A stretch of 37,641 nucleotides of DNA, from positions 1-37,641 of the forward strand of contig JANWWS010000048.1 of the NCBI GenBank assembly GCA_025055765.1, written 5' to 3'. The position numbers and the translations under genes are program-made. Under the pieces are notes generated by a model, which saw nothing but the letters and a program-made list of their open reading frames with translations, made no database searches and had not been told where the DNA came from. This document shows positions 1 through 37,641 of the stretch, piece after piece. Source of the DNA: Leptospiraceae bacterium (GTDB taxonomy: Bacteria > Spirochaetota > Leptospiria > Turneriellales > Turneriellaceae). Within the stretch, counting starts at the first letter, position 1; the number at the start of each line of letters is the position of its first letter.

Positions 1-72
1 CGATAGGCTGCAGGTGCAAGAGCGGTAACGCTCTTCAGCCAAGCAGTACTAATCGGTCGTGAGGCTTGACCA
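1..72 (+). rRNA. 23S ribosomal RNA, 3' end (partial)
   Basis: The first ~72 nt match the end of bacterial 23S rRNA: a short hairpin (GAGCGG TAAC GCTCTTC), then the AGCAGTACTAATCGG segment and the closing GTGAGGCTTGACC, which aligns with the E. coli end GTGAGGCTTAACC. The rest of the gene lies left of the window. The exact mature 3' end cannot be fixed by eye; I place it just after GGCTTGACC. No 5S gene follows. Confidence 0.93.
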
Positions 73-301
73 TACCACCCACATCACCAACATATCCCAC
101 CATGAACCCCCTACTACCTCTCTTACATATCTCTTGGCCACTACGGGCAGGAAATTGTGGCCTAGCCTACTTAGGGGGGCAAAGTCGAGCAATTTTCCTT
201 AGCTTCTTTGAAGAGAACGCATGATTTTCAAGTAACTTTGCTATCGTGCTATCAATAAAAAAAAACTTGCCATATTATGTCTCTTTCTTATGTGACATAA
301 T
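73..301 (+). other. Gene-free stretch after 23S rRNA, no 5S rRNA
   Basis: This 229-nt gap holds no recognisable 5S rRNA, tRNA or ORF. It begins with a C-rich, low-complexity segment, then a possible hairpin with perfect 6-bp arms (GGCCAC at 136-141, GTGGCC at 157-162, 15-nt loop) followed by a G-run at 174-179. There is no U-tract after it, so it is not a classical terminator; it could be part of 3' processing of the rRNA precursor. The right end is AT-rich and carries the inverted repeat listed separately. In Leptospira the 23S and 5S genes are known to be unlinked, and this gap is consistent with that. Confidence 0.6.
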
Positions 302-308
302 ATGGCAA
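267..308. repeat. Perfect 15-bp inverted repeat over a start codon
   Basis: The arms TTGCCATATTATGTC (267-281) and GACATAATATGGCAA (294-308) are exact reverse complements with a 12-nt loop. The predicted ATG of the DegT-like gene (302-304) lies in the right arm. A run of A precedes the left arm, so on the minus strand the hairpin is followed by a T-run and could act as an intrinsic terminator for antisense transcription. On the plus strand it could hide the start codon or be an operator. Seen directly; function is inference. Confidence 0.75.
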
Positions 309-1411
309 TTCCCTACACGACAGGGGGGAGTAAAAAAGTTGCACCTATCCCCTTTTCGAAACCTACCTTAACAAAAAATGAAATCAAATCTGTTTTAGAA
401 ACTCTTATTCAAGATGGGATCTCGAGTGGGGCTACCTTACAAAATTATGAGAGGGAAATAGCCCGTGCATTAGAATTTGAAAGGGCTTTAGCTCTGCCAT
501 CTTTATTTGCCGCCTATCATCTGGCATTCCTTTCGCTAAATCTTAAAGAAGGAGATGAGGTGATTTTACCAGCCACGGCACCCGTTGCTGCCTTGGATGC
601 GCTAGGTCAATTAGGGGTAAGGGCAGTGCTATGTGATGTCAGTCGACATAGCTTTCACCCCAGTATAAAGGAGATAGAGCCTCTCCTCACCCCTTGTACA
701 AAGGCTATTTTGTTTTTCTATGCCTTTGGGTCCTATTTCCCCTACCGAGAACTAAAGGAAGAGGTCGCCTCAAGATTAAAAGCAAAGGTTTACTTTCTTG
801 AAGATATTACTTATCTAGCTGGCAGTGAGGCTGATGGTCAGTTTGTGGGAGCTGATGCAGACATAGCTATCATTGGCCTTCACGAGGATGGCCTTATGAC
901 GATAGGGAGGGGAGCTGTGCTCCTGATGGATTCTACGGCTCTCTACAGTGTGGCCCGTGATCTACGTATGCATGGGGGAAGTAAGACCTATAGAGTTCGC
1001 TATGATTATACCATCACCGACTATCAAGCTGCGATGGGGCTTGAGCAACTTAGTCTTTTGCCGCAAATTCTAGAGCGAAGGCGTCGCATTGCCGAGATTT
1101 TCCTCGAAAACCTAGCTTCCTCAGTGCTAACTACTCATTTCCATAATCTGCGCTGTGACGGATTTGGGCTTTTCCCGGTTTTCTTTGAGTGTGCTGTGGA
1201 CCAGGCCCAGCGTTATTTTCAGAGTCTTGCCATAGAGACAAGGCGTGTCTTTCCTCTTGGTCCTCTCCATCATCTCCTAGGATTACCCCCCAGTAGCTTT
1301 CCCAACACGGAAAGACTTTACCAAAGGGGACTACTTCTTCCGCTCTATCCCTATCTTACCAAGGTCCAGGTGGAACAAATTGCCTCTGCCATTCGGCAAT
1401 TTCCCCGTTAG
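302..1411 (+). CDS. DegT/DnrJ/EryC1/StrS-family protein lacking the catalytic Lys
   Basis: A 369-residue protein with the fold and order of sugar aminotransferases of the DegT family (PLP-dependent, nucleotide-sugar C3/C4 amination). Landmarks are the N-terminal IPFSKPTLTKNEI, the strand EGDEVILPA near residue 83, TKAILFFYAFG near 133, ED at 167-168 where D168 would contact the pyridine nitrogen of PLP, and YDYTITDYQAAMGLEQL, matching the family's NYRMTDLQAAIGLAQL. The position of the PLP-binding lysine (family SFxxxKxxxxGxGG) reads LHEDGLMTIGRGA, with Gly197 instead of Lys, so no internal aldimine can form. Gln in the EDAAQ motif is Tyr171. It is probably a regulator, a scaffold or a diverged enzyme. 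The ATG start lies inside a palindrome and has no Shine-Dalgarno; a GGGGGGAG at 325-332 suggests the true start could be slightly downstream, but no standard codon lies there. It is alone, between the rRNA end and convergent leuD. Confidence 0.8.
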   Translation: MAIPYTTGGSKKVAPIPFSKPTLTKNEIKSVLETLIQDGISSGATLQNYEREIARALEFERALALPSLFAAYHLAFLSLNLKEGDEVILPATAPVAALDALGQLGVRAVLCDVSRHSFHPSIKEIEPLLTPCTKAILFFYAFGSYFPYRELKEEVASRLKAKVYFLEDITYLAGSEADGQFVGADADIAIIGLHEDGLMTIGRGAVLLMDSTALYSVARDLRMHGGSKTYRVRYDYTITDYQAAMGLEQLSLLPQILERRRRIAEIFLENLASSVLTTHFHNLRCDGFGLFPVFFECAVDQAQRYFQSLAIETRRVFPLGPLHHLLGLPPSSFPNTERLYQRGLLLPLYPYLTKVQVEQIASAIRQFPR

Positions 1412-1502
1412 GTGAACGAGAAAAGTGCTTGAGAAGGTATTGTTAGAAACTTCTGTCCCTTGGCGGCAGAAATACCGATAAGAGCTCGATTGCTATTTTG
1501 AC

Positions 1503-2108
1503 CTAGCCTAAGTGAGAAAAAAAGTCCTTCTCTTTCTCATATCTTTCGATAGCTTCGAGAAATTGTAGGGTAAAGCCTATATCGTCGAGCCCTTTAAGTA
1601 GTTTTTCCTTAAGATTAGCCGCTATGGCAAAGGAGTATATTTTTCCATCCTCAGCTTGGATGCTCTGGTTTTGCAAATCTATGATGTATTTTTTAGAAGG
1701 ATTTCGCCATGCCTCTTGAAAAAGTTCGTCTACTTCAGAGGCGCTCAAGGTGATAGGCAAAAGGCCATTTTGAAAACAGTTGTTGTAAAATATGTCTGCA
1801 AATGAGGGAGCGATAATTACGCGAAAGCCATAGTCTAATAGAGCCCAGGGAGCATGTTCCCTGGAGCTGCCGCAGCCAAAGTTATCCCGTGCTAAAAGAA
1901 TTTTGGCTTGGCGGTACTCTGGTTTATTAAGCACAAAATCGGGGTTTTCTCTGCCATCGCTTAGATAGCGCCAATCGTAAAATAAGAACTGACCAAATCC
2001 CGTCCGTTCAATTCGCTTTAGAAAATTTTTCGGAATAATTTGGTCTGTGTCTACATTAGCGAGGTCTAAGGGAGCTATGTTTGAGCTTACGCGTTCAAAA
2101 GGTTTCAT
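1503..2108 (-). CDS. leuD: 3-isopropylmalate dehydratase small subunit
   Basis: LeuD (201 residues, normal length) is the swivel-domain subunit that pairs with LeuC to isomerise 2-isopropylmalate to 3-isopropylmalate in leucine synthesis. The diagnostic block [19 protein letters not shown] lies near residues 76-94, followed by [20 protein letters not shown]. It starts 2 nt after leuC stops, so the pair is co-transcribed and probably translationally coupled. In leptospires the same dehydratase is thought also to serve the citramalate route to isoleucine; nothing in this window tests that. The 3' end faces the DegT-like gene across about 90 nt with no convincing terminator. Confidence 0.95.
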
Positions 2109-2110
2109 GA

Positions 2111-3538
2111 CTATAGCTCCTGGCGAACATCTACAAAGTGTCCATAAATGGCCGCTAGCGCTGCCATGGCAGGTGAGACAAGGTGAGTTCGTCCACCCTT
2201 ACCCTGCCTGCCTTCGAAGTTGCGATTTGAAGTAGAGGCACATCTTTCCCCAGCTTGTAACACATCCTCATTCATGGCTAGACACATGGAGCAACCTGGG
2301 TTGCGCCATTCAAAACCAGCTTCCATAAATATGCGGTGCAGCCCTTCCTCTTCCGCTTGCTTTTTTACTTGGTAGCTACCGGGGACAACCAAGACCTGTT
2401 TTACATTGTCTGCTTTTTTGCGCCCTTTAATTACCCTTGCTGCCTCCCGGAGGTCTTCAATGCGTGAGTTGGTACATGAGCCAATAAAAACCTTATCGAT
2501 TTTTATATCCACAATTTTTTGGCCTGGCTTGAGATCCATGTATTCAAGGGCTTTTTGCCAACTTTTTCTCGTAACCTCGTCGGGGGCCTCCTCAAGTTTA
2601 GGTATCGTACCTTCAATATCGCTTACCATGCCGGGGGAGGTCCCCCAGCTAACCTGTGGTTTTAAGAGGCTACAGTCAATTTGGTACTCGGCATCGAAGT
2701 GTGCATCCGGATCAGAGTGAAGTGTTTTCCAGTACTGGAGGGCTCTCTCCCACGCCTCACCCTTGGGAGCATAGGGCCTTGTCTTGAGGTAGGCAAATGT
2801 TTTCTCATCAGGGGCAATAAGCCCCGCCCGAGCACCCGCTTCAATGCTCATATTGCAGATAGTCATCCGGGCTTCCATGCTAAGGTTTTCCACAACATCA
2901 CCCGCATACTCGAGAACATAGCCTGTGGCTCCCGCTGTTCCTATTTTGCCAATAAGAGCTAAAATCATGTCTTTTGCGTAAATACCGGGAGGAAGATGAC
3001 CCATAAAGTTTATCCTCATGGTCTTGGGTTTCCTTTGCCATAGACATTGGGTGGCCAATACATGTTCTACCTCGGAGGTCCCTATGCCAAAGGCGAGAGC
3101 CCCAAAAGCCCCATGGGTGCTCGTGTGGGAATCCCCACAGACAATGGTTTTTCCGGGAAGGGTTAGGCCTAGTTCAGGGCCAATTACATGGACAATCCCT
3201 TGGTGGGGGGAATGGAGGTCATATAGGGTGATGCCAAATTCCTCACAATTTTTCCGGAGGTATTCCATTTGCTTTGCGGAGATGGGATCTCGCACGGGCA
3301 GACTTCGGTCGGTAGTAGGTACGTTGTGATCCATGGTGGCGAAGGTTTTATGGGGAGCACGTACTTTGCGGTTGGCAAGTCGTAACCCATCAAAAGCTTG
3401 GGGGGAGGTCACTTCATGAATAAGGTGGAGATCAATATAAAGCAAATAACGGTTTTCTTCGGGCCTTGGTGCTTGGCTGTATCCTGTGAGATCCACCACA
3501 TGGGCATCCCAGATTTTTTCAAAAAGGGTTTTTCCCAT
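2111..3538 (-). CDS. leuC: 3-isopropylmalate dehydratase large subunit
   Basis: LeuC is the aconitase-family [4Fe-4S] subunit of isopropylmalate isomerase. I choose the ATG at 3538 ([15 protein letters not shown], 475 residues, the usual length) over an upstream in-frame ATG at 3643 that would add 35 non-homologous residues. Conserved landmarks are [21 protein letters not shown] and the iron-sulfur cysteines in IGSCTNSR and [11 protein letters not shown]. Upstream of this ATG there is a T-rich tract and no clear Shine-Dalgarno. It is followed 2 nt later by leuD and is divergent from pdxH across 150 nt. An exact TTGACA hexamer on the minus strand near 3576-3581 could be a -35 box, but no good -10 follows at normal spacing. 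Confidence 0.95.
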
Positions 3539-3634
3539 AACAAAGGAAAGAAGCAAAAAAAAAGATGGCTTGTCAAAGGAAATGGTTAGCATTGAGGCAA
3601 CAGGGATGAACCATCCATGGATTGTTATGGAAAT

Positions 3635-3667
3635 CCAGGGCATAATCGATATGCTTTACGCCCCTGG
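3635..3667. repeat. Imperfect hairpin between leuC and pdxH
   Basis: The 33-nt element has outer arms CCAGGGC / GCCCCTGG (one bulge) and inner arms GCATA (3640-3644) / TATGC (3650-3654). It is followed directly by the 8-bp palindrome GGCGCGCC at 3667-3674. It lies 21 nt upstream of the pdxH ATG and about 100 nt upstream of leuC, so it is in the leader of one or both genes. No U-run follows on either strand, so I read it as a possible operator or leader structure, not a terminator. Confidence 0.45.
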
Positions 3668-3688
3668 GCGCGCCTTGCAGCTTGACCC

Positions 3689-4330
3689 ATGGAGCAAGGA
3701 CGGCTTGCCTCTTTGCGGCGAGAATATGGCTTAGATGAACTTTCCGAAAGTGAGGTAGCCGCGGACCCAATAGCTCAATTCCAAAGTTGGTTCCATGAAG
3801 CTCTTGCAAGGGGATGTCAAGACCCCAATGCTATGGTTCTCTCCACTGTTTCTGCCGAGGGTAGGGTACATTCCCGAGTTGTATTGCTAAAAAATTTCGA
3901 CTATGGTGGTTTTGTCTTTTACACCAACTATGAAAGCCCTAAGGCAAGGGATATGGAAAAACATACCCAGGTAGCCCTTCTCTTTTTTTGGCCAGAGCTT
4001 GAGCGGCAGGTCCGTATTGAAGGGATTGCAGAAAAAGTATCTGCTCTTGAGTCTAATGAATACTTCGAAACAAGGCCTCTTGAGGCAAAATGGAGTGCTT
4101 GGGCATCCGCACAGAGTGAGGTCATTCCTTCAAGGCAATATTTAGAGAAAAAATTCATGGAGATTAAAGAAAAGTTTGGGGAAAAAGTACCAAGACCTGA
4201 TTTTTGGGGAGGTTATCGGGTGAGGCCTGACTACTTTGAATTTTGGCAGGGCAGGCCAAATCGATTGCATGATCGTATTGCTTATAAGCTGTGCCAGGGG
4301 GCTTGGCAGATCCAGCGTCTAAGCCCGTGA
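3689..4330 (+). CDS. pdxH: Pyridoxamine/pyridoxine 5'-phosphate oxidase
   Basis: A 213-residue FMN-dependent oxidase converting pyridoxine or pyridoxamine 5'-phosphate to pyridoxal 5'-phosphate, the last step of vitamin B6 cofactor synthesis and salvage. Family signatures are N-terminal LRREYG, ADPIAQFQSWFHEA, VLLKNFDYGGFVFYTNYES, LLFFWPELERQVRIEG, and the C-terminal dimerisation block WGGYRVRPDYFEFWQGRPNR with RLHDR. Length and both ends fit the family. The ATG at 3689 gives a typical short N-terminus; no Shine-Dalgarno is visible. The gene is monocistronic by position: leuC diverges upstream and rpoD has its own promoter downstream. Confidence 0.96.
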   Translation: MEQGRLASLRREYGLDELSESEVAADPIAQFQSWFHEALARGCQDPNAMVLSTVSAEGRVHSRVVLLKNFDYGGFVFYTNYESPKARDMEKHTQVALLFFWPELERQVRIEGIAEKVSALESNEYFETRPLEAKWSAWASAQSEVIPSRQYLEKKFMEIKEKFGEKVPRPDFWGGYRVRPDYFEFWQGRPNRLHDRIAYKLCQGAWQIQRLSP

Positions 4331-4336
4331 TTTTAA

Positions 4337-4373
4337 CGAAAAAATGGCACTATCTGGCTTTTTCGTATATAAT
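4337..4373 (+). promoter_or_regulatory. Sigma70-type promoter upstream of rpoD
   Basis: A perfect -10 hexamer TATAAT (4368-4373) sits 18 nt after ATGGCA (4344-4349), a four-of-six match to TTGACA. A 7-bp inverted repeat, CGAAAAA (4337-4343) and TTTTTCG (4359-4365), brackets the -35 box and the front of the spacer and could be a regulator site or a weak end for pdxH mRNA. It is the best promoter match I found in the window. Confidence 0.55.
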
Positions 4374-4394
4374 ATTTACGCAAAGGTGTACATT

Positions 4395-4460
4395 ATGAAA
4401 AGACTTTACGGCATGTCAGCAAAATTTTCCTCGGCTCTCGGGGCAGATATTACCAAATAA
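4395..4460 (+). CDS. Possible 21-residue leader peptide ahead of rpoD
   Basis: A short ORF begins at an ATG six nucleotides after AAGGTG (4383-4388) and ends at TAA 4458-4460, giving MKRLYGMSAKFSSALGADITK. It starts about 22 nt after the -10 box of the predicted promoter, so it would be the first ORF on the rpoD transcript, and it stops 42 nt before the rpoD start. Supporting it are the ribosome-binding-like sequence and the position. Against it, ORFs this short arise by chance and I know of no family. It might be a translated leader or nothing. Confidence 0.3.
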   Translation: MKRLYGMSAKFSSALGADITK

Positions 4461-4502
4461 AGCACCTGTTTCAACACAAAAACCCTACACAAGGAGGTTA
4501 CT

Positions 4503-6449
4503 TTGGATATAGAACAACTTCCAGAAGTTCAAAAAATAATTCATATTGGCAAAGCCAATGGCGAGATAACCTATGACGAGATCAATGACATCTTACCTGA
4601 AAAAATTACTAATTCCGATAAGATAGACGATGTTTTTATTTTGCTAAGTCAATATGGGATTGAAATTGTAGAAGAATACGACCGGCGGGCTGTGAGTCAG
4701 AAATCCCCGCCAAGTCCTAAAAATGACATAGCAAACCAAATATCCATTATTGGTGAGCAAAAGGCCCCCAAGGCTCTAATAGAAGATTTGCTGAAGCAAG
4801 GTTATGAAATTAAAGTTCCAGAAAATGGGGAGCTTACTATCCAAGATCTTGCCCTGCAACTTATGCAGGCGGGCTATGATTTGGAGGGGGTGGTCCCCCT
4901 TTTCCATAAGTACCGTTCCCTTACGGGAGGCAAAAAGAAAAAGAGTACTTCTGCTTCTACGGCAGGAGCGGCGGATGATCCCATTAGGCTCTATTTAAAG
5001 GAAATTGGTAAGATTTCCCTCATTTCTGGTGACAAGGAAGTGGAGCTTGCCAAGAGAATTGAGGCTGGAGAAAAAATCATCGAAGAGGCTGTTTTGCGCT
5101 CCTCTCTCTTACGTCATCAATTCATTCGGTATCTACCTCGTGTAGAGAAAAATCAAATCAAGATTACGGAGATATGCCGGGCTTCCAAAAATTACTACGT
5201 TTCAACTGCCGAAGCTCAGGAATTGAGGCAGCGTTTTCTTGAAGAGATGAAATACGTCGTTGAATACGACAAGCAAATAGCTGCGCTAAAAGCAAAACTA
5301 AAGCGTTTTAGCCAAAAGCCCAAAAAACACCATGAGATTTGGGCGGAGATCTTGAAGCTTGAGGACAAGGCGGCGCAGCATATGATGCGCATAGGAGTAT
5401 CGCAAAAAGAATTAAACCGTCATGTAAGTAAAATTAGGGGCATGGTTTTTCGAATTAAAGAAATAAAGCGTCATTTCCTAAAATTAAAGGATCGGTATGG
5501 GCATGATGTCAAGCAAATCAAAGCCTTTAACCGTTATATCGAGCGCAACGAAAATCTCGAACTTGTGGAAAAAGAGATGGGATGTAGCTTAGAGGAAGTA
5601 AAAAATGTTATTAAGGACATTCGCAACAATGAAAGAAAGTTACGCCGCATGGAACAAGAGGCTGGTTCGCCTACCTTAATCATTTTAACTTGGGGAGAGA
5701 AGATCGCTCGAGGCCAAAGGGAAATAGAGACAGCAAAAAAAGAACTTATTAATGCTAACCTGCGCCTAGTAGTCTCGATTGCCAAGCGTTTTGCAAATCG
5801 GGGAATGCATTTTTTTGACTTAATTCAAGAAGGCAACATTGGTCTCATGCGTGCGGCGGAGAAGTTCGAATATCGCAAGGGTTATAAGTTTTCTACTTAT
5901 GCTACCTGGTGGATCCGCCAGGCGATTACTCGGGCTATCGCCGAACAGGCCAGAACAATTCGTATACCTGGTCATATGATAGAGCAGATTAACAAAGTAA
6001 ATCGAGAAATTAGAACCTTTTTGCAAGAAACCGGGCGTGAGCCAAGCGATGATGAAATTGCAGAGCGTTTGGGTTGGCCAGTAGCGAAGGTTAAGCAGGT
6101 AAAAACAGTGGCTAAAGACCCCGTCTCTTTAGAAACACCGGTAGGGGAAGACGAGGATTCCGAATTGGGGGATTTTGTAGAAGACAAAAAAGTTCAAAGC
6201 CCTCTAGCTATCACGGCTCAGTCTATTTTAGCCGAGCAGCTGCGGCAGGTTTTAGCTACTTTACCAGCGAGGGAGCAAAAGGTTATCCGTATGCGCTTTG
6301 GCTTAGATGATGGTTATACCCATACTCTCGAAGAAGTAGGCTATGTCTTCAAGGTTACTCGGGAGCGCATACGCCAAATTGAAGCAAAAGCGCTGCGGCG
6401 TCTACGCACACCGGGAAGGACTCGCAAGCTAAAAGACTTTTTAGACTAA
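4503..6449 (+). CDS. rpoD: Primary sigma factor of RNA polymerase (RpoD, sigma70)
   Basis: The housekeeping sigma factor, 648 residues. Region 1.1 lies near residues 15-55 ([12 protein letters not shown]). Region 1.2 begins at [12 protein letters not shown] (158-169). A long non-conserved region follows, as in other primary sigma factors. Region 2 begins at [12 protein letters not shown] (419-430), with the core-binding [15 protein letters not shown] and the -10-recognising [15 protein letters not shown]. Region 3 has RTIRIPGHM. Region 4.2 has the -35-recognising [20 protein letters not shown] (610-629). The start is TTG at 4503, chosen because a perfect AGGAGG lies at 4492-4497, 5 nt upstream. 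It stops only 2 nt from the stop of the convergent gene, with no terminator between. Confidence 0.97.
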
Positions 6450-6451
6450 GC

Positions 6452-7222
6452 TCAAGGTGGTGGGAGTCTTTGTAGAATCTTGATCATCTCTTGGCGCAGA
6501 GCTGGGTCCTCGAGCCCGAGCTCAAGGACGATAAGATGGTGCCCGTAGGCCGCGCTAATTTGTCTATGGCCAAGGCTTACTGGGTAGCCAAGGAGATATT
6601 CCGTATAAAACGACTCTTTCTTACTTAACGAAAGGACTTCGTTTGTGGCGGCTTTCTCGTCTTTAAAAAAGCGCAGTTTCAAGATCCCATGGATCATGTA
6701 AGGAGCGTAAAAAAAACCCGAGGTCTCATCGTAGTTTAAGGCTTCGGGGAGTACCTCTTCGGAATAGAAAATTTGAAAAACTACGGGGCGCGCTTTTCCT
6801 GCCTGCATGTCGGCAAAGAAAAGATTGAGCCAATTAGTCCAAAATTGGCGAGGCTTTTCGTGATTGCTTTCGAAAAAATAGCAACTGAGGTTATACCATA
6901 CCACAGCTTGGCGCAAGTTATATTTTATAAAACCCCACCGGACTTTTTCACTTTGGTAAGAGTAGGTTTTTCCTGCTTGATGGCGTTCTTTCACGAATCT
7001 GCCCAAAGCTTCCTCTTCATTCTTAAAATGAGAAATTTCTACTTTAATTATGTCATCCGTCTCTTTTTCGTATACCAGGGTTTCTTGTTTTAGAGAATGT
7101 TTGCTTTCCTTTTCTTGCTGGCGCAAAATATATCCCTCGAGGGTTGGGGGGAATTTTTGTCGAAAAAGCAAGCTTTGGCAAAAGAGTAGGAAAACTAGCG
7201 GGAGGAGAGAAAGGTTTTTCAT
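6452..7222 (-). CDS. Exported protein of unknown function
   Basis: 256 residues that I do not assign to a family. The N-terminus is a basic residue plus a hydrophobic run (LSLLPLVFLLFCQSLLF), a likely signal peptide or membrane anchor. The rest is soluble and rich in aromatic and charged residues, with no catalytic motif I recognise. Its ATG overlaps the stop of the upstream GAF/GGDEF-like gene by 4 nt (ATGA), so it is the last gene of a four-gene minus-strand set and is probably translated by coupling. Membrane targeting and position suggest a periplasmic partner of the sensor-like protein before it; this is inference. Confidence 0.75.
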   Translation of the reverse strand: MKNLSLLPLVFLLFCQSLLFRQKFPPTLEGYILRQQEKESKHSLKQETLVYEKETDDIIKVEISHFKNEEEALGRFVKERHQAGKTYSYQSEKVRWGFIKYNLRQAVVWYNLSCYFFESNHEKPRQFWTNWLNLFFADMQAGKARPVVFQIFYSEEVLPEALNYDETSGFFYAPYMIHGILKLRFFKDEKAATNEVLSLSKKESFYTEYLLGYPVSLGHRQISAAYGHHLIVLELGLEDPALRQEMIKILQRLPPP

Positions 7223-8625
7223 GAAATTTGTGTCAAAGGATATGGTGTGGGCTGGAGGGTAGAATCACTTTGTAATTTGGAGAGTATGTCTGATATCGTC
7301 TGTTCAAGACGGCTTAGGGAACTAAGGGTCTGTGGGCTTCGTAAGATTTCAAATTTTGTCGCAAGATCTAACTTTTGTTTGGTGAGTTTCATAATAGCAT
7401 TCATAAATTCTCTTGCTTGCGTTTCTTGGAAATCGGCTGCAAAAATAAAGCAGAGCTCATTTAAGCCCAGGCGCACCGGCAATATATTTTGGCTTTGCGT
7501 TTCTTCCAAGACAGCATTCGCCCATTTTTGAAAGCTCACTTTGGAGACTCTTTCTAAATGGGGGATAACACACAAAGCCATGAGATATGGGCTTTTACTA
7601 AAAAATCGCTCTTTTGTGGAAAGGGAAAGGTAGGTTTTTTTGTAAAAACCGCTTTCTTGGTCAAAGAGGGCCTCGTGCATCCTTTTTGTGTGGGATATCT
7701 CTTCTGCCAGAAATTTTGCTTTTCTCTGTAGGTGAGTTGCGGTGTTTTCATCAAAGACGGTTTCTTCTCTGCCTTTTAACCAAAGGATTCCCAAAAGTGT
7801 GCCACCTGAGCGAAGTGGCAGCAATAATTCCCGACCATCTTTTGTACATAAGGGGTGATCCCAGCTTAGGAGGTCCTTTTCGCTTAAAACAGGGGGTAAA
7901 TCCGGTAAGACATCCCCCCGAACCAAAATTTCACCCTGTAAGAGAAGGCAGGATTTGTAGGTATCTTGGTCTTTTAAATAAAGCAAGATTTTTTCAATAT
8001 TATCAGCTTTTTCTAACTGTTTGTAAAAATAAAGAATTTTTTTTTCGAGATTGAGTTCCAAGGCGAAATTTGTATGAGCTTTTTCCTGTGTTTCTTTTGG
8101 GTTGGTGGCAGCTTGAGGCTTTCTTTTGTTTTTTGTAAAGTGGATGAAGGTGCCAAGAGAGGCTGTCAGAATGAGGTAGGCCAAAAGATAGTAGAGGTGG
8201 TTTGGGTAGTGTAAAGCCAGGATATTTACGGCGTTAGATAATAAAAAGTAATCTTGTACCAAGACCTCCAGATAATATTTTTTAGAGGTAAAGCGATGGA
8301 GTACTAGGTTCTTGTTCTGTGCCAAGAGGTCGCTTATGGGTAATTCTTTTTCCAGAGGAAGATCCTTTAGTCGGCTTTTCATATAAATTTTCCCAATGGG
8401 TTTTTGGTCTTTGTGATAGAGGAATATGGCTGCCACATGTGGGAATCTTTTAAAAATAGGCGCAAGGAAATCCAAGGGGTTTTGACTAGTATTTTTCTCG
8501 AGGATTTCCTCTAGTTTTTGTTCGAAGTCGGTTTTTGAAAAGAAAGCAAGCTTTGTTAGCAAAATTCCATATACAACGATGGGAGGAAATAGAGTGGCTA
8601 GGAGATAATAAAGGAATTTTTTCAT
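7219..8625 (-). CDS. Membrane protein with GAF-like and degenerate GGDEF-like domains
   Basis: A 468-residue protein. Two membrane segments, at about 5-27 and 144-163, frame a ~115-residue extracytoplasmic domain. A cytoplasmic region at about 200-305 has GAF-like features (LLLPLRSGGTLLGILWLKG). The C-terminal ~150 residues follow the order of a GGDEF domain: ALFDQESGFYKKTYL resembles the family's D.LTGLYNRRYF, and RLGLNELCFIF (386-396) sits where RLGGDEFAILL is expected. The signature itself is GLNEL, so the GTP-condensing site is lost and diguanylate cyclase activity is unlikely; it may bind nucleotide or only dimerise. The GAF call is weaker than the GGDEF-like one. It follows the peptidase-like lipoprotein gene by 31 nt and overlaps the next gene by 4 nt. 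Confidence 0.65.
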   Translation of the reverse strand: MKKFLYYLLATLFPPIVVYGILLTKLAFFSKTDFEQKLEEILEKNTSQNPLDFLAPIFKRFPHVAAIFLYHKDQKPIGKIYMKSRLKDLPLEKELPISDLLAQNKNLVLHRFTSKKYYLEVLVQDYFLLSNAVNILALHYPNHLYYLLAYLILTASLGTFIHFTKNKRKPQAATNPKETQEKAHTNFALELNLEKKILYFYKQLEKADNIEKILLYLKDQDTYKSCLLLQGEILVRGDVLPDLPPVLSEKDLLSWDHPLCTKDGRELLLPLRSGGTLLGILWLKGREETVFDENTATHLQRKAKFLAEEISHTKRMHEALFDQESGFYKKTYLSLSTKERFFSKSPYLMALCVIPHLERVSKVSFQKWANAVLEETQSQNILPVRLGLNELCFIFAADFQETQAREFMNAIMKLTKQKLDLATKFEILRSPQTLSSLSRLEQTISDILSKLQSDSTLQPTPYPLTQIS

Positions 8626-8656
8626 TGTCTTTAATATCGGCGGCTTGCCTATGTCT

Positions 8657-9442
8657 TTAGAGAGCTCTTGCCCTACGAACGGGTGTTATGTGGTAACAGC
8701 GCTGGTTTTTTTCCCAAATAGCCAGAAGAAATCCTTTTCTTTGTAGTGCAAGTATAGTTTCGGCAAGTACGGAGTGAAACTGACGGCGCAGACTTTTACC
8801 TAAGAGAAAACCTGTTTTGCGATAAAGCCTTTCCCCCTCCGGGAATTCTAGGAGAGTAGATGGAGGTCTGGTGTTATAGTAAAATTCATCATAAAAGATA
8901 TCCACACTTATCCCATAGCTGTGGCTTGAATCGCTCGCTGCATTAGGATTTTTTAGAGCAAGTTTTTTTTGGTAACTTTGTGGTCTAATAGCCGAAGATA
9001 TGGCAAATTTTAAAGAGCCCGATAGAGAAAGACCAATCAATTTTTTTTGAATTTCTCTGTGAATTTCATAAAGCATATCAAGTACTTCTTTGCGCCCATA
9101 GCGGTGGTGAGGGGGGACACTGTAGAAAAACCAACCTTGATCTGGAGTTTCCAGGGATACGAATTCTTGGCTTTTTTGAAGCTCATGAATTTTCTCCTCA
9201 CGATCGATAATTTCAAGATCCTGAGCCTCGTGCAGATGGTAGGGAAGAAGGTAGCGTCGTAGTTCTTTTTCTTTTTCAGGTGTCGAAAAATCCTCGTATA
9301 TGGGGATTTCGCGAATAATTATTTCTTCTTCTTTATCAATTTGGCGCAAATATTCCTCTATTGAATTTATAAATTTTGAGCTCTTACAAGAAGGTAAGAG
9401 GAATAATAGAGTCATGGTATTAACTAGGGCTATTTTTCTCAT
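8657..9442 (-). CDS. M15-like (DUF5715-type) peptidase lipoprotein
   Basis: A 261-residue lipoprotein. A signal peptide ends in a lipobox LLPSC with Cys19. The C-terminal half has the motif order of M15/VanY-type zinc peptidases that act on peptidoglycan: SAIRPQSYQ with Arg153, then SSHSYGISVDIFYDEF with H174 and D181 (pattern SxHxxGxxxD), and near the end CYHITP with H251 as a probable third zinc ligand. The likely role is a D,D- or L,D-carboxypeptidase, or endopeptidase, in the periplasm. No clear general-base Glu just before the last His is visible, so activity is not certain. Its ATG overlaps the stop of the upstream ATPase gene by 1 nt (TAATG), indicating coupled translation. Confidence 0.7.
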   Translation of the reverse strand: MRKIALVNTMTLLFLLPSCKSSKFINSIEEYLRQIDKEEEIIIREIPIYEDFSTPEKEKELRRYLLPYHLHEAQDLEIIDREEKIHELQKSQEFVSLETPDQGWFFYSVPPHHRYGRKEVLDMLYEIHREIQKKLIGLSLSGSLKFAISSAIRPQSYQKKLALKNPNAASDSSHSYGISVDIFYDEFYYNTRPPSTLLEFPEGERLYRKTGFLLGKSLRRQFHSVLAETILALQRKGFLLAIWEKNQRCYHITPVRRARAL

Positions 9443-10620
9443 TAAAACTGTATTTCTACAAAAACAGTGGTACGTTCGGTTTTGGGTTCGGGGAAAATAT
9501 TACAAAAATATTTTATGCCTTTTTTACGGCAGAGGTCCTCTAAATAAGAATTGTATAAAAGACCAAGGCCTGCTCCTAACCTGTCTTGGTCTGAGCTTTC
9601 CTTATAGAAATCAGCTAGGGCGATGCCTTCGGTGTTGGTTTTAAGCTTAGCGGCAAGTCTACTTCGGGTGGTCTCACTAATGAGCCCGTAATTTGAGACA
9701 ACGACTCCCAACCGGTAGGTCTTCCCGTAAGAAGATTTGTTTGCTTTTAAAAGCCAACTAATTTCAAGAAACTGTTTATCTTTTCTTGCTGTGTCAATCA
9801 CGAGTTGTCGATTCGTACGATTTCGTAAAAATCTGTCTATTTCCTCTCGAGGTGCGTAGTTGTGTCGGAAAATTATTCTTTCAAAATGAGCTTTTTCTGC
9901 GTTTTGTACAAATTCCATTAATAAATTAGATAAGTGGGTGGCAATTTGGGTATTTTCGAGGTATTGAAGAAAAATTTCAACAAAAGCCCGCTCAATTTCA
10001 TTTCGTAAGCTTGTGTTAAAGACAATTAAATAGAGATACCAAACGCGGGCATCAGCCCAGCGAATAAATTTAGAGGTTGCACGAATACGGCTCTGTTTAT
10101 CTTCTTCTTCAAGGTCCATAGCTTGCAGCCGTTCTTTTATGGCAAGTTCCATTTCGTTTTGGATGCGTTCTAGGGTATCCCTCTTGTGTTCTAGGAGCTT
10201 TTGAGCTTTATCAAGAGCCAGTGCTTGGAGATCCCAAACTGCATATTTCGGATTTTTGCGGTTAAATTCTTTGAAGACGGGGGTATCGATGATTTTTGTG
10301 GCAAGAGTGGGGCTAAGTTTGCGGTATAAAATGGCATAGACTATAAGGTTATTGGTGCTAATGATTTCCGAGCGCAAAGGCAACAAAGCTGGTTCTGCTA
10401 AATATACCTCGTCCACATAGGAATTCATGATTAACTTTTGTAAGGTTGGGGCAACGAACCCCTCAGCCTTTAGTCCCTCTTGGGGAGTGCCTTCGCGACC
10501 AACGACACGTTTTGTGGGTTTGCCTGCCTTGGTAAAAAAATCAACACCTTCTTTACTTAGGATGATAGCGGCTGGTAACTTTATAAATCCAGTTTTGGGG
10601 GTGGTGGGGATGGATTGCAT
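9442..10620 (-). CDS. Histidine-kinase-type ATPase without phosphoacceptor domain
   Basis: 392 residues. The C-terminal third reads as a HATPase_c (GHKL) domain: an N-box-like LLMEFVQNAEKAH (N240), a G1-like VVSNYGLIS (308-315) where DxGxG has become NYGLI, and a good G2 box DRLGAGLGLLYNSYLEDL (near 345-362) followed by the closing strand TTVFVEIQF. There is no HisKA-type His box and no receiver. The N-terminal ~190 residues have no membrane segment; residues 139-178 are charged and probably coiled coil. It is likely a cytosolic ATP-binding signalling protein of the kind common in leptospires; partner and output are unknown. First gene of a four-gene set; no strong Shine-Dalgarno is seen. Confidence 0.65.
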   Translation of the reverse strand: MQSIPTTPKTGFIKLPAAIILSKEGVDFFTKAGKPTKRVVGREGTPQEGLKAEGFVAPTLQKLIMNSYVDEVYLAEPALLPLRSEIISTNNLIVYAILYRKLSPTLATKIIDTPVFKEFNRKNPKYAVWDLQALALDKAQKLLEHKRDTLERIQNEMELAIKERLQAMDLEEEDKQSRIRATSKFIRWADARVWYLYLIVFNTSLRNEIERAFVEIFLQYLENTQIATHLSNLLMEFVQNAEKAHFERIIFRHNYAPREEIDRFLRNRTNRQLVIDTARKDKQFLEISWLLKANKSSYGKTYRLGVVVSNYGLISETTRSRLAAKLKTNTEGIALADFYKESSDQDRLGAGLGLLYNSYLEDLCRKKGIKYFCNIFPEPKTERTTVFVEIQF

Positions 10621-10716
10621 CCAGTGTAACTATGTCTACAAAGGCGATGGAGTGTCAAAATAAAAAAAAGTTGCCGTGGCCAATTCTATATAGTAAATTA
10701 GCAATTAAGGTTCCAG

Positions 10717-10751
10717 AGTGCTGTCAATTATGCATCTTGAGTGATAGCACT
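10717..10751. promoter_or_regulatory. Inverted repeat upstream of small heat-shock genes
   Basis: The arms AGTGCTGTCA (10717-10726) and TGATAGCACT (10742-10751) pair at nine of ten positions with a 15-nt spacer. The site ends 28 nt before the first hsp20 ATG. The half-site words resemble CIRCE (TTAGCACTC-N9-GAGTGCTAA) but the arms are in the opposite order, so I do not call it CIRCE. The spacer also contains CTTGAG, a partial HspR half-site without its mate. A role as repressor site or RNA thermometer is possible; the perfect AAAGGAGG (10767-10774) is not visibly paired. Confidence 0.4.
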
Positions 10752-10779
10752 TGGTCCACTTGTCTGAAAGGAGGTAGGT

Positions 10780-11205
10780 ATGTTAGGTACGAGGTTCCCC
10801 TTGGCACACACGGAGATATTAAGGGAACTTTCCCGCATACAGGACGAGGTGAACCGGGTATTTGAGGGATTGGCTTTTGATATCGAATACCCACCCCTCA
10901 ATATCTGGAATAACGCCGAAAAGGTGCTGGTGGATGTGGAATTGCCGGGTTATACCGCTGACCAAATAGAGGTTACGGTCTCTGGGGAAACGCTCACGGT
11001 GGCGGGCGAAAGAAAAGAAAATGCGCCGCAAGATGCTGAGTGGCATCGGCGGGAGCGCTTTAGCGGCCGCTTTAGCAAGACCATTCGACTGCCATATCCC
11101 GTTGAGGCTTCTCGGGTAGAGGCAAGGTTAGAGAATGGTATTTTGAAGCTAGAGTTGCCACGTAGCGAGGCGGATAAACCGCGGAAGATTACCGTAAAAG
11201 GTTAA
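10780..11205 (+). CDS. Small heat-shock protein (Hsp20/alpha-crystallin family)
   Basis: A 141-residue ATP-independent holdase chaperone that binds unfolding proteins in the cytosol. The N-terminal arm has LRELSRIQDEVNRVFEG; the alpha-crystallin domain covers about 38-135, with VLVDVELPGYTADQIEV, the loop RRERFSGRFSKTIRLP and the diagnostic ARLENGILKLELP (A-x-x-x-n-G-v-L). The tail RKITVKG carries the I-x-V type motif that docks into neighbouring subunits. The start is fixed by AAAGGAGG 5 nt upstream. It is followed after 18 nt by a second member, and both end at one terminator. Confidence 0.95.
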   Translation: MLGTRFPLAHTEILRELSRIQDEVNRVFEGLAFDIEYPPLNIWNNAEKVLVDVELPGYTADQIEVTVSGETLTVAGERKENAPQDAEWHRRERFSGRFSKTIRLPYPVEASRVEARLENGILKLELPRSEADKPRKITVKG

Positions 11206-11223
11206 TCGACAAGGGAGGTTTCT

Positions 11224-11649
11224 ATGTTGGGATTAAGAAAACAGGAGAAAGATAAGGAAAGAGAAGTTCAGGTTGTCGACAAGGGTGCCGAAAACACCCC
11301 TGGGGAGCCAACTCGTGAGGAACCTCAGGTGAGTCTGTTGCCCGATGTCGACATTTATGAAAAAGATGATGTCATCTATCTCTTGGCCGATATGCCGGGA
11401 GTAAAAAAAGAAGACCTGGAAATTACCCTAGAGAAAAATGTATTACATATCGAAGGAAGATCGTCTTATACACGCCCAGAAGGGTTTGGCTGTGCCTACA
11501 GCGAATTTCGCGCTGGACGTTACCGTCGATCTTTTGCGTTGAACGATGAAATTGATCGTGACAAAATAGACGCTCAACTAAAAGACGGGGTACTACAGCT
11601 AACCCTAAGAAGACTTGTTCCCAGTAAGACCAAAATAGAAGTTCGCTAA
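11224..11649 (+). CDS. Second small heat-shock protein (Hsp20 family)
   Basis: 141 residues with its own Shine-Dalgarno (GGGAGG just upstream). The N-terminal arm is highly charged and differs from its neighbour's. The alpha-crystallin domain begins near residue 37 (SLLPDVDIYEKDDVIYLLAD) and includes MPGVKKEDLEITLEKNVLHI, then EFRAGRYRRSFAL and the signature AQLKDGVLQLTL. The tail KTKIEVR supplies the I-x-V motif. The pair differ enough not to be a recent duplication, and may form mixed oligomers or act as two functional classes. A strong intrinsic terminator follows directly. Confidence 0.95.
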   Translation: MLGLRKQEKDKEREVQVVDKGAENTPGEPTREEPQVSLLPDVDIYEKDDVIYLLADMPGVKKEDLEITLEKNVLHIEGRSSYTRPEGFGCAYSEFRAGRYRRSFALNDEIDRDKIDAQLKDGVLQLTLRRLVPSKTKIEVR

Positions 11650-11655
11650 ACTATG

Positions 11656-11683
11656 GCCCCGCCCTAGCGGGGCTTTTTATTTT
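11656..11683 (+). terminator. Rho-independent terminator of the hsp20 pair
   Basis: A perfect 7-bp GC stem, GCCCCGC (11656-11662) and GCGGGGC (11667-11673), with a CCTA tetraloop is followed by TTTTTATTTT. It starts 7 nt after the second hsp20 stop. The T-run overlaps the stop codon of the convergent gene at 11677. There is no T-run on the minus side, so it serves the plus strand. Confidence 0.92.
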
Positions 11684-12942
11684 ACTTTGAATTGGATGTC
11701 AAAATTAATTCGAATAAGAGCTCTCTCACCAATTCGAGCATACTCCCTTAAATTGCGTGCAATGATACTCCCATGCATTTTGCGTAGAACTCTTTCGACC
11801 ATAGTGAGTCCTAAGCCATAATTTAGACTTTTGTAGCGTTCATCAACTTCGGCATGCATACGAAAAAAGGGCTCAAAAAGATGTCTTTCGTAACCAGAAG
11901 GAATATGGCGCACTTTAAATTTATTTACTGTAGGGCTAGAAATCAAAGAGATGTGCAGTTTATCCCGCTCCACTTCCAATAAGATTTTGATGTCGCTATT
12001 TTCTTCACTAAATTTACAGCTATTTAAAAGAAGTTCTTTAAAGGCTAATTCAAAATAATGTAAATCAACATCAACTTCTTTTGCTGCTAATTGCTGTGGT
12101 AACTCTGCTAGAGATATTGTTTGGTTCTTAATTTGTAGCCAAGGCTCACTATCCTCTATTTGGCGGCTTATGAAGTTATATAATTCTTCAAGCGAGATAG
12201 CGCGTAAATCATAATTGGCAGATATGGCATTACTAATTTCATCAATTTTTTCAAGAGCAAGACGGGCTGTGTCTGCATTGTCTAGGAGAAGCTCTACGAG
12301 ATCAACACGTACCTTGTAAAAGTCATCCTCTTTTTTAGATTGAAGGGGGATTAGGGGAATTAGAGCTAGGAGATTTCCAAATCCCGCAGCCTGGCTAAGG
12401 GAAGCTTTTATGTTTTGGAAAAGATTTAGTTCCCGCTTTTCACTCTCTCGATGCAGCAGAATTTCCTTCCAGCGCTCCCAGTCTATTTTTTGTGCGTGCA
12501 GTATCTCGCGCTCCTGAGCCAAGTGGTAGCAGAGCTCTCGGTAATGGGCGAGCTCAAAGGCCTTATCTACTTTATAAACAAATTCGTCACGCTTCAAGGG
12601 TTTAATGAGGTAATCATATACACCCTGGCGCAAAATCTTTAATACAAAATGCACATTTTCTTCTGTTGAGATAACTACAATAACAGGCTTTTGCGCCGTT
12701 TGGTTTAATTTTTCAATAAGCTCTTCACCACTTAGGTGGGGCATATAGATGTCAGTTATAACTACAGGTACAGGTTTTTGTAGAAAATACTCCAAGGCTT
12801 CCAGGCCATCCTTACAAGCTATGACCTCGTAGCCCTTTTCGGTTAGCATTTTTTGGGCCAAGGTAAGCGTTACAGGATCATCTTCGGCCAATATAACCGT
12901 ACGATTAGCCGCCTCTGGGGTGTTTTTGTCAGTTAAGACCAT
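11677..12942 (-). CDS. Receiver domain fused to a histidine-kinase-type ATPase domain
   Basis: 421 residues. Residues ~14-130 are a CheY-like receiver: acidic pair in AEDD (19-22), phosphoacceptor D64 in VVITDIYMP, Ser/Thr at 92-93 and K114 in YLIKPL. A linker helix follows. Residues ~170-240 hold a helical region (FQNIKASLSQAAGFGNLL) where a His-box would be expected but no His is present. The C-terminal GHKL domain has N307 in FKELLLNSCKFS and a G2-like YGLGLTMVERVLRKMHGS (375-392); the G1 DxGxG is not visible. It is probably an ATP-binding output controlled by phosphorylation, without autokinase activity of the standard type. Its start overlaps the preceding response-regulator gene by 14 nt, so it is the last gene of the trio. 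Confidence 0.75.
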   Translation of the reverse strand: MVLTDKNTPEAANRTVILAEDDPVTLTLAQKMLTEKGYEVIACKDGLEALEYFLQKPVPVVITDIYMPHLSGEELIEKLNQTAQKPVIVVISTEENVHFVLKILRQGVYDYLIKPLKRDEFVYKVDKAFELAHYRELCYHLAQEREILHAQKIDWERWKEILLHRESEKRELNLFQNIKASLSQAAGFGNLLALIPLIPLQSKKEDDFYKVRVDLVELLLDNADTARLALEKIDEISNAISANYDLRAISLEELYNFISRQIEDSEPWLQIKNQTISLAELPQQLAAKEVDVDLHYFELAFKELLLNSCKFSEENSDIKILLEVERDKLHISLISSPTVNKFKVRHIPSGYERHLFEPFFRMHAEVDERYKSLNYGLGLTMVERVLRKMHGSIIARNLREYARIGERALIRINFDIQFKVK

Positions 12943-13357
12943 TCAGCCCATGGCCTAACTCTGCCAGAATCTTTTGCCATTTAAGTTTTGTGAGAGGTTT
13001 TTCGACAAAAGCTATCACCCAGGGATGGCTTGCGGCTTTTTCTTTGTCTTGGGGATCGAGTGAGGAGCTAAGAATAAATACCCTTATTTTTTTTCTATGC
13101 TGGGATGAAATTTCCTTGGCTTTCTTTTCTATTGCGGACAAGAATTCCCACCCAGAAAGTTGCGGCATATTTAGGTCGAGTAAAAGCAGAATTTCACCAC
13201 TTTCCTCATTCAATTTCTTCTGCAGTTCGGCAAGTGCCTTTTGTGGGTCATCAAAGACAGTAGCGGGGGCAATTTGACTTTCTTCTACGATGGCACGGTG
13301 TACTTGGTTAGCTATGGGCTCATCGTCTACCAATATGATGTCAGTTAATCCACTCAT
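12929..13357 (-). CDS. Single-domain response regulator
   Basis: A 142-residue stand-alone receiver. DDE at 11-13 forms the acidic pocket; D61 in LLLLDLNMP is the phosphoacceptor; SSS near 97-99 and K120 in FVEKPL complete the switch. The LDLNMPQLSGWEFL stretch resembles the Rcp1/CheY-like regulators often paired with PAS kinases. There is no output domain, so it must act by protein contact or as a phosphorelay shuttle to the receiver-ATPase protein, whose gene it overlaps by 14 nt. It starts 24 nt after the kinase gene, in one operon. Confidence 0.9.
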   Translation of the reverse strand: MSGLTDIILVDDEPIANQVHRAIVEESQIAPATVFDDPQKALAELQKKLNEESGEILLLLDLNMPQLSGWEFLSAIEKKAKEISSQHRKKIRVFILSSSLDPQDKEKAASHPWVIAFVEKPLTKLKWQKILAELGHGLNGLN

Positions 13358-13381
13358 TTCTATTCATTTTTTAATTTTTTG

Positions 13382-14524
13382 TTAAAATAGACAACTCGGC
13401 GGAATTATGGGTAAAAACACCGTAAAAACGGTTCCCTCTCCTGGTTTGCTTTTCACCCGAATGTTTCCGCCCAACGCCTCTACCTGGGATTTCACGAGGT
13501 AGAGACCAACACCTTGGCCCATAGTTTGGGGCTGAAATCTACGGTAAAGCTCAAACATATGGGGAAGATGTTTTTTTTCTATCCCTTGGCCGTAATCAGC
13601 TACGGTAATCATATAATTACCCCCCATCTTTCTCATGCGAACCACAACCTTGGCAGAATTCATTTCCTTGCCGTATTTTATGGCGTTACTAAGCAAATTA
13701 TACAGGATGTTTTTAAAATAGAGAGGAATTGTCGTGATTTTTTCCAAAAAATCTTCAAGTTTGATCTCAGCCTGGTATTGGTTTTTTTCCGGTAGAAGAT
13801 GGGCTAATACCTCTTGCCAAACCTCACGAATAGATATTTCTTTATAGTGCTCTCCATCATGAAAACGCCATGTCTTTAGGATTTCATATATGTCGTGGAC
13901 CATCCGGTCAATGTTTTGGGCCGCTTCTTTTATAAGGCGTAAATATTCTTGGTTTTTGGGGCTTAGACTCTCTTTGTTTTCAAAAATTTCCACAAGTCCT
14001 AAAATATGGGTTAGCGGGGAGCGTAGGTTGTGGCTTATCATGCGAGAGAAGTTTTCTAAAGTCGCATTGCGGCGAATAAGGTAGTTGTAATAACGGTCCC
14101 GGGCCTGCTCTGCCCTCTTTTTTTCTGTAATGAGATAACGAAGAGAAAGATAACCACGAATTGTTCCTTCGGTATCAAAGAGAGGGTGGATAAAGGTATC
14201 AACCCAATAATAGCTACCATCCTTTGCGCGATTACGTATCTCCCCTCTCCAGCTCTTGCCCGAGTTAATCGTTTTCCACATGTCGCGAAAAAAACTCTTG
14301 GGATGAAAACCAGAGTTTAGGATACGATGATCTTTTCCTAAAACTTCCTCCTTCTTGTATCCACTAACCTCTTCGAAAAGTTTATTGACATAGACAATCC
14401 GGCCCCATCTATCAGTTTCCGAGACAATGGCACTCCTATTATAAGCCTCAAAAAGGCTCGCGAACTCAGCGTAGCTCTCCAGGGAAATAAGGTCTCTTGC
14501 TTTTTCGAGAAGGGATTGCGACAT
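13382..14524 (-). CDS. PAS-domain sensor histidine kinase
   Basis: 380 residues, no membrane segment, so a cytosolic sensor. A PAS domain spans about 25-125 (IVYVNKLFEEVSGYKKEEVLG, WRGEIRNRAKDGSYYWVD, then a PAC-like GTIRGYLSLRYLITEKKRAE). The kinase core has the His box FSRMISHNLRSPLTHILG with H165, N-box N280 in LYNLLSNAIKYG, G1 D310 in VADYGQGI, and G2 GQGVGLYLVKSQVEALGG. All catalytic boxes are intact, unlike the ATPase domains of its neighbours. The S-H-N-L-R-S-P His box is typical of kinases paired with single-domain regulators. First gene of a trio with 12929-13357 and 11677-12942, divergent from flgG across 88 nt. Confidence 0.93.
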   Translation of the reverse strand: MSQSLLEKARDLISLESYAEFASLFEAYNRSAIVSETDRWGRIVYVNKLFEEVSGYKKEEVLGKDHRILNSGFHPKSFFRDMWKTINSGKSWRGEIRNRAKDGSYYWVDTFIHPLFDTEGTIRGYLSLRYLITEKKRAEQARDRYYNYLIRRNATLENFSRMISHNLRSPLTHILGLVEIFENKESLSPKNQEYLRLIKEAAQNIDRMVHDIYEILKTWRFHDGEHYKEISIREVWQEVLAHLLPEKNQYQAEIKLEDFLEKITTIPLYFKNILYNLLSNAIKYGKEMNSAKVVVRMRKMGGNYMITVADYGQGIEKKHLPHMFELYRRFQPQTMGQGVGLYLVKSQVEALGGNIRVKSKPGEGTVFTVFLPIIPPSCLF

Positions 14525-14612
14525 GATTCAAAACAAGGTGGCTCTTGATAAATGTCAAGCTTTTCTCGTTAAAATGACTACAATTTTCTCTAAAAAAACC
14601 GAACATATTATT

Positions 14613-15410
14613 ATGGTGCGCTCTCTCTGGACCGGTGCTACAGGCATGATTGCCCAGCAGTTTCAAATTGATACGATCGCAAACAACCTTGCTAATGTCA
14701 ACACAGTAGGGTTTAAGAAAAACCGCGTTGATTTTGAAGATTTACTTTACCAACATATGGTGCTAGCAGGTACTCCCGCCACTTCTGTAAGTGAAATCCC
14801 AACAGGTGTCAATGTGGGTGTCGGTGTGCGGCCGGCCTCTACCCAAAAAATTTTTGAAATGGGCTCACTGCAAGCCACGGGGCACAAACTCGATCTTGCT
14901 ATATCAAACTCTGTTGGCTTTTTTAAAATCCAACTGCCTGATGGAACTTTTGCTTACCAACGTAACGGTGACTTTAAGATCGATAGCAATCGGCAAGTGC
15001 TGACAAGTAACGGCTATCTCCTTGAACCCCCTATTGTACTGCCCCCTGATGCTATATTAGAAACCCTTACTATCTCAGAGCAGGGGGAGGTTTCTGTGAA
15101 TATCGGAGATGATATGCGTCCCACCGTCATTGGCCAAATTGAACTTTATCACTTTGCCAACCCTGCTGGTCTAAAAGCCATCGGGAAAAACCTATTTAAA
15201 GAAACCCCCGCTTCTGGTCCTGAAATCCCTGGAACACCAGGACTAAATGGCTTTGGCTCTATTTTGCAGGGATTTTTGGAGATGAGCAATGTAAACCTCG
15301 CCGAAGAAATGGTGCAAATGATTGTAGCACAACGAGCTTATGAGTCGAATTCGAAAACAATACAAACTTCAGACAACATGTTGGCGACGGCCATTAACCT
15401 TAAGCGCTAA
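14613..15410 (+). CDS. flgG: Flagellar distal rod protein FlgG
   Basis: A 265-residue rod subunit forming the distal flagellar rod, exported by the flagellar type III system. The N-terminal block MVRSLWTGATGM, then IDTIANNLANVNTVGFKKNRVDF, is the FlgG signature; VNLAEEMVQMIVAQRAYESN and the coiled-coil end DNMLATAINLKR are the conserved C-terminus. I start at 14613; an in-frame ATG at 14523 would add 30 residues that the family lacks. Upstream TTGATA (14545-14550) and TAAAAT (14570-14575), 19 nt apart, are a weak candidate promoter, and there is no clear Shine-Dalgarno. First of five flagellar genes in a row. Confidence 0.96.
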   Translation: MVRSLWTGATGMIAQQFQIDTIANNLANVNTVGFKKNRVDFEDLLYQHMVLAGTPATSVSEIPTGVNVGVGVRPASTQKIFEMGSLQATGHKLDLAISNSVGFFKIQLPDGTFAYQRNGDFKIDSNRQVLTSNGYLLEPPIVLPPDAILETLTISEQGEVSVNIGDDMRPTVIGQIELYHFANPAGLKAIGKNLFKETPASGPEIPGTPGLNGFGSILQGFLEMSNVNLAEEMVQMIVAQRAYESNSKTIQTSDNMLATAINLKR

Positions 15411-16029
15411 ACTGGCTTTTCTCTTTTGTACAGGTTTAGTCGAGGCGCGCCACTTCCAGCTTAAGGAAAGCTATGAAAGCGACAGAGCAAACATTTGCCT
15501 TATTGAGCTAATCTCACCTCAAGAAAAGCTCTCCCCTGAAGAAGAAAAAAAATTAAAAAACTTTTGTGCTATTCCCAACCCTCTAATAGAAAAAAACTAT
15601 GAGCCACAAGAACTTGAAATTTTTTTCTACCAAGCCGGTTTTTTTCCAGTTAGTTTGCGCCAAAAAGTGAGACTTAAGCCCCTCGTGCGAGAACTTACCG
15701 TTGAAGAAAAAAGGTCTTTGGGGCTTGATGAAAAAGAAAGCGTTATTTTACCGAAACAAGCCCCCTATTTTCTAAAGGAAAACCAACTTTTCTTACAAGG
15801 CCAAAAGGGGGAGATGCTACCCTATAGACGCATTGCTAGATTCGAAAAAAGCCAAAAAAGTGCAGGTAGTGAGGTGACCTATATATTAGCCACGCGGAAT
15901 TTTTTATTTACGGCACCCGGGAAATTAAACCACCGCGCCTCTATTGGTAGTCGAGTTTCCGTTAAGGTACTAGGTAGAAATTTAAGTGGTATCTTGGTTA
16001 ATGAAACAACCGTAGAGGCTCTGCCATGA
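15340..16029 (+). CDS. flgA: Flagellar P-ring assembly chaperone FlgA
   Basis: FlgA helps FlgI assemble the P-ring in the periplasm. The diagnostic part is the SAF-like C-terminus: TAPGKLNHRASIGSRVSVKV, then LGRNLSGILVNETTVEAL. Upstream is a diverged region typical of the family. The first in-frame start is ATG 15340, 71 nt inside flgG, which gives a plausible signal peptide (basic start, hydrophobic LSAKLAFLFCTGLVEA). A CTG at 15412, directly after the flgG stop, would give a shorter leader, but CTG starts are rare and no Shine-Dalgarno is seen. The end overlaps flgH by 4 nt. Product call good; start uncertain. Confidence 0.83.
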   Translation: MSRIRKQYKLQTTCWRRPLTLSAKLAFLFCTGLVEARHFQLKESYESDRANICLIELISPQEKLSPEEEKKLKNFCAIPNPLIEKNYEPQELEIFFYQAGFFPVSLRQKVRLKPLVRELTVEEKRSLGLDEKESVILPKQAPYFLKENQLFLQGQKGEMLPYRRIARFEKSQKSAGSEVTYILATRNFLFTAPGKLNHRASIGSRVSVKVLGRNLSGILVNETTVEALP

Positions 16030-16658
16030 GGGCATTGCTCTATTTACTTGGTGGCAGTTTTCTTTGGGCACAAAGCAGTCTTTGGCAAGATCATAACCCC
16101 TATATTTCCTCCGTGGCGGTAGGAGATATTTTAGAAATTGTTGTTGACGAAACCTTTGTGGCGGATATCGACGCAAATTGGGAGCGCAAACAAGTTCTTG
16201 AGGCAAAGATTTACCCTGACACGAAAAATTTCCCCTTTCTTCCTCAAAGTGAGCAATCTAAGACACGCAGCAACAACAATAAGGTGCGCTACAAATTAAA
16301 AGATAACTTAAAATTCCGCCTCGCTGGCATAGTAGGCGAAAAACGGGGTAAGCTTTTTACTTTAGAGGCAAGCCGCAATCTAAGGGTGGACGGCAAGCCT
16401 GTCAGCCTAAACCTAAAAGCTCTTTTCGATCCCCGCCATGTCAAAAACGGACAAATACGTACCTCGCAACTCGCAGAGCTTTCTATAACCGTGCAAACGG
16501 AACCACCCGTGCCGAGGGATACCCGCATTAACCTGAAACCACCTCGTGCTGAAGGTGAAACTCCACCGCCTGTGAATAGTGCCGAGCTAAGTGAACAAGA
16601 AAAACAGCAATACCTATTGCGCCACCTGCAAGAGATATTAGGACATTGGGGACAATAA
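16026..16658 (+). CDS. flgH: Flagellar L-ring-type protein FlgH, without lipobox
   Basis: 210 residues. The core motif VGDILEIVVDETFVADIDAN matches the FlgH start of domain (GDILTIxLxE), with ASRNLRVDGK and the later GQIRTSQLAELSITV corresponding to the family's conserved C-terminal strands. In enteric bacteria FlgH is a lipoprotein forming the outer-membrane L-ring. Here the N-terminus (MRALLYLLGGSFLWAQ) looks like an ordinary signal peptide, and the protein contains no cysteine at all, so it cannot be lipidated. That fits periplasmic flagella that do not cross the outer membrane. It overlaps flgA by 4 nt and flgI by 1 nt. The tail after residue 165 is Pro/Glu-rich. Confidence 0.85.
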   Translation: MRALLYLLGGSFLWAQSSLWQDHNPYISSVAVGDILEIVVDETFVADIDANWERKQVLEAKIYPDTKNFPFLPQSEQSKTRSNNNKVRYKLKDNLKFRLAGIVGEKRGKLFTLEASRNLRVDGKPVSLNLKALFDPRHVKNGQIRTSQLAELSITVQTEPPVPRDTRINLKPPRAEGETPPPVNSAELSEQEKQQYLLRHLQEILGHWGQ

Positions 16659-17716
16659 TGAGCCGGATTATCTTCACTTTCCTAACTTTGCTTTGGGTGA
16701 CGAGCCCCACCATAAGCCTAAATCTACCATTAAGGCTACTAGTACACCTAGCAAACCTAAGGGAAAACCAACTCGTGGGCTACGGGCTTGTTGTTGGTTT
16801 AAATCGCACGGGTGACAGCCGCAGTCTCTTGGCCACAGATACCCTAAGACGGGTTCTCTCGTACCGAGGTATTGATTTACCCGAAAAAGGTTTCGAAAGC
16901 CGCAACATTGCCGTGGTGATGGTTATGGCAAAGATCCCTCCTCTGGCTAAGGTGGGGGATGGGATTGACATCTGGGTTTCTTCGATTGGCGATGCCAAAT
17001 CTCTGGTCGGGGGGTACCTTTTACAAACCCCGCTTTCCGCACCCGATGGTACCATCTATGCCGTGGCGCAAGGCAGCCTCTCGGCCCTAAGCTTAGAAGA
17101 TGACATGAGAGAAATGGGGACCTACCCCTTTGTAAACCGCCAGAGGCCACGCCGTAGAGACAAAGATCAGCAAAACACGATATTTGTTCCCAAGGGAGCT
17201 ATCCTGGAACGAGAGGTGACCCACCATTTATACGAAACAAATAGCACAGGACAAAAAATATTACGCTTCCGCTGGCGCTCTTTTGAACCACTAATGGCCC
17301 AAAATGCCCATAAAGCCCTTCTAGAGCGCTTTGGTAAAGGGGTGGCTCTGTCCGAAGATGGCAGCCTTGTTGTGGAAATCCCCAGCGGCAAAGATGTTGC
17401 CACTTTTATAGCGGAAGTTCTCTCCACCCCCGTAGAGGTGGTGGCCAGCAACAAAGTTGTCATAGACTCCCGCAGTGGGGCAGTGGTTCTAGGTGGTGAA
17501 GTGGCCCTCTCCTCGGTGGCCATCAGCTACAAGGGTATGGAAATCCGCACCCGAGAAGAGAAAAAAGGATCTCTAAGTCTTCTTGAAGAAGCTGGCACGG
17601 TAGCCGAGCTAGTTTCGGGACTTAATCGGCTTGGACTAACAGGAGCGGAAATAGCGGAGGTACTACGGGCCATTCATGCGTCAGGAGCCTTATATGGGGA
17701 GCTTGTTGTCTATTAG
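16658..17716 (+). CDS. flgI: Flagellar P-ring protein FlgI
   Basis: FlgI forms the P-ring around the rod in the peptidoglycan layer. Signal peptide, then VHLANLRENQLVGYGLVVGL with NRTGD, the family hallmark, then FESRNIAVVMVMAKIPPLAK and ending VAELVSGLNRLGLTGAEIAE. I prefer the ATG at 16658, which makes a TAATG junction with the flgH stop and gives 352 residues; an in-frame ATG at 16646 would add four residues. The middle (residues ~150-170) holds a basic segment, RQRPRRRDKDQQ, that I do not recall as conserved. Followed by flgJ after 9 nt. Confidence 0.96.
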   Translation: MSRIIFTFLTLLWVTSPTISLNLPLRLLVHLANLRENQLVGYGLVVGLNRTGDSRSLLATDTLRRVLSYRGIDLPEKGFESRNIAVVMVMAKIPPLAKVGDGIDIWVSSIGDAKSLVGGYLLQTPLSAPDGTIYAVAQGSLSALSLEDDMREMGTYPFVNRQRPRRRDKDQQNTIFVPKGAILEREVTHHLYETNSTGQKILRFRWRSFEPLMAQNAHKALLERFGKGVALSEDGSLVVEIPSGKDVATFIAEVLSTPVEVVASNKVVIDSRSGAVVLGGEVALSSVAISYKGMEIRTREEKKGSLSLLEEAGTVAELVSGLNRLGLTGAEIAEVLRAIHASGALYGELVVY

Positions 17717-17725
17717 GAGATTGGT

Positions 17726-18172
17726 ATGGAAATCCATAACATAGACCCTTTCCTTTACCGAAGTTATAAAATTCCCTTCCCGCAAAAAGTGTCTCCCCAA
17801 AAAGATCAAGGTTTTTTTACAAAACCTCAGGTGCCTGAGGCGCTTCGCCACAAGATAGCGAGTTCTGCTTTCTCCTTAACTCCCTCTCGCAAAGAGGTTC
17901 TCGAGCATATTGGGGAAGATCCTGAAAGACGTAAACTATATGAGGCTGCTGAGCAGTTTGAGGCCCTATTTGTTGAGCGCATGTTCCGTGAGATGAAGAA
18001 AAATGTAGGTCGCGAAAGACTCATTCACGGTGGCTTTGCCGAGGAGATTTTCGATGAGATGCTTTTAACAGAAAGGGTCACCCAACTTGCTTATCACCAG
18101 GAGCTTGGTCTTGCGGAGAAAATCTATGCCCAGCTTGCCAATGTCACTGCCGCAAGGCAAAGATCAACCTAA
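17726..18172 (+). CDS. flgJ: Rod-binding protein FlgJ, N-terminal domain only
   Basis: 148 residues carrying the rod-binding FlgJ_N domain: AAEQFEALFVERMFREMKKN at about 72-91, then IFDEMLLTERVTQLAYHQEL. The C-terminal peptidoglycan hydrolase domain of enteric FlgJ is absent; the protein ends soon after the rod-capping domain. Single-domain FlgJ is common outside the gamma-proteobacteria, and another enzyme must open the wall for the rod. AGGAGA lies 6 nt before the ATG. Last flagellar gene of the cluster; the next gene is metabolic. Confidence 0.9.
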   Translation: MEIHNIDPFLYRSYKIPFPQKVSPQKDQGFFTKPQVPEALRHKIASSAFSLTPSRKEVLEHIGEDPERRKLYEAAEQFEALFVERMFREMKKNVGRERLIHGGFAEEIFDEMLLTERVTQLAYHQELGLAEKIYAQLANVTAARQRST

Positions 18173-18216
18173 AGGATTTGGCTTTACAGATCAGGTGTTA
18201 CAGTCCTGAGAGGTCT

Positions 18217-19623
18217 ATGGCAAAAAAGCTTAAAGAACTTTTTGAGAGACAAAGAGAATTTCAAAAAAAACTACGCCTAAGTAGTGCCCAGGACCGCATA
18301 GCCAAGCTTGAAAAACTAAGGCTTGCTCTTGAAAACACAGCCGAGGAGCTCTACCAGGCCATGTATGACGACTATCGTAAGCCGCGCACAGAGACAGATA
18401 TTATTGAAATTGCAGCGACCGTGGGAGAGATAAACCATCTTATAAGGATTTTGCCTTCCCTAATGAAACCACAGGTGGTGGGCACCCCGCTTATGCTTTT
18501 GGGATCGCAAAGCGAGATACGCTATGAACCCAAGGGTACCTCGCTAATTATCTCCCCCTGGAACTACCCGGTTCATTTATCCTTAACTCCCCTCGCTGGT
18601 GCTATCGCTGCCGGCTGCACTGCCATTCTAAAGCCTTCCGAATATGTTCCACATACCTCTGCTTACCTGTCCCGTCTCATCGCATCAACCTTTCGCGAAG
18701 AGGAGGTAGCGGTAGTGGAAGGGGAGGCAGAGGTGGCAAAAGAACTTTTGGAGCTGCCCTTTGATCATATCTTTTTTACAGGAAGTACGGAGATAGGCAA
18801 GTATGTCATGGCTGCGGCAGCAAAGCATCTCTCCTCCGTGACCCTTGAGCTTGGAGGGAAATCGCCTGTAATTATTGATGAGTCGGCCTCCTTACCGCAG
18901 GCTGTGCGTAAGATTATGTGGGGTAAATTTGTAAATTGTGGACAAACCTGTGTAGCACCTGACTATGTGCTTTTGCCACGTTCTCTCGAGGGTGAGTTTA
19001 TCCGCCTAGCGAGGGAGGTTTTAGAAGAATTTTATGGCAAAGAGGAAGAACGAATAAAATCTCCTGACTATGCCCGGATTGTTAATAAGCGGCATTTTGA
19101 TCGTCTGAAGTCATATCTTGACGAGGCTATGGCAAAGGGAGCCAAAGTAGTAGTAGGGGGAATTACCGACGAAAATGAGCTTTATTTTGCTCCCACTATC
19201 CTAAGTCAGGTAAATCTCGATAGCAGGGTCATGAAAGAAGAAATTTTTGGTCCAATTCTGCCTCTTGTTCCCGTTAATTCCTTGCAGGGCGCTATTGATT
19301 TTGTTAATGCCAGGCCCAAGCCACTAGCTCTTTATATCTTTTCTGATAGCCAAGAGGCAACAGAAAAGGTGCTGAGGGAAACTTCCTCGGGTGGCGTGGC
19401 GGTAGATGATGTGGTCTTGCATCTAGCCAATCCATTCCTGCCTTTTGGTGGGGTGGGACCTTCTGGTATGGGGAACTATCATGGAAAATATAGTTTTCTC
19501 GCATTTAGCCATGAAAAGGCGGTTCTCCGGCAAAATAAACTCCTTGCCGTGGCTCAGATTGCTTATCCTCCGTATACGGGATTAAAAAACATAGTCCAGG
19601 GTTTGGTAAAAAAGGTCATGTAA
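18217..19623 (+). CDS. Aldehyde dehydrogenase, class 3-like
   Basis: About 468 residues; an NAD(P)-dependent aldehyde dehydrogenase oxidising aldehydes to acids. Catalytic Cys245 lies in NCGQTCVAPDY and the general-base Glu211 in LELGGKSP; the cofactor motif is FFTGSTEIGKYVM, and the start of the fold is ISPWNYPVHLSLTPLAGAIA. The C-terminal LPFGGVGPSGMGNYHGK and the short length place it near class 3 (fatty-aldehyde) enzymes, so medium- or long-chain aldehydes from lipid turnover are likely substrates. I start at ATG 18217 (GAGAGG upstream, MAKKLKELFERQREF matches the family); an in-frame TTG at 18178 would add 13 residues. It shares strand and spacing with flgJ but has no functional link. 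Confidence 0.92.
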   Translation: MAKKLKELFERQREFQKKLRLSSAQDRIAKLEKLRLALENTAEELYQAMYDDYRKPRTETDIIEIAATVGEINHLIRILPSLMKPQVVGTPLMLLGSQSEIRYEPKGTSLIISPWNYPVHLSLTPLAGAIAAGCTAILKPSEYVPHTSAYLSRLIASTFREEEVAVVEGEAEVAKELLELPFDHIFFTGSTEIGKYVMAAAAKHLSSVTLELGGKSPVIIDESASLPQAVRKIMWGKFVNCGQTCVAPDYVLLPRSLEGEFIRLAREVLEEFYGKEEERIKSPDYARIVNKRHFDRLKSYLDEAMAKGAKVVVGGITDENELYFAPTILSQVNLDSRVMKEEIFGPILPLVPVNSLQGAIDFVNARPKPLALYIFSDSQEATEKVLRETSSGGVAVDDVVLHLANPFLPFGGVGPSGMGNYHGKYSFLAFSHEKAVLRQNKLLAVAQIAYPPYTGLKNIVQGLVKKVM

Positions 19624-20832
19624 TCATAATTTTTCGAGAAGATTTGGCCAAAAGCTATCCGCGGCAAAGCGAATGGGTAGTTCATAGGCCTCGGCCAGAG
19701 TTTCAGCAATATCACTGGCGGATTTTCGTACCACGAGAGATCCATATCCTTGGGGTTTGAAGTTACGGCAATAAGTGAGAACTGGCACATGCTCCCTCGT
19801 GGGATTCTTGCTATCTATGGTGAAATCACCACCATGCGAGGAGGTGATGATGAGCATATCTTCACTAGCCATGGCACGGTATAGGCGGGGAATGTAGCTA
19901 TCGAACTCTTCTAAGAGTTTTGTAAAGGCATGAGCATCCCTTTTTTGCCAAGCTACTTCCCAGAGGTCGGAGTAACGTGCCCAAATAATTGTCTGTTCAA
20001 AGTCATTGGTGGGCGACTCTCGGATATAGTGCACGAGCTTTTCAAAAAAATCCTCGAGCGAGCTATAGGATTTTCCTGTTGTGATAGCCCGGTTTGCAAA
20101 GATAGGAGCCACCTCTCCCAAGGTTACCACAGGTATCTGAGCAAGTTCAGCACTGTCGAGTAGGGTGGGGCCGGGGGCAGGCATGGGAAAACTCTCTTTT
20201 TTACTAAAATTAATCAAGAAATCCCCAGGTTCGCCTTCGAGTGGTGCCATGCTCACCATAGCTATGTGAAAGGTGTTTGCCGTTTGCCGTACATCCATGG
20301 TTAAGAACATAAGTTGGTTACGCGTAAGAACGTTCTCATGGGCGCAGACTAAAATTTCGCTGTAAGGTAAAAGAAGTAATAAAGGCTTTCCGCTTATTAA
20401 GTGCTCGGCCCCAAATGTGTTAAGCAAATTTTCTTGCTCAGGCCATTTCATTATTAGAAAATCTCTGCGTGTATTTAATTGAAGCAGTTCTCGAAATTCA
20501 CTGCTGATGCCCAATGAAACATCGAAAAAATTTTCATTTTGTATAACCCCAGCTATTTCCCAGTGGCCACTTACCACACCTGTGCCTTCGCTTTTAAATC
20601 GGCAGCGGCTATAAAAACCGAGGGTATCAGGGGTGCGTTCCACACCTCGGATATAGGTAAGATTGCCCAGGCCAAGTTTTCCCAAATTGGGTATATTTAG
20701 CTTACCAACCTGGTCAGCTAGATGTTGCAGTGTATTGGCACCACGATGGTTTGTGCGAAAGGCATCGGGAAGCTCTCCCACCCCCAAGCCGTCAATAGTG
20801 ATTATGACTGTCTTGCGGATATTGATTTCCAT
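19624..20832 (-). CDS. Phosphopentomutase-like protein with degenerate metal site
   Basis: 402 residues from ATG 20832 (a longer frame to 21021 has no homology in the added part). The N-terminus IDGLGVGELPDAFRTN with GANTLQHLA, and SGHWEIAGV, are clearly DeoB-like (alkaline phosphatase superfamily, ribose 1-P/5-P interconversion). But key residues are altered. The nucleophile loop GKDTxTGHWE reads GTGVVSGHWE. The family's ADHGND metal site reads SSHGGD (S332, H333). DHTREYVP reads NPTREHVP (P344). The YGHRRD His is Trp or Gln (295-296). D14 and D289 may be kept. So at least three of the six ligands reported for the Bacillus enzyme look lost. It may be a paralogue with a new role or a pseudoenzyme. 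Stops 1 nt from the convergent ALDH gene. Confidence 0.8.
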   Translation of the reverse strand: MEINIRKTVIITIDGLGVGELPDAFRTNHRGANTLQHLADQVGKLNIPNLGKLGLGNLTYIRGVERTPDTLGFYSRCRFKSEGTGVVSGHWEIAGVIQNENFFDVSLGISSEFRELLQLNTRRDFLIMKWPEQENLLNTFGAEHLISGKPLLLLLPYSEILVCAHENVLTRNQLMFLTMDVRQTANTFHIAMVSMAPLEGEPGDFLINFSKKESFPMPAPGPTLLDSAELAQIPVVTLGEVAPIFANRAITTGKSYSSLEDFFEKLVHYIRESPTNDFEQTIIWARYSDLWEVAWQKRDAHAFTKLLEEFDSYIPRLYRAMASEDMLIITSSHGGDFTIDSKNPTREHVPVLTYCRNFKPQGYGSLVVRKSASDIAETLAEAYELPIRFAADSFWPNLLEKL

Positions 20833-20924
20833 ACCCAAAGATGCTGTTTCATGGCAGGCTTTCCATAAAATAAGGCTTGCCAAGCCGAATTTCTTTTTCT
20901 CCCTGGTCATTTGGTGTAACATCC

Positions 20925-21218
20925 ATGGCAGCGCGGGAATATGAGCTGACCTATATTGTTGGGGATATTGCGCCTGAGGCAGCGAAGAAGGTCCAACAAG
21001 AGGTAGAAGGGATTCTTTCAAAAAGAGAAGCGGTTATTACCTCGGTAGAGGAGTGGGGCCATCGACGGCTTTTCCATCCAGCCAAAAAGAATCAGTATGG
21101 CCACTTCTATTATGTTACCTTCAAGGCAAAACCCGAAAATATCCAGGCTATAAATGCTGACCTTCGAGTGACAGCCGATGTTGTTAAGTTTTTAATTTGT
21201 CGGGCAGATGAAGGATGA
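20925..21218 (+). CDS. rpsF: Ribosomal protein S6
   Basis: 97 residues, 30S subunit protein that pairs with S18. MAAREYELTYIVGDIAPEAA is the usual start; EEWGHRRLFHPAKKNQYGHF and a YVTFKAKPENIQ strand follow the family. The ATG at 20925 is preferred over one at 20877 that would add 16 unrelated residues. It is the first gene of an rpsF-ssb-rpsR-DUF2232-rplI-dnaB operon and overlaps ssb by 4 nt. Upstream, a small hairpin GGCTT-GCC-AAGCC (20874-20886) followed by CGAA could be a leader structure, but I cannot match it to the known S6:S18 leader motif. Confidence 0.97.
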   Translation: MAAREYELTYIVGDIAPEAAKKVQQEVEGILSKREAVITSVEEWGHRRLFHPAKKNQYGHFYYVTFKAKPENIQAINADLRVTADVVKFLICRADEG

Positions 21219-21694
21219 TCGACCTAAACCGGGTAGTCTTAGTTGGGCGATTTACAAGGGATCCCGAAATGCGTGGTGGCGGTGAGCGTAAGCATGTGTG
21301 TCGCTTTACCTTAGCTGTTAACACCTATGTGCCGTCTAAAGAGGAAGGGATAAAGAAGATAGAAGCAAGTTACATTGATTGTATTGCTTTTGGAAGGGTA
21401 GCTGAGATTATAAACCGCTATGGGCGAAAAGGTCAGCGCTGTGGTGTGGATGGTAGCCTAAGGCAGTCCAATTGGGAAGCCAAAGATGGGCAAAGGCGAA
21501 GCAAGTTAGAGGTTATTGTCCAGAATTTTATGTTCTTAGATCCCAAAATAGATGATCTAAAGCCTAGGGATTTTGATGACCAGAGAGACGATGATATGGT
21601 TATACCAGAGGCATCTGAATTAGAGAATCTACCTCAAGGGTACACACCAGAGTCGCCCGTAGAGGGGACATTTGATGAGGAGATACCATTTTAG
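21215..21694 (+). CDS. ssb: Single-stranded DNA-binding protein
   Basis: 159 residues. The OB-fold domain covers about 1-110 (DLNRVVLVGRFTRDPEMRG, the FGRVAEIINRYGRKGQRCGV dimer region). An acidic, flexible linker leads to the tail DEEIPF, the conserved partner-binding tip used to recruit replication and repair proteins. The ATG overlaps the rpsF stop by 4 nt. Placing ssb between rpsF and rpsR is the standard bacterial arrangement. Confidence 0.97.
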   Translation: MIDLNRVVLVGRFTRDPEMRGGGERKHVCRFTLAVNTYVPSKEEGIKKIEASYIDCIAFGRVAEIINRYGRKGQRCGVDGSLRQSNWEAKDGQRRSKLEVIVQNFMFLDPKIDDLKPRDFDDQRDDDMVIPEASELENLPQGYTPESPVEGTFDEEIPF

Positions 21695-21707
21695 CTAAGG
21701 ATAGGCT

Positions 21708-21980
21708 ATGGAGGAGATAAAGGCTAACGAAGTGCAAGAAGAAAAAAAGGGGGTAAAGAGTGCGCCAAGCCGCTTTCGGCGCAGAACCTGCCGCTTTTGT
21801 GAAAATAAAAATATGGTTATTGATTACAAAAGGGTTGACGTACTCATTAAGCTTGTCAGTAATCGGGGTAAAATACTTCCTCGAAGGCTAACGGGAACTT
21901 GTGCCAAGCATCAGAGGCAGGTGGCGAGGGCTATTAAGCGTGCCCGTATGGCGGGCTTTCTGCCATTTACGTCCCTCTAA
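21708..21980 (+). CDS. rpsR: Ribosomal protein S18, zinc-binding type
   Basis: 90 residues of small-subunit protein S18. A short acidic-basic N-terminal extension precedes the core [19 protein letters not shown]; the basic C-terminal half ends [11 protein letters not shown]. The set C28, C31, C65 and H68 (CRFC and CAKH) is the zinc-binding, C-plus form of S18, which many bacteria have replaced by a zinc-free version. AGGATAGGCT upstream is a modest ribosome site. Partner of S6 in the same operon. Confidence 0.97.
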
Positions 21981-21991
21981 GCTTCCAATCC

Positions 21992-23026
21992 ATGGAGCTT
22001 TTTCTTATGTTCCCCTTTACCTTAGCATGGGGAACGCTTGCTGCTTATATTTATCGTTCCCAATGGTCGATTAATTATGTGCTGGGAGCTGTAAGCCTCG
22101 TACTTATCGCTGGTCTCTTTTTGCCCTTTAAAGTATTTGTGGCCTTTTGGTCTCCTGCTGGGGTTTTTGTTCTGTTAATTGTACTAGGTTTTTTTCTTCC
22201 CATAGTGGGTGTGGAAGGTAATTTAAAAGAAATTTTCTCTTTAAAGCTCCCTTCTCGAGCGCAGTTGCAAGAAGCTCTCGCTAATATTGCAGATGAAGAA
22301 GGCCGTCAGTTTTACTATTTAAAAGTAGTGAAAGACAATGTACTTTTTTGGCGGCGTTGGGATGGTATCTTTACGGGGTGGAATACCCAAATGCTTTTAG
22401 TTGTCTTCGGTATCTCTTCTCTCATTGGAGCATCGGTACTTTTAGGAGAGTACTTTTTTGGTAGTCGTTTGCAGCAATACCTCCAAGATTTTGAAAAAGA
22501 GCTTAGCCAGTTCTTAGCTGAAGAAATTAGCGAAAAAAATCTGCAAAAGCTACGTGAAAGCTTTGTCTTACTTTTGCCGGCTGTATATTACATATCATGT
22601 GGCATTTTTACTTTAATTTATTTAAATGTGATCCGCCTGGTTTTTTTAAAACGCAAAGGCCAAGTGAGTCCCTTTGGTGAAATTATGCTTTTTCACTTGC
22701 CAGAGAACACTATTTGGTTTTTTATTGTGACAGCCGCTTTTTTTCTCTTGCTGCATCTTTTAGATATCCCAAATGAATGGTATTATATCCCCCTAAATGC
22801 CTTACTTATTCTCGCCTTTCTCTATTTTCTCAATGGTATCTCTATTTTAAAACTTTTTCTCGAAACACGGTTTCTCGCGGGCAACAAGATTTTGTTATTT
22901 GCCTTTTTAATTGCCCTGCTGTGGCAGCCTCTTTTTGTTGTTCTTGTGCTCGTCATTTTTTTACTAGGTCTAGTCGATTTTTTCTTTAGTTTTCGCAATA
23001 AAACTTTACAGCCCGTTGGTGATTAA
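21992..23026 (+). CDS. Multi-pass membrane protein, DUF2232-like
   Basis: 344 residues with about eight hydrophobic segments, two at 1-65 framing a short loop, then a charged cytoplasmic or periplasmic stretch, and a C-terminal block of four to five segments. FGEIMLFHLPENTIWFF and the LYFLNGISILKLFLE pattern resemble DUF2232 (YybS-type) proteins, which are known to sit beside rpsR/rplI in many bacteria; function is unknown. It lies 11 nt after rpsR and 21 nt before rplI, so it is in the ribosomal-replication operon. A second in-frame ATG at 22007 is possible; no Shine-Dalgarno decides. Confidence 0.75.
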   Translation: MELFLMFPFTLAWGTLAAYIYRSQWSINYVLGAVSLVLIAGLFLPFKVFVAFWSPAGVFVLLIVLGFFLPIVGVEGNLKEIFSLKLPSRAQLQEALANIADEEGRQFYYLKVVKDNVLFWRRWDGIFTGWNTQMLLVVFGISSLIGASVLLGEYFFGSRLQQYLQDFEKELSQFLAEEISEKNLQKLRESFVLLLPAVYYISCGIFTLIYLNVIRLVFLKRKGQVSPFGEIMLFHLPENTIWFFIVTAAFFLLLHLLDIPNEWYYIPLNALLILAFLYFLNGISILKLFLETRFLAGNKILLFAFLIALLWQPLFVVLVLVIFLLGLVDFFFSFRNKTLQPVGD

Positions 23027-23047
23027 AAAGACGGAATCAGGGGAAGC

Positions 23048-23503
23048 ATGAGGGTTATATTGAAAACAGATATCCCAAATCTTGGTAGGGCAGGTGAAAT
23101 CAAAGAAGTCAGGGATGGCTATGCTCGAAATTATTTGATTCCGCGCAACTTAGTGATACCAGCAACCCCCCGAACGGAAAAAGAAAGGGCATATCTTGAG
23201 CTCGTACAAAAAAAGAAAATAGAAAAAAGGCAAAAAACGGCAAAAGAAATTGCGGAGAAATTAAACGGGCTTGAGATTACCATAGCTGTGAAAACGGGGG
23301 AAGAAGGTAAGCTCTACGGAAGTGTTACAAATTTACATATAGCCCGCGCCCTGCACGAAAAGGGCTTCTCTATTGATAAGAAGAATATCCTCTTAGACGA
23401 GGCTATTAAAAACCTAGGGGACTACGAAATACCGATCAAGCTACACGAGCAAGTTCAAGCCATTGTAAAGCTACATGTGGTGGCAGAAAACATAGCCCCA
23501 TAA
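23048..23503 (+). CDS. rplI: Ribosomal protein L9
   Basis: 151 residues of large-subunit protein L9. The N-terminal rRNA-binding domain has the signature VILKTDIPNLGRAGEIKEV and DGYARNYLIPRNLVIPAT; a long connecting helix (about 45-75, Lys/Glu-rich) and the C-terminal domain (KLYGSVTNLHIARAL, GDYEIPIKLHEQVQAIV) follow. AGGGGAAG lies just before the ATG. It is followed by a T-run (about 23515-23523) without a convincing stem, then dnaB 42 nt away. Confidence 0.97.
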   Translation: MRVILKTDIPNLGRAGEIKEVRDGYARNYLIPRNLVIPATPRTEKERAYLELVQKKKIEKRQKTAKEIAEKLNGLEITIAVKTGEEGKLYGSVTNLHIARALHEKGFSIDKKNILLDEAIKNLGDYEIPIKLHEQVQAIVKLHVVAENIAP

Positions 23504-23545
23504 AAAGCTGGCCGTTTTTTTTTAAATAAATAAATTGTCTATCCC

Positions 23546-24895
23546 ATGGAGCTTTTTGACGAAGAAGCGGAGAAAATCTTTCTAGGAAGCATCTTACAAT
23601 TTCCGTTTCTATGGGCTGAGCTTGAGCTAGGGCTTAGCCCAGATGACTTATATTTTGAGAAACATCGCGTTATTTACAGGGCCATTTTAGATCTTCTTGA
23701 CCAACAACAGGAGCCAGAGGCCCAACTCTTAGTCAATACCCTTAAGGAAAAAGGAGAACTTGAGAAAGCGGGAGGAAAGCTATACATACTCGAAATTGTT
23801 ACTTTGGCGACACAGATAGGCATAACAAAGTATGTCCGTCGTATTCGAGAACTCTCCTTGCGTCGCAATTTTTTGCATATCCTGAAAAAAGCTCAAGAAA
23901 CAGTTTTTGACCGTCAAAAAAGTGTGCAGGAATTACTTTCTGACACGGAGAGGCAGATTTCTATGCTGGCAGACCAGCATACTACAAACACAGTCCAACA
24001 TATTCGAGAGCTAGCACCCGCTTTTAGTCAGTATCTAGCGGCCCTTAGGGAGAAAAAAGGAATTACAGGAATTGCTACTCACTTCCGTCGACTAGATGAG
24101 CTTACTGGTGGCTTTCGAGCTGGGCAAATGATTGTCCTGGCGGCAAGACCTGGCGTTGGCAAAAGCACGTTTGCTCTCAATATAGCTCACAGGATAGCTG
24201 TTAAGGAGAACCGCAGCATTCTTATATTTTCTCTGGAGATGACAAAAGAAGAGCTTTTGCTTAGGATGGTTTGCGCTGAGGCCTTACTTGAGTCTCAAAA
24301 AATCATGAAAGGTTATGGTAGTAAATCCGAAATAGAGAGGCTAGGAAACGCCTTATACACTTTAGCAAAGCAGGAAATATATATTGATGAAAGTAGTGAT
24401 CTTACAAGTTTTGATTTCAAACTCCGCTCGCGTCGGCTTGCCAATAAACTGAAAATTGAAAAGAAGCCATCTCTGGGGCTAATAGTTGTAGACTATCTAC
24501 AGCTTATGACCGACCGCTCTGGGCATGAAAGCCGACAAGTTGAAGTAGCAGCCATTTCGCGTAGTATAAAGCTTATTGCCAAGGAGTTAGAAGTACCGGT
24601 TCTAGCAGTTTCGCAAATGAATCGGGCCATAGAGCAACGAGGGCGTGAGATGCGTCCTCAACTGTCTGATCTCAGGGAATCAGGGGCTATTGAACAAGAT
24701 GCGGACATAGTTATATTTTTACATAGGGAAGAGCTTTACAATCCCGATACTGATAAAAAGGGTGTAGCTGAGGTAATTGTCGCCAAACATAGAGGGGGCC
24801 CTACAGACCGTTTTGAATTAATCTTTCAAAAAAATTATAATTTGTTTCTGGACCCTGATCTAGAGTTTTCTTCCGTAGTGAGTTCATCAGTATAG
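23546..24895 (+). CDS. dnaB: Replicative DNA helicase DnaB
   Basis: 449 residues; the hexameric replication-fork helicase. The N-terminal helical domain begins DEEAEKIFLGSIL; a linker helix joins it to the RecA-like core with Walker A ARPGVGKST (near residue 200), Walker B IVVDYLQLM, SQMNRAIEQRG, DLRESGAIEQDAD and the KHRGGPT arginine-finger region. Its C-terminus (SVVSSSV) is short. It ends the rpsF operon. The stop codon lies 9 nt inside the 3' end of the convergent hflX gene. Confidence 0.97.
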   Translation: MELFDEEAEKIFLGSILQFPFLWAELELGLSPDDLYFEKHRVIYRAILDLLDQQQEPEAQLLVNTLKEKGELEKAGGKLYILEIVTLATQIGITKYVRRIRELSLRRNFLHILKKAQETVFDRQKSVQELLSDTERQISMLADQHTTNTVQHIRELAPAFSQYLAALREKKGITGIATHFRRLDELTGGFRAGQMIVLAARPGVGKSTFALNIAHRIAVKENRSILIFSLEMTKEELLLRMVCAEALLESQKIMKGYGSKSEIERLGNALYTLAKQEIYIDESSDLTSFDFKLRSRRLANKLKIEKKPSLGLIVVDYLQLMTDRSGHESRQVEVAAISRSIKLIAKELEVPVLAVSQMNRAIEQRGREMRPQLSDLRESGAIEQDADIVIFLHREELYNPDTDKKGVAEVIVAKHRGGPTDRFELIFQKNYNLFLDPDLEFSSVVSSSV

Positions 24896-26080
24896 TAGGT
24901 GTTTTTTAGATATGCTTTGCGCTTTTTTCTGCGGGATGTAGACTTCTTCTGCATATTGGCGCATCTTTTGCTTAAGTTCCCTGACACCTTCTTTTGAAAG
25001 AGTGTTCCCCCAGACGGCATGGGGGTATTTTTTTCTTAACTGCTTAAGCTCGGAGGGAAAGACGAGGTCACTCTTATTCATAAACCAAATCTGTGGCTTA
25101 TCGGCAATTCTTAATCTTTCGAGCTCTGCTTTAACGACCATGAGTTCGTCTTCAAATTGAGGGCTTGATGCATCCAGTACTAAGATTAGTACATCACTGT
25201 AGGAAAGCTCCTCAAGGGTGGAGGAAAAGGCAGCAACGAGGGAAGCTGGTAAATTGCGTATAAAACCCACGGTATCGGTTACCATGCAGTAGAGGGGACG
25301 AAAGTCAAGATCACCTAGATATACTTTGCGGGAAAAGGAGTCTAAAGTAGCAAAAAGACGATCTTCTGCAAGGAGAGGCTTAGGGGTATTGGACAGGCGG
25401 TTTAAGAGGCTTGTTTTACCTGCATTGGTATAGCCAGCGAGGGCGAAAGTCAGCAAATTGCGGTTCTTGCGGGTATTTTGCCGGTGCTTTTCGAGTTGGC
25501 GTAACTCCTCCTCTATTTTCTGCAAGCGGCGACGGATATGTCGTCTATCGGTTTCTAACATGGATTCCCCTGGTCCTCTTGTGCCAATGCCACCTCCGAG
25601 GCGGGAGAGTACCCCACCAAGCCCTTTTAGGCGGGGAAGGATGTAGGAAAGTTGGGCGTGCTCTACCTGCAAGGCGGCTGTTCTTGTTTTAGCTCGCATG
25701 GCAAAAATATCCAGGATAAGTTCAATGCGGCCAATCACTCTCACCTTTAGTTCTTCTTCCAAATTGCGAAGCTGATTTGGCTTTAAGGCCACATCGGCTA
25801 CCAGGAGGTTAATATTTTCTTCTTTAATGATTTGAGCAAAGCGTTCGCGCATCCCCTCCGTAAAAAAATAAGCTGGATCTGGATGCTGCACATGTACAAA
25901 AATTTCTATCATTTGGCTTACACCGGCTGTATCACAGAGCAAATGGAGTTCCCGTAACGATTCTTCTTGCACACGACGGTCAGGATAGCTTGGTGAGCCA
26001 TACTGGCCGACAAGTAAGGCAATGTACTTCTCGCTGCTAAAATTCTTGCGCGAATGCTTTTGAAATGAGGAGGCATCCAT
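24887..26080 (-). CDS. hflX: GTPase HflX (ribosome-associated)
   Basis: 397 residues, a GTPase that binds the ribosome and rescues stalled 70S particles, including under heat stress. The N-terminal HflX domain includes LLVADVALKPNQLRNLEEEL, the linker GGIGTRGPGE and a coiled coil (RRLQKIEEELRQLEKHRQN). The G domain has G1 GYTNAGKTSLLNRL, G3 DTVGFIRNLP and G4 MNKSD. AAGGAGAA precedes the ATG. It is the third gene of guaA-DUF192-hflX, 15 nt after the DUF192 gene. Its 3' end overlaps dnaB by 9 nt, head-on. Confidence 0.96.
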   Translation of the reverse strand: MDASSFQKHSRKNFSSEKYIALLVGQYGSPSYPDRRVQEESLRELHLLCDTAGVSQMIEIFVHVQHPDPAYFFTEGMRERFAQIIKEENINLLVADVALKPNQLRNLEEELKVRVIGRIELILDIFAMRAKTRTAALQVEHAQLSYILPRLKGLGGVLSRLGGGIGTRGPGESMLETDRRHIRRRLQKIEEELRQLEKHRQNTRKNRNLLTFALAGYTNAGKTSLLNRLSNTPKPLLAEDRLFATLDSFSRKVYLGDLDFRPLYCMVTDTVGFIRNLPASLVAAFSSTLEELSYSDVLILVLDASSPQFEDELMVVKAELERLRIADKPQIWFMNKSDLVFPSELKQLRKKYPHAVWGNTLSKEGVRELKQKMRQYAEEVYIPQKKAQSISKKHLLY

Positions 26081-26095
26081 GTATGAAGGTTCTCC

Positions 26096-26518
26096 TTATT
26101 TCAAAAAAATTAGGTAATCTCCTGTTTTAATTCTGTGCTTGAAAAACCAATTATAGTTCATTTCGAGAGCATATTTGGCTGGTTTCTCGGAAGAAACAGG
26201 GGTTTCTTCAAGAGGTTTCATGTCTTTAATAGTGGTAATAACTCCTTCTTTATTAGCAAAGGCTATACTAAGGGGAATATATGTATTTTTCATCCAAAAG
26301 TACAGAATTTCTTCACTGGGGAAGACAAAGAGCATACAGCCATCGGGCTCTAAAGTCTTGCGGAACATAAGCCCTCTTGCTCTTTTTTCAGGGGTATCGG
26401 CAAGTTCACATTTCAAGCGGTAGCTCTTTTCTCCGCGTAGCTCAACATACTCATAGTGAGCTGAGCATTGCCCTACAAGAAGCCACAGGGGTACAATTAG
26501 GCGTTGTATTACTCCCAT
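26096..26518 (-). CDS. DUF192-family exported protein
   Basis: 140 residues. A signal peptide (IVPLWLLVGQCSA) precedes a complete DUF192 domain: LADTPEKRARGLMFRKTLEP, GCMLFVFPSEE, FWMKNTYIPLSIAF, then AKYALEMN and the closing GDYLIF. The family is widespread and small; no activity is established, though the fold is known. The lone Cys in the leader (VGQC) is not a clean lipobox, so lipidation is uncertain. It overlaps the end of guaA by 10 nt and is followed by hflX. Confidence 0.9.
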   Translation of the reverse strand: MGVIQRLIVPLWLLVGQCSAHYEYVELRGEKSYRLKCELADTPEKRARGLMFRKTLEPDGCMLFVFPSEEILYFWMKNTYIPLSIAFANKEGVITTIKDMKPLEETPVSSEKPAKYALEMNYNWFFKHRIKTGDYLIFLK

Positions 26519-28065
26519 TCTATAGTTGCGGGTGGCTTTGAGGTGATGTCATAGACCACTCTGTTTACCCCTTTCACCTCGTTGACAATGCGGTTTGCTA
26601 CTTTGCCTAAAAAGGAGAAGGGCAGTTGAGCAAAGTTTGCGGTCATGCCATCCTTGCTTTTTACAATGCGAAGAGCAACAACGTTATCATAAGTGCGGCG
26701 ATCTCCCATGACTCCAACACTGTGTATAGGCAAAAAAACAGCAAAAGCCTGCCATACTCTGTCGTAATATTTAGCCCGCTTAAGTTCTTCAAGTAAAATG
26801 GCGTCGGCTTTTTGCAGCAATAAAACTCGCTCGCGTGTTACCTCGCCAATAATGCGGATAGCAAGTCCTGGTCCAGGGAAGGGGTGGCGCATAAGGGCTT
26901 CTCGGGGGATTTTTAAGGCAAAACCTAGCCGGCGCACTTCATCTTTAAAAAGCTCTTTTAAGGGCTCTATGACCTTACCGGCCTCGACAAGCTCCATAAC
27001 CTCTCGAACCCGATTGTGGTGGGATTTAATGGTGTCACTAGGTCCTCTTACCGAGACTGATTCAATGACATCCGGATAAAGGGTACCTTGCGCTAAAAAT
27101 TCATGGTGGCCAAGCTCGAGTGACTTTTTGCGAAATTCCTCTAAAAAAAGCCTGCCTATGATTTTACGTTTTTGTTCTGGATCCACAACACCTTGCAAAG
27201 CTGCCAAGAAAACATGGCCAGCGTGTACTACATGGAGAGGTATCTTTAAGATTTTGCGAAATCTCTCATGAATAACCTGGGTCTCATTATGTCGCATTAG
27301 GCCCGTATCTATATAAACACAGCTCAGCCTATTGCCAATGGCTTCATGAAGTAACTTAGCAGTTACGGTAGAGTCGACTCCTCCTGAGACCCCTAGCAAA
27401 ACTTTTTCGTTTCCCGTTATTTGACGAATTTCTTCAATTTTTTGTTTAGCAAAGTTTTTCATGGTCCAGTTAGGTTTCATCTGGCAGATATCTCGTGCAA
27501 ACTGACGTAAAATGTCTTTACCATACTGGGTATGGTTTACCTCGGGGTGAAATTGCAAGCCAAACAGTGGCTTTCTTGTGTGGCCGATGGCAGCATAAGG
27601 AGAGGAGGGGGTAGTGCCTAAGGTCACAAATTCGGGAGGTATGCGAATTACTTTATCAGCATGGCTCATCCATACCGTGGATGTTTGTGGGATATCTTGA
27701 AATAACGGTGAATTTTTTTTAATGTGAAACTCACTGGGGCCATATTCTCGGTTGTCGCTTGTTTCCACCTTACCCCCGAGAAGGTGCACCATGAGTTGTA
27801 AACCATAGCAAATTCCTAAGATAGGTATATCAAGTTGAAAAATCTCATGTGGGATAGCAGGTGCCCCCACATCATGAACTGAGGCAGGACCTCCGGAGAG
27901 TATTATGCCGCGAACAAAGGCCTGTTCTTTTGCCTGGGAAAGTAATTTTTTTGCCTCTCGAAAGGGAAGTATTTCACTATAAAAGCGCATCTCCCGTAGG
28001 CGGCGGCCTATGAGTTGCGTGTATTGGGAGCCAAAATCATATATTATAATTTTATCTCTATTCAT
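26509..28065 (-). CDS. guaA: GMP synthase (glutamine-hydrolysing)
   Basis: 518 residues; converts XMP to GMP with glutamine and ATP. The class I amidotransferase domain has IIYDFGSQYTQLIGRRLRE, catalytic Cys in LGICYGLQLM and the His-Glu pair in GLQFHPEVNHT. The ATP-pyrophosphatase domain has the P-loop GVSGGVDSTV, and the dimerisation domain ends YDITSKPPATIEWE, the typical C-terminus. I start at ATG 28065, since the longer frame to 28110 adds 15 unrelated residues. It leads an operon with a DUF192 gene and hflX. A leader with alternative hairpins lies 46-94 nt upstream (see regulatory entry). Confidence 0.97.
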   Translation of the reverse strand: MNRDKIIIYDFGSQYTQLIGRRLREMRFYSEILPFREAKKLLSQAKEQAFVRGIILSGGPASVHDVGAPAIPHEIFQLDIPILGICYGLQLMVHLLGGKVETSDNREYGPSEFHIKKNSPLFQDIPQTSTVWMSHADKVIRIPPEFVTLGTTPSSPYAAIGHTRKPLFGLQFHPEVNHTQYGKDILRQFARDICQMKPNWTMKNFAKQKIEEIRQITGNEKVLLGVSGGVDSTVTAKLLHEAIGNRLSCVYIDTGLMRHNETQVIHERFRKILKIPLHVVHAGHVFLAALQGVVDPEQKRKIIGRLFLEEFRKKSLELGHHEFLAQGTLYPDVIESVSVRGPSDTIKSHHNRVREVMELVEAGKVIEPLKELFKDEVRRLGFALKIPREALMRHPFPGPGLAIRIIGEVTRERVLLLQKADAILLEELKRAKYYDRVWQAFAVFLPIHSVGVMGDRRTYDNVVALRIVKSKDGMTANFAQLPFSFLGKVANRIVNEVKGVNRVVYDITSKPPATIEWE

Positions 28066-28110
28066 GAATTTGGCCGAAAGCAAAGTCCTTTTAATGGGTA
28101 AGATGTCCAC

Positions 28111-28159
28111 AAGAAAAAATACCCAGCTTTGCTGGCGAGCTCAAAAAGGGCTTGCCAGC
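28111..28159 (-). promoter_or_regulatory. Candidate attenuator in the guaA leader (two exclusive hairpins)
   Basis: Read on the minus strand: arm GCTGGCAAGC (28159-28150), 9-nt loop, arm GCTCGCCAGC (28140-28131), giving a 10-bp stem with one G-U; then AAA and GCTGG (28127-28123), which pairs with CCAGC (28135-28131) of the first stem's 3' arm. So the second, 5-bp hairpin (CCAGC-AAA-GCTGG) and the first cannot form together. The second is followed by GTATTTTTTCTT, a terminator-like U-run. This is the geometry of an antiterminator/terminator pair, though the terminator stem is short and the first hairpin is the more stable. The pairing is seen directly; the regulatory role is inference. Confidence 0.4.
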
Positions 28160-28169
28160 TAACGATAAA

Positions 28170-28196
28170 ATAATAAGTCGAGGAAAAACAAAGCAA
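28170..28196 (-). promoter_or_regulatory. Possible guaA promoter
   Basis: On the minus strand, TTGCTT (28196-28191) and TATTAT (28175-28170) are separated by 15 nt, slightly shorter than ideal. Transcription would begin around 28160-28164, right at the first arm of the leader hairpin. The -10 box matches five of six positions, the -35 four of six. Confidence 0.35.
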
Positions 28197-28206
28197 GGAG
28201 GGACCA

Positions 28207-28887
28207 TTGGACAGGTTTTGGAGTCTATTCCTTCTTGGGGGATTCCTATTGCGGGTGTTAGCTGACCCATTGCAAGAAAATTTGGAGCTGCATTGTGCGG
28301 GAAGGGATAACCAAAAATATGAACAGACGTTAGCCAGTGTTCTTAAATCTCTGAAAAAAACAGACAAAGTGGCCGAGGCCTTAAAAATCTCTCTGGAGTT
28401 TGCTTGCCAGAGTGATCTTGCACCATGGCGGCTAAAGACACTATTTTTATTGTCCCACTTTGCGTTAGAGCATGGGACTACAGCCCATGCGGTGCAAAGC
28501 ATAAACTCCCTTTATGTCCACGACTCCATTGGTAAGGAAGAGTATTTGAGATTGGTTCGACTTTGGGAGAAAATGGAAAATACGGGTCTTGATCTAAGGG
28601 AGAGGGAAAATATTTTTATCAAGGGTAAGAAAGAAGCTCTAAGAGCGGTGCAGCTTGAGGGGCTTGCCTTATATTATGTACACCTTAGATCAGAGGGGTT
28701 AACCGAAGAGGATGCTTGGAATCAGGCTTTAAGCTTAGGACCACAGGTAAAAAAACTCTACCATCCACCCGCTATATTTAAATTAGTGCGCGAGGCCATT
28801 GCCTCCCGCCCTGTACAAAAACGACCTGTGCGTGAGGCTTATGATGAAAGTCTTTGGGAAGACTATCATGAGGCGTTGCGATTATAG
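28207..28887 (+). CDS. Exported protein of unknown function
   Basis: 226 residues that I do not assign to a family. Start TTG at 28207 is well supported: AAGGAGGG (28195-28202) sits 4 nt upstream, and the resulting leader FWSLFLLGGFLLRVLADP is a clear signal peptide with a predicted cut after VLA. The mature part is helical and rich in Leu, Glu and Lys, possibly with repeat-like helical pairs, but I see no definite TPR and no catalytic motif. It is followed after 2 nt by another unknown gene that lacks a signal peptide. It lies between divergent guaA and the convergent flagellar fliL-fliY set. Confidence 0.75.
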   Translation: MDRFWSLFLLGGFLLRVLADPLQENLELHCAGRDNQKYEQTLASVLKSLKKTDKVAEALKISLEFACQSDLAPWRLKTLFLLSHFALEHGTTAHAVQSINSLYVHDSIGKEEYLRLVRLWEKMENTGLDLRERENIFIKGKKEALRAVQLEGLALYYVHLRSEGLTEEDAWNQALSLGPQVKKLYHPPAIFKLVREAIASRPVQKRPVREAYDESLWEDYHEALRL

Positions 28888-28889
28888 GG

Positions 28890-29498
28890 ATGGCTTCTCG
28901 CGAGCTAATTCGCCTACTTTTACCCCGCAATTTTGCCTTCGTAAAGCGACTACCTAACAAATTTGAGGCCCTGATCCTTGCTCAGCATAATAGCACCCCC
29001 CGAGGGCGATGGTATGAAGTTGAAATTCTGGGTCAAAAATTGAATTTAATGTCCCAAATTGAGCTTCCCCTTCACAAGAAAGTGGTACTGGAGAAAGATG
29101 GGCTCTTTAAGTTGCGTCTTGTGCAAGTTATGGAAGAAAAAAACGAAGGGGAATCCATCTCGAAGCTCTGCGAGAATGTCTTTATAAAAGCAGTAGATGT
29201 CTTGCCAGAGGATCCCCTGGTACTTCTCTTTTTGCAACAAGTGCATGAAGAAGGGGGTAGTCGCTTATGGGAAAAAAGAAGTCGAATTTATCGTTTTCAT
29301 CATCCGCTAGAAGAGAAGCTCCAGGGCGTTTTTCATGAATATAATGGTACCTGGCATTTGCTTTTGCCAAAAGAGTTTTTTTCGTTGGCAGATGTAGAAA
29401 AGCTCGAGCTCTTGCTTAAAGATTGTCGGATCTCGCAAATCAAGCTTATTCCTAAAGAGGAACTTGAGAAAATTCAGAGTGTGGACATATGGGGTTAG
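28890..29498 (+). CDS. Uncharacterised protein
   Basis: 202 residues without signal peptide or membrane segment, so presumably cytosolic. Residues ~40-85 form a beta-rich stretch (RWYEVEILGQKLNLMSQIEL, then VVLEKDGLFKLRLVQV) reminiscent of a small beta-barrel, and the C-terminus is a charged, helical/strand mix. The beta stretch and final segment loosely recall FliK-type hook-length proteins, but I cannot support that call. It is coupled to the exported protein before it (2-nt gap). Its stop abuts the stop of convergent fliY with no gap (TTAGCTA), and no terminator separates them. Confidence 0.7.
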   Translation: MASRELIRLLLPRNFAFVKRLPNKFEALILAQHNSTPRGRWYEVEILGQKLNLMSQIELPLHKKVVLEKDGLFKLRLVQVMEEKNEGESISKLCENVFIKAVDVLPEDPLVLLFLQQVHEEGGSRLWEKRSRIYRFHHPLEEKLQGVFHEYNGTWHLLLPKEFFSLADVEKLELLLKDCRISQIKLIPKEELEKIQSVDIWG

Positions 29499-30587
29499 CT
29501 ATCCTCCCGACATTTTGGCAAGTCGTTCCGCTGGACCAATAATGTCAGTGACCCTTACCCCAAAGTTTTCATCAATAACTACCACCTCCCCCTTGGCAAT
29601 AAGCTTGCCGTTTACAAGTAAATCGACTGGTTCACCCGCCAATTTATCTAATTCAATGATAGAGCCTTCCCCGAGGCCTAGAATTTCCTTGACATACTTT
29701 TTAGTACGCCCGAGCTCCACGGTTAGCACCATCTGTACGTCGAGCAATAGCTCCAAATTGGGGGGGAGGTTGGAAGGGACACCACTTTGCTGAAAACTGG
29801 GGAAGGTAACGGGGGTAAAGGGTATCCCACGCGGGCCTGCCGCTACACCAGCTGCAGGTGTGCCTCCAAAATCCAAATTTAAAGGAGCAGAGCGAGCTTG
29901 GTTTTTACCAGCGCTTAAACCTTTTCCCCAGCGTACCATCGGGCTCATATCGATGTATTGGCTAAGTCGCGACGCTGGGTAACCCTCAATCGTTATATTG
30001 TACTGCAAACGGTATACTTGGTTTTCCGAAAATGGTGGGATATCTGCCGGAGAACTAAAACGTTTGGTTTCGGGGGCTGTGGGTGTTAGGTTTTCACCAA
30101 AACGGCCACTCAGGCTATTTGATAGGGAAGAGCAGAGGTTATTAATGAACTCTGAAATAGTTGAAAGATGCGCATCGTTAAGCTCGAGGGGTTCGCTGGG
30201 CTCTCCCATCATGTGCCGTGCGATCCTCTTGGCAAGATCTTGCGGCAGAGAAAACAAGGTTTTGGCTGAACCTAGGGACAGCGACACGAGAACATTACCT
30301 GCTGCTATTTGCGAACCTACGCTGGTAGCAGGTAGCTCATCAAGGCTTGTACACTGGATGTTGATGCTCTTATTTTCAAGAAAGAGCGAAAGCTGGCTAC
30401 CCGCAACCCGGACAGCTTCGTTAAAGCTGTCTTTTAAGATTTCTGCTTCTGCAGGAGATAACCCTGCGGCTGTGGTAGCACCCCCTGCAAGGCCAGAGGC
30501 AGCAAAGGGCTCTGTGGTGCCCCCTACATCTTCTGCCCCCATCAAGAGGGCATCAATTTCTTCTTGGGAAAGAGATCCGTCACCCAT
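29499..30587 (-). CDS. fliY: Flagellar switch protein FliY (FliN/CheC type)
   Basis: 362 residues. The N-terminal peptide SLSQEEIDALL resembles the EIDALL tip of FliM-type proteins. The middle is CheC-like, with one good CheY-P phosphatase motif: S142-x3-E146-x2-N149-x22-P172 (STISEFIN then P). A first copy around N56 is degenerate (E49, D53 and no following Pro). A Gly/Ala/Pro-rich linker leads to the C-terminal SpoA (FliN) domain: LLLDVQMVLTVELGRTKKYV, LGLGEGSIIELDKLAGEPVD. This is the C-ring protein that both builds the motor switch and removes phosphate from CheY-P. It follows fliL after 10 nt. Confidence 0.93.
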   Translation of the reverse strand: MGDGSLSQEEIDALLMGAEDVGGTTEPFAASGLAGGATTAAGLSPAEAEILKDSFNEAVRVAGSQLSLFLENKSINIQCTSLDELPATSVGSQIAAGNVLVSLSLGSAKTLFSLPQDLAKRIARHMMGEPSEPLELNDAHLSTISEFINNLCSSLSNSLSGRFGENLTPTAPETKRFSSPADIPPFSENQVYRLQYNITIEGYPASRLSQYIDMSPMVRWGKGLSAGKNQARSAPLNLDFGGTPAAGVAAGPRGIPFTPVTFPSFQQSGVPSNLPPNLELLLDVQMVLTVELGRTKKYVKEILGLGEGSIIELDKLAGEPVDLLVNGKLIAKGEVVVIDENFGVRVTDIIGPAERLAKMSGG

Positions 30588-30597
30588 ATAATTCCCT

Positions 30598-31125
30598 TTA
30601 ACTTATAACTATGGATTCAAAATAAACTTCTTCGATTTTTCCCTCTCGTAAGAGCATATTAATTTGCGACTTAATTTCTTCAGCTAAATTTTGTTTTTGC
30701 ATTTGTCCCATAAGTTCTTCTTTTCGTTTGCCGCTTAACAAGATATTGATGATGTGCATTAACTGTGCACTGCGGTTGGCAAGTTCCGCCTCTAACTGTT
30801 TGTTTTCACCTACATAGCCTAAGTTGATTTGTACCTGGATAAAACTTCCCCCTTCTTCCGTATCGGCGGTATTAACACGGAACTCCTTGGGAAAGCGGTA
30901 AATAGTTAAAGGGGGCGGTGCTGGTGCAATAACAATATTTTGTTGCATTTCATAACTTGCTGTTCTAACACTCTTGGCTACATAATAAGATATTAAGACC
31001 GTAAGTAAAATGAAGGTCAATACTCCGGCCGCAATAAGCAAAATAGTAACAATCTTGGAACGACCAGCAGGAACCTGGGTCTTCTCCTGCTCCTCTTCCT
31101 CCTCCAGCAGTTCTTCCTCAGCCAT
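30598..31125 (-). CDS. fliL: Flagellar basal-body-associated protein FliL
   Basis: 175 residues. An acidic cytoplasmic tail (EEELLEEEEEQEK) precedes one membrane segment (about 24-50, IVTILLIAAGVLTFILLTVL), then a periplasmic stomatin-like domain with FRVNTADTEEGGSFIQVQIN and RKEELMGQMQKQNLAEEI. FliL surrounds the stator units and increases motor torque. A strong AGGAGGAGGT lies before the ATG. It is upstream of fliY and 129 nt downstream of pyrB; no promoter or terminator stands out in that gap, so transcription from pyrB could reach it. Confidence 0.93.
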   Translation of the reverse strand: MAEEELLEEEEEQEKTQVPAGRSKIVTILLIAAGVLTFILLTVLISYYVAKSVRTASYEMQQNIVIAPAPPPLTIYRFPKEFRVNTADTEEGGSFIQVQINLGYVGENKQLEAELANRSAQLMHIINILLSGKRKEELMGQMQKQNLAEEIKSQINMLLREGKIEEVYFESIVIS

Positions 31126-31254
31126 ACCTCCTCCTTCTCTTAACTAAGCATTATTTCGGCAGGCCTATTTTATGTCTCAAGCAGAAAATGCGATGAAGGG
31201 TCAAGGTAGTTTTTAATTATTTTACCAAAAAGTCGAAGGATTAGCTAAAAATTC

Positions 31255-32178
31255 TTAGAGCTTTACCCCTAAGAGTTCTAGAAGAAGAGCCATTCGGACA
31301 TAGAGCCCATTTTGGGCTTGGTCGAAATAGACTCCTGCCGGGTGGTCGTCTAGGTCGGTTGATACCTCGGAAAGTCGGGGTAGGGGGTGCATGACAATAA
31401 GTTTCCTCTCTGCTCTTTCGACAAGACTACGGTTTACAATATAGCGATCCTTGAACCTTTCGTATTCGCGGTGGTCCGCAAAGCGCTCCTCTTGAATGCG
31501 TGTGACATAGGCCACATCACATTGTAATAGGGCTTCGATATTTTCGGTCTCTGTGTAAATGACCTTGTTTTCTTGAAGTAACCGAATATAGCGTTCCCCC
31601 AAGCGTAACTCAGGTGGTGAGATAAACACAAGCTCACAGTCGTAATGCCATAAAAGTTGTATCAGAGAATGGATTGTTCGCCCGTATTTAATATCGCCAA
31701 TAAAAGCAATTTTAAGTCGATTTCGAGAAATTTGGCAATGTTTTTCGATAGTATAGAGGTCTAGAAGTGCCTGGGTGGGATGTTCTCCTGCACCATCGCC
31801 CGCGTTAATGACGGGTATTTTAATGTTGGCGGCAGCTACTTGGGAGGCCCCCTCTACAGGATGGCGAATGGCACATATGTCACTATAGGCCTCAACCATT
31901 TTTAAGGTATCGTAAAGGGTTTCTCCTTTAGCTAAAGAGGAAAACTGGACGCCCACACTGCTAATGACTTTACCCCCCAGTCGGTGCATGGCTGCTTCAA
32001 AAGAAAGCCTAGTCCGCGTGGAGGGCTCAAAGAAGAGGGTGGCCAAGACATAGTCGCCCAGCCGGGGGATTGTTTTTCGTTTTTGTAACTCAAGTTCAAT
32101 TTGCCGACTTAATTCTAAAATGCGATCAAGATCCTCCCTCGTAAACTGAGCTGCTGAGAGGACCGATTTTAACGCCAT
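31255..32178 (-). CDS. pyrB: Aspartate carbamoyltransferase, catalytic chain
   Basis: 307 residues; transfers carbamoyl phosphate to aspartate, the second step of pyrimidine synthesis. Carbamoyl-phosphate site STRTR (53-57) in FFEPSTRTRLSFE, the SLAKGET loop with K84, HPTQALLD at 133-140 and MHPLPR near 265. All expected residues are present and the length is normal. No regulatory-chain gene (pyrI) is near. It is divergent from gpsA across 71 nt and lies upstream of the flagellar fliL-fliY pair on the same strand, a metabolic-flagellar mix I would not read as functional linkage. Confidence 0.96.
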   Translation of the reverse strand: MALKSVLSAAQFTREDLDRILELSRQIELELQKRKTIPRLGDYVLATLFFEPSTRTRLSFEAAMHRLGGKVISSVGVQFSSLAKGETLYDTLKMVEAYSDICAIRHPVEGASQVAAANIKIPVINAGDGAGEHPTQALLDLYTIEKHCQISRNRLKIAFIGDIKYGRTIHSLIQLLWHYDCELVFISPPELRLGERYIRLLQENKVIYTETENIEALLQCDVAYVTRIQEERFADHREYERFKDRYIVNRSLVERAERKLIVMHPLPRLSEVSTDLDDHPAGVYFDQAQNGLYVRMALLLELLGVKL

Positions 32179-32249
32179 AGGCTCTTCTCAAGACAATGCT
32201 CTTCGTGAAAATCACTTTACTGTAGGTTGAAAAACGATAGATCTTCGTT

Positions 32250-33251
32250 ATGAAGGTCGCAGTTATTGGCGCAGGCTCTTTTGGTACAGCTTTAGGTAAA
32301 CTCCTTGCGGAGAATCGACACGATGTCTATGTCTGGAGCCATTCTCTCGATACCGCCCAAGCTATTCGGGAAAAAAGAGAGAACACCATTTACTTACCGG
32401 GCTTTCCTTTGCCAGAAAACCTACGGGTCTCTCATGAGCTTGGGGAAGTCCTATACAAATCAGAACTTGTAGTCTTTGCTGTGCCTACTCAAGTGGCGCG
32501 GTCGGTAATCGAACAAATGTGTCCCCAACTGCCGCGCTCAGCTATCATTGTTTCTGCATCGAAAGGGATAGAACGAGGGACTCTGTGTCTTTTGGCCGAT
32601 ATATTTGTAGAGATATTGGGCACGGAAAATAAAAAGCGTCTTTTTTTTCTTTCTGGTCCCTCCTTTGCTCGAGAGGTAGCCATGCGCTTCCCAACGGCGG
32701 TGACCATAGCTGGCTATAGTCTTGAAGAAATAGGTGTTGTACAGGCGGCCTTTCACAATGAGTATTTTCGGGTCTATGCCTCGAACGATGTCATTGGGGT
32801 GGAGTTAGGGGGTGCATTGAAAAATGTCATAGCTCTTGCGGCGGGCATTAGCGATGGTCTGGGACTTGGTCACAACAGCCGAGCAGCGCTGATCACAAGA
32901 GGACTTGCAGAAATAGCTCGTCTTGGGCAGGCTATGGGCGCGCATCCTCTCACCTTTATGGGCTTGGCTGGTATGGGGGATTTAGTGCTTACTTGTACCG
33001 GAGATCTCTCTCGCAACCGCAGTGTTGGTCTTGAAATAGGTCGAGGAAAAACCCTCAAGGAAGTTATGGAACACATGCGGATGGTAGCCGAAGGAGTTCC
33101 AACCACGGAAAGTGCCTATGAGCTTGCCCGCAAAAAAGAAGTCGAAATGCCCATAACCGAGGCAGTCTATGATATCCTATATCGGCATGAATCTCCACGG
33201 GAGGCCATGCGTAAGCTTATGACACGCCGCCTCAAACAGGAGCTTGGCTAG
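32250..33251 (+). CDS. gpsA: NAD(P)H-dependent glycerol-3-phosphate dehydrogenase
   Basis: 333 residues; reduces dihydroxyacetone phosphate to sn-glycerol 3-phosphate for phospholipid synthesis. N-terminal Rossmann motif VIGAGSFGTALG (4-15), substrate-domain FLSGPSFAREVA, GGALKNVIALAAGISDGLGL containing the catalytic Lys, then LGHNSRAALITRGLAE and MAGMGDLVLTCTG-type residues (AGMGDLVLTCTGDLSRNR). Complete and normal length. No visible Shine-Dalgarno before the ATG. The following TPR gene starts with GTG overlapping its stop by 1 nt, so the two are translationally linked. Confidence 0.97.
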   Translation: MKVAVIGAGSFGTALGKLLAENRHDVYVWSHSLDTAQAIREKRENTIYLPGFPLPENLRVSHELGEVLYKSELVVFAVPTQVARSVIEQMCPQLPRSAIIVSASKGIERGTLCLLADIFVEILGTENKKRLFFLSGPSFAREVAMRFPTAVTIAGYSLEEIGVVQAAFHNEYFRVYASNDVIGVELGGALKNVIALAAGISDGLGLGHNSRAALITRGLAEIARLGQAMGAHPLTFMGLAGMGDLVLTCTGDLSRNRSVGLEIGRGKTLKEVMEHMRMVAEGVPTTESAYELARKKEVEMPITEAVYDILYRHESPREAMRKLMTRRLKQELG

Positions 33252-34189
33252 TGGTTTTTTTTAAAGAAAGCCTATGGAAAAAGTCTTTTCGAAAGTCTGC
33301 TATCTTTCTTGTGCTGTTAATACTTTCCATAAATCATGTTATGTTTGGCCAAACAACAAAACAAGAAATCCGTATAACACCCCTTTTTTTGGAGAGCCTT
33401 AGGCTTACCCCCCAAGAAGTAGAGCTTGGCTACGAGAACCCGCAAAACTTTGTGCGCAATGAAGATGATTGGCTCTGGGGTAATGGGTCGGATGTGGCTA
33501 GCTTGCGCAATAACGAAGCTTTAAATTTTGTATTGCAAAACGACATGGAGAGGGCACGTGAGATTTTGCAGGAGGTTTGTGAGAAATCGCCCCAATTTTT
33601 CCCGGCTCGTTTTAATTATGGCCGTGTGTTACTTTTTTTTAAGGAATACCAGCAAGCCCTGTTTCAGTTTAGTCGAGCCACAGCCCTTGTGCCACAATAT
33701 TGGAAAAACTACTACTATCTAGCCAAAGCCTATGAACTGGCCGCAGATTACAACGCAGCTGTCTACCACTATCGCCTAGCCTATCTAAGAAATCCCTACG
33801 ACTTGGAGTCTCTGGTTGCTTTAGGAGACCTACTTTTAGATTTAAACCGAGCGGCAGAAGCAGATCTCATCTACCGCTTTGTGCTTGAGCGAGATCCAGG
33901 TTTTAATAATGCCCTAATAGGTACAGGAAAGGTATATTTGCGCCGTGGCCGTTTTCAAGATGCTTTAATTAGCTTTCGAGCTGTTGATCGTAGCCGAGCC
34001 TATAAGAAAGAGCTGCACTTTTACATGGGGGAGGCTGCCTTTTACAGCCAAGACTATCGGCTAGCTGCGGAGGAATATGAAAAGATGCTAGGCTATCCGC
34101 AAGATGCCGTTTTCAATCGAATTTCGCTTTATTTTTTAAGACAGCGTGTAAAGATGGCGCGTCGGCTTTCTCTCCAGCAGGCTGAATAA
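33251..34189 (+). CDS. Exported TPR-repeat protein
   Basis: 312 residues. The start is GTG sharing its first base with the gpsA stop. The N-terminus is a signal peptide or anchor (SAIFLVLLILSINHVMFGQ). From about residue 85 there are four or more TPR units: NNEALNFVLQNDMERAREIL, FNYGRVLLFFKEYQQALFQF, YYLAKAYELAADYNAAVYHY, LGDLLLDLNRAAEADLIYRF and GTGKVYLRRGRFQDALISF. This is a periplasmic or membrane-anchored scaffold; the partner is unknown. Its last 77 nt overlap, antisense, the 3' end of the SpoU methyltransferase gene; both reading frames are open to their stop codons there. Confidence 0.88.
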   Translation: MVFFKESLWKKSFRKSAIFLVLLILSINHVMFGQTTKQEIRITPLFLESLRLTPQEVELGYENPQNFVRNEDDWLWGNGSDVASLRNNEALNFVLQNDMERAREILQEVCEKSPQFFPARFNYGRVLLFFKEYQQALFQFSRATALVPQYWKNYYYLAKAYELAADYNAAVYHYRLAYLRNPYDLESLVALGDLLLDLNRAAEADLIYRFVLERDPGFNNALIGTGKVYLRRGRFQDALISFRAVDRSRAYKKELHFYMGEAAFYSQDYRLAAEEYEKMLGYPQDAVFNRISLYFLRQRVKMARRLSLQQAE

Positions 34190-34937
34190 GCTGCCATTTT
34201 GTTTGCAAAACAAACAAGGCAATAGCTATGGCTACCGCCGCATTGAGGGAATTTTGTCTGGGATGTATGGGAATTCTGATACGGGGTAGATTTGTTGGGA
34301 AGGGAATGCCTTTTCCCTCAAGGCCGGCGACAAGCCCCAGAGAGGGAGGTGGGTTGAAGTTGCGGATGTCTTCACCCTTTATGTCTAAGAGGTAAAGGTG
34401 GGGAGGGGGGGCACTTAAGAGCTCTTGTAAAGAGGGCCCCTCGCTTAGCTTAATTTGAAACAAGGCACTTCCTGCACTGCGTACTGAGCGGGGCAAAAAG
34501 GGATAGGCGGATTCCTTTAGTAAAATGACTTCACTTACGCTAAAGGCAGAGGCACTACGCAGGCTACTACCAATATTACCGGGGTCCTGAAAGGGTAAGA
34601 AAAGCGAGATACCCTCCCCTAATTTCCCTGTAAAGAAAGGCAGGGGCGGGACTTTAAGCAGCGCAAGAGGCGGTCCTGTACCAAAAAAATCAATTTGGCG
34701 AAATAAGTCCTTCGAGAAAAAATAAACAGGAATGTTTTTTCCAGGCAATTGGTGTTCATGTCCTGGACAGGAAATCCAAGCCAAAAGAAAATGGTGCACT
34801 TCATGGCGACAAAGCTCGGACAAGATTTTTTCACCCCCAGCTAAAAACTTCCCCCTTTTGCGGATATAGCGGCTTTTCGAGAGGTGTTTTATTTCCCGAA
34901 AAAAAGGGTTTTTCTCACTAGTAATGATATGATTCAT
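34113..34937 (-). CDS. SpoU/TrmH-family RNA 2'-O-methyltransferase
   Basis: 274 residues. The N-terminal substrate-binding domain is FFREIKHLSKSRYIRKRGKF with FLAGGEKILSEL. The SPOUT core has motif 1 LPFQDPGNIGSSLRSASAF and motif 3 RIPIHPRQNSLNAAVAIAIAL, the knotted S-adenosylmethionine site. It methylates 2'-OH of tRNA or rRNA; the exact target cannot be given. The C-terminus runs about 28 residues past the usual motif-3 helix, in the region overlapping the convergent TPR gene by 77 nt. It overlaps purU by 4 nt upstream and ends the metG-purU-spoU set. Confidence 0.9.
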   Translation of the reverse strand: MNHIITSEKNPFFREIKHLSKSRYIRKRGKFLAGGEKILSELCRHEVHHFLLAWISCPGHEHQLPGKNIPVYFFSKDLFRQIDFFGTGPPLALLKVPPLPFFTGKLGEGISLFLPFQDPGNIGSSLRSASAFSVSEVILLKESAYPFLPRSVRSAGSALFQIKLSEGPSLQELLSAPPPHLYLLDIKGEDIRNFNPPPSLGLVAGLEGKGIPFPTNLPRIRIPIHPRQNSLNAAVAIAIALFVLQTKWQLIQPAGEKADAPSLHAVLKNKAKFD

Positions 34938-35788
34938 GAACCAAAGACAATAGTCTTGTTGCCATGGCGGATTATACGATGTTCTAAATAGGCCCTAAGG
35001 GCAGAGGCAAGAGCCAATACCTCGAGATTTCTTCCTTTGCGTATTAAATCTTTTTCACTGTCTCTGTGGGTGACTCGCTCCACCATTTGCTCAATAATAG
35101 GTCCCTCATCTAGCTCTTCAGTTACAAAATGAGCGGTGGCACCAATAACCTTAACCCCCTTCTCAAAAGCCTGGCGATATGGGTGGGCTCCTTTAAAAGA
35201 TGGCAAGAAACTATGGTGGATGTTGATGATATCTTTCCCATAGGAGTCGAGAAAGTTTTTTGACAAAATCTGCATAAAGCGGGCTAAAACTAAAAAATCC
35301 GTGTCTTTGACTAAACTCAAAATTTGAGTTTCTGCTTTTTCTTTGCTTTGTCCTTTCATGTCAACAAAGTAAAAAGGAACTCCATAAAAGCGCGCCATTT
35401 CTTCACAATCCGGATGGTTTCCCACAATGAGAGGGATGTCAACCTTGAATTCGCCAAGCCTTTTACGATAGAGGATGTCTGCTAGGCAATGGTCCTGCTT
35501 TGATACTAAGATACCCATCCGTCTTTTCAGATCAGAGGGAATAAGCTGAATTTCACCAGATAGTTCCTTACTTAGTAAAATAAGTTTCTCTCTTAAGGCG
35601 GTTATTTGCTCTTCAGGTAGCTCAAGGACAAGTCGCATATAAAACATAGCTCCCCCCACTTCTTCTTTGTGGGTAGCATGTTGATCAGCTTGAAGGATAT
35701 TGCCTTGTGCCGAAAAAATCTGGTTTGAGAGTCGAGCTATGATGCCTGGTTGATCAGGGCACTTTACTAAAATAACAAACTCTTTCAT
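34934..35788 (-). CDS. purU: Formyltetrahydrofolate deformylase
   Basis: 284 residues; hydrolyses 10-formyl-tetrahydrofolate to formate and tetrahydrofolate, balancing the one-carbon pool and feeding formate to purine synthesis. An N-terminal ACT domain (ILVKCPDQPGIIARLSNQIF) precedes the formyltransferase-like domain with NIHHSFLPSFKGAHPYRQAF, and VIGATAHFVTEELDEGPIIE, containing the catalytic N-H-D set (Asn in INIHH, the His of HHSFLP, Asp of LDEGP). It overlaps metG and the SpoU gene by 4 nt each. Confidence 0.96.
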   Translation of the reverse strand: MKEFVILVKCPDQPGIIARLSNQIFSAQGNILQADQHATHKEEVGGAMFYMRLVLELPEEQITALREKLILLSKELSGEIQLIPSDLKRRMGILVSKQDHCLADILYRKRLGEFKVDIPLIVGNHPDCEEMARFYGVPFYFVDMKGQSKEKAETQILSLVKDTDFLVLARFMQILSKNFLDSYGKDIINIHHSFLPSFKGAHPYRQAFEKGVKVIGATAHFVTEELDEGPIIEQMVERVTHRDSEKDLIRKGRNLEVLALASALRAYLEHRIIRHGNKTIVFGS

Positions 35789-37332
35789 GATGAGGCAAGG
35801 GAAAGCCTGTTAAAAAAGACAGGCCAGCTCTTGGGGATTTTTTCCTTAAGCTCAATATCATGAAGAGATTCGGGAAAGTTTCTTTGTTTTTTTTCGAGTA
35901 GAAGCTCAAGAAATTCTTTACTTTTGTTAGGTAGAAAGGGTTCCAGGTAAATCAAGATTACTACAATACTTTTGGTTAAGATGTAGAGAAAAGGTCCTAA
36001 GCTTGCGTCATTTTTTTTAGCTAGATCCCAGGGGCGGTAAACCTCAATTTGTTGGTTTAAAAAGCGAGCAAGGGACATAATCTCTTCGAGAGCTTCATGA
36101 AACTGAAAATCGGCCATGGCTTTGTGGTAGTTATCTTTTATTTGTTGAAGAAACCCCTCTATTTTTGAAAAAAGAGGATGTTCTAACACATTAGGTCTGG
36201 GCGGAGCATATTTTTTTAGCATACTTAGCACCCTTTGAATAAGGTTACCTAAGTTGTTGGCAAGATCTTGATTAAGGCGCATCTCTAAGATGTTGTCACT
36301 AAAACGTGCATCTTGACCAAAGTGCATTTCTCGTAGCAAAAAGTAGCGCATGCCATCTTCGCTAATTTTCTCTGCTAAAGATAAAGGCTCAGCGGCATTA
36401 CCCAAAGATTTCGACATTTTAAGATCATCCATGCCTAGCCAATATCCATGGACCATAAGTCTTTTATACAACGGAAGTTCTGCTGCCATAAGCATGCACG
36501 GCCAATATATAGCATGTGGTTTTAGGATATCCTTGGCAATGACATGGTGTGCCTGTGGCCAAAATCTTGGAAACGGATCTTCCTTGGGATAGCCGATACC
36601 AGTTAGATAGTTGAGTAGTGCGTCAAACCAAACATAAGTGACAAAATCGCTATCAAAGGGAAGTTCAATACCCCATTTTAGCCTTTTCTTGGGGCGTGAG
36701 ATAGATAGATCCTCCCCTAGTTTAATAAGCTCGTCAATCGCGCCTAAGGTTTCTCGGTAATAACCATTCGGAAAAATAAGTTCGGGATTTTTTTCAAGTT
36801 CCTTGCGGAGCAAGGGCAGATATTTTTGTAGTTTGAAAAAATAGTTTGTCTCCTTTAGGGGGGTGGGGGGAACTTGGTGGTCGGGACAATTTCCTTCTGG
36901 CGTAAGTTCTTTTTCTGTGAGATAGCGTTCACAGCCAAAGCAGTATTTGCCTTCGTAATCGCTGAGGTAAATATCTCCTTTTTCATAAATTTTTTGTAAG
37001 ACGGTTTGCACTACTTTCTTGTGTCTTTCTTCAGTGGTGCGAATAAAGTCATTGAAACTTATGTGCAGTTTTTCCCAGGTCTCTCGAAAAGCCGTAGCAT
37101 TTTGCGTGGCAAAAGTGTAATAATCCAGACCTGCCTTTTCGGCCGAGCGGGCAATTTTATCTCCGTGCTCGTCCGTGCCTGTGAGAAAAAATACTTCCCT
37201 GTTGCGCTGCCTCATGTAGCGGGCCATGGTGTCACATACCATGGTAGTATAGGTGTGTCCCAAATGGGGTTTTGCATTGACGTAGTAAATAGGGGTTGTA
37301 ATGTAAAAACTTTCGCTTGCCACAGGAGACAA
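35785..37332 (-). CDS. metG: Methionyl-tRNA synthetase
   Basis: 515 residues; class I synthetase charging tRNA-Met. The HIGH motif is HLGH at 23-26 in YYVNAKPHLGHTYTT, KMSKS lies near 305 (LKMSKSLGN), and a zinc-knuckle-like CFGCERYLTEKE followed by CPDH is in the connective insert. The C-terminal anticodon domain carries the PWDLAKK helix. There is no C-terminal EMAP/tRBD extension, so it is the short form. The TTG start at 37332 is chosen by frame and family length; a GTG three codons on is an alternative. Upstream the divergent tRNA-Pro gene lies 99 nt away. Confidence 0.96.
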   Translation of the reverse strand: MSPVASESFYITTPIYYVNAKPHLGHTYTTMVCDTMARYMRQRNREVFFLTGTDEHGDKIARSAEKAGLDYYTFATQNATAFRETWEKLHISFNDFIRTTEERHKKVVQTVLQKIYEKGDIYLSDYEGKYCFGCERYLTEKELTPEGNCPDHQVPPTPLKETNYFFKLQKYLPLLRKELEKNPELIFPNGYYRETLGAIDELIKLGEDLSISRPKKRLKWGIELPFDSDFVTYVWFDALLNYLTGIGYPKEDPFPRFWPQAHHVIAKDILKPHAIYWPCMLMAAELPLYKRLMVHGYWLGMDDLKMSKSLGNAAEPLSLAEKISEDGMRYFLLREMHFGQDARFSDNILEMRLNQDLANNLGNLIQRVLSMLKKYAPPRPNVLEHPLFSKIEGFLQQIKDNYHKAMADFQFHEALEEIMSLARFLNQQIEVYRPWDLAKKNDASLGPFLYILTKSIVVILIYLEPFLPNKSKEFLELLLEKKQRNFPESLHDIELKEKIPKSWPVFFNRLSLASS

Positions 37333-37431
37333 ACGAAGGACTCTCTCTTTGTGTCAAGCAACTGGCAATTATGAATTGAAAATGCTTTACATAAATAGAA
37401 AAATATCGAGCTTTACAGCAGAGCATAAAAG

Positions 37432-37506
37432 CGGAGTGTAGCTCAGAGGTAGAGCGCTTCGTTCGGGACGAAGAGGTCGTTGGTTCAAATCCAATCACTC
37501 CGACCA
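37432..37506 (+). tRNA. tRNA-Pro (anticodon CGG)
   Basis: A full cloverleaf is visible. Acceptor stem CGGAGTG pairs perfectly with CACTCCG; discriminator A37503 and an encoded CCA follow. D arm GCTC-AGAGGTA-GAGC, anticodon arm CTTCG-TTCGGGA-CGAAG with anticodon CGG, G37 as usual for tRNA-Pro, variable loop AGGTC, and T arm GTTGG-TTCAAAT-CCAAT. A reading frame over the complementary strand (GVIGFEPTT-like) is a known artefact of tRNA genes and is not listed. Confidence 0.97.
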
Positions 37507-37540
37507 AATGCAACTTTCATCAATTGCGGGGGAAGATGTT

Positions 37541-37576
37541 CGCTCGCTCGCTTCGCCTTCGGCTCGGCTCGCTTCG
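37541..37576. repeat. GC-rich CTCGCTTCG repeat after tRNA-Pro
   Basis: The 10-mer GCTCGCTTCG occurs at 37546-37555 and again at 37567-37576 within an otherwise AT-rich end, with CGCTCGCT and CGGCTCGGCT variants between. It resembles the short CG/CTCG-rich intergenic repeats seen in leptospiral genomes, but I cannot confirm a named family. It lies 34 nt after the tRNA and shows no clear hairpin with a U-tract. Confidence 0.5.
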
Positions 37577-37641
37577 TAAATTTCCTTATATTTTAGGATT
37601 AAATCAAAGGGGCGGACAAAATCAAAAATTATTTTTCTATT

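What the first reader, a model, noticed from the sequence alone, without database searches (positions are those of the whole stretch)
19624..20832. Phosphopentomutase-like protein missing at least three metal ligands and altered at the nucleophile loop
DeoB hallmarks are clear at the N-terminus, but GKDTxTGHWE reads GTGVVSGHWE, ADHGND reads SSHGGD, DHTRE reads NPTRE and the YGHRRD His is lost. I recall the Bacillus enzyme using D13, D286, H291, D327, H328 and H339 with Thr85. Loss of several ligands in an intact frame argues for a changed function, perhaps binding a sugar phosphate or acting as a regulator.
Basis: partly seen in the sequence, partly recalled or inferred. Interest (0 to 1): 0.58.

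Follow-up and report, generated by a model that had tools for sequence, protein, structure and literature searches.

The report
Phosphopentomutase relative without its metals
A spirochaete gene related to the enzyme that rearranges ribose phosphate keeps the enzyme's predicted shape but has lost most of the residues that hold its metals and carry out the reaction, and relatives show the gene was kept anyway, so it probably does a different, non-chemical job.

Summary
The 402-aa frame (19624-20832, minus) is the genome's only DeoB homologue. Against B. cereus phosphopentomutase it keeps D13 and H328 but has D286W, H291Q, D327S, H339P and, at the nucleophile, T85V: four of six metal ligands plus the nucleophile lost. 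All 43 reference sequences keep all six. The nearest relative (another genus, 59% identity, no gaps) has lost five of six; a second family (two genomes) has lost five of six in a different pattern; 11 of 15 fully covered order members keep all six. Synonymous sites are saturated while the frame is intact and amino acids are constrained, so this is not simple decay; a DeoB fold is predicted at high confidence. I judge it a conserved pseudoenzyme of the phosphopentomutase fold. The gene directly follows lexA in 6 of 15 relatives' regions (three families), but not in this genome. The non-catalytic role itself is unknown. New variant of a known kind, moderately interesting.

The parts
19624..20832 (-). 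deoB-like pseudoenzyme gene, 402 aa, ATG start at 20832
   Evidence: the longer mechanical TTG frame to 21021 overlaps the ORF on the opposite strand at 20877-21218 (ribosomal protein S6 by my reading, not searched), and full-length relatives start near 20832
20791..20793 (-). retained D14 (= B. cereus D13, metal ligand)
20575..20577 (-). V86 at the nucleophile position (= B. cereus T85)
   Evidence: codon read
19960..19962 (-). W291 at the metal ligand position D286
   Evidence: codon read
19945..19947 (-). Q296 at the metal ligand position H291
   Evidence: codon read
19837..19839 (-). S332 at the metal ligand position D327
19834..19836 (-). retained H333 (= H328)
19801..19803 (-). P344 at the metal ligand position H339
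   Evidence: codon read
18178..19623 (+). convergent aldehyde dehydrogenase; the same convergent neighbour occurs in the nearest relative G004 (72.8% aa identity). Neighbour only, no functional link claimed

Best explanation
The gene encodes a pseudo-phosphopentomutase: a protein with the DeoB / alkaline-phosphatase-superfamily fold that can no longer build the two-metal centre or form the phospho-threonine intermediate, kept by selection for a non-catalytic role. Proposed order of events: in this spirochaete order the pentose pocket diverged first (while most members kept the metal site and a serine or threonine nucleophile), then the metal site was dropped in the lineage of this genome and G004 and, probably separately, in family f3. 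The most likely way it works now is as a binding module (protein-protein or ligand) presented by the retained core. SHOWN: ligand and nucleophile loss, sole copy, long retention with constraint, predicted fold, pocket change in metal-intact relatives. INFERRED: no phosphopentomutase activity, binding role, two separate losses. UNKNOWN: the partner. The genome still has purine and pyrimidine nucleoside phosphorylases and deoC, so the ribose-1-phosphate to ribose-5-phosphate step must be done by something else or not at all; two long phosphohexomutase-family proteins are candidates only.
For: Four of six ligands and the nucleophile replaced, all six present in 43 of 43 references. Only DeoB in the genome. 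G004, another genus, 59% identity, 402 aa with no gaps, lost D286, H291, D327, H328 and H339, to different residues; the pair groups 100/100 and sits beside metal-intact G003 at 99/95, so the shared losses look old. pS 0.788 (saturated) against pN 0.279. Simulated neutral change of 25% of sites left 0 of 500 copies without a stop. Distances from the clade base of 1.38 and 1.20 lie inside the range of the 11 metal-intact derived rows, 0.93-1.45. AlphaFold2 pLDDT 93.6, pTM 0.91; VIA Z 52 to B. cereus phosphopentomutase, rmsd 2.2-2.3 A over 389 residues. Positions R66, Q280, R319, Y383 and W395, rare outside the order (0-7% of 43), are kept in at least 14 of 15 derived rows and in G013, metal-less rows included. 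Salvage genes; phosphohexomutases.
Against: No binding partner or phenotype is known. Rows with intact ligands in the same clade show that the family as a whole may still be an enzyme. The fold model was made from an alignment of DeoB homologues, which biases it to that fold. The order-specific conserved residues are shared with the canonical-looking G013, so they may be structural or simply inherited. The AU test does not reject a single origin of all four metal-less proteins (p 0.12). G000 is the most diverged from canonical of the order (29 of 71 other invariants kept), which could mean relaxed constraint; its ligands were not lost in excess of other invariant positions (Fisher p = 1).
Confidence: 0.7

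Rival explanations
1. Still an enzyme with a rebuilt active site: a reduced or displaced metal site (D14, H333 and other residues such as E292 next to W291) supports some phosphoester chemistry other than the mutase reaction.
For: D13 and H328 equivalents, GHWE and TRE are kept; a new carboxylate, E, follows W291; most of the derived clade keeps all six ligands with S at the nucleophile, so the ancestor was probably catalytic.
Against: No histidine lies within three residues of the lost H291 or H339 positions. G004 keeps T85 but not H328; G000 keeps H328 but not T85; the two f3 proteins keep H339 but have D13E: no single reduced site is common to the four metal-less proteins.
Confidence: 0.15
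2. A relic on its way out: the enzyme became unnecessary and the gene is drifting.
For: Weak DeoB score (203.8 bits against a cut-off of 341.2); fewer canonical invariants kept than in any other order member (29 of 71); lower identity to G004 than the neighbouring aldehyde dehydrogenase (59.5% against 72.8%).
Against: Two genera keep a 402-aa frame with no indel at saturated synonymous divergence; distances are like those of metal-intact relatives; two more metal-less proteins (f3) also keep the frame, 66.7% identical to each other with pN/pS 0.26.
Confidence: 0.12
3. Misalignment, assembly error or an unrelated protein.
For: The assembly is in 50 contigs and could hold errors.
Against: Gap-free alignment through the motifs, the same kind of loss in another assembly, G004, whole-length fold match.
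Confidence: 0.01

Closest known systems
Phosphopentomutase DeoB (TIGR01696 / NF003766; B. cereus 3M8W)
   Same: Whole-length homology (E 2e-48), predicted fold (Z 52), D13, H328, GHWE and TRE.
   Different: D286, H291, D327, H339 and T85 replaced; S154, D156, R193 and R208 replaced; below the NCBIfam cut-offs; no nucleoside-salvage gene recognised next to it (flanking ORFs read as flagellar, ribosomal and replication genes by eye, plus an aldehyde dehydrogenase).
Derived DeoB-like proteins of the same spirochaete order (15 rows, e.g. G002, whose contig length fits a record titled Turneriella parva isolate SulCav)
   Same: Same clade (99/99), same order-specific residues, diverged pentose pocket.
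   Different: Eleven keep the metal ligands (ten with all six seen; G012 five of five seen) with S85; only four (G000, G004, G014, G016) have lost them.
Cofactor-independent phosphoglycerate mutase and other alkaline-phosphatase-superfamily enzymes
   Same: Metal-domain fold (Z about 23).
   Different: Much weaker match than to phosphopentomutase (Z 52).
Pseudoenzymes of metallo-hydrolase families (e.g. pseudopeptidases; PMC11266112 seen only in a search listing with the start of its abstract)
   Same: Catalytic metal ligands lost, fold and gene retained.
   Different: None of the DeoB family came up: 0 papers in the library hold both 'phosphopentomutase' and 'pseudoenzyme'.

Membership tests
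Phosphopentomutase DeoB | Full-length sequence homology and fold | tested here: met
   (fold by prediction)
Phosphopentomutase DeoB | NCBIfam equivalog cut-off (TIGR01696 341.2; NF003766 256) | tested here: not met
   203.8 and 210 bits; in the order only G013 of 18 genomes has a match over the TIGR01696 cut-off
Phosphopentomutase DeoB | Six metal ligands D13, D286, H291, D327, H328, H339 | tested here: not met
   two of six kept
Phosphopentomutase DeoB | Phosphorylatable nucleophile T85 (T or S) | tested here: not met
   V86; 43 of 43 references have T or S
Phosphopentomutase DeoB | Pentose-phosphate pocket S154, D156, R193, R208 | tested here: not met
   L, Y, M, N
Phosphopentomutase DeoB | Ribose 1-phosphate / ribose 5-phosphate mutase activity | not testable with these tools
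   needs an assay
Pfam PF01676 Metalloenzyme superfamily | Score over the gathering cut-off | tested here: met
   48.5 against 24.3 bits; shows ancestry, not metal binding
Pseudoenzyme (general kind) | Catalytic residues lost in a conserved, constrained, folded homologue | tested here: met
   (fold by prediction)
Pseudoenzyme (general kind) | Demonstrated non-catalytic function | not testable with these tools
   no partner or phenotype known

The most novel reading that the evidence does not exclude
The spirochaete order of this genome carries a universally kept, neofunctionalised DeoB branch, ancestrally in one operon with the SOS repressor lexA, whose important function is not catalysis: that is why its metal centre could be discarded twice (G000/G004 and f3, the latter still coupled to lexA) without losing the gene. 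It would be a DNA-damage-linked binding or regulatory protein built on a phosphopentomutase.
Probability: 0.25. Interest if true: 0.68.

Novelty: new variant of a known kind. Interest (0 to 1): 0.5.

Why it matters
It supplies a natural series, from canonical (G013), through pocket-changed but metal-intact, to metal-less, within one bacterial order, in which the step from enzyme to pseudoenzyme can be followed. It also warns that automatic 'phosphopentomutase' labels in this order (all but one of the full matches fall below the curated cut-off) should not be used to fill the nucleoside salvage pathway.

Tried and rejected
Second deoB elsewhere in the genome: none. PF01676 gave one other place, contig C11, a short frame not of DeoB type.

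Pathway loss as the cause: metal-less G000 keeps PyNP, PNP and deoC; G004 keeps PyNP (deoC not found, 83% complete); f3 lacks PyNP and deoC, but so does f4, which has intact ligands. No clean correlation.

Compensation by an extra phosphohexomutase: G000 and G004 have two long ones, but so do metal-intact G005, G006, G007 and G010. The two from G000 match a PDB chain named Phosphopentomutase, but not as best hit. Unresolved.

LexA operator upstream of the window gene: no palindrome shared by more than 3 of ten regions upstream of lexA genes was found (a first version of that script failed to locate the genes), so SOS control of the window gene is untested.

Single origin of metal loss: the tree separates the two pairs but the AU test does not exclude one clade (p 0.12).

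dN/dS by NG86 and YN00 gave no value for G000-G004 because synonymous sites are saturated; pN/pS is given instead.

Fisher test that ligands were lost more than other invariant positions: not significant for G000 (p = 1) or G004 (p = 0.2). The loss is part of a broad divergence of the active-site half, not a selective stripping of ligands alone.

Fold search 'viral' was not run; the second model (pLDDT 91.5) was not searched against the PDB. Residue positions were not inspected in three dimensions, as no coordinates were given out.

Full report
OBSERVATION. The minus-strand frame 19624-20832 encodes 402 aa. It matches phosphopentomutase along its whole length (NF003766 E 4.6e-62, 210 bits, cut-off 256; TIGR01696 203.8 bits, cut-off 341.2) and B. 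cereus 3M8W at E 2.1e-48. In B. cereus numbering it reads D13 kept, T85V, D286W, H291Q, D327S, H328 kept, H339P. In 43 reference sequences (33, nine other spirochaete loci, and B. cereus) all six ligands are present in 43 of 43, and position 85 is T in 37 and S in 6.

GENOME. The window is contig 13 of a 2.51-Mb, 99.4%-complete assembly. TIGR01696 finds no other DeoB. Of 100 genomes searched with the protein (the window's own included), 28 have a match: own, all 17 order mates, 0 of 30 class mates outside the order, and 10 of 52 more distant phylum members. I take the order to be Turneriellales; that name is recalled.

RELATIVES. Of the 18 order genomes, 15 cover all seven positions; G012 is cut at its N-terminus, G008 is a C-terminal half and G011 a 49-residue end, all at contig ends. 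Of the 15, 11 keep all six ligands (10 with S85, G013 with T85; G012 keeps the five that are seen) and four do not: G000 (this genome), G004 (D286F, H291R, D327P, H328N, H339T; D13 and T85 kept), G014 and G016 (D13E, D286N, H291K or N, D327S, H328N; H339 kept; S or N at 85). The tree, built without the seven columns, gives a derived clade of 15 rows (99/99); G000+G004 (100/100) are sister to metal-intact G003 (99/95), and G014+G016 (100/100) stand apart (rows G008, G011 and the two G080 fragments were left out). Two losses are the natural reading, but the AU test does not reject one clade (difference 19.9 log units, p 0.12).

POCKET CHANGE. G013 keeps 69 of 71 other positions that are at least 95% conserved in the references and is the only one of 18 order genomes with a match over the TIGR01696 cut-off. 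The other 15 rows keep 29 to 51 of 71 (G000 29, G004 37); many of the losses gather at B. cereus positions 131-133, 152-160, 193-197 and 208-214. Residues T85, R193, D286 and S154 bind ribose 5-phosphate in B. cereus (one passage of PMC11641776). So the pentose pocket has changed in metal-intact members too, and the metal-less proteins are an extreme of a lineage that had already departed from the canonical enzyme. Against a stronger claim: in G000 the ligands were not lost preferentially over other invariant positions (Fisher p = 1).

SELECTION. G000 and G004 align over 402 residues without a gap at 59% identity. pS is 0.788 (saturated), pN 0.279; f3 pair 0.787 and 0.207; a metal-intact pair (G010, G005) 0.699 and 0.158. 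In 500 simulated neutral copies with 25% of sites changed none was free of stops. Distances from the clade's base are 1.38 (G000) and 1.20 (G004) against 0.93-1.45 for the 11 metal-intact rows, and 1.70-1.79 for f3. The neighbouring aldehyde dehydrogenase is more conserved between G000 and G004 (72.8%).

STRUCTURE. AlphaFold2 on the window protein plus 36 related rows gives pLDDT 93.6 and pTM 0.91; best PDB matches are phosphopentomutases, Z 52, 389 residues, rmsd 2.2-2.3 A, 26% identity, then iPGM at Z 23 (Foldseek agrees). The f3 protein from L107 gives pLDDT 91.5, pTM 0.90. These models rest on homologous alignments and say nothing on metal binding.

CONTEXT. In 6 of 15 order-mate regions examined (G002, G006, G014, G015, G016, G017; families f1, f3, f4) the gene lies directly behind a lexA-type gene, with one base of overlap in four and 4 or 9 bases between in two, by mechanically called starts (three of the six lexA proteins were scanned, TIGR00498 over cut-off; all six). 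The linkage includes both metal-less f3 genomes. It is absent in G000, whose lexA is on another contig (C26), and in G004 and G003. Some of the other nine regions are short contigs. In the window the gene is convergent with an aldehyde dehydrogenase, as in G004.

PATHWAY. G000 retains a purine nucleoside phosphorylase and an MTA phosphorylase, a pyrimidine nucleoside phosphorylase C-terminal-domain match and deoC. Across the 15 order genomes searched, PyNP is in 9 and deoC in 8. If the window protein is inactive, the mutase step in G000 is unfilled; two long phosphohexomutase-family proteins are candidates only.

WHAT IT IS. Best supported: a conserved pseudoenzyme of the phosphopentomutase fold (0.7). 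The catalytic inference rests on ligands and nucleophile; the binding role is inference. It works, most likely, as a binding module; it is not filed as a member of DeoB in the functional sense because four defining features were tested and not met.

LITERATURE. Searches for phosphopentomutase with pseudoenzyme (0 papers), with three of four terms on inactivity and metal-binding residues (1 paper, unrelated by its title) and with Turneriella, Leptospira or spirochete listed no description of such a protein among the rows shown. 'Turneriella' with 'lexA' gave two papers on Leptospira oxidants, listing only. Passages of the Turneriella parva genome paper (PMC3746428) do not mention phosphopentomutase. 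The library holds open-licence papers only.

Noticed in passing
L038:7855-9794, L037:6932-8871, L042:8425-10456, L036:9812-11848, L043:822-2854, L044:9359-11325: lexA-type gene directly followed by the deoB-like gene, overlapping by one base in four of the six; a conserved lexA - deoB-like pair in three families of the order.
   Followed up: partly
L203-L210 (mostly the Turneriella-type genus g6): The LexA-like proteins of genus g6 score only 88-97 bits against TIGR00498 (cut-off 111), while the ten others over the cut-off score 187-202: a diverged LexA in that genus.
   Followed up: no
L001:1096-1869 (G000 contig C11): A short PF01676 metalloenzyme-superfamily frame behind an ORF that looks like the end of ftsH (my reading), with an ATDHGN motif; not hit by the DeoB model and shorter than a full iPGM.
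   Followed up: no
window 29499-30587, minus: A FliN C-terminal domain protein with a sub-threshold CheX-like match in its N-terminal half (20.7 bits against 27), recalling FliY-type switch proteins.
   Followed up: no
G013 (family f2), L006, L035: The only order member with a DeoB over the curated cut-off, together with a strong deoC and PyNP.
   Followed up: partly
window 37432-37506, plus: tRNA-Pro (cgg), the only tRNA in the window.
   Followed up: no
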